NCBI RefSeq assembly: GCF_006152145.1
Contig: NZ_VDFV01000031.1
Coordinates: forward strand, 1-43,824
Direction: 5' to 3'
DNA: 43,824 bases
Source: Rubellimicrobium roseum
GTDB taxonomy: Bacteria; Pseudomonadota; Alphaproteobacteria; Rhodobacterales; Rhodobacteraceae
This document shows, piece after piece, positions 1 through 43,824 of this stretch; within the stretch, counting starts at the first letter, position 1; the number at the start of each line of letters is the position of its first letter. Below the pieces are notes generated by a model. The model was not told the DNA's origin. It did no database searches and saw nothing but the letters and a program-made list of their open reading frames with translations. A program made the position numbers and the translations under genes.

Positions 1-70
1 TCACGCGCGTCGCCTGACCTCGAGGGGAAAGGGGCGAACTCGGCCTCAACTCGAGTTGCGCAACAACGCC
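1..70 (+). mobile_element. Terminal 70 bp of an insertion sequence (left edge, body outside window)
   Basis: Bases 1-70 match the reverse complement of 43755-43824 at 62 of 70 positions, and the outermost 20 bases are identical. Read outward from base 70, the complement begins GGCGTTGTTGCGC. The pattern GGC-N-TTGTTGC is typical of IS5-family ends (IS903/IS427-like groups); the family assignment is recalled, not searched. Similarity stops at base 70, so 70/71 is the likely element boundary and the transposase would lie to the left of the window. Alternatively the edges are draft-assembly break points inside a multicopy IS; the two explanations are compatible. Confidence 0.6.
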
Positions 71-167
71 TCCGACACGCTCCCCTGACCGCATGGACGG
101 CCGAACGCCTTGACCGCCGTCTGACAGCCCTTGTCGGCTCGGCGCCGCCACATTCCCCGCCTATCAC

Positions 168-1203
168 ATGGAAGTTGTCATGACGTCCGAACGCCTGTTT
201 CTGATTGGTGGAGGTGGCTTCGTGGGCCAGAACCTCATCCGTCACTACACAGTCCGAGGCGTGGAGGTGCTCGCGCTGACCCGGAGCCCCGAGTCAGCCA
301 AGGTCGCCGAGGAGCCCGGTCGATCGAAGGTGATGTGCTCGCGACCGGCTTGGAAAGAGTTATGACCAGAAGCCAGTGGCTGATTCATGCCGCGGCAGAC
401 ACAGGGCACGGCACGCGCGAGCAAGCTTGGGTAAATCTTGAGGGCACTCGCAACATCTTTGGGTCGGCGCGTTCAATTGGCGCCAGGCGAGCGCTTATTA
501 TCAGCACCGAGTCCGTTCTGCTTGCTGGGCGGCCGCTAGTGGATGCGGCCGAGGATCAGCCCTTCCCGCGCAGGCCGGCAGGTTCCTATTGCCAGACCAA
601 GGCGGCCGCCGAGCGTATGGTGCTTTCATTCGCCGGCCCAGACTTCGAGGTTGTCGCTATCCGGCCCCGGTTCGTGTGGGGACGCGACGACACCACGGCG
701 ATGCCAAACCACGTCGAAGCAGCCTGGTCAGGGCGTATGGCCTGGATCGATGGCGGACGGTATCGGATCTCCACCACTCACATCGCCAATCTTTGCGAAG
801 GCGTCGCACGCGCGTTGGAAGGAGGCCGGAGTGGGGAAATCTACTTCATCGCGGAAGAGGCGCCGTCCTCTTTCGGGATTTTGTGTCCCAGCTACTGGCC
901 ATGCAAGGGATTCAGGCGCCGAACAGGATCGTCCCGCGATTGGTCCTCCGCAGCTTGGCCGAGGTCAGTGAGTTACTTGCCACGATCGGTCGTGGGCGGG
1001 TCACTGGTCCTCTCAGCCGCCAGGAGTACTCCACCATGGCCGTCGAGGTGACGTTGAACACCGCCAGGGCTCGCAAGGAACTGGGATACCGGCCAGTCAT
1101 CTCCATCGAAGAGGGTTTGGCCGAACTGATGTCCATGCGAGGGTTGCAGCCTCGCGCGGCTGAGCCTCACAGCGACTTTGTACACGCCGCGGGAACCCAG
1201 TAA
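168..1203 (+). pseudogene. Frameshifted NAD-dependent epimerase/dehydratase (extended SDR family)
   Basis: Three reading frames together spell one extended short-chain dehydrogenase. The first frame (from ATG 168) has the N-terminal Rossmann motif LIGGGGFVGQNL. The second, from about base 320, has EGDVLATG, WLIHAAAD, the Y-x3-K catalytic pair in SYCQTKAAAERMV, and RPRFVWG. The third, from about base 865 to the stop at 1203, has the C-terminal ARKELGYRPVISIEEGL. At least two frameshifts (near 317-325 and 860-875) break the gene, so it is probably inactive unless these are sequencing errors. Its codon use looks less GC-extreme than the rest of the window, and it lies next to the left IS end, which suggests separate acquisition. 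The family resembles 3-beta-HSD-like and nucleoside-sugar epimerases; the substrate is unknown. Confidence 0.75.
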
Positions 1204-1236
1204 TTGTTCTATTCCAGCGCGATGTGACTTTGGATC

Positions 1237-2166
1237 TCACAAGCTCTGATCAGTTGCCGATAGGGCGTTTTCTCGAAGGAGGTCCGGTCGCTCATCGGCC
1301 GCCCTGGCCGCATCTACCAACCACTCGCGGAAGGCTCGCATGGCCGGGCTGGGCTCGCGAGAGTGGAGACGCGTAAGCCAGTAGCTGCCCGTCTCCACCT
1401 CGGCTTCGAAAGGCCGAGCGAGCCGGCCGTTCTCAAGATATGTCGCAAAGAGCCGAACGGGGAGGAGCGCCACGCCGTGCCCGGCCGCGGCCATCTCGGC
1501 CAGCGCGAGTGAGGTATCGAACATGGGGCCGCGCAGGGGCGGACAGGGCGCCTGTGCCGCCTCGAACCACCGGGGCCACTCGTCGGCGCGGTAGGATCGC
1601 AGAAGCGCCTGACCCTCCAAGTGCTGTGGGCTGGCGAGCACATGGGCCACCTCGGGCCGGCAGAGCGGCGACATGGGAGCTGAGAACAGGCGCTCCGCCA
1701 CCGTAGCCCGCCAGCTGCCGTCGCCGAAGCGAATGGCGAGATCGAGGCCTTCGCCCGCAAGGTCGACACGGTTGTTGTTGGTGTAGATGCGCAGGTCGAC
1801 CGAGGGGTGCAGCGCTTCGAACGCCCTGAGGCGCGGCATGAGCCAGCCCACAGCAAAAGTGCCTACGACACCCACATGCAGGGTTTCGTGAAAGCGGCCG
1901 TCCATGAAGCGGTCGAGGGTGTCCGACATCCGATCGAAGGCCGTGGTCAGCACTGGCACCAGCGCCGCGCCCTCGTCGGTCAGGACGAGCCCACGCGGCA
2001 CGCGCCGGAAGAGGTTCACGCCCAGCCGCTCTTCTAGGCTCTTGATCTGGTGGCTGATGGCCGCCTGCGTGACGCACAACTCGACCGCCGCTCGGGTCAG
2101 GCTGAGATGACGCGCGGCGGATTCGAAGGCACGCAGGGCATTGAGCGGGATCTGGGGGCGGTCCAT
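1237..2166 (-). CDS. LysR-family regulator, AmpR-like
   Basis: This 309-residue protein has an N-terminal winged helix-turn-helix (RAFESAARHLSLTRAAVELCVTQAAISHQIKSLEERLG, about residues 11-48) and a LysR effector domain containing MPRLRAFEALHPSVDLRIYT and FDTSLALAEMAAAGHGVALLP. The start MDRPQIPLNALRAFE strongly resembles AmpR and was preferred over an upstream ATG at 2268 because it begins at the family's usual point. It is divergent from a class A beta-lactamase gene, the classic ampR-bla arrangement. AmpR proteins bind muropeptides and switch the divergent lactamase gene between repression and activation; that role is inferred here from sequence and context. Confidence 0.85.
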   Translation of the reverse strand: MDRPQIPLNALRAFESAARHLSLTRAAVELCVTQAAISHQIKSLEERLGVNLFRRVPRGLVLTDEGAALVPVLTTAFDRMSDTLDRFMDGRFHETLHVGVVGTFAVGWLMPRLRAFEALHPSVDLRIYTNNNRVDLAGEGLDLAIRFGDGSWRATVAERLFSAPMSPLCRPEVAHVLASPQHLEGQALLRSYRADEWPRWFEAAQAPCPPLRGPMFDTSLALAEMAAAGHGVALLPVRLFATYLENGRLARPFEAEVETGSYWLTRLHSREPSPAMRAFREWLVDAARAADERPDLLRENALSATDQSL

Positions 2167-2271
2167 GCGAGCTATGAGGAATTCTAATCTTGGCGATGAG
2201 ATACCATCGTTTGTGGCCCAATGCGGGCCGCGATATCCAGCCTCTACGCAAGAAAAAATATGAGGCATGGT
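2167..2271. promoter_or_regulatory. Divergent ampR-bla promoter/operator region
   Basis: These 105 bp separate the two divergent starts and are the only place for both promoters. They contain the dyad ATCT-N8-AGAT at 2187-2202, close in size to LysR-type recognition dyads, and an A-rich stretch just before the lactamase start (2250-2259). AmpR-like regulators normally bind such an intergenic site. The exact promoter boxes are not clear by eye. Confidence 0.45.
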
Positions 2272-3153
2272 ATGCAGACACGTCGCAGCTTCCTGATCTC
2301 GTCGGGGCTGGTGGCCACTTTGGCCGCTTCTCCTGCCTGGACGCTGTCCTTTCCGTCCGGGGTCTATGACCTGCTCGACACGGCGATGGCGGATCTCGAG
2401 GCGCGCAGTAGAGGCCGTCTTGGAGTCGCCATCCTGGAGAGCGGATCGGGCATGACCTACGCTTGGCGGGGCATGGAGCGGTTCCGGATGGCCAGCACCT
2501 TCAAGGCCCTGCTTGCGGGAGCGGTGCTTCGTCGGGTGGACCAGGGCCAGGAAAGTCTCGCGCGTGAGGTCGAGGTCAGGCCCGAGGATCTGGTCGAATA
2601 CGCCCCCGTGGTGGAGCCGATGGTGGGGCAGAGCCTCACGGTTGGAGCGCTCTGCGAGGGCACTGTAACCTTGAGCGACAACGCCGCCGCTAACCTTCTC
2701 CTCGACAGCATGGGCGGCCCGGAGGGCTTCACCGCCATCCTTCGTGAGATTGGTGACGAGGTAACACGCCTCGACCGCCGCGAGCCCGACCTGAACACCG
2801 GCACGCCCGACGACCCGCGCGACACCAGCACGCCCCTGGCCTACCTTGCCACGCTGCAGCGGATGCTTCTAGGCAACGCGCTGTCGACCGCCGGGCGCGA
2901 GCAACTCCTAGCTTGGTTGGTGGCCAACAAGACCGGCGATGATCGCATTCGCGCGGGGGTGCCCGAAGGCTGGACGGTGGGCGACAAGACCGGCACGAGC
3001 GGGCAGGGCGACATCCACGACATCGCAGTTCTGGTCCCGCCGAAGGGGGTACCCATTCTGGTGGTGGCCTTCCTCTCCGAAACCGACCAACCCATTGAGG
3101 AGATGAACGGGATCCATGCGGAGATCGGCGCCTTAGCCGCTCAGGTGGCCTAG
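2272..3153 (+). CDS. bla: Class A beta-lactamase with Tat signal
   Basis: This 293-residue serine beta-lactamase would hydrolyse the beta-lactam ring in the periplasm. All class A signatures are visible: S75-T-F-K78 (nucleophile and base), S135-D136-N137, E171-P-D-L-N175 (the ExxLN omega-loop motif with the deacylating Glu) and K239-T240-G241. The N-terminus MQTRRSFLIS followed by a hydrophobic stretch fits a twin-arginine signal. ATG 2272 was chosen because it places the RR motif at residues 4-5; ATG 2260 is possible. It is divergent from the AmpR-like gene, so inducible expression is likely. Its 3' end directly abuts a truncated TonB receptor on the other strand, indicating a rearrangement junction. 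The subgroup cannot be assigned by eye. Confidence 0.93.
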   Translation: MQTRRSFLISSGLVATLAASPAWTLSFPSGVYDLLDTAMADLEARSRGRLGVAILESGSGMTYAWRGMERFRMASTFKALLAGAVLRRVDQGQESLAREVEVRPEDLVEYAPVVEPMVGQSLTVGALCEGTVTLSDNAAANLLLDSMGGPEGFTAILREIGDEVTRLDRREPDLNTGTPDDPRDTSTPLAYLATLQRMLLGNALSTAGREQLLAWLVANKTGDDRIRAGVPEGWTVGDKTGTSGQGDIHDIAVLVPPKGVPILVVAFLSETDQPIEEMNGIHAEIGALAAQVA

Positions 3154-3334
3154 CAGGGGCTTCGGCCACGTTCTGCTCGAAGCCCGAGGCGGTGACGACG
3201 ATGGTGCCGAGAAAGACGGGTTCCTCGCCCGAGACATCCACGACCGGCACGCCCTGCGCCAAGGCCAGGGATGGCCCGAGCAGCGTTGCCAGCGCCGTTG
3301 CGTGGGGCAGGCGGGATATGCCGGATCGGGTCAT
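3154..3334 (-). pseudogene. Truncated 5' end of a TonB-dependent siderophore receptor
   Basis: Reading leftward from ATG 3334 gives about 60 codons: a signal peptide (MTRSGISRLPHATALATLLGPSLALAQ), a short linker and GTIVVTASGFEQNVAEAPA. The segment IVVTASGFEQN..APA is the hallmark start of the plug domain of outer-membrane siderophore receptors. The match stops at about base 3154, exactly where the convergent beta-lactamase gene ends; beyond it the frame only reads antisense to that gene. The remaining ~600 residues of a normal receptor are missing. It lies just downstream of, and in the same direction as, the siderophore ABC genes, so it was probably their cognate receptor. Confidence 0.8.
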
Positions 3335-3423
3335 CGCTCGTGCCTTTCGATGGTTCGCCGCACGGATAGCCAACAGTGTACCTGGACGGGCCTCGATGGC
3401 GGGTCTTTCAGCCGGCGGCACCA

Positions 3424-4182
3424 TTATGCGTAGTGAAGCGCGACCCGGTGGCCGTCCACCTCGCGGACGGTGACGGGCGTGCCGTAGAGCGCGCCCAGGC
3501 GTTCGTCGGTCAGGACTTCGCCGGGGGGACCCTCGAAGGCCAGCCGCCCGCGTTTCAGCGCCACGATGCGGTCGGCATGGGCGGCGGCATAGTTCACCTC
3601 GTGGAGGACGGCCACGATGGTGCGCCCGTGGCTGTCGGCCACCTCGCGCAGGGTCCGCATGAGGTGGCGCGCATGCGCCATGTCAAGGTTGTTGAGCGGC
3701 TCGTCGAGCAGGAGGTAGTCGGTGTCCTGCGCGAAGGTCATGGCCACCAGCGCCCGCTGGCGCTGCCCGCCCGAGACCTCGTCGAGGAAGCGATGGGCGA
3801 GGTCCTGGAGGTCGAAGAGGGCGAGGGCCTCCTCCACTTTTTCCTGGTCCCCGGGACCGGGCCGGCCGCGATGGTGCGGAAAGCGGCCGAAGCCCACGAG
3901 GTCGCGCAGGGTGAGGCGCGTGCCGATGGGCGTCTCCTGCCGCAGGATGGCGAGCTTGAGCGCGAGCCGGTCGGTGGGGGTGCGGGCGACGTCGAGCCCA
4001 TCGAAGCGGATGGCGCCCCGTTCGAGCCGCTGGAGCCGCGCCATGAGCGACAGGAGCGTGGACTTGCCCGCGCCGTTGGGGCCAATAAGCGCGGTCACTC
4101 CGCCCTTGGGCAGGCGCAGCGTCACGTCCGACAGGATGGGCTGCCCGCCGATGGCATGGCTCACGCCGTCGATCTCGATCAT
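3424..4182 (-). CDS. Siderophore-type iron ABC transporter, ATP-binding protein
   Basis: A 252-residue ATPase of the FecE/FhuC/YclP type. It shows Walker A GPNGAGKST (residues 34-42), the signature VSGGQRQR (about 136-143), Walker B DYLLLDEPLNNLD (about 155-167) and the switch His in AVLHEVN. In this family it powers uptake of ferric siderophores or other metal chelates. It is the last intact gene of a four-gene leftward operon and overlaps the preceding permease by 4 bp (ATGA). The substrate cannot be read from the sequence; overall similarity is to catecholate/petrobactin-type systems. Confidence 0.9.
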   Translation of the reverse strand: MIEIDGVSHAIGGQPILSDVTLRLPKGGVTALIGPNGAGKSTLLSLMARLQRLERGAIRFDGLDVARTPTDRLALKLAILRQETPIGTRLTLRDLVGFGRFPHHRGRPGPGDQEKVEEALALFDLQDLAHRFLDEVSGGQRQRALVAMTFAQDTDYLLLDEPLNNLDMAHARHLMRTLREVADSHGRTIVAVLHEVNYAAAHADRIVALKRGRLAFEGPPGEVLTDERLGALYGTPVTVREVDGHRVALHYA

Positions 4183-5123
4183 CGCTGCGGCTCCTTGAGG
4201 ACGAGGAGGAGGAAGGCCAAGCCGCCCAGGAACTCGACCACCACACCCAACGTGGCGGTGAGCCCGAGGAGCCGTTCGACCACGATCTGCCCGCCCACCA
4301 GCGTGATCCCGGCGATCAGGGCCGCCGCGGGCAGGAGGAGGGCATGGCGGTGGGTCCGCATCAGGCGGTGCGCGAGCGCGGTCACGAGGAGGCCGAAGAA
4401 GGTGACGGGTCCCACGAGAGCCGTGGAGACGCTCACCAGCGCCGCCACGAGGACGAGGACGAGGAGCACGGCGCGGCGATGGTCGAGCCCGAGTCCCACC
4501 GCTGTGTCGCGTCCGAGCGCCAGCACGTCAAGCCGGTGGCGCATGACCCAGGCCCCCGCGGCGGCGGCGGCCGAGAGGAGGGCCGCGAGGCCCAGGAGTT
4601 CGGTGTCCACCGCGCCGAAGCTCGCGAAGGAGCTCGCCTGCGCCACAACGAAGTCGTTGGGATCGATCAGTCGCTGAAGGAAGCCCGCGAGGCTGCGGAA
4701 GAGAACGCCCAGGATGAGGCCGGTGAGCACCATGCGGTGAAGGTCGGGCCGCCGCGAGCCCAGGAGCGTGCCGAAGAGGAGAAGCCCTGCCCCCATGAGG
4801 AGGCCGCCCTCCAGGGCGAAGCGCGCCGTGGCGGGCAGCGCGGCCGCGCCCACGCCGCCCAAGCTGAAGACGAGGCCCGTCTGGAGGAGCACGAAGAGCG
4901 CGTCGAAGCCCATCACCGAGGGCGTGAGGATGCGATTGCTGCTGACGGTCTGGAACAGGACCGTGGCCACGGCGACAGCCGTGCCCACGACGAGGAGAGC
5001 CGCGAGCCGCGCGCCCCTCCAAGTCAGGATGAAGCCCCAGTCTCCCTGCGCGCCCAACGTGAGGAATGCCGCGCAGAGGACGAGGAGGGCCGCAGCCAGG
5101 GCGAGGAGCCGGCTATCCTGCAC
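4179..5123 (-). CDS. Siderophore-type iron ABC transporter permease (second)
   Basis: A 314-residue FecCD-family permease with many hydrophobic helices. Family landmarks include TVSSNRILTPSVMGFDALFVLLQT near the N-terminus and ALGRDTAVGLGLDHRR, which corresponds to the cytoplasmic ATPase-coupling loop. The C-terminal region has VGPVTFFGLLVTALAHRL. It resembles the YclO/VctG branch. It overlaps the first permease gene by 11 bp and the ATPase gene by 4 bp, indicating translational coupling. The two permeases would form the heterodimeric inner-membrane channel. Confidence 0.9.
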   Translation of the reverse strand: MQDSRLLALAAALLVLCAAFLTLGAQGDWGFILTWRGARLAALLVVGTAVAVATVLFQTVSSNRILTPSVMGFDALFVLLQTGLVFSLGGVGAAALPATARFALEGGLLMGAGLLLFGTLLGSRRPDLHRMVLTGLILGVLFRSLAGFLQRLIDPNDFVVAQASSFASFGAVDTELLGLAALLSAAAAAGAWVMRHRLDVLALGRDTAVGLGLDHRRAVLLVLVLVAALVSVSTALVGPVTFFGLLVTALAHRLMRTHRHALLLPAAALIAGITLVGGQIVVERLLGLTATLGVVVEFLGGLAFLLLVLKEPQR

Positions 5124-6060
5124 GGCCGGGCCTGCCGTAAAGGAGAGCCAAGAAGACGAGGGCGCCCACGACCCCGAAGACAGTGCCCACGGGGATCTCG
5201 TAGGGATGGCGCACCAGCCGGCCCAGGAGGTCGCAGGCCAGCACCAGAATGGAGCCGAGGAGCGCTACCCCGGGCAGCGTCGCGCGCAGGTTGTCGCCCA
5301 GGAGGCGGCTCGCGACATTCGGGACGATGATGCCCACGAAGGGGATCATGCCCACGGTCACGACCGTGAGCGCCGAGACCACGGCGACGATCAGGAGCCC
5401 TCCGAGCACCACTCGCTCGTAGTCGAGCCCGAGGCTCACGCTCGCCTCGCGCCCGAGCCCCACGATGGTGAAGCGGTCGGCGGCGAAGTAGGCTCCCACG
5501 GCCACCGCGCCCGAGAGCCACAGGAGCTCGTAGCGGCCCAGGAGCACGCCCGAGAACTCGCCGTTGGTCCAGACCTCGACGTATTGCAGCAGGTCGAGCT
5601 GGTAGCCGATGAACATCACGACCGAGCCCAGGACGGAGCCGTAGACCAGCGCCACCAGCGGCACGAGGAGGGGCTGGGTGGGCGGGAGCCGGCGGACCAG
5701 GACGAGGAAGCCCGCCGTGGCGAGAAGCGCGCAGAGGCTCGCCACCACCATCTGCGCCAAGAGCGGCGCCCCGGGCCAGAGGATGGTCACGAGGAGGATG
5801 CCCAAGGCCGCGCCCTGGCCGGTGCCGGCCGTGGTGGGCTCCACGAAGCGGTTGCGCACCAGCATCTGCATGACGAGGCCTGCCACCGCCATGGATGCCC
5901 CGGTCAGGATCACGGCCAGGGTGCGGGGCAGGCGGCTCACGACGAGCACGCCCCAGGCGTCCGGGTCGCCCGGTGCAAGGTCGATCACGCCGGTCAGGAG
6001 GCTCGCCACCGACAGCGCGGCGAGCAACGCCGCCGCGCCCCATGTCACCCGGGCCGTCAT
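5113..6060 (-). CDS. Siderophore-type iron ABC transporter permease (first)
   Basis: A 315-residue FecCD-family permease. It contains SRLPRTLAVILTGASMAVAGLVMQMLVRNRFVEPTTAGTGQGAALG, the conserved stretch of BtuC/FecD-type permeases, plus LGREASVSLGLDYERV (coupling loop) and GMIPFVGIIVPNVASRL. It resembles YclN/FatD-type subunits. It starts 3 bp after the binding-protein gene ends and overlaps the next permease by 11 bp. It pairs with that permease to form the transmembrane channel for the imported iron chelate. Confidence 0.9.
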   Translation of the reverse strand: MTARVTWGAAALLAALSVASLLTGVIDLAPGDPDAWGVLVVSRLPRTLAVILTGASMAVAGLVMQMLVRNRFVEPTTAGTGQGAALGILLVTILWPGAPLLAQMVVASLCALLATAGFLVLVRRLPPTQPLLVPLVALVYGSVLGSVVMFIGYQLDLLQYVEVWTNGEFSGVLLGRYELLWLSGAVAVGAYFAADRFTIVGLGREASVSLGLDYERVVLGGLLIVAVVSALTVVTVGMIPFVGIIVPNVASRLLGDNLRATLPGVALLGSILVLACDLLGRLVRHPYEIPVGTVFGVVGALVFLALLYGRPGRAG

Positions 6061-6063
6061 CGA

Positions 6064-6966
6064 TCAGCTCGCAGGCCCGAAGGCCTCGAGGAGGCGGTCG
6101 AGGTTGCGTCCGAGCGCCTGCACGCCGCCGCCCGCCACGTAGGACTCTGCCGCGGGGAGATAGATCACTTGGCCCTCGCGCCAGGCGGTCGTCTCGGCCA
6201 CCAGCGCGTTGTCGAGCGTCTCGGCTGCCCGCGCGCCTTCGTCTCCAATGGCCGCGGCGCGGTCGATCACGATCAGCCAGTCGGGGTTGGCGTCGCGGAT
6301 GAGCTCGAAGCCGATGGCCTCGCCGTGGCTGTCGACCGAGAGCCCTTCGACGGCCTGCGGCAATCCGAGGTCGGTGTGGAGCCAGCCGAAGCGCGAGCCC
6401 GCGCCGTAGGCCGAGATCTTGGGCCCGTTGGTGAGCACCACGAGCGCCGTGCCACGCCCCTCGACGGCCGCGCGGGCTTGGGCGAGCTGGGCCTCGATCT
6501 CCGCCCGGATCGCCCCGGCCTCGACTTCGCGGCCCAGGAGCGCGCCGTAGGCGTCGAGCCGAGCGAGAGCAGTGCCCACCAGATCGTCGCCCGGGATGGT
6601 CATGTCGATGGTGGGGGCCACCTGCGCCAGCGCGTCCACCTGTGCGGCCGAGCGGCCGCCGGCGACGACGAGGTCGGGGGCGAGCGCGTTCACGGCCTCG
6701 AAGTCCGGCTCGAAGAGCGTGCCAACGACTTCAGCGTTCGCCGCGAAGTCCTGGAGGTAGTCGAGCGTCACCTGATCGGGAGCGCCGGCGGCCGTGGCGC
6801 CCAGCGCGTCGAGCGTGTCCATGGCTGCCACGTCGAAGACGACGAGCGTGTCGGGCGCGACGGGCACCTCGGCGGACCCGCGAGCGGTCTCGACCGTGAC
6901 GGTCTGGGCAAGGGCCGGCGCGGCCGCGACAAGGGCGGCCACGGCCAGCACGAGGGTGCGTGCCAT
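6064..6966 (-). CDS. Siderophore ABC transporter, periplasmic binding protein
   Basis: A 300-residue class III (helical-backbone) binding protein of the YclQ/VctP type. It has a Sec signal peptide (MARTLVLAVAALVAAAPALAQ). The mature part includes VVFDVAAMDTLDALGA, EPDFEAVNALAPDLVVAGGRSA and SAYGAGSRFGWLHTDLG, the usual landmarks of siderophore-binding proteins. ATG 6966 is preceded by a good ribosome-binding site (AGGAGA) and gives the expected signal length; a longer upstream open frame is not supported. It is the first gene of the leftward iron-uptake operon and delivers the ferric complex to the two permeases. Confidence 0.9.
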   Translation of the reverse strand: MARTLVLAVAALVAAAPALAQTVTVETARGSAEVPVAPDTLVVFDVAAMDTLDALGATAAGAPDQVTLDYLQDFAANAEVVGTLFEPDFEAVNALAPDLVVAGGRSAAQVDALAQVAPTIDMTIPGDDLVGTALARLDAYGALLGREVEAGAIRAEIEAQLAQARAAVEGRGTALVVLTNGPKISAYGAGSRFGWLHTDLGLPQAVEGLSVDSHGEAIGFELIRDANPDWLIVIDRAAAIGDEGARAAETLDNALVAETTAWREGQVIYLPAAESYVAGGGVQALGRNLDRLLEAFGPAS

Positions 6967-7101
6967 GGAGGTCTCCTGATGCTGATGGGTCCGGGCGGAT
7001 GGCTGGCGGGACGTGGCTGGGCCGGACGAGCCTTCAGCTAGCGGGTTGTGCCGCACAGGTCCAGAGATTAAGTCGACAGAAACACTCGGAGTTGATGACC
7101 C
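6967..7101. promoter_or_regulatory. Divergent promoter region of iron operon and DUF2218 gene
   Basis: These 135 bp lie between the starts of the leftward siderophore operon and the rightward DUF2218 gene, so both promoters must be here or nearby. An iron-responsive operator would be expected. No clear 19-bp Fur box or Irr/ICE-type motif was recognised by eye. Confidence 0.3.
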
Positions 7102-7389
7102 ATGCGGACGGCCCAGACGCGCTTCGACACGGAGCAGGGCGCGAAGTACCTCGCGCAGCTCTGCAAGCATTTCGCCCACAAGACCACCGCCGAGTGGTCC
7201 GACACCGAGGGGCGGATCGAGTTCACCGGCGGGCGGGCGCATCTTTCCGCCCAGCCTGCGGGCCTTGCCATCCGGGTGGAGGCGGAGGACGAGGGCACGC
7301 TCGACCGCCTCAAGGGCGTGGTCTGGAGCCACCTCGTGCGCTTTGCCTTCCGCGAGCCGGAGCGGCAGCCCGTGTGGGACGCTCCCTGA
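7102..7389 (+). CDS. DUF2218 domain protein
   Basis: A 95-residue soluble protein. The core TTAEWSDTEGRIEFTGGRAHLSAQP...LAIRVEAEDEGTLDRLKGVVWSHLVRFAFREP matches the DUF2218 pattern, in which the C-terminal segment HLxRFAFRE is most conserved. DUF2218 proteins are often encoded beside siderophore uptake or ferric-reductase genes; that neighbourhood is present here, with the iron ABC operon divergent from it. The biochemical role of the family is unknown to me. No membrane segment or metal-binding cysteine motif is visible. Confidence 0.75.
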   Translation: MRTAQTRFDTEQGAKYLAQLCKHFAHKTTAEWSDTEGRIEFTGGRAHLSAQPAGLAIRVEAEDEGTLDRLKGVVWSHLVRFAFREPERQPVWDAP

Positions 7390-7435
7390 TCCGCGACGCC
7401 GGCCGTCCCTGGCACGTCCGACTGTGCCGCGCCCG

Positions 7436-7882
7436 TTAGCTGTAGCCGATCATCCGGCCCGCCAGCAGCACAAGCGGCCAGAGCAGGAGCGAGACGGCGG
7501 CTATGGCCTGCCCGGCGCGGGTCCCGGCCGCCCCGAGCCGGACGTGCAGTCCCGCATTCACGAGGGCGGCCGCGAGCAGCGCCATCTTGAGCCGGAACCA
7601 GCCGTTCTGCACGTAGTCGGTCGCGGCCGTCGCGAAAAGCAGGCCGCCGAAGACGCCGGCCATCACGAGCCCGGCCACCGCGAAGGGCCGCAGGAAGGCC
7701 ACGACCGCCGCGGGCTCCGGGCCGGGCACGAGGTGCAGGAGCCGCAGGTCCATCGGCACGACCGCCCCGACCAGCAGCCCGAGCCCTGCGACATGCCCGG
7801 CGTTCACGAGGGGATAGGCCCAGCGCGACGCCCGCAGGTGCTGGGCCAGCGCGGTCGCCTCCAGCGCCTCCGGAAACGTCAC
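7436..7882 (-). CDS. Small four-helix membrane protein (DUF2214/DUF6644-like)
   Basis: A 148-residue, strongly hydrophobic protein with about four membrane segments. The N-terminal part WAYPLVNAGHVAGLGLLVGAVVPMDLRLLHLVP resembles small uncharacterised membrane proteins of the DUF2214/DUF6644 kind, including a histidine in the first helix (AGHVAGLG) and the DLRLL turn. It starts with GTG at 7882, overlapping the stop of the upstream DUF6152 gene (GTGA), so the two are translationally coupled. The function is unknown. A role with the neighbouring secreted protein is inferred only from this coupling. Confidence 0.6.
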   Translation of the reverse strand: MTFPEALEATALAQHLRASRWAYPLVNAGHVAGLGLLVGAVVPMDLRLLHLVPGPEPAAVVAFLRPFAVAGLVMAGVFGGLLFATAATDYVQNGWFRLKMALLAAALVNAGLHVRLGAAGTRAGQAIAAVSLLLWPLVLLAGRMIGYS

Positions 7883-8235
7883 GAGCGGTCGGGATAGAGG
7901 TCGTGCAACTGGCCACCGATCACGATGCGCTCGGCCTTCATGAGGAGTTGCGCGGGGTCGGTGGAGCGGTGACCCTCGGCGGTCAGTTCCGCCCCGGGGG
8001 CGAGCATGTCGTCCGACAGGCCCGCCTGCGCGTTGCGCCAGGGCTGGCCGACCTCGACGGTCCAGGACTCGCCGTTCGCCTCGACGGTGAGGACCCCGTG
8101 CGGGTTGCCGAGCCGGGACTCGGTCACGACGCCCGTCAGGGAGAACTCGCCGTCGGCCGTCCAGCGCCAGCCGTGATGGGCCAGCGCGGGCGTCGCAAGC
8201 AGTCCGAGAACGACGAAGGCGTGGAACAGGCGCAT
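7879..8235 (-). CDS. DUF6152-type secreted protein
   Basis: A 118-residue protein with a signal peptide (MRLFHAFVVLGLLATPALA) followed at once by HHGWRWTADGEFSLTGVVTESRLGNPHGVLTVEANGESWTVEVG. The pattern of HHGW, one beta-rich domain, NPH and a Gly-rich end matches the DUF6152 family, small periplasmic proteins of unknown role. The two adjacent histidines at the mature N-terminus could bind metal, but this is speculation. It is coupled through a 4-bp overlap to the membrane protein gene downstream. Confidence 0.7.
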   Translation of the reverse strand: MRLFHAFVVLGLLATPALAHHGWRWTADGEFSLTGVVTESRLGNPHGVLTVEANGESWTVEVGQPWRNAQAGLSDDMLAPGAELTAEGHRSTDPAQLLMKAERIVIGGQLHDLYPDRS

Positions 8236-8567
8236 GGGTCCCTCCTGTCGATACCAGACCTCACGATGCCGGACCCTCGGCCCGGGCGGGATGACGAGTT
8301 CGTGACCAGGCGACCGCCGTCGGAGCGGGCGCGGCTCCGCGCCGCCTGAAGGGCCGTCACCCCGATCACAAAAAGACGGCATGATCGCTCGGGTCGCCAG
8401 TCATGTTCATCCTGCGACCCTCGCCGCCGGCCTCCCGGTCGGTGCGGGACCCGGCCGGCGCTTCTCCGCGGCCCTCGGTCCTCACGATGGCGACCATTTG
8501 GGGGACGCTGGGCGCGCTCGCGCTCGTCGATCACCACCGCCCGATCTAGGCCGAGTGCCGTCATCCC
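8236..8567. other. Intergenic stretch without recognised gene
   Basis: About 330 bp between the DUF6152 start and the first hydrolase remnant. Short open frames exist on both strands, but none shows a recognisable motif, a ribosome-binding site with a plausible start, or a repeat. It probably holds the promoter of the leftward pair and further eroded sequence belonging to the decayed block to its right. Confidence 0.4.
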
Positions 8568-8845
8568 TTGGTAGTCCGGTTCTTTGACTTTGAGGGCCTC
8601 CGCCTCCCTGACCTTGAGCGCGGGACCGGCTCGCCGGTCGTGCTCTCGAACGGGAACGGTGGGATGATCCAGGGTTTTCTGTCGCGCGGCCCGGTGGGTG
8701 AGGCGGCGCTCCGGCATTGCTTCTTCGCCTTCGATGGACCGGGCCTCGGCTACAGCGACCGGCCGCGCGTCACGGTCTGGACCCAGGGGGCGGAGGCAAC
8801 TTCCTAGCGGCCGTCCTGCAGCGGCTCGGCCGTCCTCGTGGGCTA
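8568..8845 (+). pseudogene. Alpha/beta-hydrolase fragment
   Basis: About 80 codons read GSPVVLSNGNGGMIQGFLSRG...FFAFDGPGLGYSDRPR. This matches the oxyanion-hole and strand-4 region of alpha/beta hydrolases of the haloalkane-dehalogenase-like type (usually HGNG..IQDF and FDRPGxGxSxRP). The usual HGNG reads SNGNG. The frame then shifts: WTQGAEA continues in another frame as NFLAAVLQRLG. The nucleophile elbow and the rest of the domain are absent. It directly abuts a galactonate dehydratase fragment, so a deletion joined two gene remnants. Confidence 0.65.
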
Positions 8846-8870
8846 CAGGGAAGAGGACGCCTTGGGCGGG

Positions 8871-9317
8871 ACGCGCCTGCGCAACCGGTCCGAGTTCAAG
8901 CACCTCTTCGAGCGGCGCATCGCGCAGGTGATCAACTCCGACCCGGCTCATGTGGGTGGGATCAGCAAAACGGTTCGGATCGGGAACTGGGCCGAGGCCT
9001 ACGACGTCGCGCTCGCGCCGCATTGCCCGGTGGGGCCCATCGCGCTCGCGGCTTGCCTCCGGGTGGACGCCGTCTGCCACGACGCCTCTATCCAGGAGCA
9101 GTCACGGGGCATCCACTACAACGCCGGAGGCGAGGTTACGGACAACCTGCTGCCCGGCCATGACCTGATCCTGCGGGACGGGTTTCTCCATATCCCCACG
9201 GGGCCGGGCCTCGGGATCGAGGTGGACGAGGCCGCTGTAAAGCGGGCGGCGCAGGTCGGCCACCGCTGGCGCGCGCCGCTCTGGCGCCATCGGGTCGGGT
9301 CCATCGCCGGATGGTGA
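8871..9317 (+). pseudogene. 3' half of a D-galactonate dehydratase gene (enolase superfamily)
   Basis: The translation matches the C-terminal half of DgoD: FKHLFERRIAQVINSDPAHVGGISKTVRI, AEAYDVALAPHCPVGPIALAACLRVDAV, QEQSRGIHYN, GPGLGIEVDEAAVKRAA and HRWRAPLWRH. The enzyme dehydrates D-galactonate to 2-dehydro-3-deoxy-D-galactonate and is normally about 380 residues. The capping domain and first half of the barrel, including the metal-binding acids, are missing, so it is not functional. Its stop overlaps the start of the next remnant (ATGGTGA at 9311-9317), as in an intact operon. The fragment itself is in one open frame, so the truncation may be more recent than the decay of its neighbours. 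Confidence 0.85.
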
Positions 9318-10058
9318 CGGGGGTTCATTGCGTGCTCTTCGCGCTCTGGGCCTCGCAGGAACGGCTTGACCGTGGCGCGATGCGGGCTCAGGCGGACTAT
9401 GTGCGGGCGAACGGGCCGACGGGATCGTAATCCTGGTGCTCGCCACCGAGGTGGGCCGGCTGTCGCTGGCCGAGAAGCGCACGGCCATCGCCTGGGCGGC
9501 CGAGGACGCGGGCGGGCTGCCGCTGTCCGTCACCGTGGCCGCGAACCCGATGACGGAGCAGCGGGAGATTCTGCGCGCCGACGAGGACGCCGGGGCCGCC
9601 CTCGCCATCCTGCATCCGCCGCTGACGGGAGCTACGGGGCGGCGGAGTACATCGAGGCCTTCGCCCGGGTGGGGGAGGGGGCGGCGCTGCCTCTCGCCAT
9701 CCAGAACGCGCCCAGTACCTGGGGCGGTCGCTGTCGGGGGTGGACGTGGCCGCGCTGCGGGCATGGATGCCGAGCCTGACCGGTGTGAAGGCCGAGACCT
9801 CGGCTGTGGGCCTGGCCGGGTTCATCGCGGCCCTGGGCGATGGGATCACCGTGCTGAACGGACGTGGGGCCCAGAGATAACAGACTGTCTGCGCGTGGAG
9901 TGCCAGGGCTTCATCGTCGCCCCTATGTCCTGTCCGGCGTGGGCCGTTGCTGGCGCGCCTGGATCGCGGGGGGACTGGCGATCCACGACCCTACCCCGGC
10001 GCTGCGCCACACCGAGGCCGGCCTCCGGCTGGTCCGGCGCTGGGCTGCCGGCGCGTGA
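9311..10058 (+). pseudogene. Broken dihydrodipicolinate-synthase/KDG-aldolase family gene
   Basis: From ATG 9311 the frame reads MVTGVHCVLFALWASQERLDRGAMRAQADYVRANG and then hits a stop. It continues in another frame as LATEVGRLSLAEKRTAIAWAAEDAGGLPLSVTVAANPMTEQ, then SYGAAEYIEAFARVGEGAALPLAIQNAP, then LSGVDVAALRAWMPSLTGVKAETSAVGLAGFIAALGDGITVLNGRG. These are successive blocks of a DapA-family aldolase; LTGVKAE carries the Schiff-base Lys position. At least three frameshifts inactivate it. Together with the galactonate dehydratase remnant it suggests a former sugar-acid pathway (dehydration, then retro-aldol cleavage). The last ~150 bp are the least certain part. Confidence 0.75.
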
Positions 10059-10072
10059 TGGCGGCTTCCACT

Positions 10073-10107
10073 TTGTCCAACATAGTTATTGACATTGTCC
10101 GACAATG
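10073..10107. promoter_or_regulatory. GntR/FCD-type double operator over a TTGACA box
   Basis: Bases 10093-10107 (CATTGTCCGACAATG) form a perfect 15-bp palindrome. Its core TTGTCCGACAA fits the FadR-subfamily consensus TNGTNNNACNA. A second, imperfect copy, TTGTCCAACAT, sits at 10073-10083, centred 22 bp (about two helical turns) upstream. A consensus -35 box TTGACA (10089-10094) overlaps the edge of the palindrome. The site lies 35 bp before the GntR-family gene, so autorepression of the operon is the simplest reading. Confidence 0.75.
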
Positions 10108-10142
10108 AGCGAGGCTGCAGGTGGAATAGCCCCGGACGTCGC

Positions 10143-10853
10143 ATGGTCGCTTCCCTGCACATAGCCAGTCCTGAGACGCGCGTCGGGCATGACGTGATGG
10201 ACGGCTTGGTGGCGCTGGTGAGCGCCGAAGGGCTGAAGCCCGGGGATCGCCTGCCGCCAGAGACGGAGCTGGCTCGCCGCCTGGGCGTGGGGCGTCACAG
10301 GCTTCGCGAGGTCCTGACCGCTTGGGCGCGAGTGGGGATCGTGAGCCGCAACAAGGGTGCCGGGACGGTCCTGGCCGCGCCGATCACCGGGCGGACGCTG
10401 GCGCTCCCCCTGGCCGTCACGCTGGAAGCCGAGAGCCTGCTGCGCACGCTCGCCGTCCGGCGCCCGCTCGAGATCGAGGCGGTGCGGCTGGCGGCCCGGG
10501 ACGCCGCCCCGACAAGCCGGGACCGGATCACGGCCCGCATGCTCGACCTGATGGTGATCTTCGATGGCGGCGGCGACTGGCGCGCGGCCGATCGGGCCTT
10601 CCACGCCGCCATTCACGAGGCTACCGGCAATCCGCTGTTCGGCCAGATCATCGGCCAGCTCCAGCGCGCCTTCGACGAGGTCTACGCCACCCCGTTCGGG
10701 ATGCCGCAGCTCGGGTCGTCCACGATCCCGATGCACCGCCCCCTGGCCGAGGCCGTGGTCGCCGGACGGGCAGACGAGGCGGCCGACTGGATGGCCCGCA
10801 TCCTCGAAGACACCGAGGCGGCCGCCCGCGCGGTCATGGAAGGACACCGATGA
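10143..10853 (+). CDS. GntR-family regulator, FCD (FadR-type) subfamily
   Basis: A 236-residue regulator. The winged HTH spans about residues 15-78 (LKPGDRLPPETELARRLGVGRHRLREVLTAWARVGIVSRNKGAGTVL). The helical FCD effector domain follows from about residue 95, with ADRAFHAAIHEATGNPLF and MHRPLAEAVVAGRADEAADWM. FCD domains usually bind a metal and a small organic or sugar acid; here the last canonical His appears replaced (MARIL). ATG 10143 was chosen because an earlier TTG would run through the operator. The next gene overlaps by 4 bp (ATGA), so the regulator is co-transcribed with the transport operon. The upstream galactonate-type remnants suggest the effector may have been a sugar acid. 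Confidence 0.88.
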   Translation: MVASLHIASPETRVGHDVMDGLVALVSAEGLKPGDRLPPETELARRLGVGRHRLREVLTAWARVGIVSRNKGAGTVLAAPITGRTLALPLAVTLEAESLLRTLAVRRPLEIEAVRLAARDAAPTSRDRITARMLDLMVIFDGGGDWRAADRAFHAAIHEATGNPLFGQIIGQLQRAFDEVYATPFGMPQLGSSTIPMHRPLAEAVVAGRADEAADWMARILEDTEAAARAVMEGHR

Positions 10854-12007
10854 CGGGCCCTCTGTCCATCGCCACCCGCCTGACGAAGCCCTGGAGCGAT
10901 GGGGCGGGACCGATCACGCCGCCGATCCAGCAGACCTCGCTCTTTGCCTTCGACGACTACGCGGCCTTCGAGGCGCGCATGATGGGAGCGTCGGACGAGC
11001 CGCTCTATACCCGCGTGCAGAACCCCACCGTCGCGGCCTTCGAATCCATGATGGCCGACTTGGAGGGCGGGGCGGCGGCGGTGGCCTTCGCCAGCGGCAT
11101 GGGGGCGATCTCGGCGACGCTCCTGGCCCTGGCCCTGGCGCGGCCCGGCGCGCGCGTGGCCTGCGTCGAGCACGTCTATCCCGACGCCTACCGGCTTCTG
11201 GAGCGGGTGCTGCGACCCATGGGGGTCGAGGTCAGCTATCACTCGCCCGAGGCCTTCGCGGAGGACGCGGAGCTGCTTCGGGGCGTGGACGTGGCCTATC
11301 TCGAAAGCCCCACCTCGATGGTGCTGGACGTCATCGACCTGCCACGCGCGGCCGCCCATGCGAGGCGCCATGGAACGATGACGGTGCTGGACAACTCCTG
11401 GGCGACGCCGGTCCACCAGCGCCCGATCGAGTCGGGGATCGACGTCGTGGTCCATTCGGCATCGAAATACATCTCCGGCCATTCGGACACGGTAGCCGGC
11501 GTGGTCGTGGGAACGGCCGAGGTGGTGGGTAAGATCCGCGACCTGACGCTGCCGCTCTTGGGCGCCAAGCTCGCGCCCTTCGAGGCCTGGCTGCTGGTCC
11601 GGGGCCTCAGGACGCTGGTGCCGCGCATGCGGATGCACGAAGCGACGGCAAACCTGTTCGTGGACCGGCTGGCCCGCCGGCCCGAGGTGACGCGGGTCCG
11701 GTCGCCGGGGCCGAACGCGACGCCGGGGCTGACCGGGCGGTCGGGCCTCCTGTCCATCGAACTGGCCGAAGGGATCGACATTCCCCGCCTTGCAGATGGT
11801 CTGAAGCATTTCCGCCTGGGCGTGAGCTGGGGCGGGTTCGAGAGCCTAATCGTTCCCGCAGCGATCACGCTGAAGCAGTCGGGCGAGAAGAACGCCCCGC
11901 AGCGCTTTGGCGTGAGCCCGCGCCTCGTGCGCCTGTCGCTCGGGCTGGAGGACGCCGAGGACCTCTGGGCCGATCTCGCCGCCGCGCTGGAGGTGGCTGC
12001 CGCCTGA
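10850..12007 (+). CDS. Cys/Met-metabolism PLP-dependent enzyme (cystathionine beta-lyase-like)
   Basis: A 385-residue fold-type I PLP enzyme of the MetB/MetC family. Visible are YTR (residues 53-55, phosphate contact from the partner subunit), ASGMGAISATLLAL (PLP phosphate loop), D181 in VLDNSWATP, and K206 in SASKYISGHSD, the expected PLP Schiff-base lysine. Family members eliminate or replace groups at C-beta or C-gamma of cystathionine and related amino acids. It is coupled to the GntR gene upstream and followed 58 bp later by a sugar-type ABC importer, an unusual partner for this enzyme. It may act on an imported amino-acid conjugate; the substrate is unknown. Confidence 0.85.
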   Translation: MTGPLSIATRLTKPWSDGAGPITPPIQQTSLFAFDDYAAFEARMMGASDEPLYTRVQNPTVAAFESMMADLEGGAAAVAFASGMGAISATLLALALARPGARVACVEHVYPDAYRLLERVLRPMGVEVSYHSPEAFAEDAELLRGVDVAYLESPTSMVLDVIDLPRAAAHARRHGTMTVLDNSWATPVHQRPIESGIDVVVHSASKYISGHSDTVAGVVVGTAEVVGKIRDLTLPLLGAKLAPFEAWLLVRGLRTLVPRMRMHEATANLFVDRLARRPEVTRVRSPGPNATPGLTGRSGLLSIELAEGIDIPRLADGLKHFRLGVSWGGFESLIVPAAITLKQSGEKNAPQRFGVSPRLVRLSLGLEDAEDLWADLAAALEVAAA

Positions 12008-12065
12008 ACAAACGACAAGCACGGCCCGCCAAGAGGCCGCCCGTACCAACCCAAGGGAGTTACAC

Positions 12066-13331
12066 ATGACGATGCGAACCGGACTGCTTTCCAGCGCCGC
12101 GCTGGCGCTCATGACCGGCGGGGCCTGGGCCGCCGACCTGACCCTGGTCGAGGTCATCACCTCGCCCGAGCGGACCGAGATCCTGGAGCAACTGGTCTCC
12201 GCTTGGGAGCAGGAGACCGGCCACACGGTCGAGATCGTGAGCCTGCCCTGGGGGCAGGCCTTCGAGACGCTGGCGACCATGGTGGCCGGCGGCGACATCC
12301 CCGACGTGGTGGAGATGCCCGACCGCTGGCTCGCGCAGTATTCGGCGGCGGGGCAGCTCGTGGACCTCGGGCCCTATGTGGCCGAGTGGGAGCATGGCGG
12401 CACGCTGACCGAGCAGACGGTGCGGATGGGCAGCATGACCGCCGCCCAGAAGCTGGAGCAGATCCCCTATGGGTTCTACCTGCGCGCCATGTTCTACAAC
12501 AAGGACCTGCTGGAGCAGGCGGGCGTGGCCGAGCCGCCCCGCACCATGGAGGAGTTCGTCGCCGCCGCGAAGGCCGTGAGCGAGATGGAAGGCAAGTCGG
12601 GCTACTGCCTGCGGGGTGGTCCCGGCGGCACCAACGGCTGGATGATGTTCGCGGCCGCGATGAACGACAGCCCCGAGTTCTTCACCGAGGACGGCCAGTC
12701 CACGATCAACCAGCCCGGCTCGGTCGCGGGGCTCCAGATGCTGATCGACCTTTACACGTCGGGCGCCGCGCCGCGCGACAGCATCAACTGGGGCTTCAAC
12801 GAGATCGTGGCGGGCTTCTACTCGGGCACCTGCGCTTTCCTCGACCAGGACCCCGACGCGCTGATCGGGATCGCGGACCGGATGGACCCCGAGAGCTTCG
12901 CCGTCATGCCCATGCCGGTGGGGCCGGGGGGGCGTGCCTTCCCGACCATCGGCTACGCCGGCTGGTCGATCTTCAACGCGACCGAGTTCCCGGACGAGTC
13001 CTGGAGTCTCGTGGCGCACCTGTCCTCGCCCGAGTCCAACTCGGTCTGGGCCCAGCGGGTGGGGGTCATCCCGATCCACCAGGGCGCCGACCAGGACCCG
13101 TTCTTCCGGACCGAGCAGTTCGCCGGCTGGTTCGAGGAGCTCAACAACCCCGACACCTACATCCCGCTGTCGATGCCGTCGTACCTCGAAGGCTTCGGCT
13201 ACTTCGCCGACCAGCTCTCCATCGAGACGGCGCAGCAGGCGCTCTTGGGCGAGATCACGGCGCAGGAGATGGCCGACCAGTGGGCCGAATACCTGACGGC
13301 AGAATATGCAAAGTATCAGGAGGCCAATTGA
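12066..13331 (+). CDS. CUT1-type ABC transporter, substrate-binding protein
   Basis: A 421-residue periplasmic binding protein (MalE/UgpB-like) with a signal peptide (MTMRTGLLSSAALALMTGGAWA). Typical landmarks are LEQLVSAWEQETGHTVEIVSLPW, MVAGGDIPDVVEM, IPYGFYLRAMFYNKDLLEQAGVAEPPRTMEEFVAAAKAV and FPTIGYAGWSIFNAT. This cluster delivers oligosaccharides, polyols or glycerophosphates to a MalFG-type permease. A ribosome-binding site (AAGGGAG) precedes ATG 12066. Its stop overlaps the TTG start of the next permease. Ligand not predictable by eye. Confidence 0.92.
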   Translation: MTMRTGLLSSAALALMTGGAWAADLTLVEVITSPERTEILEQLVSAWEQETGHTVEIVSLPWGQAFETLATMVAGGDIPDVVEMPDRWLAQYSAAGQLVDLGPYVAEWEHGGTLTEQTVRMGSMTAAQKLEQIPYGFYLRAMFYNKDLLEQAGVAEPPRTMEEFVAAAKAVSEMEGKSGYCLRGGPGGTNGWMMFAAAMNDSPEFFTEDGQSTINQPGSVAGLQMLIDLYTSGAAPRDSINWGFNEIVAGFYSGTCAFLDQDPDALIGIADRMDPESFAVMPMPVGPGGRAFPTIGYAGWSIFNATEFPDESWSLVAHLSSPESNSVWAQRVGVIPIHQGADQDPFFRTEQFAGWFEELNNPDTYIPLSMPSYLEGFGYFADQLSIETAQQALLGEITAQEMADQWAEYLTAEYAKYQEAN

Positions 13332-14260
13332 GCGCGGCCCTGGCCGACGCCTCCGGGGAACCCCGGGGGCGATTCGCCCGCGTCTATGGGGCGCTGGTGG
13401 TGGAGCCGTGGCTCTACCTCCTGCCCTCGCTCCTGCTGATCGGGCTGGTGATGCTGGTGCCCTTGGCCATCGGCCTCAGCTACTCGTTCCGCGAGTTCAA
13501 CCTGCTTCGCCCCGGCGCAGCCGAATGGGTGGGGCTGCGCAACTATCGCGACCTGTGGAGCGATCCGCAGTTCTGGCGCGCGCTGCGCAACACGTTGATC
13601 TGGACGGGGGCGAGCGTGGTCCTCCAGTTCGCCCTAGGGCTCGGGCTCGCTCTCCTGCTGAACACGCAGTTCCATGGCAAGCGGATCGTACAGGCGCTGG
13701 TCTTCCTGCCCTGGGCGGTGCCGACCTTCCTGACCGCGCTCACCTTCTCCTGGCTGCTCAACCCGGTGATCGGGCCCGTGCCCCACTGGCTCTTTGCGCT
13801 GGGCCTCATTGAGGAGCCGTACAACATCCTCGGCAACCCCGACACGGCGCTCTGGGGGCCCATCCTCGCGAATGTGTGGTACGGCGTGCCGTTCTTTGCC
13901 ATCACCCTGCTGGCCGCGTTGTCCGCCATCCCGGGCGAGCTCTATGAGGCCGCCGAGATCGACGGCGCCTCGGCTTGGCAGACGTTCACGAAGATCACTC
14001 TACCGTTCCTCGCACCCATGATCGCCATAACGGTGATGCTGAGGGCGATCTGGATCGCCAACTTCGCCGACCTCATCTACGTGATGACCGGCGGCGGTCC
14101 CGCCAACTCGACGCAGATCCTGTCGTCCTACATTTTCACCACGGCCTTCCGCCGGCTCGACTTCGGCCACGCGTCGGCCGTGGCGGTCGTCCTGCTTCTT
14201 CTTCTCATGGTCTATGCGGCGCTCCTGCTGGTGGTGCGGTCGCGGCTGGTGCGCCACTGA
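13328..14260 (+). CDS. CUT1-type ABC transporter permease (MalF/UgpA-like)
   Basis: A 310-residue inner-membrane permease with about six helices. The EAA coupling loop reads IPGELYEAAEIDGASAWQTFTKITLPFLAP. Other landmarks are LVEPWLYLLPSLLLIGLVMLVPLAIGLSYSF and NTLIWTGASVVLQFALGLGLALLLN. The proposed TTG start at 13328 overlaps the binding-protein stop (TTGA); the open frame extends upstream, but only antisense-like sequence lies there. It ends in TGATG with the second permease. It forms the channel with that permease. Confidence 0.9.
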   Translation: MSAALADASGEPRGRFARVYGALVVEPWLYLLPSLLLIGLVMLVPLAIGLSYSFREFNLLRPGAAEWVGLRNYRDLWSDPQFWRALRNTLIWTGASVVLQFALGLGLALLLNTQFHGKRIVQALVFLPWAVPTFLTALTFSWLLNPVIGPVPHWLFALGLIEEPYNILGNPDTALWGPILANVWYGVPFFAITLLAALSAIPGELYEAAEIDGASAWQTFTKITLPFLAPMIAITVMLRAIWIANFADLIYVMTGGGPANSTQILSSYIFTTAFRRLDFGHASAVAVVLLLLLMVYAALLLVVRSRLVRH

Positions 14261-15099
14261 TGGCGGCGCTGGGCCGCCCCAACCCGGTCCTCGTGGCGGG
14301 CAAGTACCTCGCCGTCGCCGCCTATGTGGCCTTTGCGCTGTTCCCGCTTTACTGGCTCGTGAAAATCGCGGTGACGCCCGACCGGCTGATCTATTCCGAG
14401 GGGACGCGCTACTGGCCCTCGACGGCCACCTGGGACAACTTCCGCGCCGTCCTCGCCTCGGATTTCCTCCAGTTCTTCGTGAACTCCGTGATCGTGTCGC
14501 TGTCCACGGCGGCGATCACGGCCCTGATCGCGGCGGGGGGCGGCTATGCCTTCTCGCGGTTTCAGTTCCGCGGGAAGCGCTGGGTCGTGGCGTTCCTGCT
14601 CCTGACGCAGATGTTCCCGCTCCTGATGATCATCGCGCCGATCTACCGGATCGTCGCTGGGCTTGGACTGCTCAATACGCTCCCAAGCCTGATCGTCGTC
14701 TACACGGCGTTCAACATCCCCTTCGCCATCTTCCTGATGCAGTCCTTCTTCGACGGCATACCCAAGGACCTGGAGGAGGCCGCGATGATGGATGGCTGCA
14801 CGCGAATGCAGGCGTTGCGCAAGGTGATCCTGCCGCTGACGCTGCCGGGCCTGGGGGCCACGCTGGGCTTCGTCTTCACCGCCGCCTGGTCCGAGATCCT
14901 GTTCGCGCTGATGCTGATCCGGGACGATGACCGCATGACCTTCCCGGTGGGTCTCCTCAACTTCGTGTCCAAGTTCTCGGTCGACTGGGGGCAGATGATG
15001 GCCGCGGGCGTTCTGGCGCTGATCCCGTCCTGCCTCTTCTTCGCATTCATCCAACGCTACCTCGTGCAGGGGCTCACCTCCGGCGCGGTGAAGGGCTAG
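14260..15099 (+). CDS. CUT1-type ABC transporter permease (MalG/UgpE-like)
   Basis: A 279-residue permease with about six helices. The N-terminal [24 protein letters not shown] and the loop [35 protein letters not shown] (EAA motif) are typical of the MalG branch. The start codon ATG 14260 overlaps the stop of the first permease by one base. The ATPase gene starts 5 bp after its stop, so the three membrane and ATPase genes form one translational unit. Confidence 0.9.
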
Positions 15100-15103
15100 A
15101 CAC

Positions 15104-16147
15104 ATGGCAAGCATCGAACTGAGCGGCATCGCCAAGGTTTACGGGCACGTCGAGGTTCTCCGCGACGTGGACCTCGTCGTGAACGACGGGGAGTTCGTGG
15201 TGCTCGTGGGGCCTTCAGGCTGCGGCAAGTCCACGCTGCTGCGCATGATCGCGGGGCTGGAGCCCATCTCGTCCGGGCAGCTCGCCATCGGAGGGCGTCG
15301 GATGAACGAAGTGCCGCCGCGCGCCCGCGACATCGCCATGGTCTTCCAGAGCTACGCGCTCTACCCGCACATGACCGTTGCGCGGAACATGGGCTTTCCC
15401 ATGGAGATCGCACGTCGGCCCAAGGCGGAGCGTCAAGGGCCAGTCGCGCGGGCGGCCGAGGTGCTGGGCCTGCAGAACCTTCTCGAACGCTATCCGCGCG
15501 CGCTGTCCGGCGGTCAGAGGCAGCGTGTCGCGATGGGTCGCGCCATCGTTCGCGCGCCCGCCGCCTTCCTGTTCGACGAGCCCTTATCGAACCTCGACGC
15601 TGCGCTGCGGGTCGAGATGCGGCTCGAGATCGCACGGCTGCATCGCCGGCTCGGAACGACAACCGTCTATGTGACCCACGATCAAGTCGAGGCCATGACG
15701 CTCGCGGACCGGATCGTGGTGATGAACGCGGGCCAGATCCAGCAGGTGGGCACACCCATGGATTTGTACGAGCGGCCAGCCAACCGCTTCGTGGCGGAGT
15801 TCATCGGCTCGCCCGCCATGAACATCATCGAGGGAACCCCAGTGCCCGGCGGCCTCCGCATCGCGGAGGGCATCGTCTGGCCAGCTCCCTCGAATGTGAC
15901 GGCGCTGGGCGTCCGCCCCGAGAATCTGAGCCTCGCGCCCAGCAGCGTCCCAGGCCTTCCGGCGGAGATCCAGATCGTCGAGCGCCTTGGGTCCGACACC
16001 AACCTTTATTGCGAGACGCGGGACAACGGCATCCTGCTGGCACGGGTACATGGCAACCTCGACCTCGGCGTCGGGGCTCGCATCACGCTATGGCCCGACC
16101 CATTGCGGTTGCACGCCTTTGACGCGCAGGGGAGGCGCATCGGCTGA
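15104..16147 (+). CDS. CUT1-type ABC transporter ATPase (UgpC/MalK family)
   Basis: A 347-residue ATPase. Walker A GPSGCGKST is at residues 36-44, the Q-loop in VFQSYALYPHMTV, the signature LSGGQRQR at 134-141, Walker B FLFDEPLSNLD from 155, and the switch His in YVTHDQVEAMTLADRI. The C-terminal part (FIGSPAMNIIEG, LGVRPENLSL) is the OB-like regulatory domain of MalK/UgpC proteins. It is the last gene of the GntR-PLP-transporter operon. Its codon use becomes slightly less GC-extreme toward the 3' end. Confidence 0.93.
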   Translation: MASIELSGIAKVYGHVEVLRDVDLVVNDGEFVVLVGPSGCGKSTLLRMIAGLEPISSGQLAIGGRRMNEVPPRARDIAMVFQSYALYPHMTVARNMGFPMEIARRPKAERQGPVARAAEVLGLQNLLERYPRALSGGQRQRVAMGRAIVRAPAAFLFDEPLSNLDAALRVEMRLEIARLHRRLGTTTVYVTHDQVEAMTLADRIVVMNAGQIQQVGTPMDLYERPANRFVAEFIGSPAMNIIEGTPVPGGLRIAEGIVWPAPSNVTALGVRPENLSLAPSSVPGLPAEIQIVERLGSDTNLYCETRDNGILLARVHGNLDLGVGARITLWPDPLRLHAFDAQGRRIG

Positions 16148-16517
16148 TATCCGTCTCTCGTTTCGAAGCTCAGTGGCCAGTACCGTATCAGTCAAACGCA
16201 CTCTCGTGCGGCTTGTCCCAGGCTGAGCCGCCTCGTCCTGCCCCTGCCTGGTCCGAAGCGGCCCGTCTTGAAGCGTGAGGCCCTCGAATGGCTGACACTG
16301 AAGTCGGTCCGATAACCATCATGCTGCCGACCCGGGCCGGTGGGGCGGTAGGCCCTGCGCGTCGAGGGTCCTGGGCACGCGTTCAAGCATCCGCCTGGCA
16401 GCGGTTGTGAGCCGAGGGACTCCGTAGCCGGCCAAGGCAGGGTCAAGGGCCTACGAGTCTCTTGCTCGACTCGACGGCCCCGCGGCTGGTGCCTTGGCCG
16501 CTCGGAGCGCTACACCC
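16148..16517. other. Convergent intergenic region, no gene recognised
   Basis: These 370 bp lie between the ends of the rightward ATPase gene and the leftward LacI gene. Open frames on both strands are short or lack recognisable motifs. Terminators for both operons are expected here, but no strong hairpin with a T-run was found by eye. Confidence 0.4.
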
Positions 16518-17543
16518 TCAAAGGGGTGGCGGCTCCATGCTGGGGCCCGGCTCAAAGCCCATGGGCCAGATGAGACGGCCGGGCTTGAGGCCCGCCGGGC
16601 TGGCGAGCACATCCACCACGGAACGGCCCAGGGCGCGGCCGAGCTCGCCCAGGTCGAGCCGGAAGCAGGCGAGGCTCGGCGACAGGAAGCCGAGCTGCGG
16701 GTTCTGGCGGAAGCCCACGACCGACAGGTCCGCGCCGGGCCGAAGGCCCGCCCGCTCCAGCGTGCTGTAAAGGCCGATCGCCATCATCTCGTGTCCGAGC
16801 ATGACCGCCGTCGGCCGCGGGTCCATGGCCAGGATCGCCTGCGCGACCTCGACGCCGCCGTTCTCGCTCGCGCTCGTGCGGAGCACCAGCGCGGGGTCGT
16901 CGGGCAGGCCGAGCGCGGCCACCGCGGCGCGATAGCCTCGGAGGTAGAGGTGGGCGAGGTTGGCGTCGCCCTGTGGCACGGCAACGGCGATCCGTCGATG
17001 ACCCAGCGCGGCGAGCCGCTCCACCGACTCGCGCGCGACCGTCTCGAAGTCGAGGTCGATCCAGGCGTAGTCGCCCGGCGTCTCGCTTCGGCCAAGGGCA
17101 ACAAACGGCGTGTCGCTCCCCGCGAGGTAGGCGATGCGGGCATCCTGCCTCCGGGTAGCGCTGATGATCAGGGCATCCACGGCGCGACGGGCCACCTGGC
17201 GCTCCAAGAAGGCGATGGGGTCGTCGGCCGAGTGGCAGGGCAGAATGACGAGGTCGAGGCCTGCAACCGCTAGCTCTTCCTGCAGCGCGTCCACCAGCCA
17301 CATGAAAAAGCTATCGCCGCCGAGAGTGCTGGGGTTGCCGGTCTCCATGACGAGGCCCACGGTGCTGGTGCGGCCGTGGCGCAGCGCCCGGCCAGACTGG
17401 TTCGGACGGTATCCCATCTCCCGCGCGGCATTGAGAACGCGGTCCCGCGTGGCGGGGTTGACGTCGGGCCGCCCGTTGAGAGCGCGCGACACCGTGCCGA
17501 TCGACAGCTCCAACCGCCGCGCCAGCGCCCGGATCCCGCTCAT
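16518..17543 (-). CDS. LacI-family transcriptional regulator (first)
   Basis: A 341-residue repressor. The N-terminal HTH reads MSGIRALARRLELSIGTVSRALNGRPDVNPATRDRVLNAAREMGYRPN. The periplasmic-binding-like effector domain follows, with GLVMETGNPSTLGGDSFFMWLVDALQEELA, LGHRRIAVAVPQGDANLAHLYLRGYRAAV and PTAVMLGHEMMAIGLYSTLERAGLRPGADLSVVGF. ATG 17543 has a strong ribosome-binding site (GAGGAGGAGAG); the upstream open frame is not coding. It is divergent from the dehydrogenase/isomerase pair, with a palindromic site between them, so it probably represses that pair in response to a sugar. Confidence 0.92.
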   Translation of the reverse strand: MSGIRALARRLELSIGTVSRALNGRPDVNPATRDRVLNAAREMGYRPNQSGRALRHGRTSTVGLVMETGNPSTLGGDSFFMWLVDALQEELAVAGLDLVILPCHSADDPIAFLERQVARRAVDALIISATRRQDARIAYLAGSDTPFVALGRSETPGDYAWIDLDFETVARESVERLAALGHRRIAVAVPQGDANLAHLYLRGYRAAVAALGLPDDPALVLRTSASENGGVEVAQAILAMDPRPTAVMLGHEMMAIGLYSTLERAGLRPGADLSVVGFRQNPQLGFLSPSLACFRLDLGELGRALGRSVVDVLASPAGLKPGRLIWPMGFEPGPSMEPPPL

Positions 17544-17610
17544 CCGCTCTCCTCCTCGGCTGATCCCTTCGAAGATGTTTGACAGCAAGCGCGGCCGAGC
17601 GGTAGCGTCG

Positions 17611-17620
17611 GAAACGTTTA
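17611..17620. promoter_or_regulatory. LacI-type operator candidate
   Basis: GAAACGTTTA contains the perfect 8-bp palindrome AAACGTTT (17612-17619) with a central CG, as in most LacI-family operators. It lies in the 160-bp gap between the divergent LacI gene (start 17543) and the dehydrogenase gene (start 17704), where the local repressor would be expected to bind. Confidence 0.6.
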
Positions 17621-17703
17621 CGGTGGTGGTCCGGAGGAGCGGACGCCCCGGCTGGAGGAGAGGGCGTCCCGCTCCGAACGAGGGCGCCCACCGGGAGGAA
17701 AAG

Positions 17704-18750
17704 ATGCTGCGTGCCGTGATGGCCGGCTGCGGAGCCATGTCCAACGGATGGCTTCGGGCGATCCGCGAGACACCCGCCTTGGCGGCCGAGGTGGAGGTCG
17801 TGGGCCTCGTGGACCTCGACGAAAGCGTGGCCCGGGCGCGGGGGGCGGAGCACGGGCTCGACGTGCCTGTCGGTGCCGACCTCGGGGCGATGATCGACAT
17901 GGTCCGGCCCGATGCCGTGTTCGATCTCGTGGTCCCCCCCGCCCGCGCGGGCGTCGTGGAGCTGGCGCTGGCCCGCGGCTGCCACGTCCTGTCCGAGAAG
18001 CCGCTCGCCACGTCGATGGAGGAGGCGCGCCGTCTCCTCGCCGCGGCCGAACGGGCGGGGCGCATCCATGGGGTGGTACAGAACCGCCGTCACCTGCCCG
18101 GCATCCGGCGGGTGCGTGCGCTCTTGGCCTCGGGCGCGTTGGGCGAGCTCACGGCGATTCACTCGGACTTCTTCATAGGCGCCCACTTCGGAGGGTTCCG
18201 GGAGGAGATGGACCATGTCCTCCTCCTCGACATGGCGATCCACACCTTCGACCAGGCGCGATTCCTCAGCGGGCTCGACGCGGCGCGGGTCTACTGCAGG
18301 GAGACCAACCCGCAGGGATCGTGGTACCGGCACGGCGCGGCCGCCGAAGCGCTGTTCGACATGGAGCGGGGCGTCGCCTTCACCTATCGCGGCTCGTGGG
18401 TGGCCGAGGGGGCCAACACCGCCTGGGAAGCGTCCTGGCGGATCGTCGGCACGCGCGGGACCGTGCTCTGGGATGGAAACGAGGGCATCGAGGCGCATCG
18501 CGTCGCCGGCGGGGAGGGGTTCTTCCGTCCGCTGGAGGAGGTCCCCGTGCCCGAGACCGATCTTCCTGCCGAAGGTCATGCGGGGGTGATCCTCGACTTT
18601 GCCCGGGCGCTGCGCGAGGGGCGCCGTCCCCTTACCGACGCCCGCGACAACATCCGTTCCTTGGCGATGGTTTTCGGCGCGATCCGGAGCGCCGAGGCCG
18701 GGGCCCCCATGCCCGTAGAGGGCACCGACCTCGAAAGGACCACCGCATGA
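17704..18750 (+). CDS. Gfo/Idh/MocA-family NAD(P)-dependent sugar dehydrogenase
   Basis: A 348-residue oxidoreductase. The N-terminal Rossmann domain starts VMAGCGAMSNGWLRAI (GxGxxxx nucleotide-binding turn) and includes EVVGLVDLD. CHVLSEKPLATSMEEARRLLAAAERAG carries the conserved EKP motif; its Lys is the catalytic residue of the family. The C-terminal alpha/beta domain includes MAIHTFDQARFLSGLD. Members oxidise a sugar or inositol hydroxyl with NAD(P). A clear ribosome-binding site (GGGAGGA) precedes ATG 17704. The next gene overlaps by 4 bp (ATGA), linking it to a sugar isomerase/epimerase. The substrate is unknown but may be L-arabinose-derived given the GH127 gene nearby. Confidence 0.9.
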   Translation: MLRAVMAGCGAMSNGWLRAIRETPALAAEVEVVGLVDLDESVARARGAEHGLDVPVGADLGAMIDMVRPDAVFDLVVPPARAGVVELALARGCHVLSEKPLATSMEEARRLLAAAERAGRIHGVVQNRRHLPGIRRVRALLASGALGELTAIHSDFFIGAHFGGFREEMDHVLLLDMAIHTFDQARFLSGLDAARVYCRETNPQGSWYRHGAAAEALFDMERGVAFTYRGSWVAEGANTAWEASWRIVGTRGTVLWDGNEGIEAHRVAGGEGFFRPLEEVPVPETDLPAEGHAGVILDFARALREGRRPLTDARDNIRSLAMVFGAIRSAEAGAPMPVEGTDLERTTA

Positions 18751-19685
18751 GCGACCCCGCCAAGAGCATCCGCATCGGCACGATGGTCTCCGCCTCGGGC
18801 GGCGAGGCAGCGGACCGGATCGCGCAGATCGCCCATCTGGGCTTCGAGAGCTTCGAGCCCTTCTTCTGGCAGACCACGAACGGCCAGGACCTGGCGGAGC
18901 TGGGAAGGCGCTGCCGAGACGCCGTCGGCGACCGCGATATCACGATCTCGACCCTGGGGATGTTTGGCAACCCGCTGGAGGACCAGCCCCTCGACCGTGA
19001 CACGCTCCAGGGCTGGAAGGACTGCATCGACAGCGCCCACCACTTCGGAGCGACCTGCGTGGCGGGCTTCACCGGCCGCGTCCGGGGCAAGCCGCTGCCG
19101 GAAAGCTTGCCGCGGTACCGCGAGGTCTGGTCGGAGCTCGGGCGGCGGGCGGCGGACAAGGGCGTGCGCATCGCCTTCGAGAACTGCGCGATGGACGGCA
19201 ACTGGCAGACGGGCGACTGGAACATCGCCCACAATCCCGACGCCTGGGAGCTCCTGTTCAACGAGACGCCCGAGGAGCACTTCGGGCTCGAATGGGAGCC
19301 CTGCCACCAGCTCGTCTACCTGATCGATCCCTTGCCCCAGATCCGCAAATGGGCGGACCGGATCTTCCACGTCCACGGCAAGGACGCGACCGTGCGCTGG
19401 GATGTGATCCGGGAGCACGGCATCTTCGGCAAGCTGCCCTTCGTGTTCATGCGGACGCCGGGCTTCGGCGACTCGAACTGGAGCGACATCATCAGCGAGC
19501 TGCGGCTCGCCGGGTGGTCGGGATCCATCGACATCGAGGGCTGGCACGACCCGGTCTACCGCGGGGAACTGGAGATGACCGGGCAGGTCCGGGCGCTTCG
19601 CCATCTCAAGGAGGCCCGGGGGGGCGACTTCGTCGCCGAGGACGGCTCCTATGGCGGCGGCGACCCGTCGCTCCTGGACGGCTAG
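18747..19685 (+). CDS. Sugar phosphate isomerase/epimerase (xylose-isomerase-like TIM barrel)
   Basis: A 312-residue TIM-barrel protein of the AP-endonuclease 2/IolE-like family. Likely metal ligands are E145 (RIAFENC), E184 and H187 (EWEPCH), H208/H210 (IFHVHGKD) and E264 (DIEGWHD). Such enzymes isomerise, epimerise or dehydrate keto sugars using a divalent metal. It is translationally coupled to the Gfo/Idh/MocA dehydrogenase, a common pairing in which one enzyme makes a keto sugar and the other rearranges it. No signal peptide, so cytoplasmic. Confidence 0.88.
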   Translation: MSDPAKSIRIGTMVSASGGEAADRIAQIAHLGFESFEPFFWQTTNGQDLAELGRRCRDAVGDRDITISTLGMFGNPLEDQPLDRDTLQGWKDCIDSAHHFGATCVAGFTGRVRGKPLPESLPRYREVWSELGRRAADKGVRIAFENCAMDGNWQTGDWNIAHNPDAWELLFNETPEEHFGLEWEPCHQLVYLIDPLPQIRKWADRIFHVHGKDATVRWDVIREHGIFGKLPFVFMRTPGFGDSNWSDIISELRLAGWSGSIDIEGWHDPVYRGELEMTGQVRALRHLKEARGGDFVAEDGSYGGGDPSLLDG

Positions 19686-19717
19686 AGGCAGCTTCCAGCA
19701 TGCCGCTCGATCTTGGC

Positions 19718-19764
19718 TTGACAGGTGTCGAGAAAGCGGTTTCCCTGCATGAGAAATCGCTTTC
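19718..19764 (+). promoter_or_regulatory. Promoter with two tandem LacI-type operators
   Basis: A consensus -35 box TTGACA lies at 19718-19723. Immediately downstream are two similar GAAA-N4-TTTC dyads: GAAAGCGGTTTC at 19732-19743 and GAAATCGCTTTC at 19753-19764. Their centres are 21 bp apart, two helical turns, so two repressor dimers would bind the same DNA face. Both cover the region where the -10 box and start site should be. They lie just before the second LacI gene, suggesting autorepression of the GH127 transport operon. Confidence 0.72.
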
Positions 19765-19777
19765 CCAAGGGGCCGCG

Positions 19778-20785
19778 ATGCTTGTCGGAGACCGCATCCG
19801 CCTGTCAGACGTGGCTCGCGCCGCCGGGGTGAGCCTCGCCACCGCGTCCAAGGCGCTGAATGGTTCCGGCCGGATGACGGCCGAAACGCGCGAGCGGGTG
19901 CGGCAGGCCGCCGAGGCGATGGGCTTCCGTCCCAATGCGATGGCCCGGGCGCTGAGCAGCCAGCGCAGCTTCACCGTCGGGCTCCTGACCAACGACGGCT
20001 ACGGCCGGTTCAGCATGCCCGTCATGGCCGGGGTGGCCGAGGCGCTGGTGGACCAGGGGGTCTCGGTCTTCATGTGCGGGATCGAGGACGACGCCGCGCT
20101 TGGCCGGCTGCACGTCGAGGCGATGCTCGACAAGCAGGTGGACGGGATCATCTGCAGCGGCAAGCGCATCGACCGCCGGCTGCCGGTCGACCTGTCGGAC
20201 CTGCCCGTCCCGGTTGTCTATGTCTTCACGGATGCGCCGGAGGGCGCGGTGTCGCTGGTTTCGGACGACGCGCAGGGGGCCCGCGAAGCGGCCGAGTGGC
20301 TGGCCGGGCTCGGCCGCCGACGACTGGCCCACGTGACGGGGCCGGCAAGCTTCGCCTCGGCGCGCGAAAGGGCGCGGGTATTCCGCGAGGTGACCGGCCC
20401 AGATTCGACCGTGCTGCACGGCGCCTGGAGCGAGGCTTGGGGGCACGAGGCGGTGGCCCGCCTCTGGGATGGGTCGGCGCCGCCGCCCGACGGCCTCTTC
20501 TGCGGCAACGACCAGATCGCCCGCGGCGCTGTGGACGCCCTGCGCGAACGGGGGGTGGCCGTGCCTGGCGATGTGTCGGTCGTGGGCTTCGACAACTGGG
20601 AGATCGTGGCCGCCGCCACGCGTCCCCCGCTGACCAGCATCGACATGAACCTCAAGGATCTGGGGCGGGAGGCGGGCCGCCTGATGCTCGCCCTGTCCGA
20701 AGGTCGGGCCGTGGAGCCGGGCGTCCGGCGGCAGCCCTGCCGGCTCGTGGTCCGCCAGTCCTGCGGAGGAGGATCGGCACGCTGA
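19778..20785 (+). CDS. LacI-family transcriptional regulator (second)
   Basis: A 335-residue repressor. HTH: IRLSDVARAAGVSLATASKALNGSGRMTAETRERVRQAAEAMGFRPNAMARAL, the last part being the hinge helix. The effector domain includes VGLLTNDGYGRFSMPVMAGVAEALVDQGVSVF and DGLFCGNDQIARGAVDALRERGVAVPGDVSVVGFDNWEIVAAATRPPLTSID, characteristic of sugar-binding LacI proteins. ATG 19778 was preferred to ATG 19700 because the two operators lie between them. It is the first gene of the rightward operon with the second importer and GH127, which it likely controls. Confidence 0.92.
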   Translation: MLVGDRIRLSDVARAAGVSLATASKALNGSGRMTAETRERVRQAAEAMGFRPNAMARALSSQRSFTVGLLTNDGYGRFSMPVMAGVAEALVDQGVSVFMCGIEDDAALGRLHVEAMLDKQVDGIICSGKRIDRRLPVDLSDLPVPVVYVFTDAPEGAVSLVSDDAQGAREAAEWLAGLGRRRLAHVTGPASFASARERARVFREVTGPDSTVLHGAWSEAWGHEAVARLWDGSAPPPDGLFCGNDQIARGAVDALRERGVAVPGDVSVVGFDNWEIVAAATRPPLTSIDMNLKDLGREAGRLMLALSEGRAVEPGVRRQPCRLVVRQSCGGGSAR

Positions 20786-20790
20786 AGGTC

Positions 20791-20808
20791 CGGGCGCCCC
20801 GGCGCCCG
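20791..20808 (+). terminator. Hairpin between lacI and binding-protein gene
   Basis: CGGGCGCC-CC-GGCGCCCG is a perfect 8-bp inverted repeat (effective 4-base loop) just after the LacI stop at 20785. No T-run follows, so it is not a textbook terminator. It may partly terminate transcription or protect mRNA ends, letting repressor and transporter levels differ. Confidence 0.5.
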
Positions 20809-20924
20809 GGCGACCTGACGAGATGCCCAGCGGGGGCATGCTGCCACCGCCGGAACCTGCCGAAGGGAGCCAACAAGTCTCCCACGGCCTGAATCGCGGC
20901 CCCGGCCGCACCAGGGAGGACCCG

Positions 20925-22157
20925 ATGAAGCTTTCCACCATCCGACTTTGGGCCGGCACGGCGATCGCCGGCATGGCCCTGTCTGGCGCCGCCCTGGCGC
21001 AGGAACCCGTCACGCTCGTCATCTGGTCGATCGACGGCGCCCAAGGGCGGCCCGGCCCGACCGACACCTTCTCGCGCGAGTTCGACGAGATGAACGACGA
21101 CATCGTCGTCGAGTACCGCGCGCTGCAGTTCGACGAGATCGTCAACGAGACTCTGCGGGCCTACGCCTCGGGCAACGCGCCCGACATCGTGAGCTTCGAC
21201 AATCCCGACTTTGCGCTGTTCTCGTCGCGCGGCGCGATGCTCGACATCACCGACATGGTGGCCGAGTCCGATGCCATCGACCCTGAAAACTACTTCGAGG
21301 GGCCGCTCAACTCGGTCATGTGGGAGGGCCGCATGTACGGCATCCCCAAGTACACCGACACCATCGGCGTCTTCTACAACAAGGACCTGCTCGAGGCCGC
21401 GGGGGTCGAGCCGCCCCGCACCTGGGCCGAGTTCGAAGCTGCGGCCGAGAAGCTCACCGATCCGGCGGCCGGCGTCTACGGCGCCACCTTCTCCGCGCGC
21501 GGCAACGAGGAGGGGACGTTCCAGTTCCTGCCCGTGATCCAGATGTCGGGGGGCGACTACTCCAACGTGAACACGCCCGGCGCGCAGGAGGCGCTGGCGC
21601 GCATGAAGCGGATGATCGACAACGGCTGGGCCAGCCAGGACGTCCTCACGCTGGGGCAGTACGACTCCACGGGCACGTTCAATTCGGGCAACGCCGCCAT
21701 GGCGATCTCGGGCCCCTGGGAGCTCGACCGGATGTCGGAGGACGCGCAGTTCGAGTGGGGGGTGACGCTGCTGCCCACCTTCGAGGAGGGCGGCGCGCGT
21801 TCCTCGGCCCTGGGCGGCTTCAACCTCGGGATCATGTCCACCACCGAGCATCCGGAGGAGGCGTTCCGCGCGCTCGAGTACTTCGCCGAGCAGGACGACC
21901 GCCTGTTCCCCGAGTTCAACTACCTGCCGGCGCGCAACGACATCGAGCTGCCCTCGTCGGGCAACCCCGCTATCGACGAGGCGCTGGCGGTCTTCCAGGA
22001 GCAGCTCCAGTACGCCCAGCCGCGGGGACCGCACCCTGACTGGCAGCAGATCTCCAAGGCCATCTACGACGCCATGCAGGCGGCCCTGACGGGCCAGGCC
22101 GAGCCCGAGGCCGCGCTCGCTCAGGCGCAGGCCACCATCGACGGCGTCGTCAACTAG
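20925..22157 (+). CDS. CUT1-type ABC transporter, substrate-binding protein (GH127 operon)
   Basis: A 410-residue binding protein with a signal peptide (MKLSTIRLWAGTAIAGMALSGAALAQ). Landmarks: VTLVIWSIDGAQGRPGPTDTFSREFDEMNDDIVVEYRALQFDEIVNETLRAYASGNAPDIVSFDN, MYGIPKYTDTIGVFYNKDLLEAAGVEPPRTWAEFEAAAEKL and a C-terminal QAQATIDGVVN. The MalE-like fold binds oligosaccharides in the periplasm. ATG 20925 follows a strong ribosome-binding site (AGGGAGGA) and gives the right signal-peptide length; an in-frame ATG at 20823 does not. Its place with GH127 suggests an arabinofuranosyl-containing ligand. Confidence 0.92.
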   Translation: MKLSTIRLWAGTAIAGMALSGAALAQEPVTLVIWSIDGAQGRPGPTDTFSREFDEMNDDIVVEYRALQFDEIVNETLRAYASGNAPDIVSFDNPDFALFSSRGAMLDITDMVAESDAIDPENYFEGPLNSVMWEGRMYGIPKYTDTIGVFYNKDLLEAAGVEPPRTWAEFEAAAEKLTDPAAGVYGATFSARGNEEGTFQFLPVIQMSGGDYSNVNTPGAQEALARMKRMIDNGWASQDVLTLGQYDSTGTFNSGNAAMAISGPWELDRMSEDAQFEWGVTLLPTFEEGGARSSALGGFNLGIMSTTEHPEEAFRALEYFAEQDDRLFPEFNYLPARNDIELPSSGNPAIDEALAVFQEQLQYAQPRGPHPDWQQISKAIYDAMQAALTGQAEPEAALAQAQATIDGVVN

Positions 22158-22182
22158 GTCCTTCGCATCCCCGATGAACGGC

Positions 22183-22202
22183 ACCGGCCCCCGCGGGCCG
22201 GT
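22183..22202 (+). terminator. Stem-loop between binding-protein and permease genes
   Basis: ACCGGCCC-CCGC-GGGCCGGT is a perfect 8-bp stem with a 4-base loop, placed between the binding-protein stop (22157) and the permease start (22231). Hairpins at this spot in sugar-transporter operons commonly lower downstream expression or stabilise the upstream mRNA, giving excess binding protein over permease. No T-run follows. Confidence 0.6.
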
Positions 22203-22230
22203 CCCTCCACCCTCTGAAGGGAGGCGCGCC

Positions 22231-23133
22231 ATGCGTCGCATCGTTTCAAGCCTCGTGGACGGCAGAGGCTTCGACATTCTCCTCGTGGGGGTGACGATGC
22301 TCTTCCTCCTCGTGATGGCGGGCCTGCCGCTCGTCTACAACGTCCTGATGAGCTTCCAGCAGGTGGACATGTTCACCCTGGGCGCCTGGGTCAGGCCCTG
22401 GGCGGGCTGGGACAACTACCGCGCGGTCCTCTCGCAGCCCGAGTTCCCCCTGGTGATGCGCAACACGGCCGTCTTCGTCTTCGGCTCGATCGCGGGGCAG
22501 TTCGTGCTGGGCTTCGCCTTCGCGCTGTTCTTCATGCTGCGCTTTCCCTTCGCCGCCACGATCCGCGGCCTGTTCCTCGTGTCCTGGGTCATGCCGGGTC
22601 TCGTGGTCGGCGCGATCTGGAGCTGGATGCTGGCCGGCGACTACGGGGTGGTGAACGCCATCCTGTCCGGGATGGGCCTAGTCGACCGTCCGCTCTTCTG
22701 GAAGTCCGACCCCGGACTCTCGATCTGGGCGGTCACCGTCGCCAACATCTGGCTGGGCCTCGCCTTCAACATGCTGCTCCTGTCGGTGGGGCTCGCGGCG
22801 ATCCCGAGGGACCTCTATGAGGCGGCCGAGCTCGATGGCGCCGGCGCGGCCCAGCGCTTCGCCACGATCACCCTGCCGATGATGCGGTCCACCATCGGGG
22901 CGGTGCTGGCCCTGGGGCTTATCTACACGCTCCAGCAGTTCGACCTTTTCCCGGCGATCACCGAGGGCGGCCCCGCCAACTCCTCCAACGTGGCGCAGTA
23001 CTGGGCTTGGCAGTGGTCCTTCCAGGTGTTCGACTTCGCCAAGGGGGCCACGGTGTCGGTCATGATGCTGGCCTTCGTGCTGGTGGCGGCCGCCGCCTAC
23101 GTCTGGTCCACCCGGAGCGAGGTGCGCGGATGA
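22231..23133 (+). CDS. CUT1-type ABC transporter permease, MalF-like (GH127 operon)
   Basis: A 300-residue permease with about six helices. The EAA loop reads IPRDLYEAAELDGAGAAQRFATITLPMMRSTIGA. Other landmarks are LFLLVMAGLPLVYNVLMSFQQ and ITEGGPANSSNVAQYWAWQWSFQ, the usual late periplasmic loop. The start at ATG 22231 follows GGGAGGCG. It overlaps the second permease by 4 bp (ATGA) and forms the channel with it. Confidence 0.9.
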   Translation: MRRIVSSLVDGRGFDILLVGVTMLFLLVMAGLPLVYNVLMSFQQVDMFTLGAWVRPWAGWDNYRAVLSQPEFPLVMRNTAVFVFGSIAGQFVLGFAFALFFMLRFPFAATIRGLFLVSWVMPGLVVGAIWSWMLAGDYGVVNAILSGMGLVDRPLFWKSDPGLSIWAVTVANIWLGLAFNMLLLSVGLAAIPRDLYEAAELDGAGAAQRFATITLPMMRSTIGAVLALGLIYTLQQFDLFPAITEGGPANSSNVAQYWAWQWSFQVFDFAKGATVSVMMLAFVLVAAAAYVWSTRSEVRG

Positions 23134-23957
23134 CCCGCCTGCGCTTCCCCTGGCTCTTCCTGTCGGTCGCGCTGCTCCTCGCCGCGGCCTACCTCTTCCC
23201 GCTCTACTGGATGTACGTCACGAGCCTGAAGGGCGCGTCCGAGATCTTCGCCAACCCGCCCACCTTCTGGCCCCGCGACCCCGATCCCGCCATCTACCCC
23301 GAGACCTGGATCCGCCGGACGATGCCGGTGTTCCTCTGGAACTCGGTCGTGATCGCCGCGGGCGTGACCGCGCTGACCGTGCTCCTGGGGACGGGCTGCG
23401 CTTATGTCCTCGCGCGGTACCGGTCGGGCTGGATCGACGTGGCGCTGTTCGTGATCCTGATGCTCCAGGTCCTGCCGGCCTCGGTCATGATCACGCCGCT
23501 CTACGTGGGCTTCAACCAGATCGGCCTGCTCGACACGCCGCGGCTCGCGGTGATCCTGGCGGCCGCCGCCAAGGCCGTGCCGTTCTACATCGTCCTCGTC
23601 CGGGCCACCTTCATGAACGTGCCCCGCGAGCTCGAGGAGGCGGCGCTCGTGGACGGCAACTCGCGCTGGGGGGCCTTCTTCTTCATCGTCCTGCCGCTCG
23701 CCCGCAACGGCATCCTGGTGCTCGCCATCCTGACCTTCATGACGGCCTTCGGTGAGTACATCTACTCGCGCTCCATCATCACCGAGCCCCGCTACCAGCC
23801 GGCGAGCGTGGGCCTCTCGGGCTTCCTCGGCCCCAACTCGACCCAGTGGAACGGCATCATGGCCTATTCGGCCATCTACGTGACGCCGATCCTGGTCCTT
23901 TTCGTGATCCTCCAGCGCCGGATCGTCTCCGGCCTCACCGCGGGAGCCCTCAAGTGA
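23130..23957 (+). CDS. CUT1-type ABC transporter permease, MalG-like (GH127 operon)
   Basis: A 275-residue permease with about six helices. Typical MalG features are AYLFPLYWMYVTSLKGASEIFANPPTFWP at the N-terminus and the EAA loop VPRELEEAALVDGNSRWGAFFFIVLPLARNG. Its start overlaps the first permease by 4 bp, and its stop overlaps the GTG start of the ATPase gene (GTGA), so the three genes are tightly coupled. Confidence 0.9.
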   Translation: MTRLRFPWLFLSVALLLAAAYLFPLYWMYVTSLKGASEIFANPPTFWPRDPDPAIYPETWIRRTMPVFLWNSVVIAAGVTALTVLLGTGCAYVLARYRSGWIDVALFVILMLQVLPASVMITPLYVGFNQIGLLDTPRLAVILAAAAKAVPFYIVLVRATFMNVPRELEEAALVDGNSRWGAFFFIVLPLARNGILVLAILTFMTAFGEYIYSRSIITEPRYQPASVGLSGFLGPNSTQWNGIMAYSAIYVTPILVLFVILQRRIVSGLTAGALK

Positions 23958-25018
23958 CGCCCCAGATCGAGATTTCCGGCGTCGACAAGCATTACGGCGC
24001 CTACCACGCGCTCAAGGACATCAACCTGACGATCCCGAAGGGTCGCTTCGTGGCGCTCGTCGGGCCTTCGGGCTGCGGCAAGTCCACGCTCCTGCGGTCC
24101 ATCGCGGGGCTCGAGACGATCAGCTCGGGCACGATGCGCATCGCCGGCGAAAGCATGGCCGGCGTGCCGCCGCGCCGGCGCGACGTGGCGATGGTGTTCC
24201 AATCCTACGCGCTCTACCCGCACATGACGGTGCTGGGGAACCTGACCTACTCGCTCCGCTTCAAGCAGGTCGCCAAGGCCGAGGCGCGCCGGCGCGCCGA
24301 CGAGGTGGCGAGCACCATCGGCCTCACGCAGCTCCTGCATCGCTACCCGCGTGAGCTGTCGGGCGGGCAGCGCCAGCGCGTCGCCATGGGCCGGGCGATC
24401 ATCCGCGAGCCCAAGGCCTTCCTCTTCGACGAGCCGCTCTCGAACCTCGACGCGGCGCTGCGCGTCCACATGCGGATGGAGATCCGCGCCCTCCACGACC
24501 GGCTCAACGCCACCTCGGTCTACGTCACCCACGACCAGATCGAGGCCATGACGATGGCCGACCACGTGGTGGTCATGCGCGACGGCCGGATCGAGCAGCA
24601 GGGCGAGCCGCTCGAGCTCTACGACCGCCCCGCCAACCGCTTCGTCGCAGGCTTCATCGGCTCGCCTGCCATGAACTTCGTCGAGGGAACGGTGGAGCCC
24701 GACGGCGCCTCCGTTCGGCTCGGCCTGCCTGGCGGGCCGGTGCTGCCGCTCGGCCGGCGGGCCGAGCCGGGGCGCCCCGTGACGGTCGGCCTCCGGCCGG
24801 AGCACCTCCGGGTGGACCCCGCGGGCGCCCAGATGCGACTGACCGTCCGAGCCGTCGAGTCGACCGGATCGATGACCTACACGACCACAGAGAGCGAGCC
24901 CGAGCTGATGCTCGTGGCCCAGGGTCGCGGGGGGCTCGGGCCCGGCGACGCGGCTCCGCTCTGCATCGATCCCGGCAACATCCACCTCTTCGACCGCGAG
25001 ACGGGCCTGACCCTCTGA
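23954..25018 (+). CDS. CUT1-type ABC transporter ATPase, MalK/UgpC family (GH127 operon)
   Basis: A 354-residue ATPase read from GTG 23954, which overlaps the permease stop. Walker A GPSGCGKST is at about residues 37-45, the signature ELSGGQRQR at about 134-142, Walker B FLFDEPLSNLD from about 157, and the switch His in YVTHDQIEAMTMADHV. The regulatory C-terminal domain includes FIGSPAMNFVEG and VGLRPEHLRVDP. It closely resembles the ATPase at 15104-16147, so the two importers may be related by descent; they need not share substrates. Confidence 0.92.
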   Translation: MTPQIEISGVDKHYGAYHALKDINLTIPKGRFVALVGPSGCGKSTLLRSIAGLETISSGTMRIAGESMAGVPPRRRDVAMVFQSYALYPHMTVLGNLTYSLRFKQVAKAEARRRADEVASTIGLTQLLHRYPRELSGGQRQRVAMGRAIIREPKAFLFDEPLSNLDAALRVHMRMEIRALHDRLNATSVYVTHDQIEAMTMADHVVVMRDGRIEQQGEPLELYDRPANRFVAGFIGSPAMNFVEGTVEPDGASVRLGLPGGPVLPLGRRAEPGRPVTVGLRPEHLRVDPAGAQMRLTVRAVESTGSMTYTTTESEPELMLVAQGRGGLGPGDAAPLCIDPGNIHLFDRETGLTL

Positions 25019-25050
25019 CCGCGGCCGCGCCCCTGCCTGCGAGGACCCCC

Positions 25051-26958
25051 ATGCGCACCTATTCGTCCGTTCCCTTCAGCCGGGTTTCCGTCACCGGCCC
25101 GTTCTGGCACGAGCGGCTCGAGACCGTGCTGACCCGCACGATTCCGAGCCAGCTACGGATGCTCGAGAAGTGGGACATCCGGGAGTCGATCAGGCTGCCC
25201 CAGCCCGTTCCGCCCCTCACGCAGCCGCGCGGGCCCAACGGCTTCACCGTGCAGGTCTTCTGGGACAGCGACATCGGCAAGTGGATCGAGGCCGCCGCCT
25301 ACGCCCTGTCCCACCGCCGCGACGAGGAGGTGGAGCGCGAGATCGAGTCGATGATCGACGACCTCGAACGCGCGCAGGCGCCCGACGGCTACCTCAACTG
25401 CTGGTATCTCGAGCGCGAGCCCGAGAACCGCTGGACCAACCTCCGCGACAACCACGAGCTCTACAACGCCGGGCACCTGCTCGAAGGGGCGGTCGCCTAT
25501 TTCCACGCCACGGGGCGCGACCGGTTCCTGCGGATCATGGAGCGCTTCGTCGACCATATCGCCGCCACCTTCGGCAGCGGGCCCGGCCAGAAGCGCGGCT
25601 ATCCCGGCCACCAGGAGCTGGAGCTCGCGCTCATCCGCGCCTGGCACGCCACGGGGCAGCGCAAGTACCTCGACCTCGCCACCTACTTCATCGACGAGCG
25701 CGGCACGCGGCCCGGGGGCGTCCACTACTTCGACGAGGAGGCGCGTGCCCGCGGCGAGGACCCGAAGGACTACTGGTTCGCCGACTCGGGCTACGAGTAC
25801 AGCCAGGCCCACCTGCCGGTGCGGGAGCAGACCAAGGTCGTGGGTCACGCGGTCCGCGCCATGTACATGTACGCCGCCATGGCCGACCTCGCGGCCGAGC
25901 ACGACGACGCGGCCCTCAAGGCCGCCTGCGAGGCGCTCTGGCGGGACGTCACCGAGCGTCGGATGTACGTCACCGGCGGTTTCGGACCGTCCGAGCGCAA
26001 CGAGGGCTTCACCCGCGACTACGACCTGCCCAACGACACCGCCTATGCCGAGACCTGCGCCAGCGTCGCCATGATCTTCTGGGCCGCGCGGATGCTGAAC
26101 CTCGATCTCGACGGGCACTACGCCGACATGCTCGAGCTCGCGCTCTACAACAACGCGCTGGCCGGGCTGTCGCTGGACGGCGAGCACTACTTCTACGACA
26201 ACAAGCTGGAAAGCGACGGCAGCCACACGCGCTGGGCCTGGCATCGCTGCCCCTGCTGCACGATGAACGTCTCGCGCCTCGTGGCCTCGGTGGGCGGCTA
26301 CGTCTACGGGCTGGCCGATACGGAGGTGGCGGTCCACCTCTACGGCGGCTCCGGGACGACGCTGCCCGTCGCGGGTGGCCAGGTGACGCTGCGCGAGACG
26401 TCGAACTACCCCTGGGACGGCCGCATCCGGGTGGAGGTCGCGCCGGAGGGCGCCGGCCGCTTCACCCTGTCGCTCCGCATCCCGGGCTGGTGCCAGGGCG
26501 CGGCCGCCCGGGTCAACGGCGACGCGGTGCCTGTCGTCCCCGAGCGTGGCTACCTCCGGATCACCCGCGCCTGGGCGCCGGGCGACGTGGTGGAACTCGA
26601 CCTTCCGATGCCGGCCGAGCGGCTCCACGCCCATCCCGACGTGCGTCAGGACGCAGGCCGCGTGGCGCTACGGCGCGGGCCGCTCGTCTACTGCGTCGAG
26701 GAACGGGACCAAGACGTGCCGCTGCACCGGCTCCGTCTGGACGACGGGGCACCCCTCTTGGCGCGGCATGAGCCGGCCCTGCTGGGCGGCATCACCGTTA
26801 TCGAGGGCACCGCCCGGGCCGCGGAGGCTAAGGCCTGGGGTTCGGCCCTCTACAGAACGGAGCCCGCGCCCGAGCGTCCGGCGACGCTGATCGGGGTGCC
26901 GTACTACGCCTGGGCGAACCGCGGTCCGAATCCGATGCAGGTATGGCTGCGACAATAG
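25051..26958 (+). CDS. GH127 glycoside hydrolase (beta-L-arabinofuranosidase-type, DUF1680)
   Basis: A 635-residue protein that aligns with GH127 throughout: an (alpha/alpha) barrel, then beta-sandwich regions. Compared with the known Bifidobacterium longum HypBA1, the zinc ligands correspond to E334 and C336 (YAETCAS) and to C402 and C403 (HRCPCCTMN). C402 corresponds to the nucleophilic cysteine and E318 (SERNEGF) to the acid/base. All five are present, so it should be active. HypBA1 releases L-arabinose from beta-1,2-L-arabinofuranosides; other DUF1680 members differ, so the substrate is inferred. No signal peptide is visible, so cleavage is cytoplasmic after import by the preceding transporter, 32 bp upstream. 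Confidence 0.9.
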   Translation: MRTYSSVPFSRVSVTGPFWHERLETVLTRTIPSQLRMLEKWDIRESIRLPQPVPPLTQPRGPNGFTVQVFWDSDIGKWIEAAAYALSHRRDEEVEREIESMIDDLERAQAPDGYLNCWYLEREPENRWTNLRDNHELYNAGHLLEGAVAYFHATGRDRFLRIMERFVDHIAATFGSGPGQKRGYPGHQELELALIRAWHATGQRKYLDLATYFIDERGTRPGGVHYFDEEARARGEDPKDYWFADSGYEYSQAHLPVREQTKVVGHAVRAMYMYAAMADLAAEHDDAALKAACEALWRDVTERRMYVTGGFGPSERNEGFTRDYDLPNDTAYAETCASVAMIFWAARMLNLDLDGHYADMLELALYNNALAGLSLDGEHYFYDNKLESDGSHTRWAWHRCPCCTMNVSRLVASVGGYVYGLADTEVAVHLYGGSGTTLPVAGGQVTLRETSNYPWDGRIRVEVAPEGAGRFTLSLRIPGWCQGAAARVNGDAVPVVPERGYLRITRAWAPGDVVELDLPMPAERLHAHPDVRQDAGRVALRRGPLVYCVEERDQDVPLHRLRLDDGAPLLARHEPALLGGITVIEGTARAAEAKAWGSALYRTEPAPERPATLIGVPYYAWANRGPNPMQVWLRQ

Positions 26959-27881
26959 AACGGAGGCCCATGCCCGGGAGCCGTATTTATCCGGCTGAAC
27001 ATGCATTCCGCGTCGCCAAGGAGAGCGGGTTCTGTGAGGTTCCCTCCGACGGCTCCGGATATCGTGGGCTGATAAAGGCCAGCCGGTACCGCGGTTCATG
27101 TCCGGCGAAGTGGCGCCAGGACGATGGCAGGCCGGGGACGATGTCCAACCCGCTATCGGGCCGCGCCGGTGGGCGAGCGCGGCCCGGCGCAACTCCCGTT
27201 CGTCGGCTTTGGCCAAAAGCAGCGTCTCCTGGGGGTCCTCTAGTGCTCGACCCGAGGCAGACCCGTCGCTGAGGCATCCCGCGGCCACACATCGTCAGCG
27301 GGACGCGTCAGTCCGATGAGGCGCTGCCCTCGCGGGAGAAGGTGGCGTCCCTCGGGCCCGTCGCCAGAGCCGGCGGGCGAATCGGCGTCCTGCTGGACGG
27401 CGGTTGCGGCGGATGCAAGTGGGACTGGGGGGTCCGTGCCGATGCTCTGTTGCAGGATCCAGTTGCGTGGTTCTTCCGGCACATGATTGCGATTGGCGCA
27501 GCGACCGATGAGACGGGCAGCGCGAGGATGAGCGATGATCTGGCGGTTCCGGTTCTGAAGGGCCGAGGTCAGTGCCGGGACGTGCCCGGCCTCCACATCG
27601 TCGAGGCGACAGAACCGGGTGGCACCGGAGTGTCGGGGACGATGCCCGCGGTTCTGGCGATCCGTGCTCGCCTGCCGTCACCTTGCCTGGGGGCAGGCTG
27701 CAATCGGCGGACTGACAGTTCCGTTCGCGGCGCGACTTTGAGGTTCAAAGGCTTATCTCGAGGAGCGGAATCGTCGGTAAACGATCAGAACGCTCCTCCG
27801 CTACCACCAATTCCTGACAGATTGGCGATCCGGCCAAGTCTCGTCGCGGAGGCGGCCCGGGATCCGGGATGGCCGGGCCAT
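26959..27881. other. 923-bp stretch without a recognisable gene
   Basis: Between the GH127 gene and the end of the leftward ThDP-enzyme gene there is no open frame with recognisable motifs on either strand. Short frames such as 27240-27596 (minus) lack ribosome-binding sites and family features. Base composition looks more mixed than in the flanking genes. It may be an eroded gene or a regulatory or insertion scar; nothing supports a specific call. Confidence 0.5.
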
Positions 27882-29669
27882 TCACCTTCTGCGTGGCCAA
27901 AGGCTGTCCGCCAGTTGCCGGGCCGTCTGCCTCAGGACGCCGCGCGCCTCGGGGTCGCCCGCGACCATGGAGCCCAGGAAGCCGCGCGCCTGCTTGAACG
28001 TGATGTGCGGCGGCAGGGGCGGCACGTCGGGGTCGGTCACCATGTCGAGCACGAAGGGCCGGTCGGCCGCGAGCGCCTCCTCCCAGGCGGGACCGACCTC
28101 GGCGGGGTCCTCGACCCGCCGGCCGCCCAGGCCGATGAGCTTGGCGAACTCGGCGTAGGGTACGTCGGGGAGGTCCTGGCTGCCCTCCCACTTGGGGTCG
28201 CCCGCCTGGATGCGCTCCTCCCAGGTGACGTAAGCCAGGTCACGGTTGTTCAGGACCATGACCACGAGGCGCGGATCGGTCCAGCGGCGCCAGTACTTGG
28301 CCGCCGTGATGAGTTCGGTGAGGCCGTTCATCTGCATGGCCCCGTCCCCCACGAGAGCGATGGCCGGGCGGTCGGGATGCGCGAACTTGGCGGCGATGGC
28401 GTAGGGCACGGCGCAGCCCATGGTGGCGAGCGTGCCGGAGACGGAGCCCATGTTCCCGCGTCTGAACCGGAGGTTCCGGGCGTACCAGACCGTCGTCGTG
28501 CCACTGTCTGCCGTGACCACGGCGTTCCCGGGCAGCCGCTCGGACAGCTCGTGGGCGACGCGCTGGGGGTTGATGGGGTTGGCCTCGGCCATGGCCATGG
28601 ACTCCGCCTGATCCCAGGACTCGGTGGCCGCCACCTCGATCCGCTGGCGCCAACTCCGGTCCGCCTTGGGCGTCAGCAGGCGGAGGAGCGCGCGCAGGGT
28701 CGCGGCGGAGTCGCCGACCAGGTTGGCTTCCATTGGGTAGCGCAGGCCCAGCATTCCGGGATCGACGTCGATCTGGACGCCTCGCGCCTGGCCCAAGGGC
28801 GGCAGGAACTCGGTGTAGGGGAAGCCCGAGCCCACCATGAGGAGCGTGTCGCAGCCCTGCATGAGATCCCAGCTCGCCTTGGTGCCCAAGAGCCCGATGG
28901 AGCCCGTGCAGAAGGGCAGGTCGTCGGGCAGGACGGCCTTGCCGAGGAGCGCCTTGGCCACGCCCGCGCCCAGCCGGTCGGCCACGGCGATGACCTCGTC
29001 CGTCGCGCCCAGGGCGCCGGCGCCCACCAGCATCGCGACCCGCTGGCCCGCGTTCAGGATCTCGGCGGCGCGGATCAGCGGGGCGGAGTCCGGGACGATG
29101 GGGGCCAAGTCGATGCCCACGCCCGAATGCGTCATGCCATGCTCGCGCGAGGGCTCCTCCATGTTGGCCATCTGCACGTCGTTGGGCAGGATCACGCAGG
29201 TGACGCGCCGCTCGGCCTTGGCGATGCGGTAGGCGCGGTCGATCAGGTGCGGCACCTGCGCCGGGGTGAAGGCGGTCTCGATGTAGGCCCCGGCCACGTC
29301 CTTGAACAAGGACTGGAGGTCGAGGTCCTGCTGGTAGTGCGAGCCCAGGGCGGTGCGGGCCTGCTGGCCCACCAGCGCCAGCACCGGCTGGTGGTCGAGC
29401 CGGGCATCGTAGAGGCCGTTCAGGAGATGGACCGCGCCGGGGCCGGACGTCGCCATGCACACGCCGACCTCGCCCGTGAACTTGGCGGTGCCGCAGGCCA
29501 TGAGCGCCGCCATCTCCTCGTGCCGGACCTGCACGAAGTCAATCGCGCCCTCCGTGCGGGCCAGCGCCCCCACAAGGCCGCCGATCCCGTCGCCCGGGTA
29601 GCCGAAGACCCGCCGCACGCCCCAGGCCCGAAGGCGCTCCCAGATGAAATCCCCGACGGTCTGGGCCAT
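27882..29669 (-). CDS. Thiamine-diphosphate enzyme, pyruvate oxidase/acetolactate synthase-like
   Basis: A 595-residue protein of the PoxB/IlvB superfamily. The N-terminal Pyr domain has E51 (VRHEEMAA), the Glu that activates ThDP, and MATSGPGAVHLLNGLYDA. The central domain binds nucleotide-like groups (VGAGALGATDEVIAVADRLG). The C-terminal PP domain carries the metal-ThDP motif G441-D442-G443...N474-N475. The length fits pyruvate dehydrogenase (quinone) or pyruvate oxidase better than biosynthetic acetolactate synthase, and no small regulatory subunit gene is adjacent. A good ribosome-binding site (GAGGGGAG) precedes ATG 29669. It is divergent from exoD. Exact substrate uncertain; probably pyruvate or another 2-oxo acid. 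Confidence 0.85.
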   Translation of the reverse strand: MAQTVGDFIWERLRAWGVRRVFGYPGDGIGGLVGALARTEGAIDFVQVRHEEMAALMACGTAKFTGEVGVCMATSGPGAVHLLNGLYDARLDHQPVLALVGQQARTALGSHYQQDLDLQSLFKDVAGAYIETAFTPAQVPHLIDRAYRIAKAERRVTCVILPNDVQMANMEEPSREHGMTHSGVGIDLAPIVPDSAPLIRAAEILNAGQRVAMLVGAGALGATDEVIAVADRLGAGVAKALLGKAVLPDDLPFCTGSIGLLGTKASWDLMQGCDTLLMVGSGFPYTEFLPPLGQARGVQIDVDPGMLGLRYPMEANLVGDSAATLRALLRLLTPKADRSWRQRIEVAATESWDQAESMAMAEANPINPQRVAHELSERLPGNAVVTADSGTTTVWYARNLRFRRGNMGSVSGTLATMGCAVPYAIAAKFAHPDRPAIALVGDGAMQMNGLTELITAAKYWRRWTDPRLVVMVLNNRDLAYVTWEERIQAGDPKWEGSQDLPDVPYAEFAKLIGLGGRRVEDPAEVGPAWEEALAADRPFVLDMVTDPDVPPLPPHITFKQARGFLGSMVAGDPEARGVLRQTARQLADSLWPRRR

Positions 29670-29813
29670 GTGGTTCTCCCCTCTGCCGGGGTCATAACGC
29701 GGACCGGAGGGGAGGGTTCACCGGGCGGGGGCGACCGGCCGTCCTCGGAAGAGGGAACACCACTTGGGCCATCGGGTTGGCGCGGCAGCGCGACACGATC
29801 AGAGGACGAAGCC

Positions 29814-30401
29814 TTGGCCGACGAGAAGGGAGTGGAGCAGGCCCTCGACCGCCTGCACGAGACGGGAGAGGACAAGGACAAGGTGTCCGTGGGTGACGTC
29901 GTGGAGGCGCTGGGGGACCGGGGCTACGGGCCGCTCCTGTTCGTTCCGGCGCTGATCGAGATCTCGCCCATCGGCGGCATCCCGGCCGTCCCGTCGATCC
30001 TGGCGCTCATCATCGCGCTCTTTGCCGTGCAGATCGCCTTGGGGCGAGAGAAGATGTGGCTGCCGGGGTTCCTGCGGAACCTGTCCGTCACGGGGGACCG
30101 GATGAAGCGGGCGACGGACAAGCTGCAGCCCGTCGCCCGCTGGCTCGACCGCTGGTTCCACGGGCGGCTGGAGTGGCTCGCCTCCGACAAGGTGCTGCGC
30201 GTCGCCGCCGTCCTGATCGTCTTTCTGTGCCTGAGCGTGCCGCCCCTGGAGCTGCTGCCCTTCGCCAGCACCGCGCCGATGGCGGCCATCGCGAGCTTCG
30301 GGCTGGCGATGACGCTGCGGGACGGTCTGCTCATGGCCTTGGGCTTCGCGCTGTCGCTGGCGACGGTGGCCGTCGGGTTCGGGCTGATCGGCGGGGGCTG
30401 A
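29814..30401 (+). CDS. ExoD-family membrane protein (exopolysaccharide synthesis-related)
   Basis: A 195-residue protein whose middle and C-terminus match the ExoD family: VEALGDRGYGPLLFVPALIEISPIGGIPAVPSILALIIALFAVQIALGREKMWLPGFL, then LQPVARWLDRWFHGRLEWLA and two or three C-terminal helices. About four membrane segments are expected. Rhizobial ExoD affects exopolysaccharide production and alkaline tolerance; its molecular role is unclear. A TTG start at 29814 with AGAGGA upstream gives the expected N-terminus; there is no suitable ATG nearby. Confidence 0.85.
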   Translation: MADEKGVEQALDRLHETGEDKDKVSVGDVVEALGDRGYGPLLFVPALIEISPIGGIPAVPSILALIIALFAVQIALGREKMWLPGFLRNLSVTGDRMKRATDKLQPVARWLDRWFHGRLEWLASDKVLRVAAVLIVFLCLSVPPLELLPFASTAPMAAIASFGLAMTLRDGLLMALGFALSLATVAVGFGLIGGG

Positions 30402-30431
30402 GGCTGGCCCCCGCCGTGGTATGTGGCCGGT

Positions 30432-32321
30432 TCAGTCGCGCCCGTAGGTCCCCACCGTCTCCCCGACCGACAGGACGTGGCCCTCCATCGCGTCCAGCAC
30501 CTCGGTCCGGCTCGCGCCGTGGGGCAGGTCGAGCGTGGTGTCGAGCGCGAAAACCTGCACGTGGTAGGCGTGCGGCGGGTCGCCCACGGGTGGGTTCGGG
30601 CCTGTGTAACCCACCGAGCCCTGGTCGTTGCGGCCCTGAAGCACGCCTTCGGGTTGCGCCAGGCGCTCCGAGGCGGGGACGCCTTCGGGAAGGTCGGTGA
30701 CGTCTGCGGGGATGTTGTAGGCGATCCAATGGACGAAGGGGGGCTCCTCGGCGGCGTCCGGATCCTCCATGAGCAGCACGAAGGACTGCGTGCCGTCCGG
30801 ACCCTCGGCCCAGTCGAGCGGGGGCGAGATGTTCTCGCCCTGCCGGGCGTGGCGGGTCGGGATGGTCCCGCCGTCCTCGAAGGCGGGCGAGACGACGTCG
30901 ATGGGGCCGCCCTGCGACGCGACCTCCTGGCTAGCCAGCGTCTCGGGGCCCGGCTCGGGCGGGGTCGGGGCAGGGGCCCCAGTGGCGAGCCCGACCTCGG
31001 CCCCCGAGACGTTCGTCGGCTCCAGCGTGGCGCCCTGCGCCTCGGCCGCGTCGCCCTCGGCGCCGGTATAGACGATGCGGTAGATCACGCCACCCGTGTC
31101 GTCCGACAGGTAGAGCGCCCCGTCCGGCCCCTGTGCAAGGCCCGCGAGCCGCCCCATCTGGCCCCAACCCGAAGGGCTCTCGGCGTCCTCCATCAGGAAG
31201 CCCGTGATGAACGGCTCGATGCCCACCGGCTCGCCGTTCTCGAAGTCGATGCGGACGACCTCGTAGCCCGAGGGCGGGTTGCGGTTCCACGAGCCGCGCA
31301 TGGGCAGGAAGGCGTCGCCCCGGTAGTCCTCGGGGAAGGCCTCGCCCGTGTAGAAGGCCATCTGCATGGGCGAGGCGTGGGGCGTCCAGAAGCCCTCGGG
31401 GTCAGTGCTTTGGGCGGCCCAGTCCTCGATGGTCAGGCCGTTCGCGGGGTAGTCCTGCGGGTTGAGGCGGTCGTCGGCGTAGACATAGGGCCAGCCGTAC
31501 TGCGCGCCCTCGACGATGAGGTTGATCTCCTCGGGCTGCTCGTTGTCGCCCAGCCAGTCGATGCCCATGTCCATGGACCACAGCGCGCCCGTTCCGGGCT
31601 CGAAGGCGTAGCCGATCGTGTTGCGAAGGCCCGAAGCGAAGATAGTCTCGCCCGTGCCGTCAGGCCGGAAGCGCAACATCGTGGCGTGGCGGGGGTCGGA
31701 CTCGGCGCAGGCGTTGCAGGTCGAGCCCACGGAGACGTAAAGATTGCCGTCCGGTCCCCGCACCACCATGCGGTTCGGGTGCTGGCCCGCGGCCGGAAGC
31801 CCTTGCACGATGCGCTCAAGCTCGCCAAACGTGCCGTCCGCGGCGCGCGTCGTGCGGTAGATGTCCTCGACGGTGATCAGGTAGACCGTGTCGCCGTCGA
31901 TCTCGATGCCGTGCATCTGGGGCCGGGTGGCCACCACTTCGCGCACCTCGGCCTCGCCGTTCCCGTCGGCGTCGCGCAGCATCACCACGTCACCCACGTC
32001 GCGGCGGGTGACATAGACGGTGCCGTCGTCAGCCACCCGGATCATGCGCGGGTTGACGAGGTCGCGGGCGAAGACCGAGATCTCGAACCCGTCAGGGAGG
32101 GCGAGGCTGTCCACACGCTCGTCGGTCGCCTCGATCTGCAAGGGCTCGACCACATGGCCCACGACGGTGACGGCGGCGTTCTTGGGGTCCTCGAGCTGAT
32201 CGGCGATCAGGGGCACTTCGGCCTGCGGGAGACGTGACGCGGTATCGTCGTCCTGCGCCAAGGCCAGAGGGGCCAGCCAACAGGTCGAGAGGGCGAGTGC
32301 GGTGGTCATCAGGGGGCGCAT
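30432..32321 (-). CDS. Secreted sorbosone/glucose dehydrogenase-type beta-propeller fused to a PEBP (YbhB) domain
   Basis: A 629-residue two-domain protein with a signal peptide (MRPLMTTALALSTCWLAPLALAQ). Residues about 40-425 form a six-bladed propeller of the L-sorbosone dehydrogenase/PQQ-sGDH family: VRGPDGNLYVSVGSTCNACAE, GLRNTIGYAFEPGTGALWSMDMGIDWLGDNEQPEEINLI and QYGWPYVYADDRLNPQDYPANG. A Pro/Ala-rich linker (about 430-468) leads to a PEBP/YbhB domain from about 470 (DVVSPAFEDGGTIPTRHARQGENISPPLDW, LMEDPDA, FVHWIAYNIP). The propeller is predicted to oxidise sugars or aldoses in the periplasm with PQQ; the YbhB part's role is unknown. ATG 32321 has a GGAGGA ribosome-binding site. Confidence 0.88.
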   Translation of the reverse strand: MRPLMTTALALSTCWLAPLALAQDDDTASRLPQAEVPLIADQLEDPKNAAVTVVGHVVEPLQIEATDERVDSLALPDGFEISVFARDLVNPRMIRVADDGTVYVTRRDVGDVVMLRDADGNGEAEVREVVATRPQMHGIEIDGDTVYLITVEDIYRTTRAADGTFGELERIVQGLPAAGQHPNRMVVRGPDGNLYVSVGSTCNACAESDPRHATMLRFRPDGTGETIFASGLRNTIGYAFEPGTGALWSMDMGIDWLGDNEQPEEINLIVEGAQYGWPYVYADDRLNPQDYPANGLTIEDWAAQSTDPEGFWTPHASPMQMAFYTGEAFPEDYRGDAFLPMRGSWNRNPPSGYEVVRIDFENGEPVGIEPFITGFLMEDAESPSGWGQMGRLAGLAQGPDGALYLSDDTGGVIYRIVYTGAEGDAAEAQGATLEPTNVSGAEVGLATGAPAPTPPEPGPETLASQEVASQGGPIDVVSPAFEDGGTIPTRHARQGENISPPLDWAEGPDGTQSFVLLMEDPDAAEEPPFVHWIAYNIPADVTDLPEGVPASERLAQPEGVLQGRNDQGSVGYTGPNPPVGDPPHAYHVQVFALDTTLDLPHGASRTEVLDAMEGHVLSVGETVGTYGRD

Positions 32322-32532
32322 GGCTGGTCCTCCTTGGCGCTGCGGCTCGGGTCCGACCACGGCCGCCGGGTGATCAGGTCTCGGTCGTCGTTGTCCGCAG
32401 AGGAGGTCGGGGGAAACCCTTCCGGGGCTCGCGGCTGACCCCGGCGGACGATGGGCGAGACCGCCGGGTTTCGGCCGGCATTTCCTTGGCTGATTGCCAT
32501 GAGTCGCCCACAGTATGGCTTTCTTGGAAGGC

Positions 32533-34794
32533 TCAGGCGATCAGCTTGTCGATGGTGATGGGCAAACTGCGGTGGCGCTGGCCGGTGGCGTGGAAGATGG
32601 CATTGGCGATGGCGCCCGCCACGCTGATGATGCCGATCTCGCCCAGGCCCTTGACGCCCAAGGGGGTCACCTCGGGGTCGGGCTCGTCCACGAAGATGAC
32701 CTCGATGTCCTGGACGTCGGCGTGCGCGGGGATGTGGTACTCGGCGTAATTGTGGTTCATCCAGCGGCCGAGGCGCAGGTCCGCCAGCGTCTCCTCGTGG
32801 AGCGCCATGCCGATGCCCATGACGACGCCGCCCAGGATCTGGCTGCGCGCGGTCTTGGGGTTGATGATGCGGCCGGCCGCGATGGCGCTGACCACGCGCG
32901 TCACGCGGACTTGGCCGAGTTCCTCGTCCACGCGCACCTCGACGAAGACGGCGCTGTGGGTCTTGCGCGACTTCCGGGCCTGGCTCACGAGGCCGCTCAA
33001 CCCCGTCGAGGCGGTCTCCTCCACCTCGATCCTGTCGATCGTGGCGGCCTGCATGACCTCGGTGATGGCGACCGAGCGGCCGGGTTCGGACTTCAGCGCC
33101 ATGCGCCCGTCGGCGAAGGTGAGGTCGTCCACCGAGGACGCGGCGGCGAGGGGCTGGCCTTCGACCTTGGCGGCGGCCTTGAGGAGCTTCTCGCCCACGG
33201 CTCGGCAGGCGACCTGCACGGCCGCGCCCGTCGAGGCCGCGGCCCAGGAGCCTCCTTCGACCGGCGCGGTGGGCAGGCGGCTGTCGCCGAGCCGGCTCGT
33301 GATCCGCTCGGGCGCGATGCCCAGCGTGTCGGCGGCGACCAGCGTCATCACCGTGTAGGTGCCGGTGCCGATGTCGGCAGTGGCCGAGGCGACCTCCAGA
33401 TGGCCGTCCGCCGTCAGCGTGGCGCGGGCCGAGGTCTTGGAGAACTGCGCGTCCCAGACGCCGGTCGCCACGCCCCAGCCGATCAGCTCGCGCCCGTCGC
33501 GCATGGAGCGCGGCTCGAAGGAGCGGCGGTCCCATCCGAAGGCGGCCGCGCCTTCGCGGTAGGCCTCGCGCAGCGCCTTGGAGGTGAAGGGCTGGCGGTT
33601 CATCGCGTCGATGTCCGAGTAGTTGATCTGCCGGAACTCCAGCGGGTCCACCTTGGCCTTGTAGGCCATCTCGTCCATCGCGATCTCGAACAGCGTCATG
33701 CCCGTGGCCGCGCCCGGCGCGCGCATGTCGGCGGAGGTATAGGTGTCGCGCGGGGCCACCGTGTACGCGCCGCTCATATTGGGGCAGGCGTAGTTGATCA
33801 TGCCCCAGGTCACAACGTCCTCCATGTTGTTCTCGAACCGCGAGGTCGAGGTGGTCGCGTCGTTGATCATCGAGGTGAGCTTGCCCGTCCTCTCGGCTCC
33901 GAGCTTGATCGAGTAGATGGCCTGCGGGCGGTGGGCGTGGGTGAACATCTGCTGGCGCGTCATCACCACGCGCACCGACCGTTCCAGCTTCTTGGCTGCC
34001 AGCACCGCGAGCTGGACCTGGTACTGTGGCCGGAGGCCCGAGCCGAAGGCGCCGCCCACATAGGCGTTGATGACCTGCACGTCCTCCTGACGGAAGCCGA
34101 AGGCGGAGGCGATGTAGCTCTGGACGCCCTGCGCGCCCTGGCATTTGTCGTAGACTGTGATCGTGCCGTCCCCGTGCCAATGGACGGTGGAGGCGTGCAT
34201 CTCCATCGGGTTGTGATGCTCGGTGGCGAGGCGGTACTCGCCCTCGTGGCGCAGGTCGGCCTCGGCATAGGCCTTGTCGGCGTCGCCGTGGGACTTGGGG
34301 GCGTGGAAGCTCTTGCGCTTGTAGGTGGGCAGGGTCTTCTCGGCCAGCGACAGGTCGAAGTCGACGTTGTGCGGCTCCTCCTCGTAGGACACGTCCACGA
34401 GGGAGGCGGCGAACCGCGCGGCCTCGAACGTCTCGGCGAGGACCAGCGCCACGGGCTGGCCGCTGAACTGGATGCGGTCGTCCCCCAATGCGCGGAATGG
34501 GTCGCCGGGGATGGCGAGCTCGTCCTTCCACTTGCTGTCGCGCCAGGCCTCGCTTGGCCGGTTCATGTGCGTCAGCACCTCGACGACGCCGGGCACCGCG
34601 CGCGCCGCGCCGTCCGCGATGGCGGTGATGCGGCCCTTGGCGATCCGGCCCGAGACGATCACGCCGTAGAGCACGTCGGGCACCGCGTATTCGGCGGCGT
34701 AGTGGGCCTGGCCCGTGACCTTGTCCACGCCGTCCACGCGGCTGAGGGGGGTGCCGATGCCGACCTTGATGGGCTCGTGGCGGGTGTCGGGCAT
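32533..34794 (-). CDS. paoC: Aldehyde oxidoreductase, molybdopterin-binding large subunit (PaoC-type)
   Basis: A 753-residue subunit of the xanthine oxidase family. The N-terminal domain begins TPLSRVDGVDKVTGQAHYAAEYAVPDVLYGVIVSGRIAKG. Later segments bind the molybdenum-pterin cofactor (GAFGSGLRPQYQVQLAVLAAKKL, RAPGAATGMTLFEIAMDEMAYK, ATADIGTGTYTVM). The active-site Glu is about E719 in GLGEIG near the C-terminus. It hydroxylates substrates such as aldehydes to acids at the molybdenum centre. Length and partners match E. coli PaoC. It is the last gene of the operon, 15 bp after the FAD subunit. Confidence 0.9.
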   Translation of the reverse strand: MPDTRHEPIKVGIGTPLSRVDGVDKVTGQAHYAAEYAVPDVLYGVIVSGRIAKGRITAIADGAARAVPGVVEVLTHMNRPSEAWRDSKWKDELAIPGDPFRALGDDRIQFSGQPVALVLAETFEAARFAASLVDVSYEEEPHNVDFDLSLAEKTLPTYKRKSFHAPKSHGDADKAYAEADLRHEGEYRLATEHHNPMEMHASTVHWHGDGTITVYDKCQGAQGVQSYIASAFGFRQEDVQVINAYVGGAFGSGLRPQYQVQLAVLAAKKLERSVRVVMTRQQMFTHAHRPQAIYSIKLGAERTGKLTSMINDATTSTSRFENNMEDVVTWGMINYACPNMSGAYTVAPRDTYTSADMRAPGAATGMTLFEIAMDEMAYKAKVDPLEFRQINYSDIDAMNRQPFTSKALREAYREGAAAFGWDRRSFEPRSMRDGRELIGWGVATGVWDAQFSKTSARATLTADGHLEVASATADIGTGTYTVMTLVAADTLGIAPERITSRLGDSRLPTAPVEGGSWAAASTGAAVQVACRAVGEKLLKAAAKVEGQPLAAASSVDDLTFADGRMALKSEPGRSVAITEVMQAATIDRIEVEETASTGLSGLVSQARKSRKTHSAVFVEVRVDEELGQVRVTRVVSAIAAGRIINPKTARSQILGGVVMGIGMALHEETLADLRLGRWMNHNYAEYHIPAHADVQDIEVIFVDEPDPEVTPLGVKGLGEIGIISVAGAIANAIFHATGQRHRSLPITIDKLIA

Positions 34795-34809
34795 GATGTC
34801 CGCTCCTTC

Positions 34810-35823
34810 TCAGGCGATGCGCTTGTCGGTCTGCGACTGCGGCGTTCCCGCCGTCGCCTGTTCGAGGGCGCGCAGGATGGCCTTGCGCGCCATGGGCACC
34901 TTGAAGTCATTGCCGCCCTGGCCGCGCGCGCCCTCCAGCAGCGCATCGGCCGCCGCCCCGAAGGCCTCGCGGCCGGGCTCCTGGCCTCTCAGCAGGTCCT
35001 CCGCCTCGGGCCGTCGCCACGGCTTGTGGGCGACGCCGCCCAGCGCGATCCGCACCTCTGCGATGCGCTCGCCCTCAAGCCGCATCGCCACCGCGACCGA
35101 GACGAGCGCGAAGGCATAGGACAGGCGCTCGCGGAGCTTCAAATACGTGAAGTTGGTCGGGAAGCTCTCGGGCGGCAGGTCGATGGCAGTGACCAGTTCA
35201 CCGGGCTCCAGCGTGGTGTCGCGCCAGGGCTCGTCGCCGGGAAGGCGGTGGTAATCCGCGAAGGCGATGACACGGTCGCCCCCGGGGCCGGTCACGCGCA
35301 CCTCGGCCTTGAGCGCCGCCAGAGCGACGGCCATGTCCGAGGGATGTGTGGCGATGCACTGATGGCTTGTCCCAAGGATCGCGTGGATGCGGCTGACGCC
35401 GCCGATCGCCGCGCAGCCCTGGCCGGGCTCGCGCTTGTTGCAGGGGGTGGCCACGTCGTAGAAGTAGTAGCAGCGCGTGCGCTGGTTGATGTTGCCGCCG
35501 TTCGTGGCCGCGTTTCGGAGCTGTGCCGTCGCCCCCGCCAGAAGCGCCGAGGACAGGAGCGGATAGCGCGCCTGCACCCGTTGGTCGTAGGCCGTCTCGG
35601 TGTTGGTCGCGAGCGCGCCGAGGCGCAGGCCGCCCTGCGCGGTATCCTCGATGCCAGTTAGAGGTAGGCGGGCGATGTCCACCACGCGGGTCGGGCGCGC
35701 GACATTCTCCTTGAGAAGGTCCACGAGGTTCGTGCCGCCAGCGAGGTAGGCCACCTCCTCGCCCGCGCCCTCGCGCAGCGCCTCGGCCAAATCCGTGGGG
35801 CGGGCGTAGTCGAAGCGGATCAT
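34810..35823 (-). CDS. paoB: Aldehyde oxidoreductase, FAD/[4Fe-4S] subunit (PaoB-type)
   Basis: A 337-residue FAD-binding subunit (CO dehydrogenase/xanthine dehydrogenase medium family). The FAD contact AYLAGGTNLVDLLK is near residues 25-38 and ATNGGNINQRTRCYY near 106-120. It has an insert with C118, C128 and C137 (TRCYYFYDVATPCNKREPGQGC), the cysteine set that in E. coli PaoB holds an extra [4Fe-4S] cluster. Electrons pass from molybdenum through the [2Fe-2S] subunit to FAD. It overlaps the upstream [2Fe-2S] gene by 4 bp (ATGA). Confidence 0.9.
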   Translation of the reverse strand: MIRFDYARPTDLAEALREGAGEEVAYLAGGTNLVDLLKENVARPTRVVDIARLPLTGIEDTAQGGLRLGALATNTETAYDQRVQARYPLLSSALLAGATAQLRNAATNGGNINQRTRCYYFYDVATPCNKREPGQGCAAIGGVSRIHAILGTSHQCIATHPSDMAVALAALKAEVRVTGPGGDRVIAFADYHRLPGDEPWRDTTLEPGELVTAIDLPPESFPTNFTYLKLRERLSYAFALVSVAVAMRLEGERIAEVRIALGGVAHKPWRRPEAEDLLRGQEPGREAFGAAADALLEGARGQGGNDFKVPMARKAILRALEQATAGTPQSQTDKRIA

Positions 35824-36356
35824 TCCCAGCCCTCCTGGCCCATGACCTCAAGTATCGCGTCGGCTATGTTGGTATAGGCCCCGCAGCGGCAGAGGTTCCC
35901 GCTCATCTGCTCGCGGATTTCCTCGCGGGTATGGGCGTGGCCCTCGCGGATCAGCCCCTCGGCCGAGCAGATCTGCCCCGGCGTGCAGTAGCCGCACTGG
36001 AAGGCGTCATGCTCGATGAATGCCGCTTGGAGAGGGTGGAGGTTCCCCGGCTGACCCAGCCCTTCGATGGTGGTGATCTCGCAGCCGTCGAGCGTCACCG
36101 CGAGCTTGAGGCAGGCGTTCATGCGCGTGCCGTCGATCAGCACGGTGCAGGACCCGCACTGCCCGTGGTCGCAGCCCTTCTTCGTCCCCGTGAGGTGCAG
36201 CCCTTCGCGCAGCAGGTCGAGGAGCGTGACCCAGGGCTCCAAGTCCAGCGCCTGCGCCTCGCCGTTGATGGTGAGCCGGACGGGGACGGTGCCTATGGGC
36301 CGCGAGGCAAGCGCAAGGCCGGGGTCGTTCGAAAGGCTCAGGGCCGCCTGGCTCAT
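35820..36356 (-). CDS. paoA: Aldehyde oxidoreductase, [2Fe-2S] subunit (PaoA-type)
   Basis: A 178-residue ferredoxin-like subunit with two [2Fe-2S] clusters. The plant-type N-terminal cluster is held by CDHGQCGSC...C (GTKKGCDHGQCGSCTVLIDG), the C-terminal helical cluster by CGYCTPGQ and CRCG (GNLCRCGAYTNI). Unlike E. coli PaoA, I see no twin-arginine signal at the N-terminus (MSQAALSLSNDPG), so the complex may be cytoplasmic here. It overlaps the FAD-subunit gene downstream and the catalase-like gene upstream by 4 bp each. Confidence 0.9.
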   Translation of the reverse strand: MSQAALSLSNDPGLALASRPIGTVPVRLTINGEAQALDLEPWVTLLDLLREGLHLTGTKKGCDHGQCGSCTVLIDGTRMNACLKLAVTLDGCEITTIEGLGQPGNLHPLQAAFIEHDAFQCGYCTPGQICSAEGLIREGHAHTREEIREQMSGNLCRCGAYTNIADAILEVMGQEGWE

Positions 36357-37435
36357 GCCGGGATCTCCTCGATGCGGGTGGGGCTGGCTTCGGGAACGCC
36401 GTTGTCGCGATGGCGGAGGTCGGACAGCGCCTTGTAGACCTGCAGCCGCGCCCGCATGACCGAACCCAGCGGGCGATGCGCCGCCAGCGAATGCGAGGGC
36501 CGGAAGGTCAGCTCCTCGTCGAAGTAGCGCACGCGGGCGTCGGAATAGGCGTCCTGCCGGGGCAGGGTGATCGTCGCCACTGTGCGGTACTGGCTGTCAT
36601 CCTCGGGCCACTCGACCGAGGCGTCCTCGATGGGCTGGGTCTCGGCGTTGGCCCAAAGCTGGGCGCGAAGCTCGAAGACCGCATCGTGGGCGCGAAAGAA
36701 GGCCACAGTCGCGATGCGGAAGCCGTCCTCGTCCTGGTGCGGGTTGAGCCGCCAGTCGCGCAGGGCGTCCTGCGGGGCCGAGGCGGGAAAGGCGCCGATC
36801 TTTGCGACGTGCTCGCCCCAGCGCAGGGGCGTCTGGCTGAAGTAGGCATTGATGAGGGGGTGGTCGTAGGGATGGCCGAAGAACTCGGCCTTGGCGCTGG
36901 AGGTCCCGACTGTCTGTAGCACGCGATTCAAGTTTCGCGCGACCGAGGATACTGCACTTTTCGCGAGTTCCGGCATCCCGGCCGAGCCGCTGATGACGGT
37001 GCCGTCGCGCAGGAAGCCTTTGGCGGTGCCGGAGGGGAACGTGGTCCCTGTCGCCAGCACGAAGTCCTGCACGGGCGTATCATGGCCGGGCAGGCGCTCG
37101 CCCGCGGCCCCAAAGACCTTGATCGATAGGCCGCGATGGGTGGACACCCGGTCGCCCAGCGTCTCGCCCGGCCCCTGGGCGAAGCGCACGCCGACCGGAA
37201 AGGTCCCGCCTTTGGCGAACATCCCCTGCGCCAGTTCGGCGGGCAAGTCGTCCGGTACCTCCAGCGTGCCGATCGCGCAGGCCGTGCTCTTGGCGTGGCT
37301 CGCGCGGACGGCGTGGTGCTCGCGCGCCTCGACCGTCTCCACCTGCGTGGTCATGCCCTCGATGATGCCATCGATGGTGGCCTGCTCGTCGGGCTCGGGC
37401 TGCTCGATTTCGGGGGCATAGCGCAGGTATGGCAT
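36353..37435 (-). CDS. Catalase-fold heme protein (small catalase-like/SrpA type)
   Basis: A 360-residue protein with the catalase fold but shorter than true catalases (usually about 480 or more). The distal heme His is probably H47 in EHHAVRASHAKSTACAIGTLEV. The segment FAKGGTFPVGVRFAQGPGETLGDRVSTHRGLSIKVFGAAGERL resembles the catalase core. The C-terminal RARLQVYKALSDLRHR resembles the RxxxY..R proximal-Tyr motif. Related small catalases show peroxidase or weak catalase activity. Its stop overlaps the start of the [2Fe-2S] subunit gene (ATGA), making it the first gene of the oxidoreductase operon. It may remove peroxide made by that enzyme. Confidence 0.82.
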   Translation of the reverse strand: MPYLRYAPEIEQPEPDEQATIDGIIEGMTTQVETVEAREHHAVRASHAKSTACAIGTLEVPDDLPAELAQGMFAKGGTFPVGVRFAQGPGETLGDRVSTHRGLSIKVFGAAGERLPGHDTPVQDFVLATGTTFPSGTAKGFLRDGTVISGSAGMPELAKSAVSSVARNLNRVLQTVGTSSAKAEFFGHPYDHPLINAYFSQTPLRWGEHVAKIGAFPASAPQDALRDWRLNPHQDEDGFRIATVAFFRAHDAVFELRAQLWANAETQPIEDASVEWPEDDSQYRTVATITLPRQDAYSDARVRYFDEELTFRPSHSLAAHRPLGSVMRARLQVYKALSDLRHRDNGVPEASPTRIEEIPA

Positions 37436-37736
37436 AGGAACCTCATGAAGCTGGCGGAGGAGGACGGCTGCGCCGGGACAAGGGACGCCGTTCCGAGAGC
37501 CCCGGTCCACGCGTCGAACGTTCCCAAGCGACGGCTGGCGCCATGTCGGTCCTCCCTTGACGCCCGTCTCCGCAGGAGGGGTCGCCGCGTCGCTGGCCGT
37601 ACCGGGTTCCGCAGGCCGAAGGCCTACGGGACCTGACACGCAAAAGGCCGTTCGTCGCGTCCTTGTTCCCCGGAGAATCAGGGACCCGGCACTCATCCGT
37701 GGATGTCCCTGGCGGACGGTCAAGGCTGGGGCGAGG
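37436..37736. other. Upstream region of the oxidoreductase operon with a strong hairpin
   Basis: About 300 bp without a recognised gene lie upstream of the leftward catalase-like gene. The only clear structure is an inverted repeat at 37605-37633: two 13-bp arms (37605-37617 and 37621-37633) with two mismatches that can pair as G-U in one strand, and a 3-base loop. It may end transcription of the decayed gene to its right or affect the operon leader. No T-run follows. Confidence 0.5.
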
Positions 37737-38314
37737 TCAGAGCCTCCAAGTCCGATCGTCGATGCTGCCGAGCACGGCCCCTGGGTCGCTTGTGATCAAC
37801 CGGACAATCTCCGCATGACTCCGCAGGTGAGCCCGCCTGCCCTGATCGCCCTGCAAGACGGTGACTTCAGAATAGAGATCGCGGGCGAACGCAACGCGAT
37901 GTTCCGGATGCTCGCCGAGACGGGACTCGGCGGCTGTCGCGTCCCGATCGAGCGCCTCCAAGAGCGGAGTGGCGGCCTGAGCCGGAGCCAGCGGCATGTC
38001 GGCCAGGAGGGCCACCACGCCACGGCTGGAGGACGGCAGAGACTTGAGCCCGCGTCGGAGGGAGGCCGACAGGACCTCATCCCCAGTCCTGGTGGCGCGC
38101 GACGGTCAGGCGCTTGTCCCCGATCAGGCCCAAGGCCGCCTCCACCAGATCGGCGTCGCTGCCGATCACGGCATGCAGTCTTTCACGGGGGTCGCCAAGT
38201 CGATCCGGGCTTCGGCGCAGACCTGGAGTTTGTCCGTCAGGCCGCGAGAAGCCTGCGTCCCCCGCACCGCGATCCGGCTCCGGCCACCAGCAGCAGAGCG
38301 TGATGGCCGGTCAC
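37737..38314 (-). pseudogene. Decayed molybdenum cofactor cytidylyltransferase (MocA-like)
   Basis: The start GTG at 38314 gives MTGHHALLLVAGAGSRCGG, a degraded form of the LAAGxSxRMG nucleotide-binding motif of MobA/MocA enzymes. After frameshifts the gene continues as DEVLSASLRRGLKSLPSSSRGVVALLADMPLAPAQAATPLLEAL, where LSASLRxGL and ALLADMP are family hallmarks. It ends VTVLQGDQGRRAHLRSHAEIVRL...VLGSIDDRTWRL. MocA makes the cytosine dinucleotide form of molybdopterin used by PaoABC-type enzymes, whose genes lie next door. GTG overlaps the stop of a further fragment (LDLHDGFVVGTTAALFLLADLVARRRAG), perhaps the 3' end of a lost membrane-protein gene. Confidence 0.75.
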
Positions 38315-38525
38315 GCGCTCGCACCCGTGCCAGCCCGGCGCCGCGCGACGAGGTCGGCTAGAAGGAAGAGTGCGGCCGTCGTGCCCACCACGAAGCCGTC
38401 GTGGAGATCCAGCCTGCCAACACGTATCCGATCGCGGCGCCGGCGCGTTGACGAGGCGAACGACCGGAACCGTCCGGCGATGTCCGACCTTGGGCGGCAA
38501 TGAATCCGGAAACGGAGAAGGTCGG

Positions 38526-39059
38526 ATGATCGATCTATTCGAAAGCTGGGGCGGCATCGGGCGCGTTATGCTCGTGGGAACGCTCGCTTATGCCGGTCTC
38601 GTTCTCGTGCTGCGCGTCACGGGCAAGCGGACGCTGTCCAAGATGAACGCTTTCGATCTCGTGGTGACGGTGGCGCTGGGATCGGCCCTCTCGTCCACGA
38701 TGCTGTCGAAGAGCACGTCCTTGGCAGAAGGCCTCGCGGGGATGGCGCTGCTGGTCCTGCTTCAATTCGCGGTCACCTGGGCATCGGTCCGATCAGATGC
38801 CGTGCAGGATCTCGTGAAGGCTCAGCCCGCGCTCCTCGTCCACCGCGGCCAGTGGCGGGAGGCCGCGATGCGCCGCGAACGGGTCACGCGCGAGGAGGTC
38901 CTCGCCGCCCTGCGCAGCCAAGGGGTGGCGGTCCTGGACGACAGCACCACCGTGGTGATCGAGACGGACGGATCGCTGTCCGTGCTTGCTGAAGCATCAT
39001 CCGGAGACGGCAGGTCGAGCCTGGCCAATGTGGCGGGGTCCCAAGGAAGAAAAAGATAA
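38526..39059 (+). CDS. DUF421 (YetF-type) membrane protein
   Basis: A 177-residue protein. Two or three N-terminal helices hold the family pattern YAGLVLVLRVTGKRTLSKMNAFDLVVTVALGSALSSTMLSKSTSLAEGLAGMALLVLLQFAVTW. A cytoplasmic domain follows (VKAQPALLVHRGQWREAAMRRERVTREEVLAALRSQGVAVLDDSTTVVIETDGSLSVL). DUF421 proteins have no settled biochemical function; some are linked to spore germination or stress. The start at ATG 38526 is preceded by GGAGAAGG. Confidence 0.9.
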   Translation: MIDLFESWGGIGRVMLVGTLAYAGLVLVLRVTGKRTLSKMNAFDLVVTVALGSALSSTMLSKSTSLAEGLAGMALLVLLQFAVTWASVRSDAVQDLVKAQPALLVHRGQWREAAMRRERVTREEVLAALRSQGVAVLDDSTTVVIETDGSLSVLAEASSGDGRSSLANVAGSQGRKR

Positions 39060-39155
39060 AGGGATACGCATGCAAGATCGGTCGAGAATGCAGGCCGGTT
39101 CGCGCCGTGGCGTCGGTCGGGCACCGGATAGTTCCTCTTTGATGGGGGCTTGAGG

Positions 39156-40409
39156 ATGAGTGGTTCCCACCTCCGGCTGATCGCCTCGCGCATGCTGCGA
39201 TCGCTCTGGTTCCGGCCGGCGCTCTATGCGATCCTGGCACTGGCCGTGCTCGCCACGGCGCCCTTCGTGGCCCATCTCCTGCCCGATGGGCTGATGAAGC
39301 TCATCGGCCTCAGCGGCGTCTACGACCTGCTCGACGCGCTCGCCAACACGCTTCTGGCCGTCGCGATCTTCTCCCTTGGAATCATGGCTTCGTCGCTCCA
39401 TGCGGCCTCCGCCAGCACCTCGCCCCGGGTCCGTCCGCTCCTCGTGGAGGACAGCACCGCGCGCGCCGCCATATCCACCTTCATCGGTGGCTTCGTCTTC
39501 GCCGTCGTGGGGATCGTCGGACTGTCTACCGGCTACTACAGCGACGCCTCAAAGGTGCTCCTGTTCTTCGTGACTTGCGCCCTTCTCCTCGGGCTCATCG
39601 TGACCTTGATCCGCTGGATCGCCCGGTTGAGCCGCTTGGGCGGAGTGGCCGAGGCCGTCGATCTCGTCGAGGCGGCCACCCGTCAGTCGTTGCGGGAACT
39701 CGCGGGCGATCCCCTGTTGGGAGGAGCCCCGGTCTCCGCTCGTCCGCGCGACGGCGTTCCCGTCCTGCCTGGGAAGCCCGGCTTCGTGCAGGCCGTCGAC
39801 ACGGAGAGCTTGGGATGCCTAGCCGAGGAGATGCGAACGGACCTGCACTTGCTTGCGCGACCCGGCGCCTTCGTGGGACCTGGTCGGCCTCTCCTCCTCA
39901 CGTTGCGTACGTTGTCCGAAGAAGAGGAAAGCCGGCTTCGTGCGGCCTTTCTCGTCGGTGGCCAGCGCACCTATGAGAAGGATCCACGCTTCGGCCTTAC
40001 GGTGCTGTCCGAGATCGCCTTGCGCGCGCTCTCCCCGGCAGTGAACGACCCGGGCACCGCCATCGGCGTGATCGCCACCTCGACGGCCCTTCTGTCGGAT
40101 TGGGCGGCCCAAGCAGCCGCGGCCTGTCCGTCGGTGCGCCACCCCCGCCTCCACGTGGAGCGGCTGCCGGTCGAGGATCTGGTCGAGGACGCCTTCCGCT
40201 GGATCGCGCGGGATGGGGCGGCGATGCTCGAGGTGCAGCTCTGGGTCCAAAAGGGACTCGGCATGCTGGTCGCGCAGGACGAGGCGAGGTTCGGCCCGGC
40301 GGCCCGTCGTCTCGCGGCCGAAGCTCTTGACCGGGCGGAGACGTCGCTGACCCTTCCAGCGGATCGGGAAGCCCTGCGCCTGGTCGCGTGGATCGCGCAC
40401 CCCGCCTGA
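39156..40409 (+). CDS. DUF2254 membrane protein
   Basis: A 417-residue predicted inner-membrane protein. Four helices lie in the N-terminal 150 residues (PALYAILALAVLATAPFVAHLLP, DLLDALANTLLAVAIFSLGIMASSLH, AAISTFIGGFVFAVVGIVGLS, VLLFFVTCALLLGLIVTLIRWI). The soluble remainder contains the conserved DUF2254 block DPRFGLTVLSEIALRALSPAVNDPGTAIGVI. The function is unknown. ATG 39156 follows a TGAGG ribosome-binding site; an in-frame TTG two codons earlier is less likely. Confidence 0.9.
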   Translation: MSGSHLRLIASRMLRSLWFRPALYAILALAVLATAPFVAHLLPDGLMKLIGLSGVYDLLDALANTLLAVAIFSLGIMASSLHAASASTSPRVRPLLVEDSTARAAISTFIGGFVFAVVGIVGLSTGYYSDASKVLLFFVTCALLLGLIVTLIRWIARLSRLGGVAEAVDLVEAATRQSLRELAGDPLLGGAPVSARPRDGVPVLPGKPGFVQAVDTESLGCLAEEMRTDLHLLARPGAFVGPGRPLLLTLRTLSEEEESRLRAAFLVGGQRTYEKDPRFGLTVLSEIALRALSPAVNDPGTAIGVIATSTALLSDWAAQAAAACPSVRHPRLHVERLPVEDLVEDAFRWIARDGAAMLEVQLWVQKGLGMLVAQDEARFGPAARRLAAEALDRAETSLTLPADREALRLVAWIAHPA

Positions 40410-40429
40410 GCGCGCCTTAGCGCTTGCGG

Positions 40430-41340
40430 CCGCCGCCTTGCGGGCCGGACGGGGCTGCGGCCCATCGCGCCGGGGTGGCCAGCCTTCGCGCTGCCGACCA
40501 CTTCTTCGGTCCGGTCGGGGGTGGGGGGACACCACCGTGTCGGGAAGGGTATGTCGATGCCGGCCCGGTCGAGTGTCTCCTTGATCGCTCGAATGACTCG
40601 GACCCGGGTGTGGACGATGCTGGTGCGCCGGCTGTCCTACCACACGCGGACCTTGAGCGTCACCTGCGATCCCGCGAACTCATAGGGCAGGACCTCGGGG
40701 CGGGGTCGGCGACGAGGCCTTCGACGCCCCGCCGCGCCGATGGGATCGCCGCCCGCGCCGCAGCGATACCTTTGCCATGGCCGATGCCGACGTCCACTCC
40801 GGTCCGTCGCAGCGTGCAAGCGGTGTTTACCGTCACCGCATTGGTGAAGGTGGCGGCGTTGAAGATGATCGCCCGCCGCCCATCATACGTGCGGATCATG
40901 GTGGCGCGGTTCTCGATCCACTCGACCTTCCCCCGTGACCATTCGCTACGATTTTGTCGCCCACTCGGAAGGGCCGCCGGAGCAGGAGCGGTGATCCGGC
41001 GAGCCAGTTTTGGAGGATGTCCTTGAAAGCGAAGCCGATGGCGACCGAGCCGATGCCAGGGCCCGCGATCAGGTCGCCGGGGTTGAAGGTGGGAATGACG
41101 ATAATGAGCCCGATGAGCGAGCCCAAGATATGACTACTTACTTGACGAGCAGGTCCAGCGCCGCGCCGGGAATGGCGCGTTCGTGCCGCTCGTCCCAGCG
41201 GTGGATCGCTTTCCGGAGTCCCTATGCGACTGCTGCGCAGAGAAGAAGCACGAGGACTGCCACCAAGAGGTTGGGCAGGAGGCGTTGAAACCCCTCCACC
41301 GGCGCGGGAAAGGCGAGTTGCTCCTGCTCGGGTGACCTAG
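40430..41340 (-). pseudogene. Broken MscS-family mechanosensitive channel gene
   Basis: The pieces are in different minus-strand frames. GLIIVIPTFNPGDLIAGPGIGSVAIGFAFKDILQNWLAG...LLLRRPFRVGDKIVANGHGG (about 41126-40935) is the MscS pore helix and beta domain. MIRTYDGRRAIIFNAATFTNAVTVNT continues it, then PEVLPYEFAGSQVTLKVRVW ends at an in-frame TAG. Beyond that, DSRRTSIVHTRVRVIRAIKETLDRAGIDIPFP is the usual C-terminus. An N-terminal helix is visible near 41230-41300. At least two frameshifts and one stop make it nonfunctional as sequenced. MscS channels release solutes under osmotic downshock. Confidence 0.82.
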
Positions 41341-41404
41341 GGGGAACTTCCTGTTGCTCCCGGCGGTTGCGGCCCCGATGAATAATCCCGGCCGGAGCCC
41401 TGTC

Positions 41405-41746
41405 ATGCGCCTCTCCTACCTCCTTGTCCTCCTGCCCGCGACGGTGAGCGCGGTCTTGGGCGGAGCGGCCTATATAAGGCCTGACAGTGGCGTGGACGGC
41501 ACCGGGGGGGCGCTCCTGGCGCTGGCCGGAGCGGTGGCGGTGGCGGTAGGGGCGCTCATCGCCCTGACGGCTGTGCTACGCGGGGCGCTGCGCGGCGTCC
41601 TCGACGCGCTCCTGTTCCTCGGCGCGGCCTTGACCGCGGTCGCGGCCTGGTTTCTCATGCAGGACGCCTTCGCCGCCGCCATGGCGCTGGCCGCACTAGG
41701 GGTTCTGATCGCCGTTCTCCTTCGCCCGCGCAGGAGGCTCGCCTGA
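41405..41746 (+). CDS. Small four-helix membrane protein coupled to the PQQ dehydrogenase
   Basis: A 113-residue hydrophobic protein with about four helices (LSYLLVLLPATVSAVLGGAAYI, GALLALAGAVAVAVGALIALTAVL, VLDALLFLGAALTAVAAWFLM, AFAAAMALAALGVLIAVLL) and an Arg-rich tail. Its stop overlaps the start of the PQQ dehydrogenase (TGATG). Membrane glucose dehydrogenase (Gcd) carries an N-terminal helical anchor of similar kind; here that anchor appears to be a separate protein. This is inferred from position and topology, not sequence similarity. ATG 41405 was chosen as the hydrophobic segment starts there; ATG 41354 is possible. Confidence 0.7.
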   Translation: MRLSYLLVLLPATVSAVLGGAAYIRPDSGVDGTGGALLALAGAVAVAVGALIALTAVLRGALRGVLDALLFLGAALTAVAAWFLMQDAFAAAMALAALGVLIAVLLRPRRRLA

Positions 41747-43638
41747 TGCGCCAACTCGCCGTCCGGCCCCTGCTCGCCCTTGTCCTTCTCGGCTCGCCCG
41801 CCCTGGCCGAGCAACCGGTCTGGGACAGCTTTAACGGCAATCTTGCCGCGACCAAGTTCGCCGATGTCACGAGCTTCACGCCCGAGACGGTGGGCCGGCT
41901 TGAACGCGCCTGGGAGGTCCAGACCGGCGACGTGTCCGACGGCTCGGGCGAGCTGCCCGAGACGGTCTGGTCCGCCACCCCCATCTACGCGAACGGCACG
42001 CTTTATCTTGGCACACCCTTCTACCGCATCCTCGCACTCGACCCGGCGACGGGGGTCCAGAAGTGGAGCTACGACAGCCAGTCCACGCTCGAGGCGCTGA
42101 CCCAGCCCGCGCTCAAGAACCGTGGCGTCGCCTACTGGGAAAGTGGGGCGGCAGAAGCCTGCGGGAAGCGGGTCTACATCGGCACGATGGACGCCACGCT
42201 TCATGCCGTGGACGCCGACACCGGGGAACCATGCGCCGATTTCGGTCAGGGTGGCGTCGTTGATGTGAACCAGTGGAACGACGTCAACGACCGCTTTCCG
42301 TTCTCGCTCCTCCAGCCGCCGACGGTGGTGGGCGACACGCTGCTTCTGGGCTGGGCGGGCAAGGATTGGGAATACACCGTGGCGCCGCCGGGCAACCTCC
42401 TCGCGCTCGATGCTCGCACGGGCGAACTGCTGTGGGAGACATCCTTTATCCCTGAGGAGATGGTCCAGCAGACCGGCACCGCCAACATCTGGACGTCCAT
42501 GGCCGCCGACCCGGAGCTCGGGCTAGTCTACGCGCCCGTGTCCTCGCCATCCCCCAACTACTGGGGAGGCAACCGGCTCGATGACATCCCGCTCGCGACC
42601 TCCATCACGGCGGTGGACGTGGCGACGGGCGAGGTTCGCTGGAGCCGCCAGATCGTCCACCACGACATCTGGGACTACGACACGCCCTCGGCTCCCGTCC
42701 TCGTAGACATCGACCGCGGCGGAGAAACCATTCCCGCTCTCGTGCAGACAACCAAGCAGGGCTTCCTCTTCGTCCTCGACCGCCGCACCGGCGAGCCCGT
42801 CTTCCCGATCGAGGAGCGCCCCGTTCCGCCGTCGGACGCCGAGGGCGAGGTCGCCGCGCCCACCCAGCCCTTCGTGGATCTGCCGCCCCCGACCGTAGAC
42901 GTGTCCGACATGCCCGAGGTCTGGGGGCTGGCCGACCTCCTGAGCGGTGGGCAGTGCTCGGAGGACCGCGAGACCTACCGCTACGAGGGGCCTTTCACGC
43001 CCCCGTCGGAGCAGGGGACCTTCATGTATCCGGGCACCGCGGGCGCCAACAACTGGGGTGGCCCGGCGGTCGATCCGGTGAACGACGTGCTCTACATCAA
43101 CTCGATGCGCATTGTGCAGGTGATCCGCCTGATCCCACGCGCCGAATACGAGGAGGTCGACGGCGGCAGCGGCAACGAGGAGGGCTACTACCCGCAGGAG
43201 GGATCGCCCTACGGTATCCACCTGACCGAATGGCGCACGTCCCTCGGCCTGCCCTGCTGGGAGCCGCCCTACGGCACCTTCTCGGCCTACGACCTGCGCA
43301 CGGGCGAGCGGCTCTACGAGGTGCCCTTCGGCCTCTCGCAGCAATGGGGCTTCTACGGCCTGCGCGACTGGGGCTCGCCCACGCTGGGGGGGCCGGTGGT
43401 GACGGCGGGGGGCGTCATCTTCATCGGTGCCTCGATGGACGCGCGGGTACGTGCACTCGACGCGGCCACGGGCAAGGAGATCTGGTCCGATCTCGTGGAG
43501 GCCCCCTCGGTCGCCATCCCGGCCGTCTTCACGCACGAAGGCGTCGATTACGTGGTCTTCGTCGCGGGCGGCAACTCGATCCTAAAGCCCGAGGTCTCGG
43601 ACCAGGTCGTGGCCTACCGGCTTCCGGCTGGCGAATAG
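41746..43638 (+). CDS. PQQ-dependent glucose dehydrogenase-type quinoprotein (secreted domain only)
   Basis: A 630-residue protein with a signal peptide (MRQLAVRPLLALVLLGSPALAEQ) and an eight-bladed quinoprotein propeller: WDSFNGNLAATKFADVTSFTPETVGRLERAWEVQTGD, ATPIYANGTLYLGTPFYRILALDPATG, IVHHDIWDYDTPSAPVLVDI (H305-H306-D307), AGANNWGGPAVDP, and LGGPVVTAGGVIFIGASMDARVRALDAATGKEIW. It best resembles the periplasmic part of membrane glucose dehydrogenase (Gcd) and lacks its N-terminal membrane domain. Related enzymes oxidise aldoses or polyols and reduce ubiquinone. It is translationally coupled to the small membrane protein upstream. A weak hairpin (CGGTCG..CGACCG) after the stop may be a terminator. 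No PQQ-synthesis gene is in the window. Confidence 0.88.
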   Translation: MRQLAVRPLLALVLLGSPALAEQPVWDSFNGNLAATKFADVTSFTPETVGRLERAWEVQTGDVSDGSGELPETVWSATPIYANGTLYLGTPFYRILALDPATGVQKWSYDSQSTLEALTQPALKNRGVAYWESGAAEACGKRVYIGTMDATLHAVDADTGEPCADFGQGGVVDVNQWNDVNDRFPFSLLQPPTVVGDTLLLGWAGKDWEYTVAPPGNLLALDARTGELLWETSFIPEEMVQQTGTANIWTSMAADPELGLVYAPVSSPSPNYWGGNRLDDIPLATSITAVDVATGEVRWSRQIVHHDIWDYDTPSAPVLVDIDRGGETIPALVQTTKQGFLFVLDRRTGEPVFPIEERPVPPSDAEGEVAAPTQPFVDLPPPTVDVSDMPEVWGLADLLSGGQCSEDRETYRYEGPFTPPSEQGTFMYPGTAGANNWGGPAVDPVNDVLYINSMRIVQVIRLIPRAEYEEVDGGSGNEEGYYPQEGSPYGIHLTEWRTSLGLPCWEPPYGTFSAYDLRTGERLYEVPFGLSQQWGFYGLRDWGSPTLGGPVVTAGGVIFIGASMDARVRALDAATGKEIWSDLVEAPSVAIPAVFTHEGVDYVVFVAGGNSILKPEVSDQVVAYRLPAGE

Positions 43639-43754
43639 CGCTGGACTCCGTCGGTCGAGGGGCTCGCCGACCGTCACGGAACATCTTGTCACAGTCCGAC
43701 AGAAGGCCAGCGAACTTCTGAGAGACGCCTTGCTTAAGCTTTTCCGGATCGCAC

Positions 43755-43824
43755 GGCATTGTTGCGGAACTCGACTGGAGGCCGAGGTTGCCCCTTTCCC
43801 CTTCAGGTCAGGCGACGCGCGTGA
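43755..43824 (-). mobile_element. Terminal 70 bp of an insertion sequence (right edge, body outside window)
   Basis: The inverted partner of bases 1-70, with 62 of 70 matches. Read rightward it begins GGCATTGTTGCGG at 43755, the expected outer tip of an IS5-like element, and runs to the window edge. Between the dehydrogenase stop (43638) and this point there is no recognised gene; an apparent minus-strand ORF starting at 43759 begins inside the IS tip and is probably spurious. Confidence 0.6.

Follow-up and report, generated by a model that had tools for sequence, protein, structure and literature searches.

A conserved gene pair in Rubellimicrobium roseum that probably encodes a two-piece quinoprotein dehydrogenase with a membrane anchor unlike that of Gcd and SldB in sequence

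The Rubellimicrobium roseum gene pair and its described counterparts

SldB/SldA, a PQQ-dependent glycerol/sorbitol/polyol dehydrogenase (GLDH), acts on glycerol, sorbitol or gluconate in Gluconobacter and further acetic acid bacteria. References cited in PMC9171043 describe the Gluconobacter enzyme as a two-subunit PQQ enzyme published in 2002, and these, together with PMC8927921, report that its small hydrophobic partner SldB is needed for SldA activity. As cited in PMC9171043, Miyazaki 2002 reported SldB to be required for the development of SldA activity in E. coli. A sequence-only reading of the present locus had known of no described example of such a two-part form; as a claim of novelty this was wrong, as SldB/SldA of acetic acid bacteria has been known since 2002. 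Gcd, as represented by the E. coli protein and by TIGR03074, is a single chain, whereas the locus examined here consists of two open reading frames.

The stretch of R. roseum DNA that was analysed (the window, 43,824 nucleotides) carries on its plus strand a gene for a small four-helix membrane protein (positions 41405 to 41746; ATG start, 113 residues, stop included) and, directly 3' of it, a gene for a putatively secreted PQQ-dependent dehydrogenase propeller (41746 to 43638, plus strand; ATG start, 630 residues, stop included). The stop codon of the small gene and the start codon of the large gene have one base in common, read from the sequence as TGATG (41744 to 41748, plus strand). The small open reading frame displayed four hydrophobic peaks by hydropathy analysis, and its AlphaFold2 model contained helices at residues 2-24, 34-55, 60-83 and 87-105 with a mean pLDDT of 93.9. 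The four-helix protein of 113 residues, overlapping the propeller start, that was proposed from the sequence alone was thereby confirmed. The N-terminus of the large subunit, MRQLAVRPLLALVLLGSPALA-EQ, resembles by eye a cleavable signal peptide, likely spanning residues 1-21 (41746 to 41808, plus strand), as that reading had also proposed.

The large open reading frame matched PF01011 over the full length of the profile (positions 1-595; E 4.2e-189, 630.5 bits against a cut-off of 26.7). It also matched TIGR03074 at model positions 154-783 (E 4.9e-162), with a score of 540.6 bits that lies below the cut-off of 832.65; since this match begins only at model position 154, the anchor part of the model is absent from the large open reading frame. 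In alignment with E. coli Gcd, Asp310-Tyr-Asp312 (42673 to 42681, plus strand) corresponded to Asp466 and Asp468, Lys337 (42754 to 42756, plus strand) to Lys493, and Trp249 to Trp404; we take Asp466, Lys493, Trp404, His262 and His775 of E. coli Gcd to be active-site residues. Aspartate at both D-x-D columns and lysine at the Lys493 column were found in every row compared, comprising 32 rows of the clade defined below that carry the small domain, 20 gcd rows, 15 sldA rows and 19 rows with a propeller alone, and the Trp404 column was kept in all rows counted. With these columns kept, a working PQQ site is likely. The column of His262, which contacts glucose, is occupied by Ala122 in the window propeller, and that of His775 by Asn610, an asparagine present in 32/32 clade rows counted. 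Given these two substitutions, glucose as the substrate, as named in the sequence-only reading, is unsupported.

The metal of E. coli Gcd is Mg/Ca. PMC11996626 treats the D-x-D pair of glucose dehydrogenases as a lanthanide motif; because it is present in every Gcd, SldA, propeller-only and clade row counted, E. coli Gcd included, the motif does not separate metal types within this family. In two relatives (L065, upstream of 3001, and L009), a long acidic low-complexity stretch lies between the signal peptide of the large subunit and the propeller.

PqqC and PqqE are both encoded in the R. roseum genome with scores over the cut-off, and the host can therefore probably make the PQQ cofactor. 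A propeller search of this genome recovered partial matches of 31-37% identity at two further places, and found no second enzyme of the same kind. The contig ends 186 bases 3' of the propeller gene (base 43824), and an open minus-strand frame lies within 43640 to 43824 at this edge; that it marks a mobile-element border is a guess. On the minus strand at 40899 to 41406 are broken open reading frame fragments that have, by eye, the look of an MscS-type channel; the one piece searched (40899 to 41126) gave no Pfam match. Farther upstream, the minus-strand frame at 35823 to 36356 has a Fer2_2 match and encodes a [2Fe-2S] subunit from an enzyme of the molybdenum hydroxylase type, and the large minus-strand frames adjoining it may encode the other subunits.

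Conservation, fusion and neighbourhood of the pair

A profile of the small-protein family, termed A1, was built from 56 small proteins, the window's own among them. The A1 two-part quinoprotein clade was defined by an A1 domain next to, or fused with, a propeller at least 50% identical to that of the window, and the window pair itself falls within it. A genome scan yielded at least 80 relatives, of which 63 reach 50% or more in propeller identity with the window; among the matches listed, these 63 had a separate upstream four-helix frame in 57 cases, a fused one in 5 and none in 1 (L060). With the A1 profile we next searched the DNA upstream of the propeller at 216 loci on genomes and plasmids; 9 with identical propeller DNA were dropped, leaving 207. 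Fourteen loci had been removed before this count: L244, which is only the 3' part of a gene beginning in L243, and thirteen duplicates. Also outside it were the other propellers of the R. roseum genome (L002-L006), L008 (identical to L017), L009, L010, L097-L101, L138-L140 (without a propeller) and L184 (the same gene as L243).

The pairing expected from the sequence-only reading proved to be conserved: A1 was directly upstream of, or fused to, the propeller in 74 of the 75 distinct loci with at least 50% propeller identity (69 separate, 5 fused), with a weakest E of 1.7e-17 among the 74. The Gcd/SldB anchor was present at none of the 75 loci, and neither anchor at 1. Among the 132 loci with less than 45% identity, A1 was found at none, the Gcd/SldB anchor at 76 and neither at 51; the remaining 5, with under 600 nt of upstream DNA, were not judged, so that the A1 count is 0 of 127 judged loci. 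No propeller identity in the 207-locus set lay between 42.1% and 50.0%. Beyond the 75 loci, L009 and L010 likewise paired the small protein with a propeller 61-63% identical to the window's. Within the clade, a propeller lacking an adjoining small protein was seen only at L060, in a genome that carries a complete pair (L131) on another contig; the L060 enzyme may work without the small protein or borrow one from L131. The distant propellers, below 45% identity, also lack it. The association that the earlier reading proposed held throughout the clade with this one exception, and did not extend to the distant propellers.

Of the 57 split pairs tested, 56 had a start codon for the large gene within -3 to +40 of the small-gene stop. 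A 4-nt overlap was present in 30 of the 57 and TGATG in 2, one of them the window; 1-nt and 4-nt overlaps together accounted for 32/57. Searching 198 genomes of the family for the small protein yielded matches in 4, the window included, each adjoining or fused to a clade propeller. From the class, 387 genomes were drawn and 5 of them were matched by the A1 profile; 2 of these were genuine (the window included) and both lay beside a clade propeller. The other three (G276, G377 and G322) were rejected, as each is a weak match within a longer frame and the 4-6 kb of DNA examined contained no propeller; by eye, these frames looked PlsY-, EamA- and phosphatidylserine-synthase-like. No genuine case of the small protein beside unrelated genes was therefore found in the 198 family and 387 class genomes. 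The pairing of the small protein and the propeller is far beyond chance.

Relatives were also found on plasmids, with 31 listed at 56% identity or more; each of the 5 examined carried the small frame, annotated merely as "hypothetical protein" in 5/5 records. The propellers on plasmids of Pantoea sp. PSNIH1, Pantoea eucrina, Pantoea dispersa and Acinetobacter venetianus all matched that of the window at 57.3% identity and 704 bits, and this equality suggests recent transfer between genera. Four more pairs were found in the family of genome G317 (7 genera shown), which was judged not to be Acetobacteraceae.

In four Limimaricola and one Pseudolabrys (L015-L018 and L055), the small domain and the propeller form a single chain. 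As a positive control, comparison of the A1 profile with the N-termini of these fusions by hhalign gave 99.7%. The fused rows occupied two separate places within the A1 clade of the propeller tree, and fusion is most simply explained as secondary and as having occurred at least twice. A structure model of a fusion kept the four helices and the propeller; because its linker (residues 113-136) had pLDDT values under 50, no interface is claimed. In a structure search with this model, the best 50 matches were led by PQQ dehydrogenases, with other propellers such as BamB ranking after them, and none of these 50 was a match for the anchor.

The downstream neighbours of the pair were compared among seven relatives of the window sublineage, five assigned by the tree (L011, L012, L013, L014 and L057) and two by identity (L092 and L093). 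Directly 3' of the pair, L014 carries a COX2-cytochrome c gene and then COX1, and the Sulfitobacter plasmid L092 carries genes for CtaG, for a cytochrome of the c type and ctaD. The propeller gene of L013 shares its last 4 nt with CtaG, beyond which lie a minus-strand DUF2231 gene and then COX2 and COX1 homologues. Genes for a caa3-type oxidase were not found in the downstream DNA searched for L011, L012, L057 and the Paracoccus locus L093 (76% identity). In the remainder of the 87 loci searched, mostly over about 3 kb downstream, a COX1 match was seen at L035 alone, where it is weaker and on the opposite strand. These oxidase genes raise the possibility that, within this sublineage, electrons from the dehydrogenase go to a caa3-type cytochrome c oxidase, instead of or besides the ubiquinone pool. 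However, such genes follow the pair in only 3 of the 7 relatives (L013, L014 and L092), and gene neighbourhood is not electron flow; we regard this route as less likely than not.

Anchor families and propeller phylogeny

For comparison with SldB/SldA, a family of 102 sampled genera (200 genomes) was reached with a citrate synthase probe. Gcd-type genes are multi-copy in many of its genomes. Across 70 loci, the published reverse sldA primer for AD938_10275 matched the L224 propeller gene exactly and three others with one mismatch, the forward primer matched nowhere even when 3 mismatches were allowed, and every match of the GOX0854 primers had 2 or more. We took this family to be the Acetobacteraceae and the genes concerned to be sldA-type. 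AdhA had also been tried as a marker of acetic acid bacteria and was abandoned, having given one match only, which led to a four-genome family without a closer match. In the 102-genus family, 25 of 40 loci had an upstream frame of 116-208 residues from the earliest start (123-138 residues in 19) with the Gcd-anchor motif GGSxYY. Two tree rows, L226 and L227, were named sldA without SldB because hydropathy gave no three-peak frame; by profile they are not anchor-less.

In both SldB/SldA and the window, the gene for a small hydrophobic membrane protein lies directly 5' of a PQQ propeller gene, and the small subunits are alike in size (113 residues in the window; 123-138 in 19/25 SldB-type loci). 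However, SldB is plainly homologous to the Gcd anchor (99.9% by hhalign, E 3e-32), whereas the window small protein is not. The A1 profile gave 0.2% against the Gcd anchor and 0.1% against SldB, both below reversed controls. By hmmsearch it matched 0/25 SldB and 0/17 Gcd anchors, and the Gcd/SldB anchor profiles matched 0/56 A1 members at E < 1e-3. The Gcd anchor motifs GGSWYY and WEVGFDFW...PR are absent from the window small protein. 'GT..A..WW' patterns had hinted at homology with the Gcd anchor; this candidate was dropped because the profile scores were not above reversed controls. With composition correction off (-sc 0), all three comparisons, reversed ones too, reached 93-95%, indicating that membrane segments easily match falsely. 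Searches for named families were equally negative: the window small protein had no Pfam or NCBIfam match below E 0.1, and across the 56 aligned A1 members every such family matched at most 1 member at E 0.01. In the parts of the open-licence literature searched, no description of a second anchor family for quinoproteins was found.

The likeness to Gcd lies in the homologous propeller, in the retained equivalents of Asp466, Lys493 and Trp404, and in the presence of membrane helices ahead of the propeller. The sequence-only description of the locus as a split Gcd was right as to the two-part form and the coupled genes, but no similarity to the Gcd anchor, such as SldB has, could be detected in the small protein. 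Homologous propellers without an anchor also occur in PQQ dehydrogenases of sphingomonads and others (L073, L076 and L144), with about 40-41% identity; neither anchor family was found upstream in the 51 loci of such kinds below 45%, including L171, an alcohol dehydrogenase.

A propeller tree of 89 rows was computed in 'quick' mode without bootstrap, with some long branches flagged. The A1-type propellers (33 rows) formed one clade with an SH-aLRT of 100. The SldA propellers, 31-35% identical to that of the window, fell, along with three fused Gcds, within a 20-row clade (SH-aLRT 100), and Gcd and SldA together formed one clade (SH-aLRT 100). A single clade of A1 and SldA was rejected (lnL 127.7 lower, p-AU 3.25e-05), and a single clade of all anchored propellers was not (p-AU 0.493). 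By the unlike anchor profiles and the rejection of a joint A1/SldA clade, the known SldBA and A1 two-part forms are separate arrangements, and the A1 pair is apparently an independent, distinct version of the known two-part design.

The small protein might instead be a diverged SldB/Gcd anchor, making the pair an SldBA-like enzyme too distant for recognition from sequence. The two systems share gene order, similar size, several membrane helices and homologous large subunits, and a joint clade of all anchored propellers was not rejected. As both are small helical membrane domains and that joint clade was not rejected, the missing similarity between A1 and the Gcd anchor is no proof of separate origin. 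Nevertheless, A1 showed nothing above reversed controls, although the SldB and Gcd anchors are readily matched to each other; neither anchor profile recovered any A1 member; and SldA was placed inside Gcd, apart from the A1 clade. We consider common descent of the two anchors unlikely, and prefer the reading in which the A1 anchor belongs to a family unrelated to that of Gcd and SldB.

The small protein as a probable anchor, and its implications

Positive residues at the N-terminus, in the middle loop and at the C-terminus of the small protein place both ends inside by the positive-inside rule, as applied by eye. With this topology and the A1 alignment, the first predicted periplasmic loop comprises residues 26-34, PDSGVDGTG (41480 to 41506, plus strand), and residues 25-33, with 3.04 bits of per-segment information, lie within the most conserved segment. 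The two predicted periplasmic loops had the top conservation (3.0 bits), and the cytoplasmic helix halves, loop and tail were less conserved (1.6-2.3 bits), with the loop and tail lowest (1.6-1.7). In the A1 alignment, conservation of H, C, Y, W, D, E, K and R was below 80% at every position. Carriage of electrons by the small protein is unsupported in the absence of a strongly conserved redox-capable residue, and this absence, together with conservation on the periplasmic loops, fits a docking anchor and not an electron carrier. The anchor role proposed in the sequence-only reading is thus likely, given the conserved partnership, the natural fusions and the conservation peak on the predicted periplasmic face; the small protein is most likely an anchor for the enzyme.

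A chaperone-like role for the small partner of such enzymes is an existing idea. Under it, the A1 protein would be mainly a maturation or export partner and not a lasting anchor. The dependence of SldA activity development in E. coli on SldB (Miyazaki 2002, as cited in PMC9171043) is compatible with a helper no less than with an anchor; the natural single-chain fusions, however, fit a lasting subunit better, and a purely assisting role appears improbable. Least probable is a small protein that relays electrons through bound quinone, since, although it is a membrane protein within a quinone-linked kind of enzyme, it has no redox-type residue conserved at 80% or more and no match to a cofactor-binding family, and the C-terminal periplasmic domain of E. 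coli Gcd is itself reported to reduce ubiquinone (Elias 2001, as cited in PMC10239384); the earlier proposal that the small protein hands electrons to ubiquinone is not upheld on the same grounds.

Our best explanation is that the two genes probably encode one two-piece membrane-bound quinoprotein dehydrogenase whose anchor family is unrelated to that of Gcd and SldB, an enzyme design that was then assembled at least twice. Computation established the pair and its conservation, its fusions, the distinctness of the anchor families in sequence and the separation of the clades. For docking, anchoring and electron hand-over, we infer the following scheme. The large subunit would be exported, bind PQQ and oxidise a sugar- or polyol-like substrate in the periplasm. 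The small protein would reside in the inner membrane with both ends cytoplasmic, and its docking surface for the propeller would consist of the two conserved loops on the periplasmic side together with the helix ends. Docking would let PQQH2 pass electrons to the respiratory chain, with the small protein itself no carrier. The pair would then be neither a broken Gcd nor an SldBA, but a propeller joined to an anchor from an unrelated, unnamed family, and later fusion, in Limimaricola and in Pseudolabrys, would have made the two parts a single chain.

On balance, we favour by a modest degree a broader account in which the pair represents a second independent two-subunit quinoprotein family that recruited an unrelated anchor for an exported PQQ propeller, spread in Rhodobacterales, Hyphomicrobiales, Halomonadaceae, Pseudomonas, Pantoea and plasmids, underwent at least two secondary fusions and, within one sublineage, became part of an operon for a caa3-type oxidase, forming a dedicated dehydrogenase-to-oxidase unit. 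If the small protein is a required subunit, expressing the propeller gene alone would give half an enzyme. The fused, separate and anchor-less relatives form a natural comparison set, and the occurrence of two sequence-unrelated anchors on the same kind of propeller makes it testable whether an anchor provides attachment only or a specific docking site for electrons.
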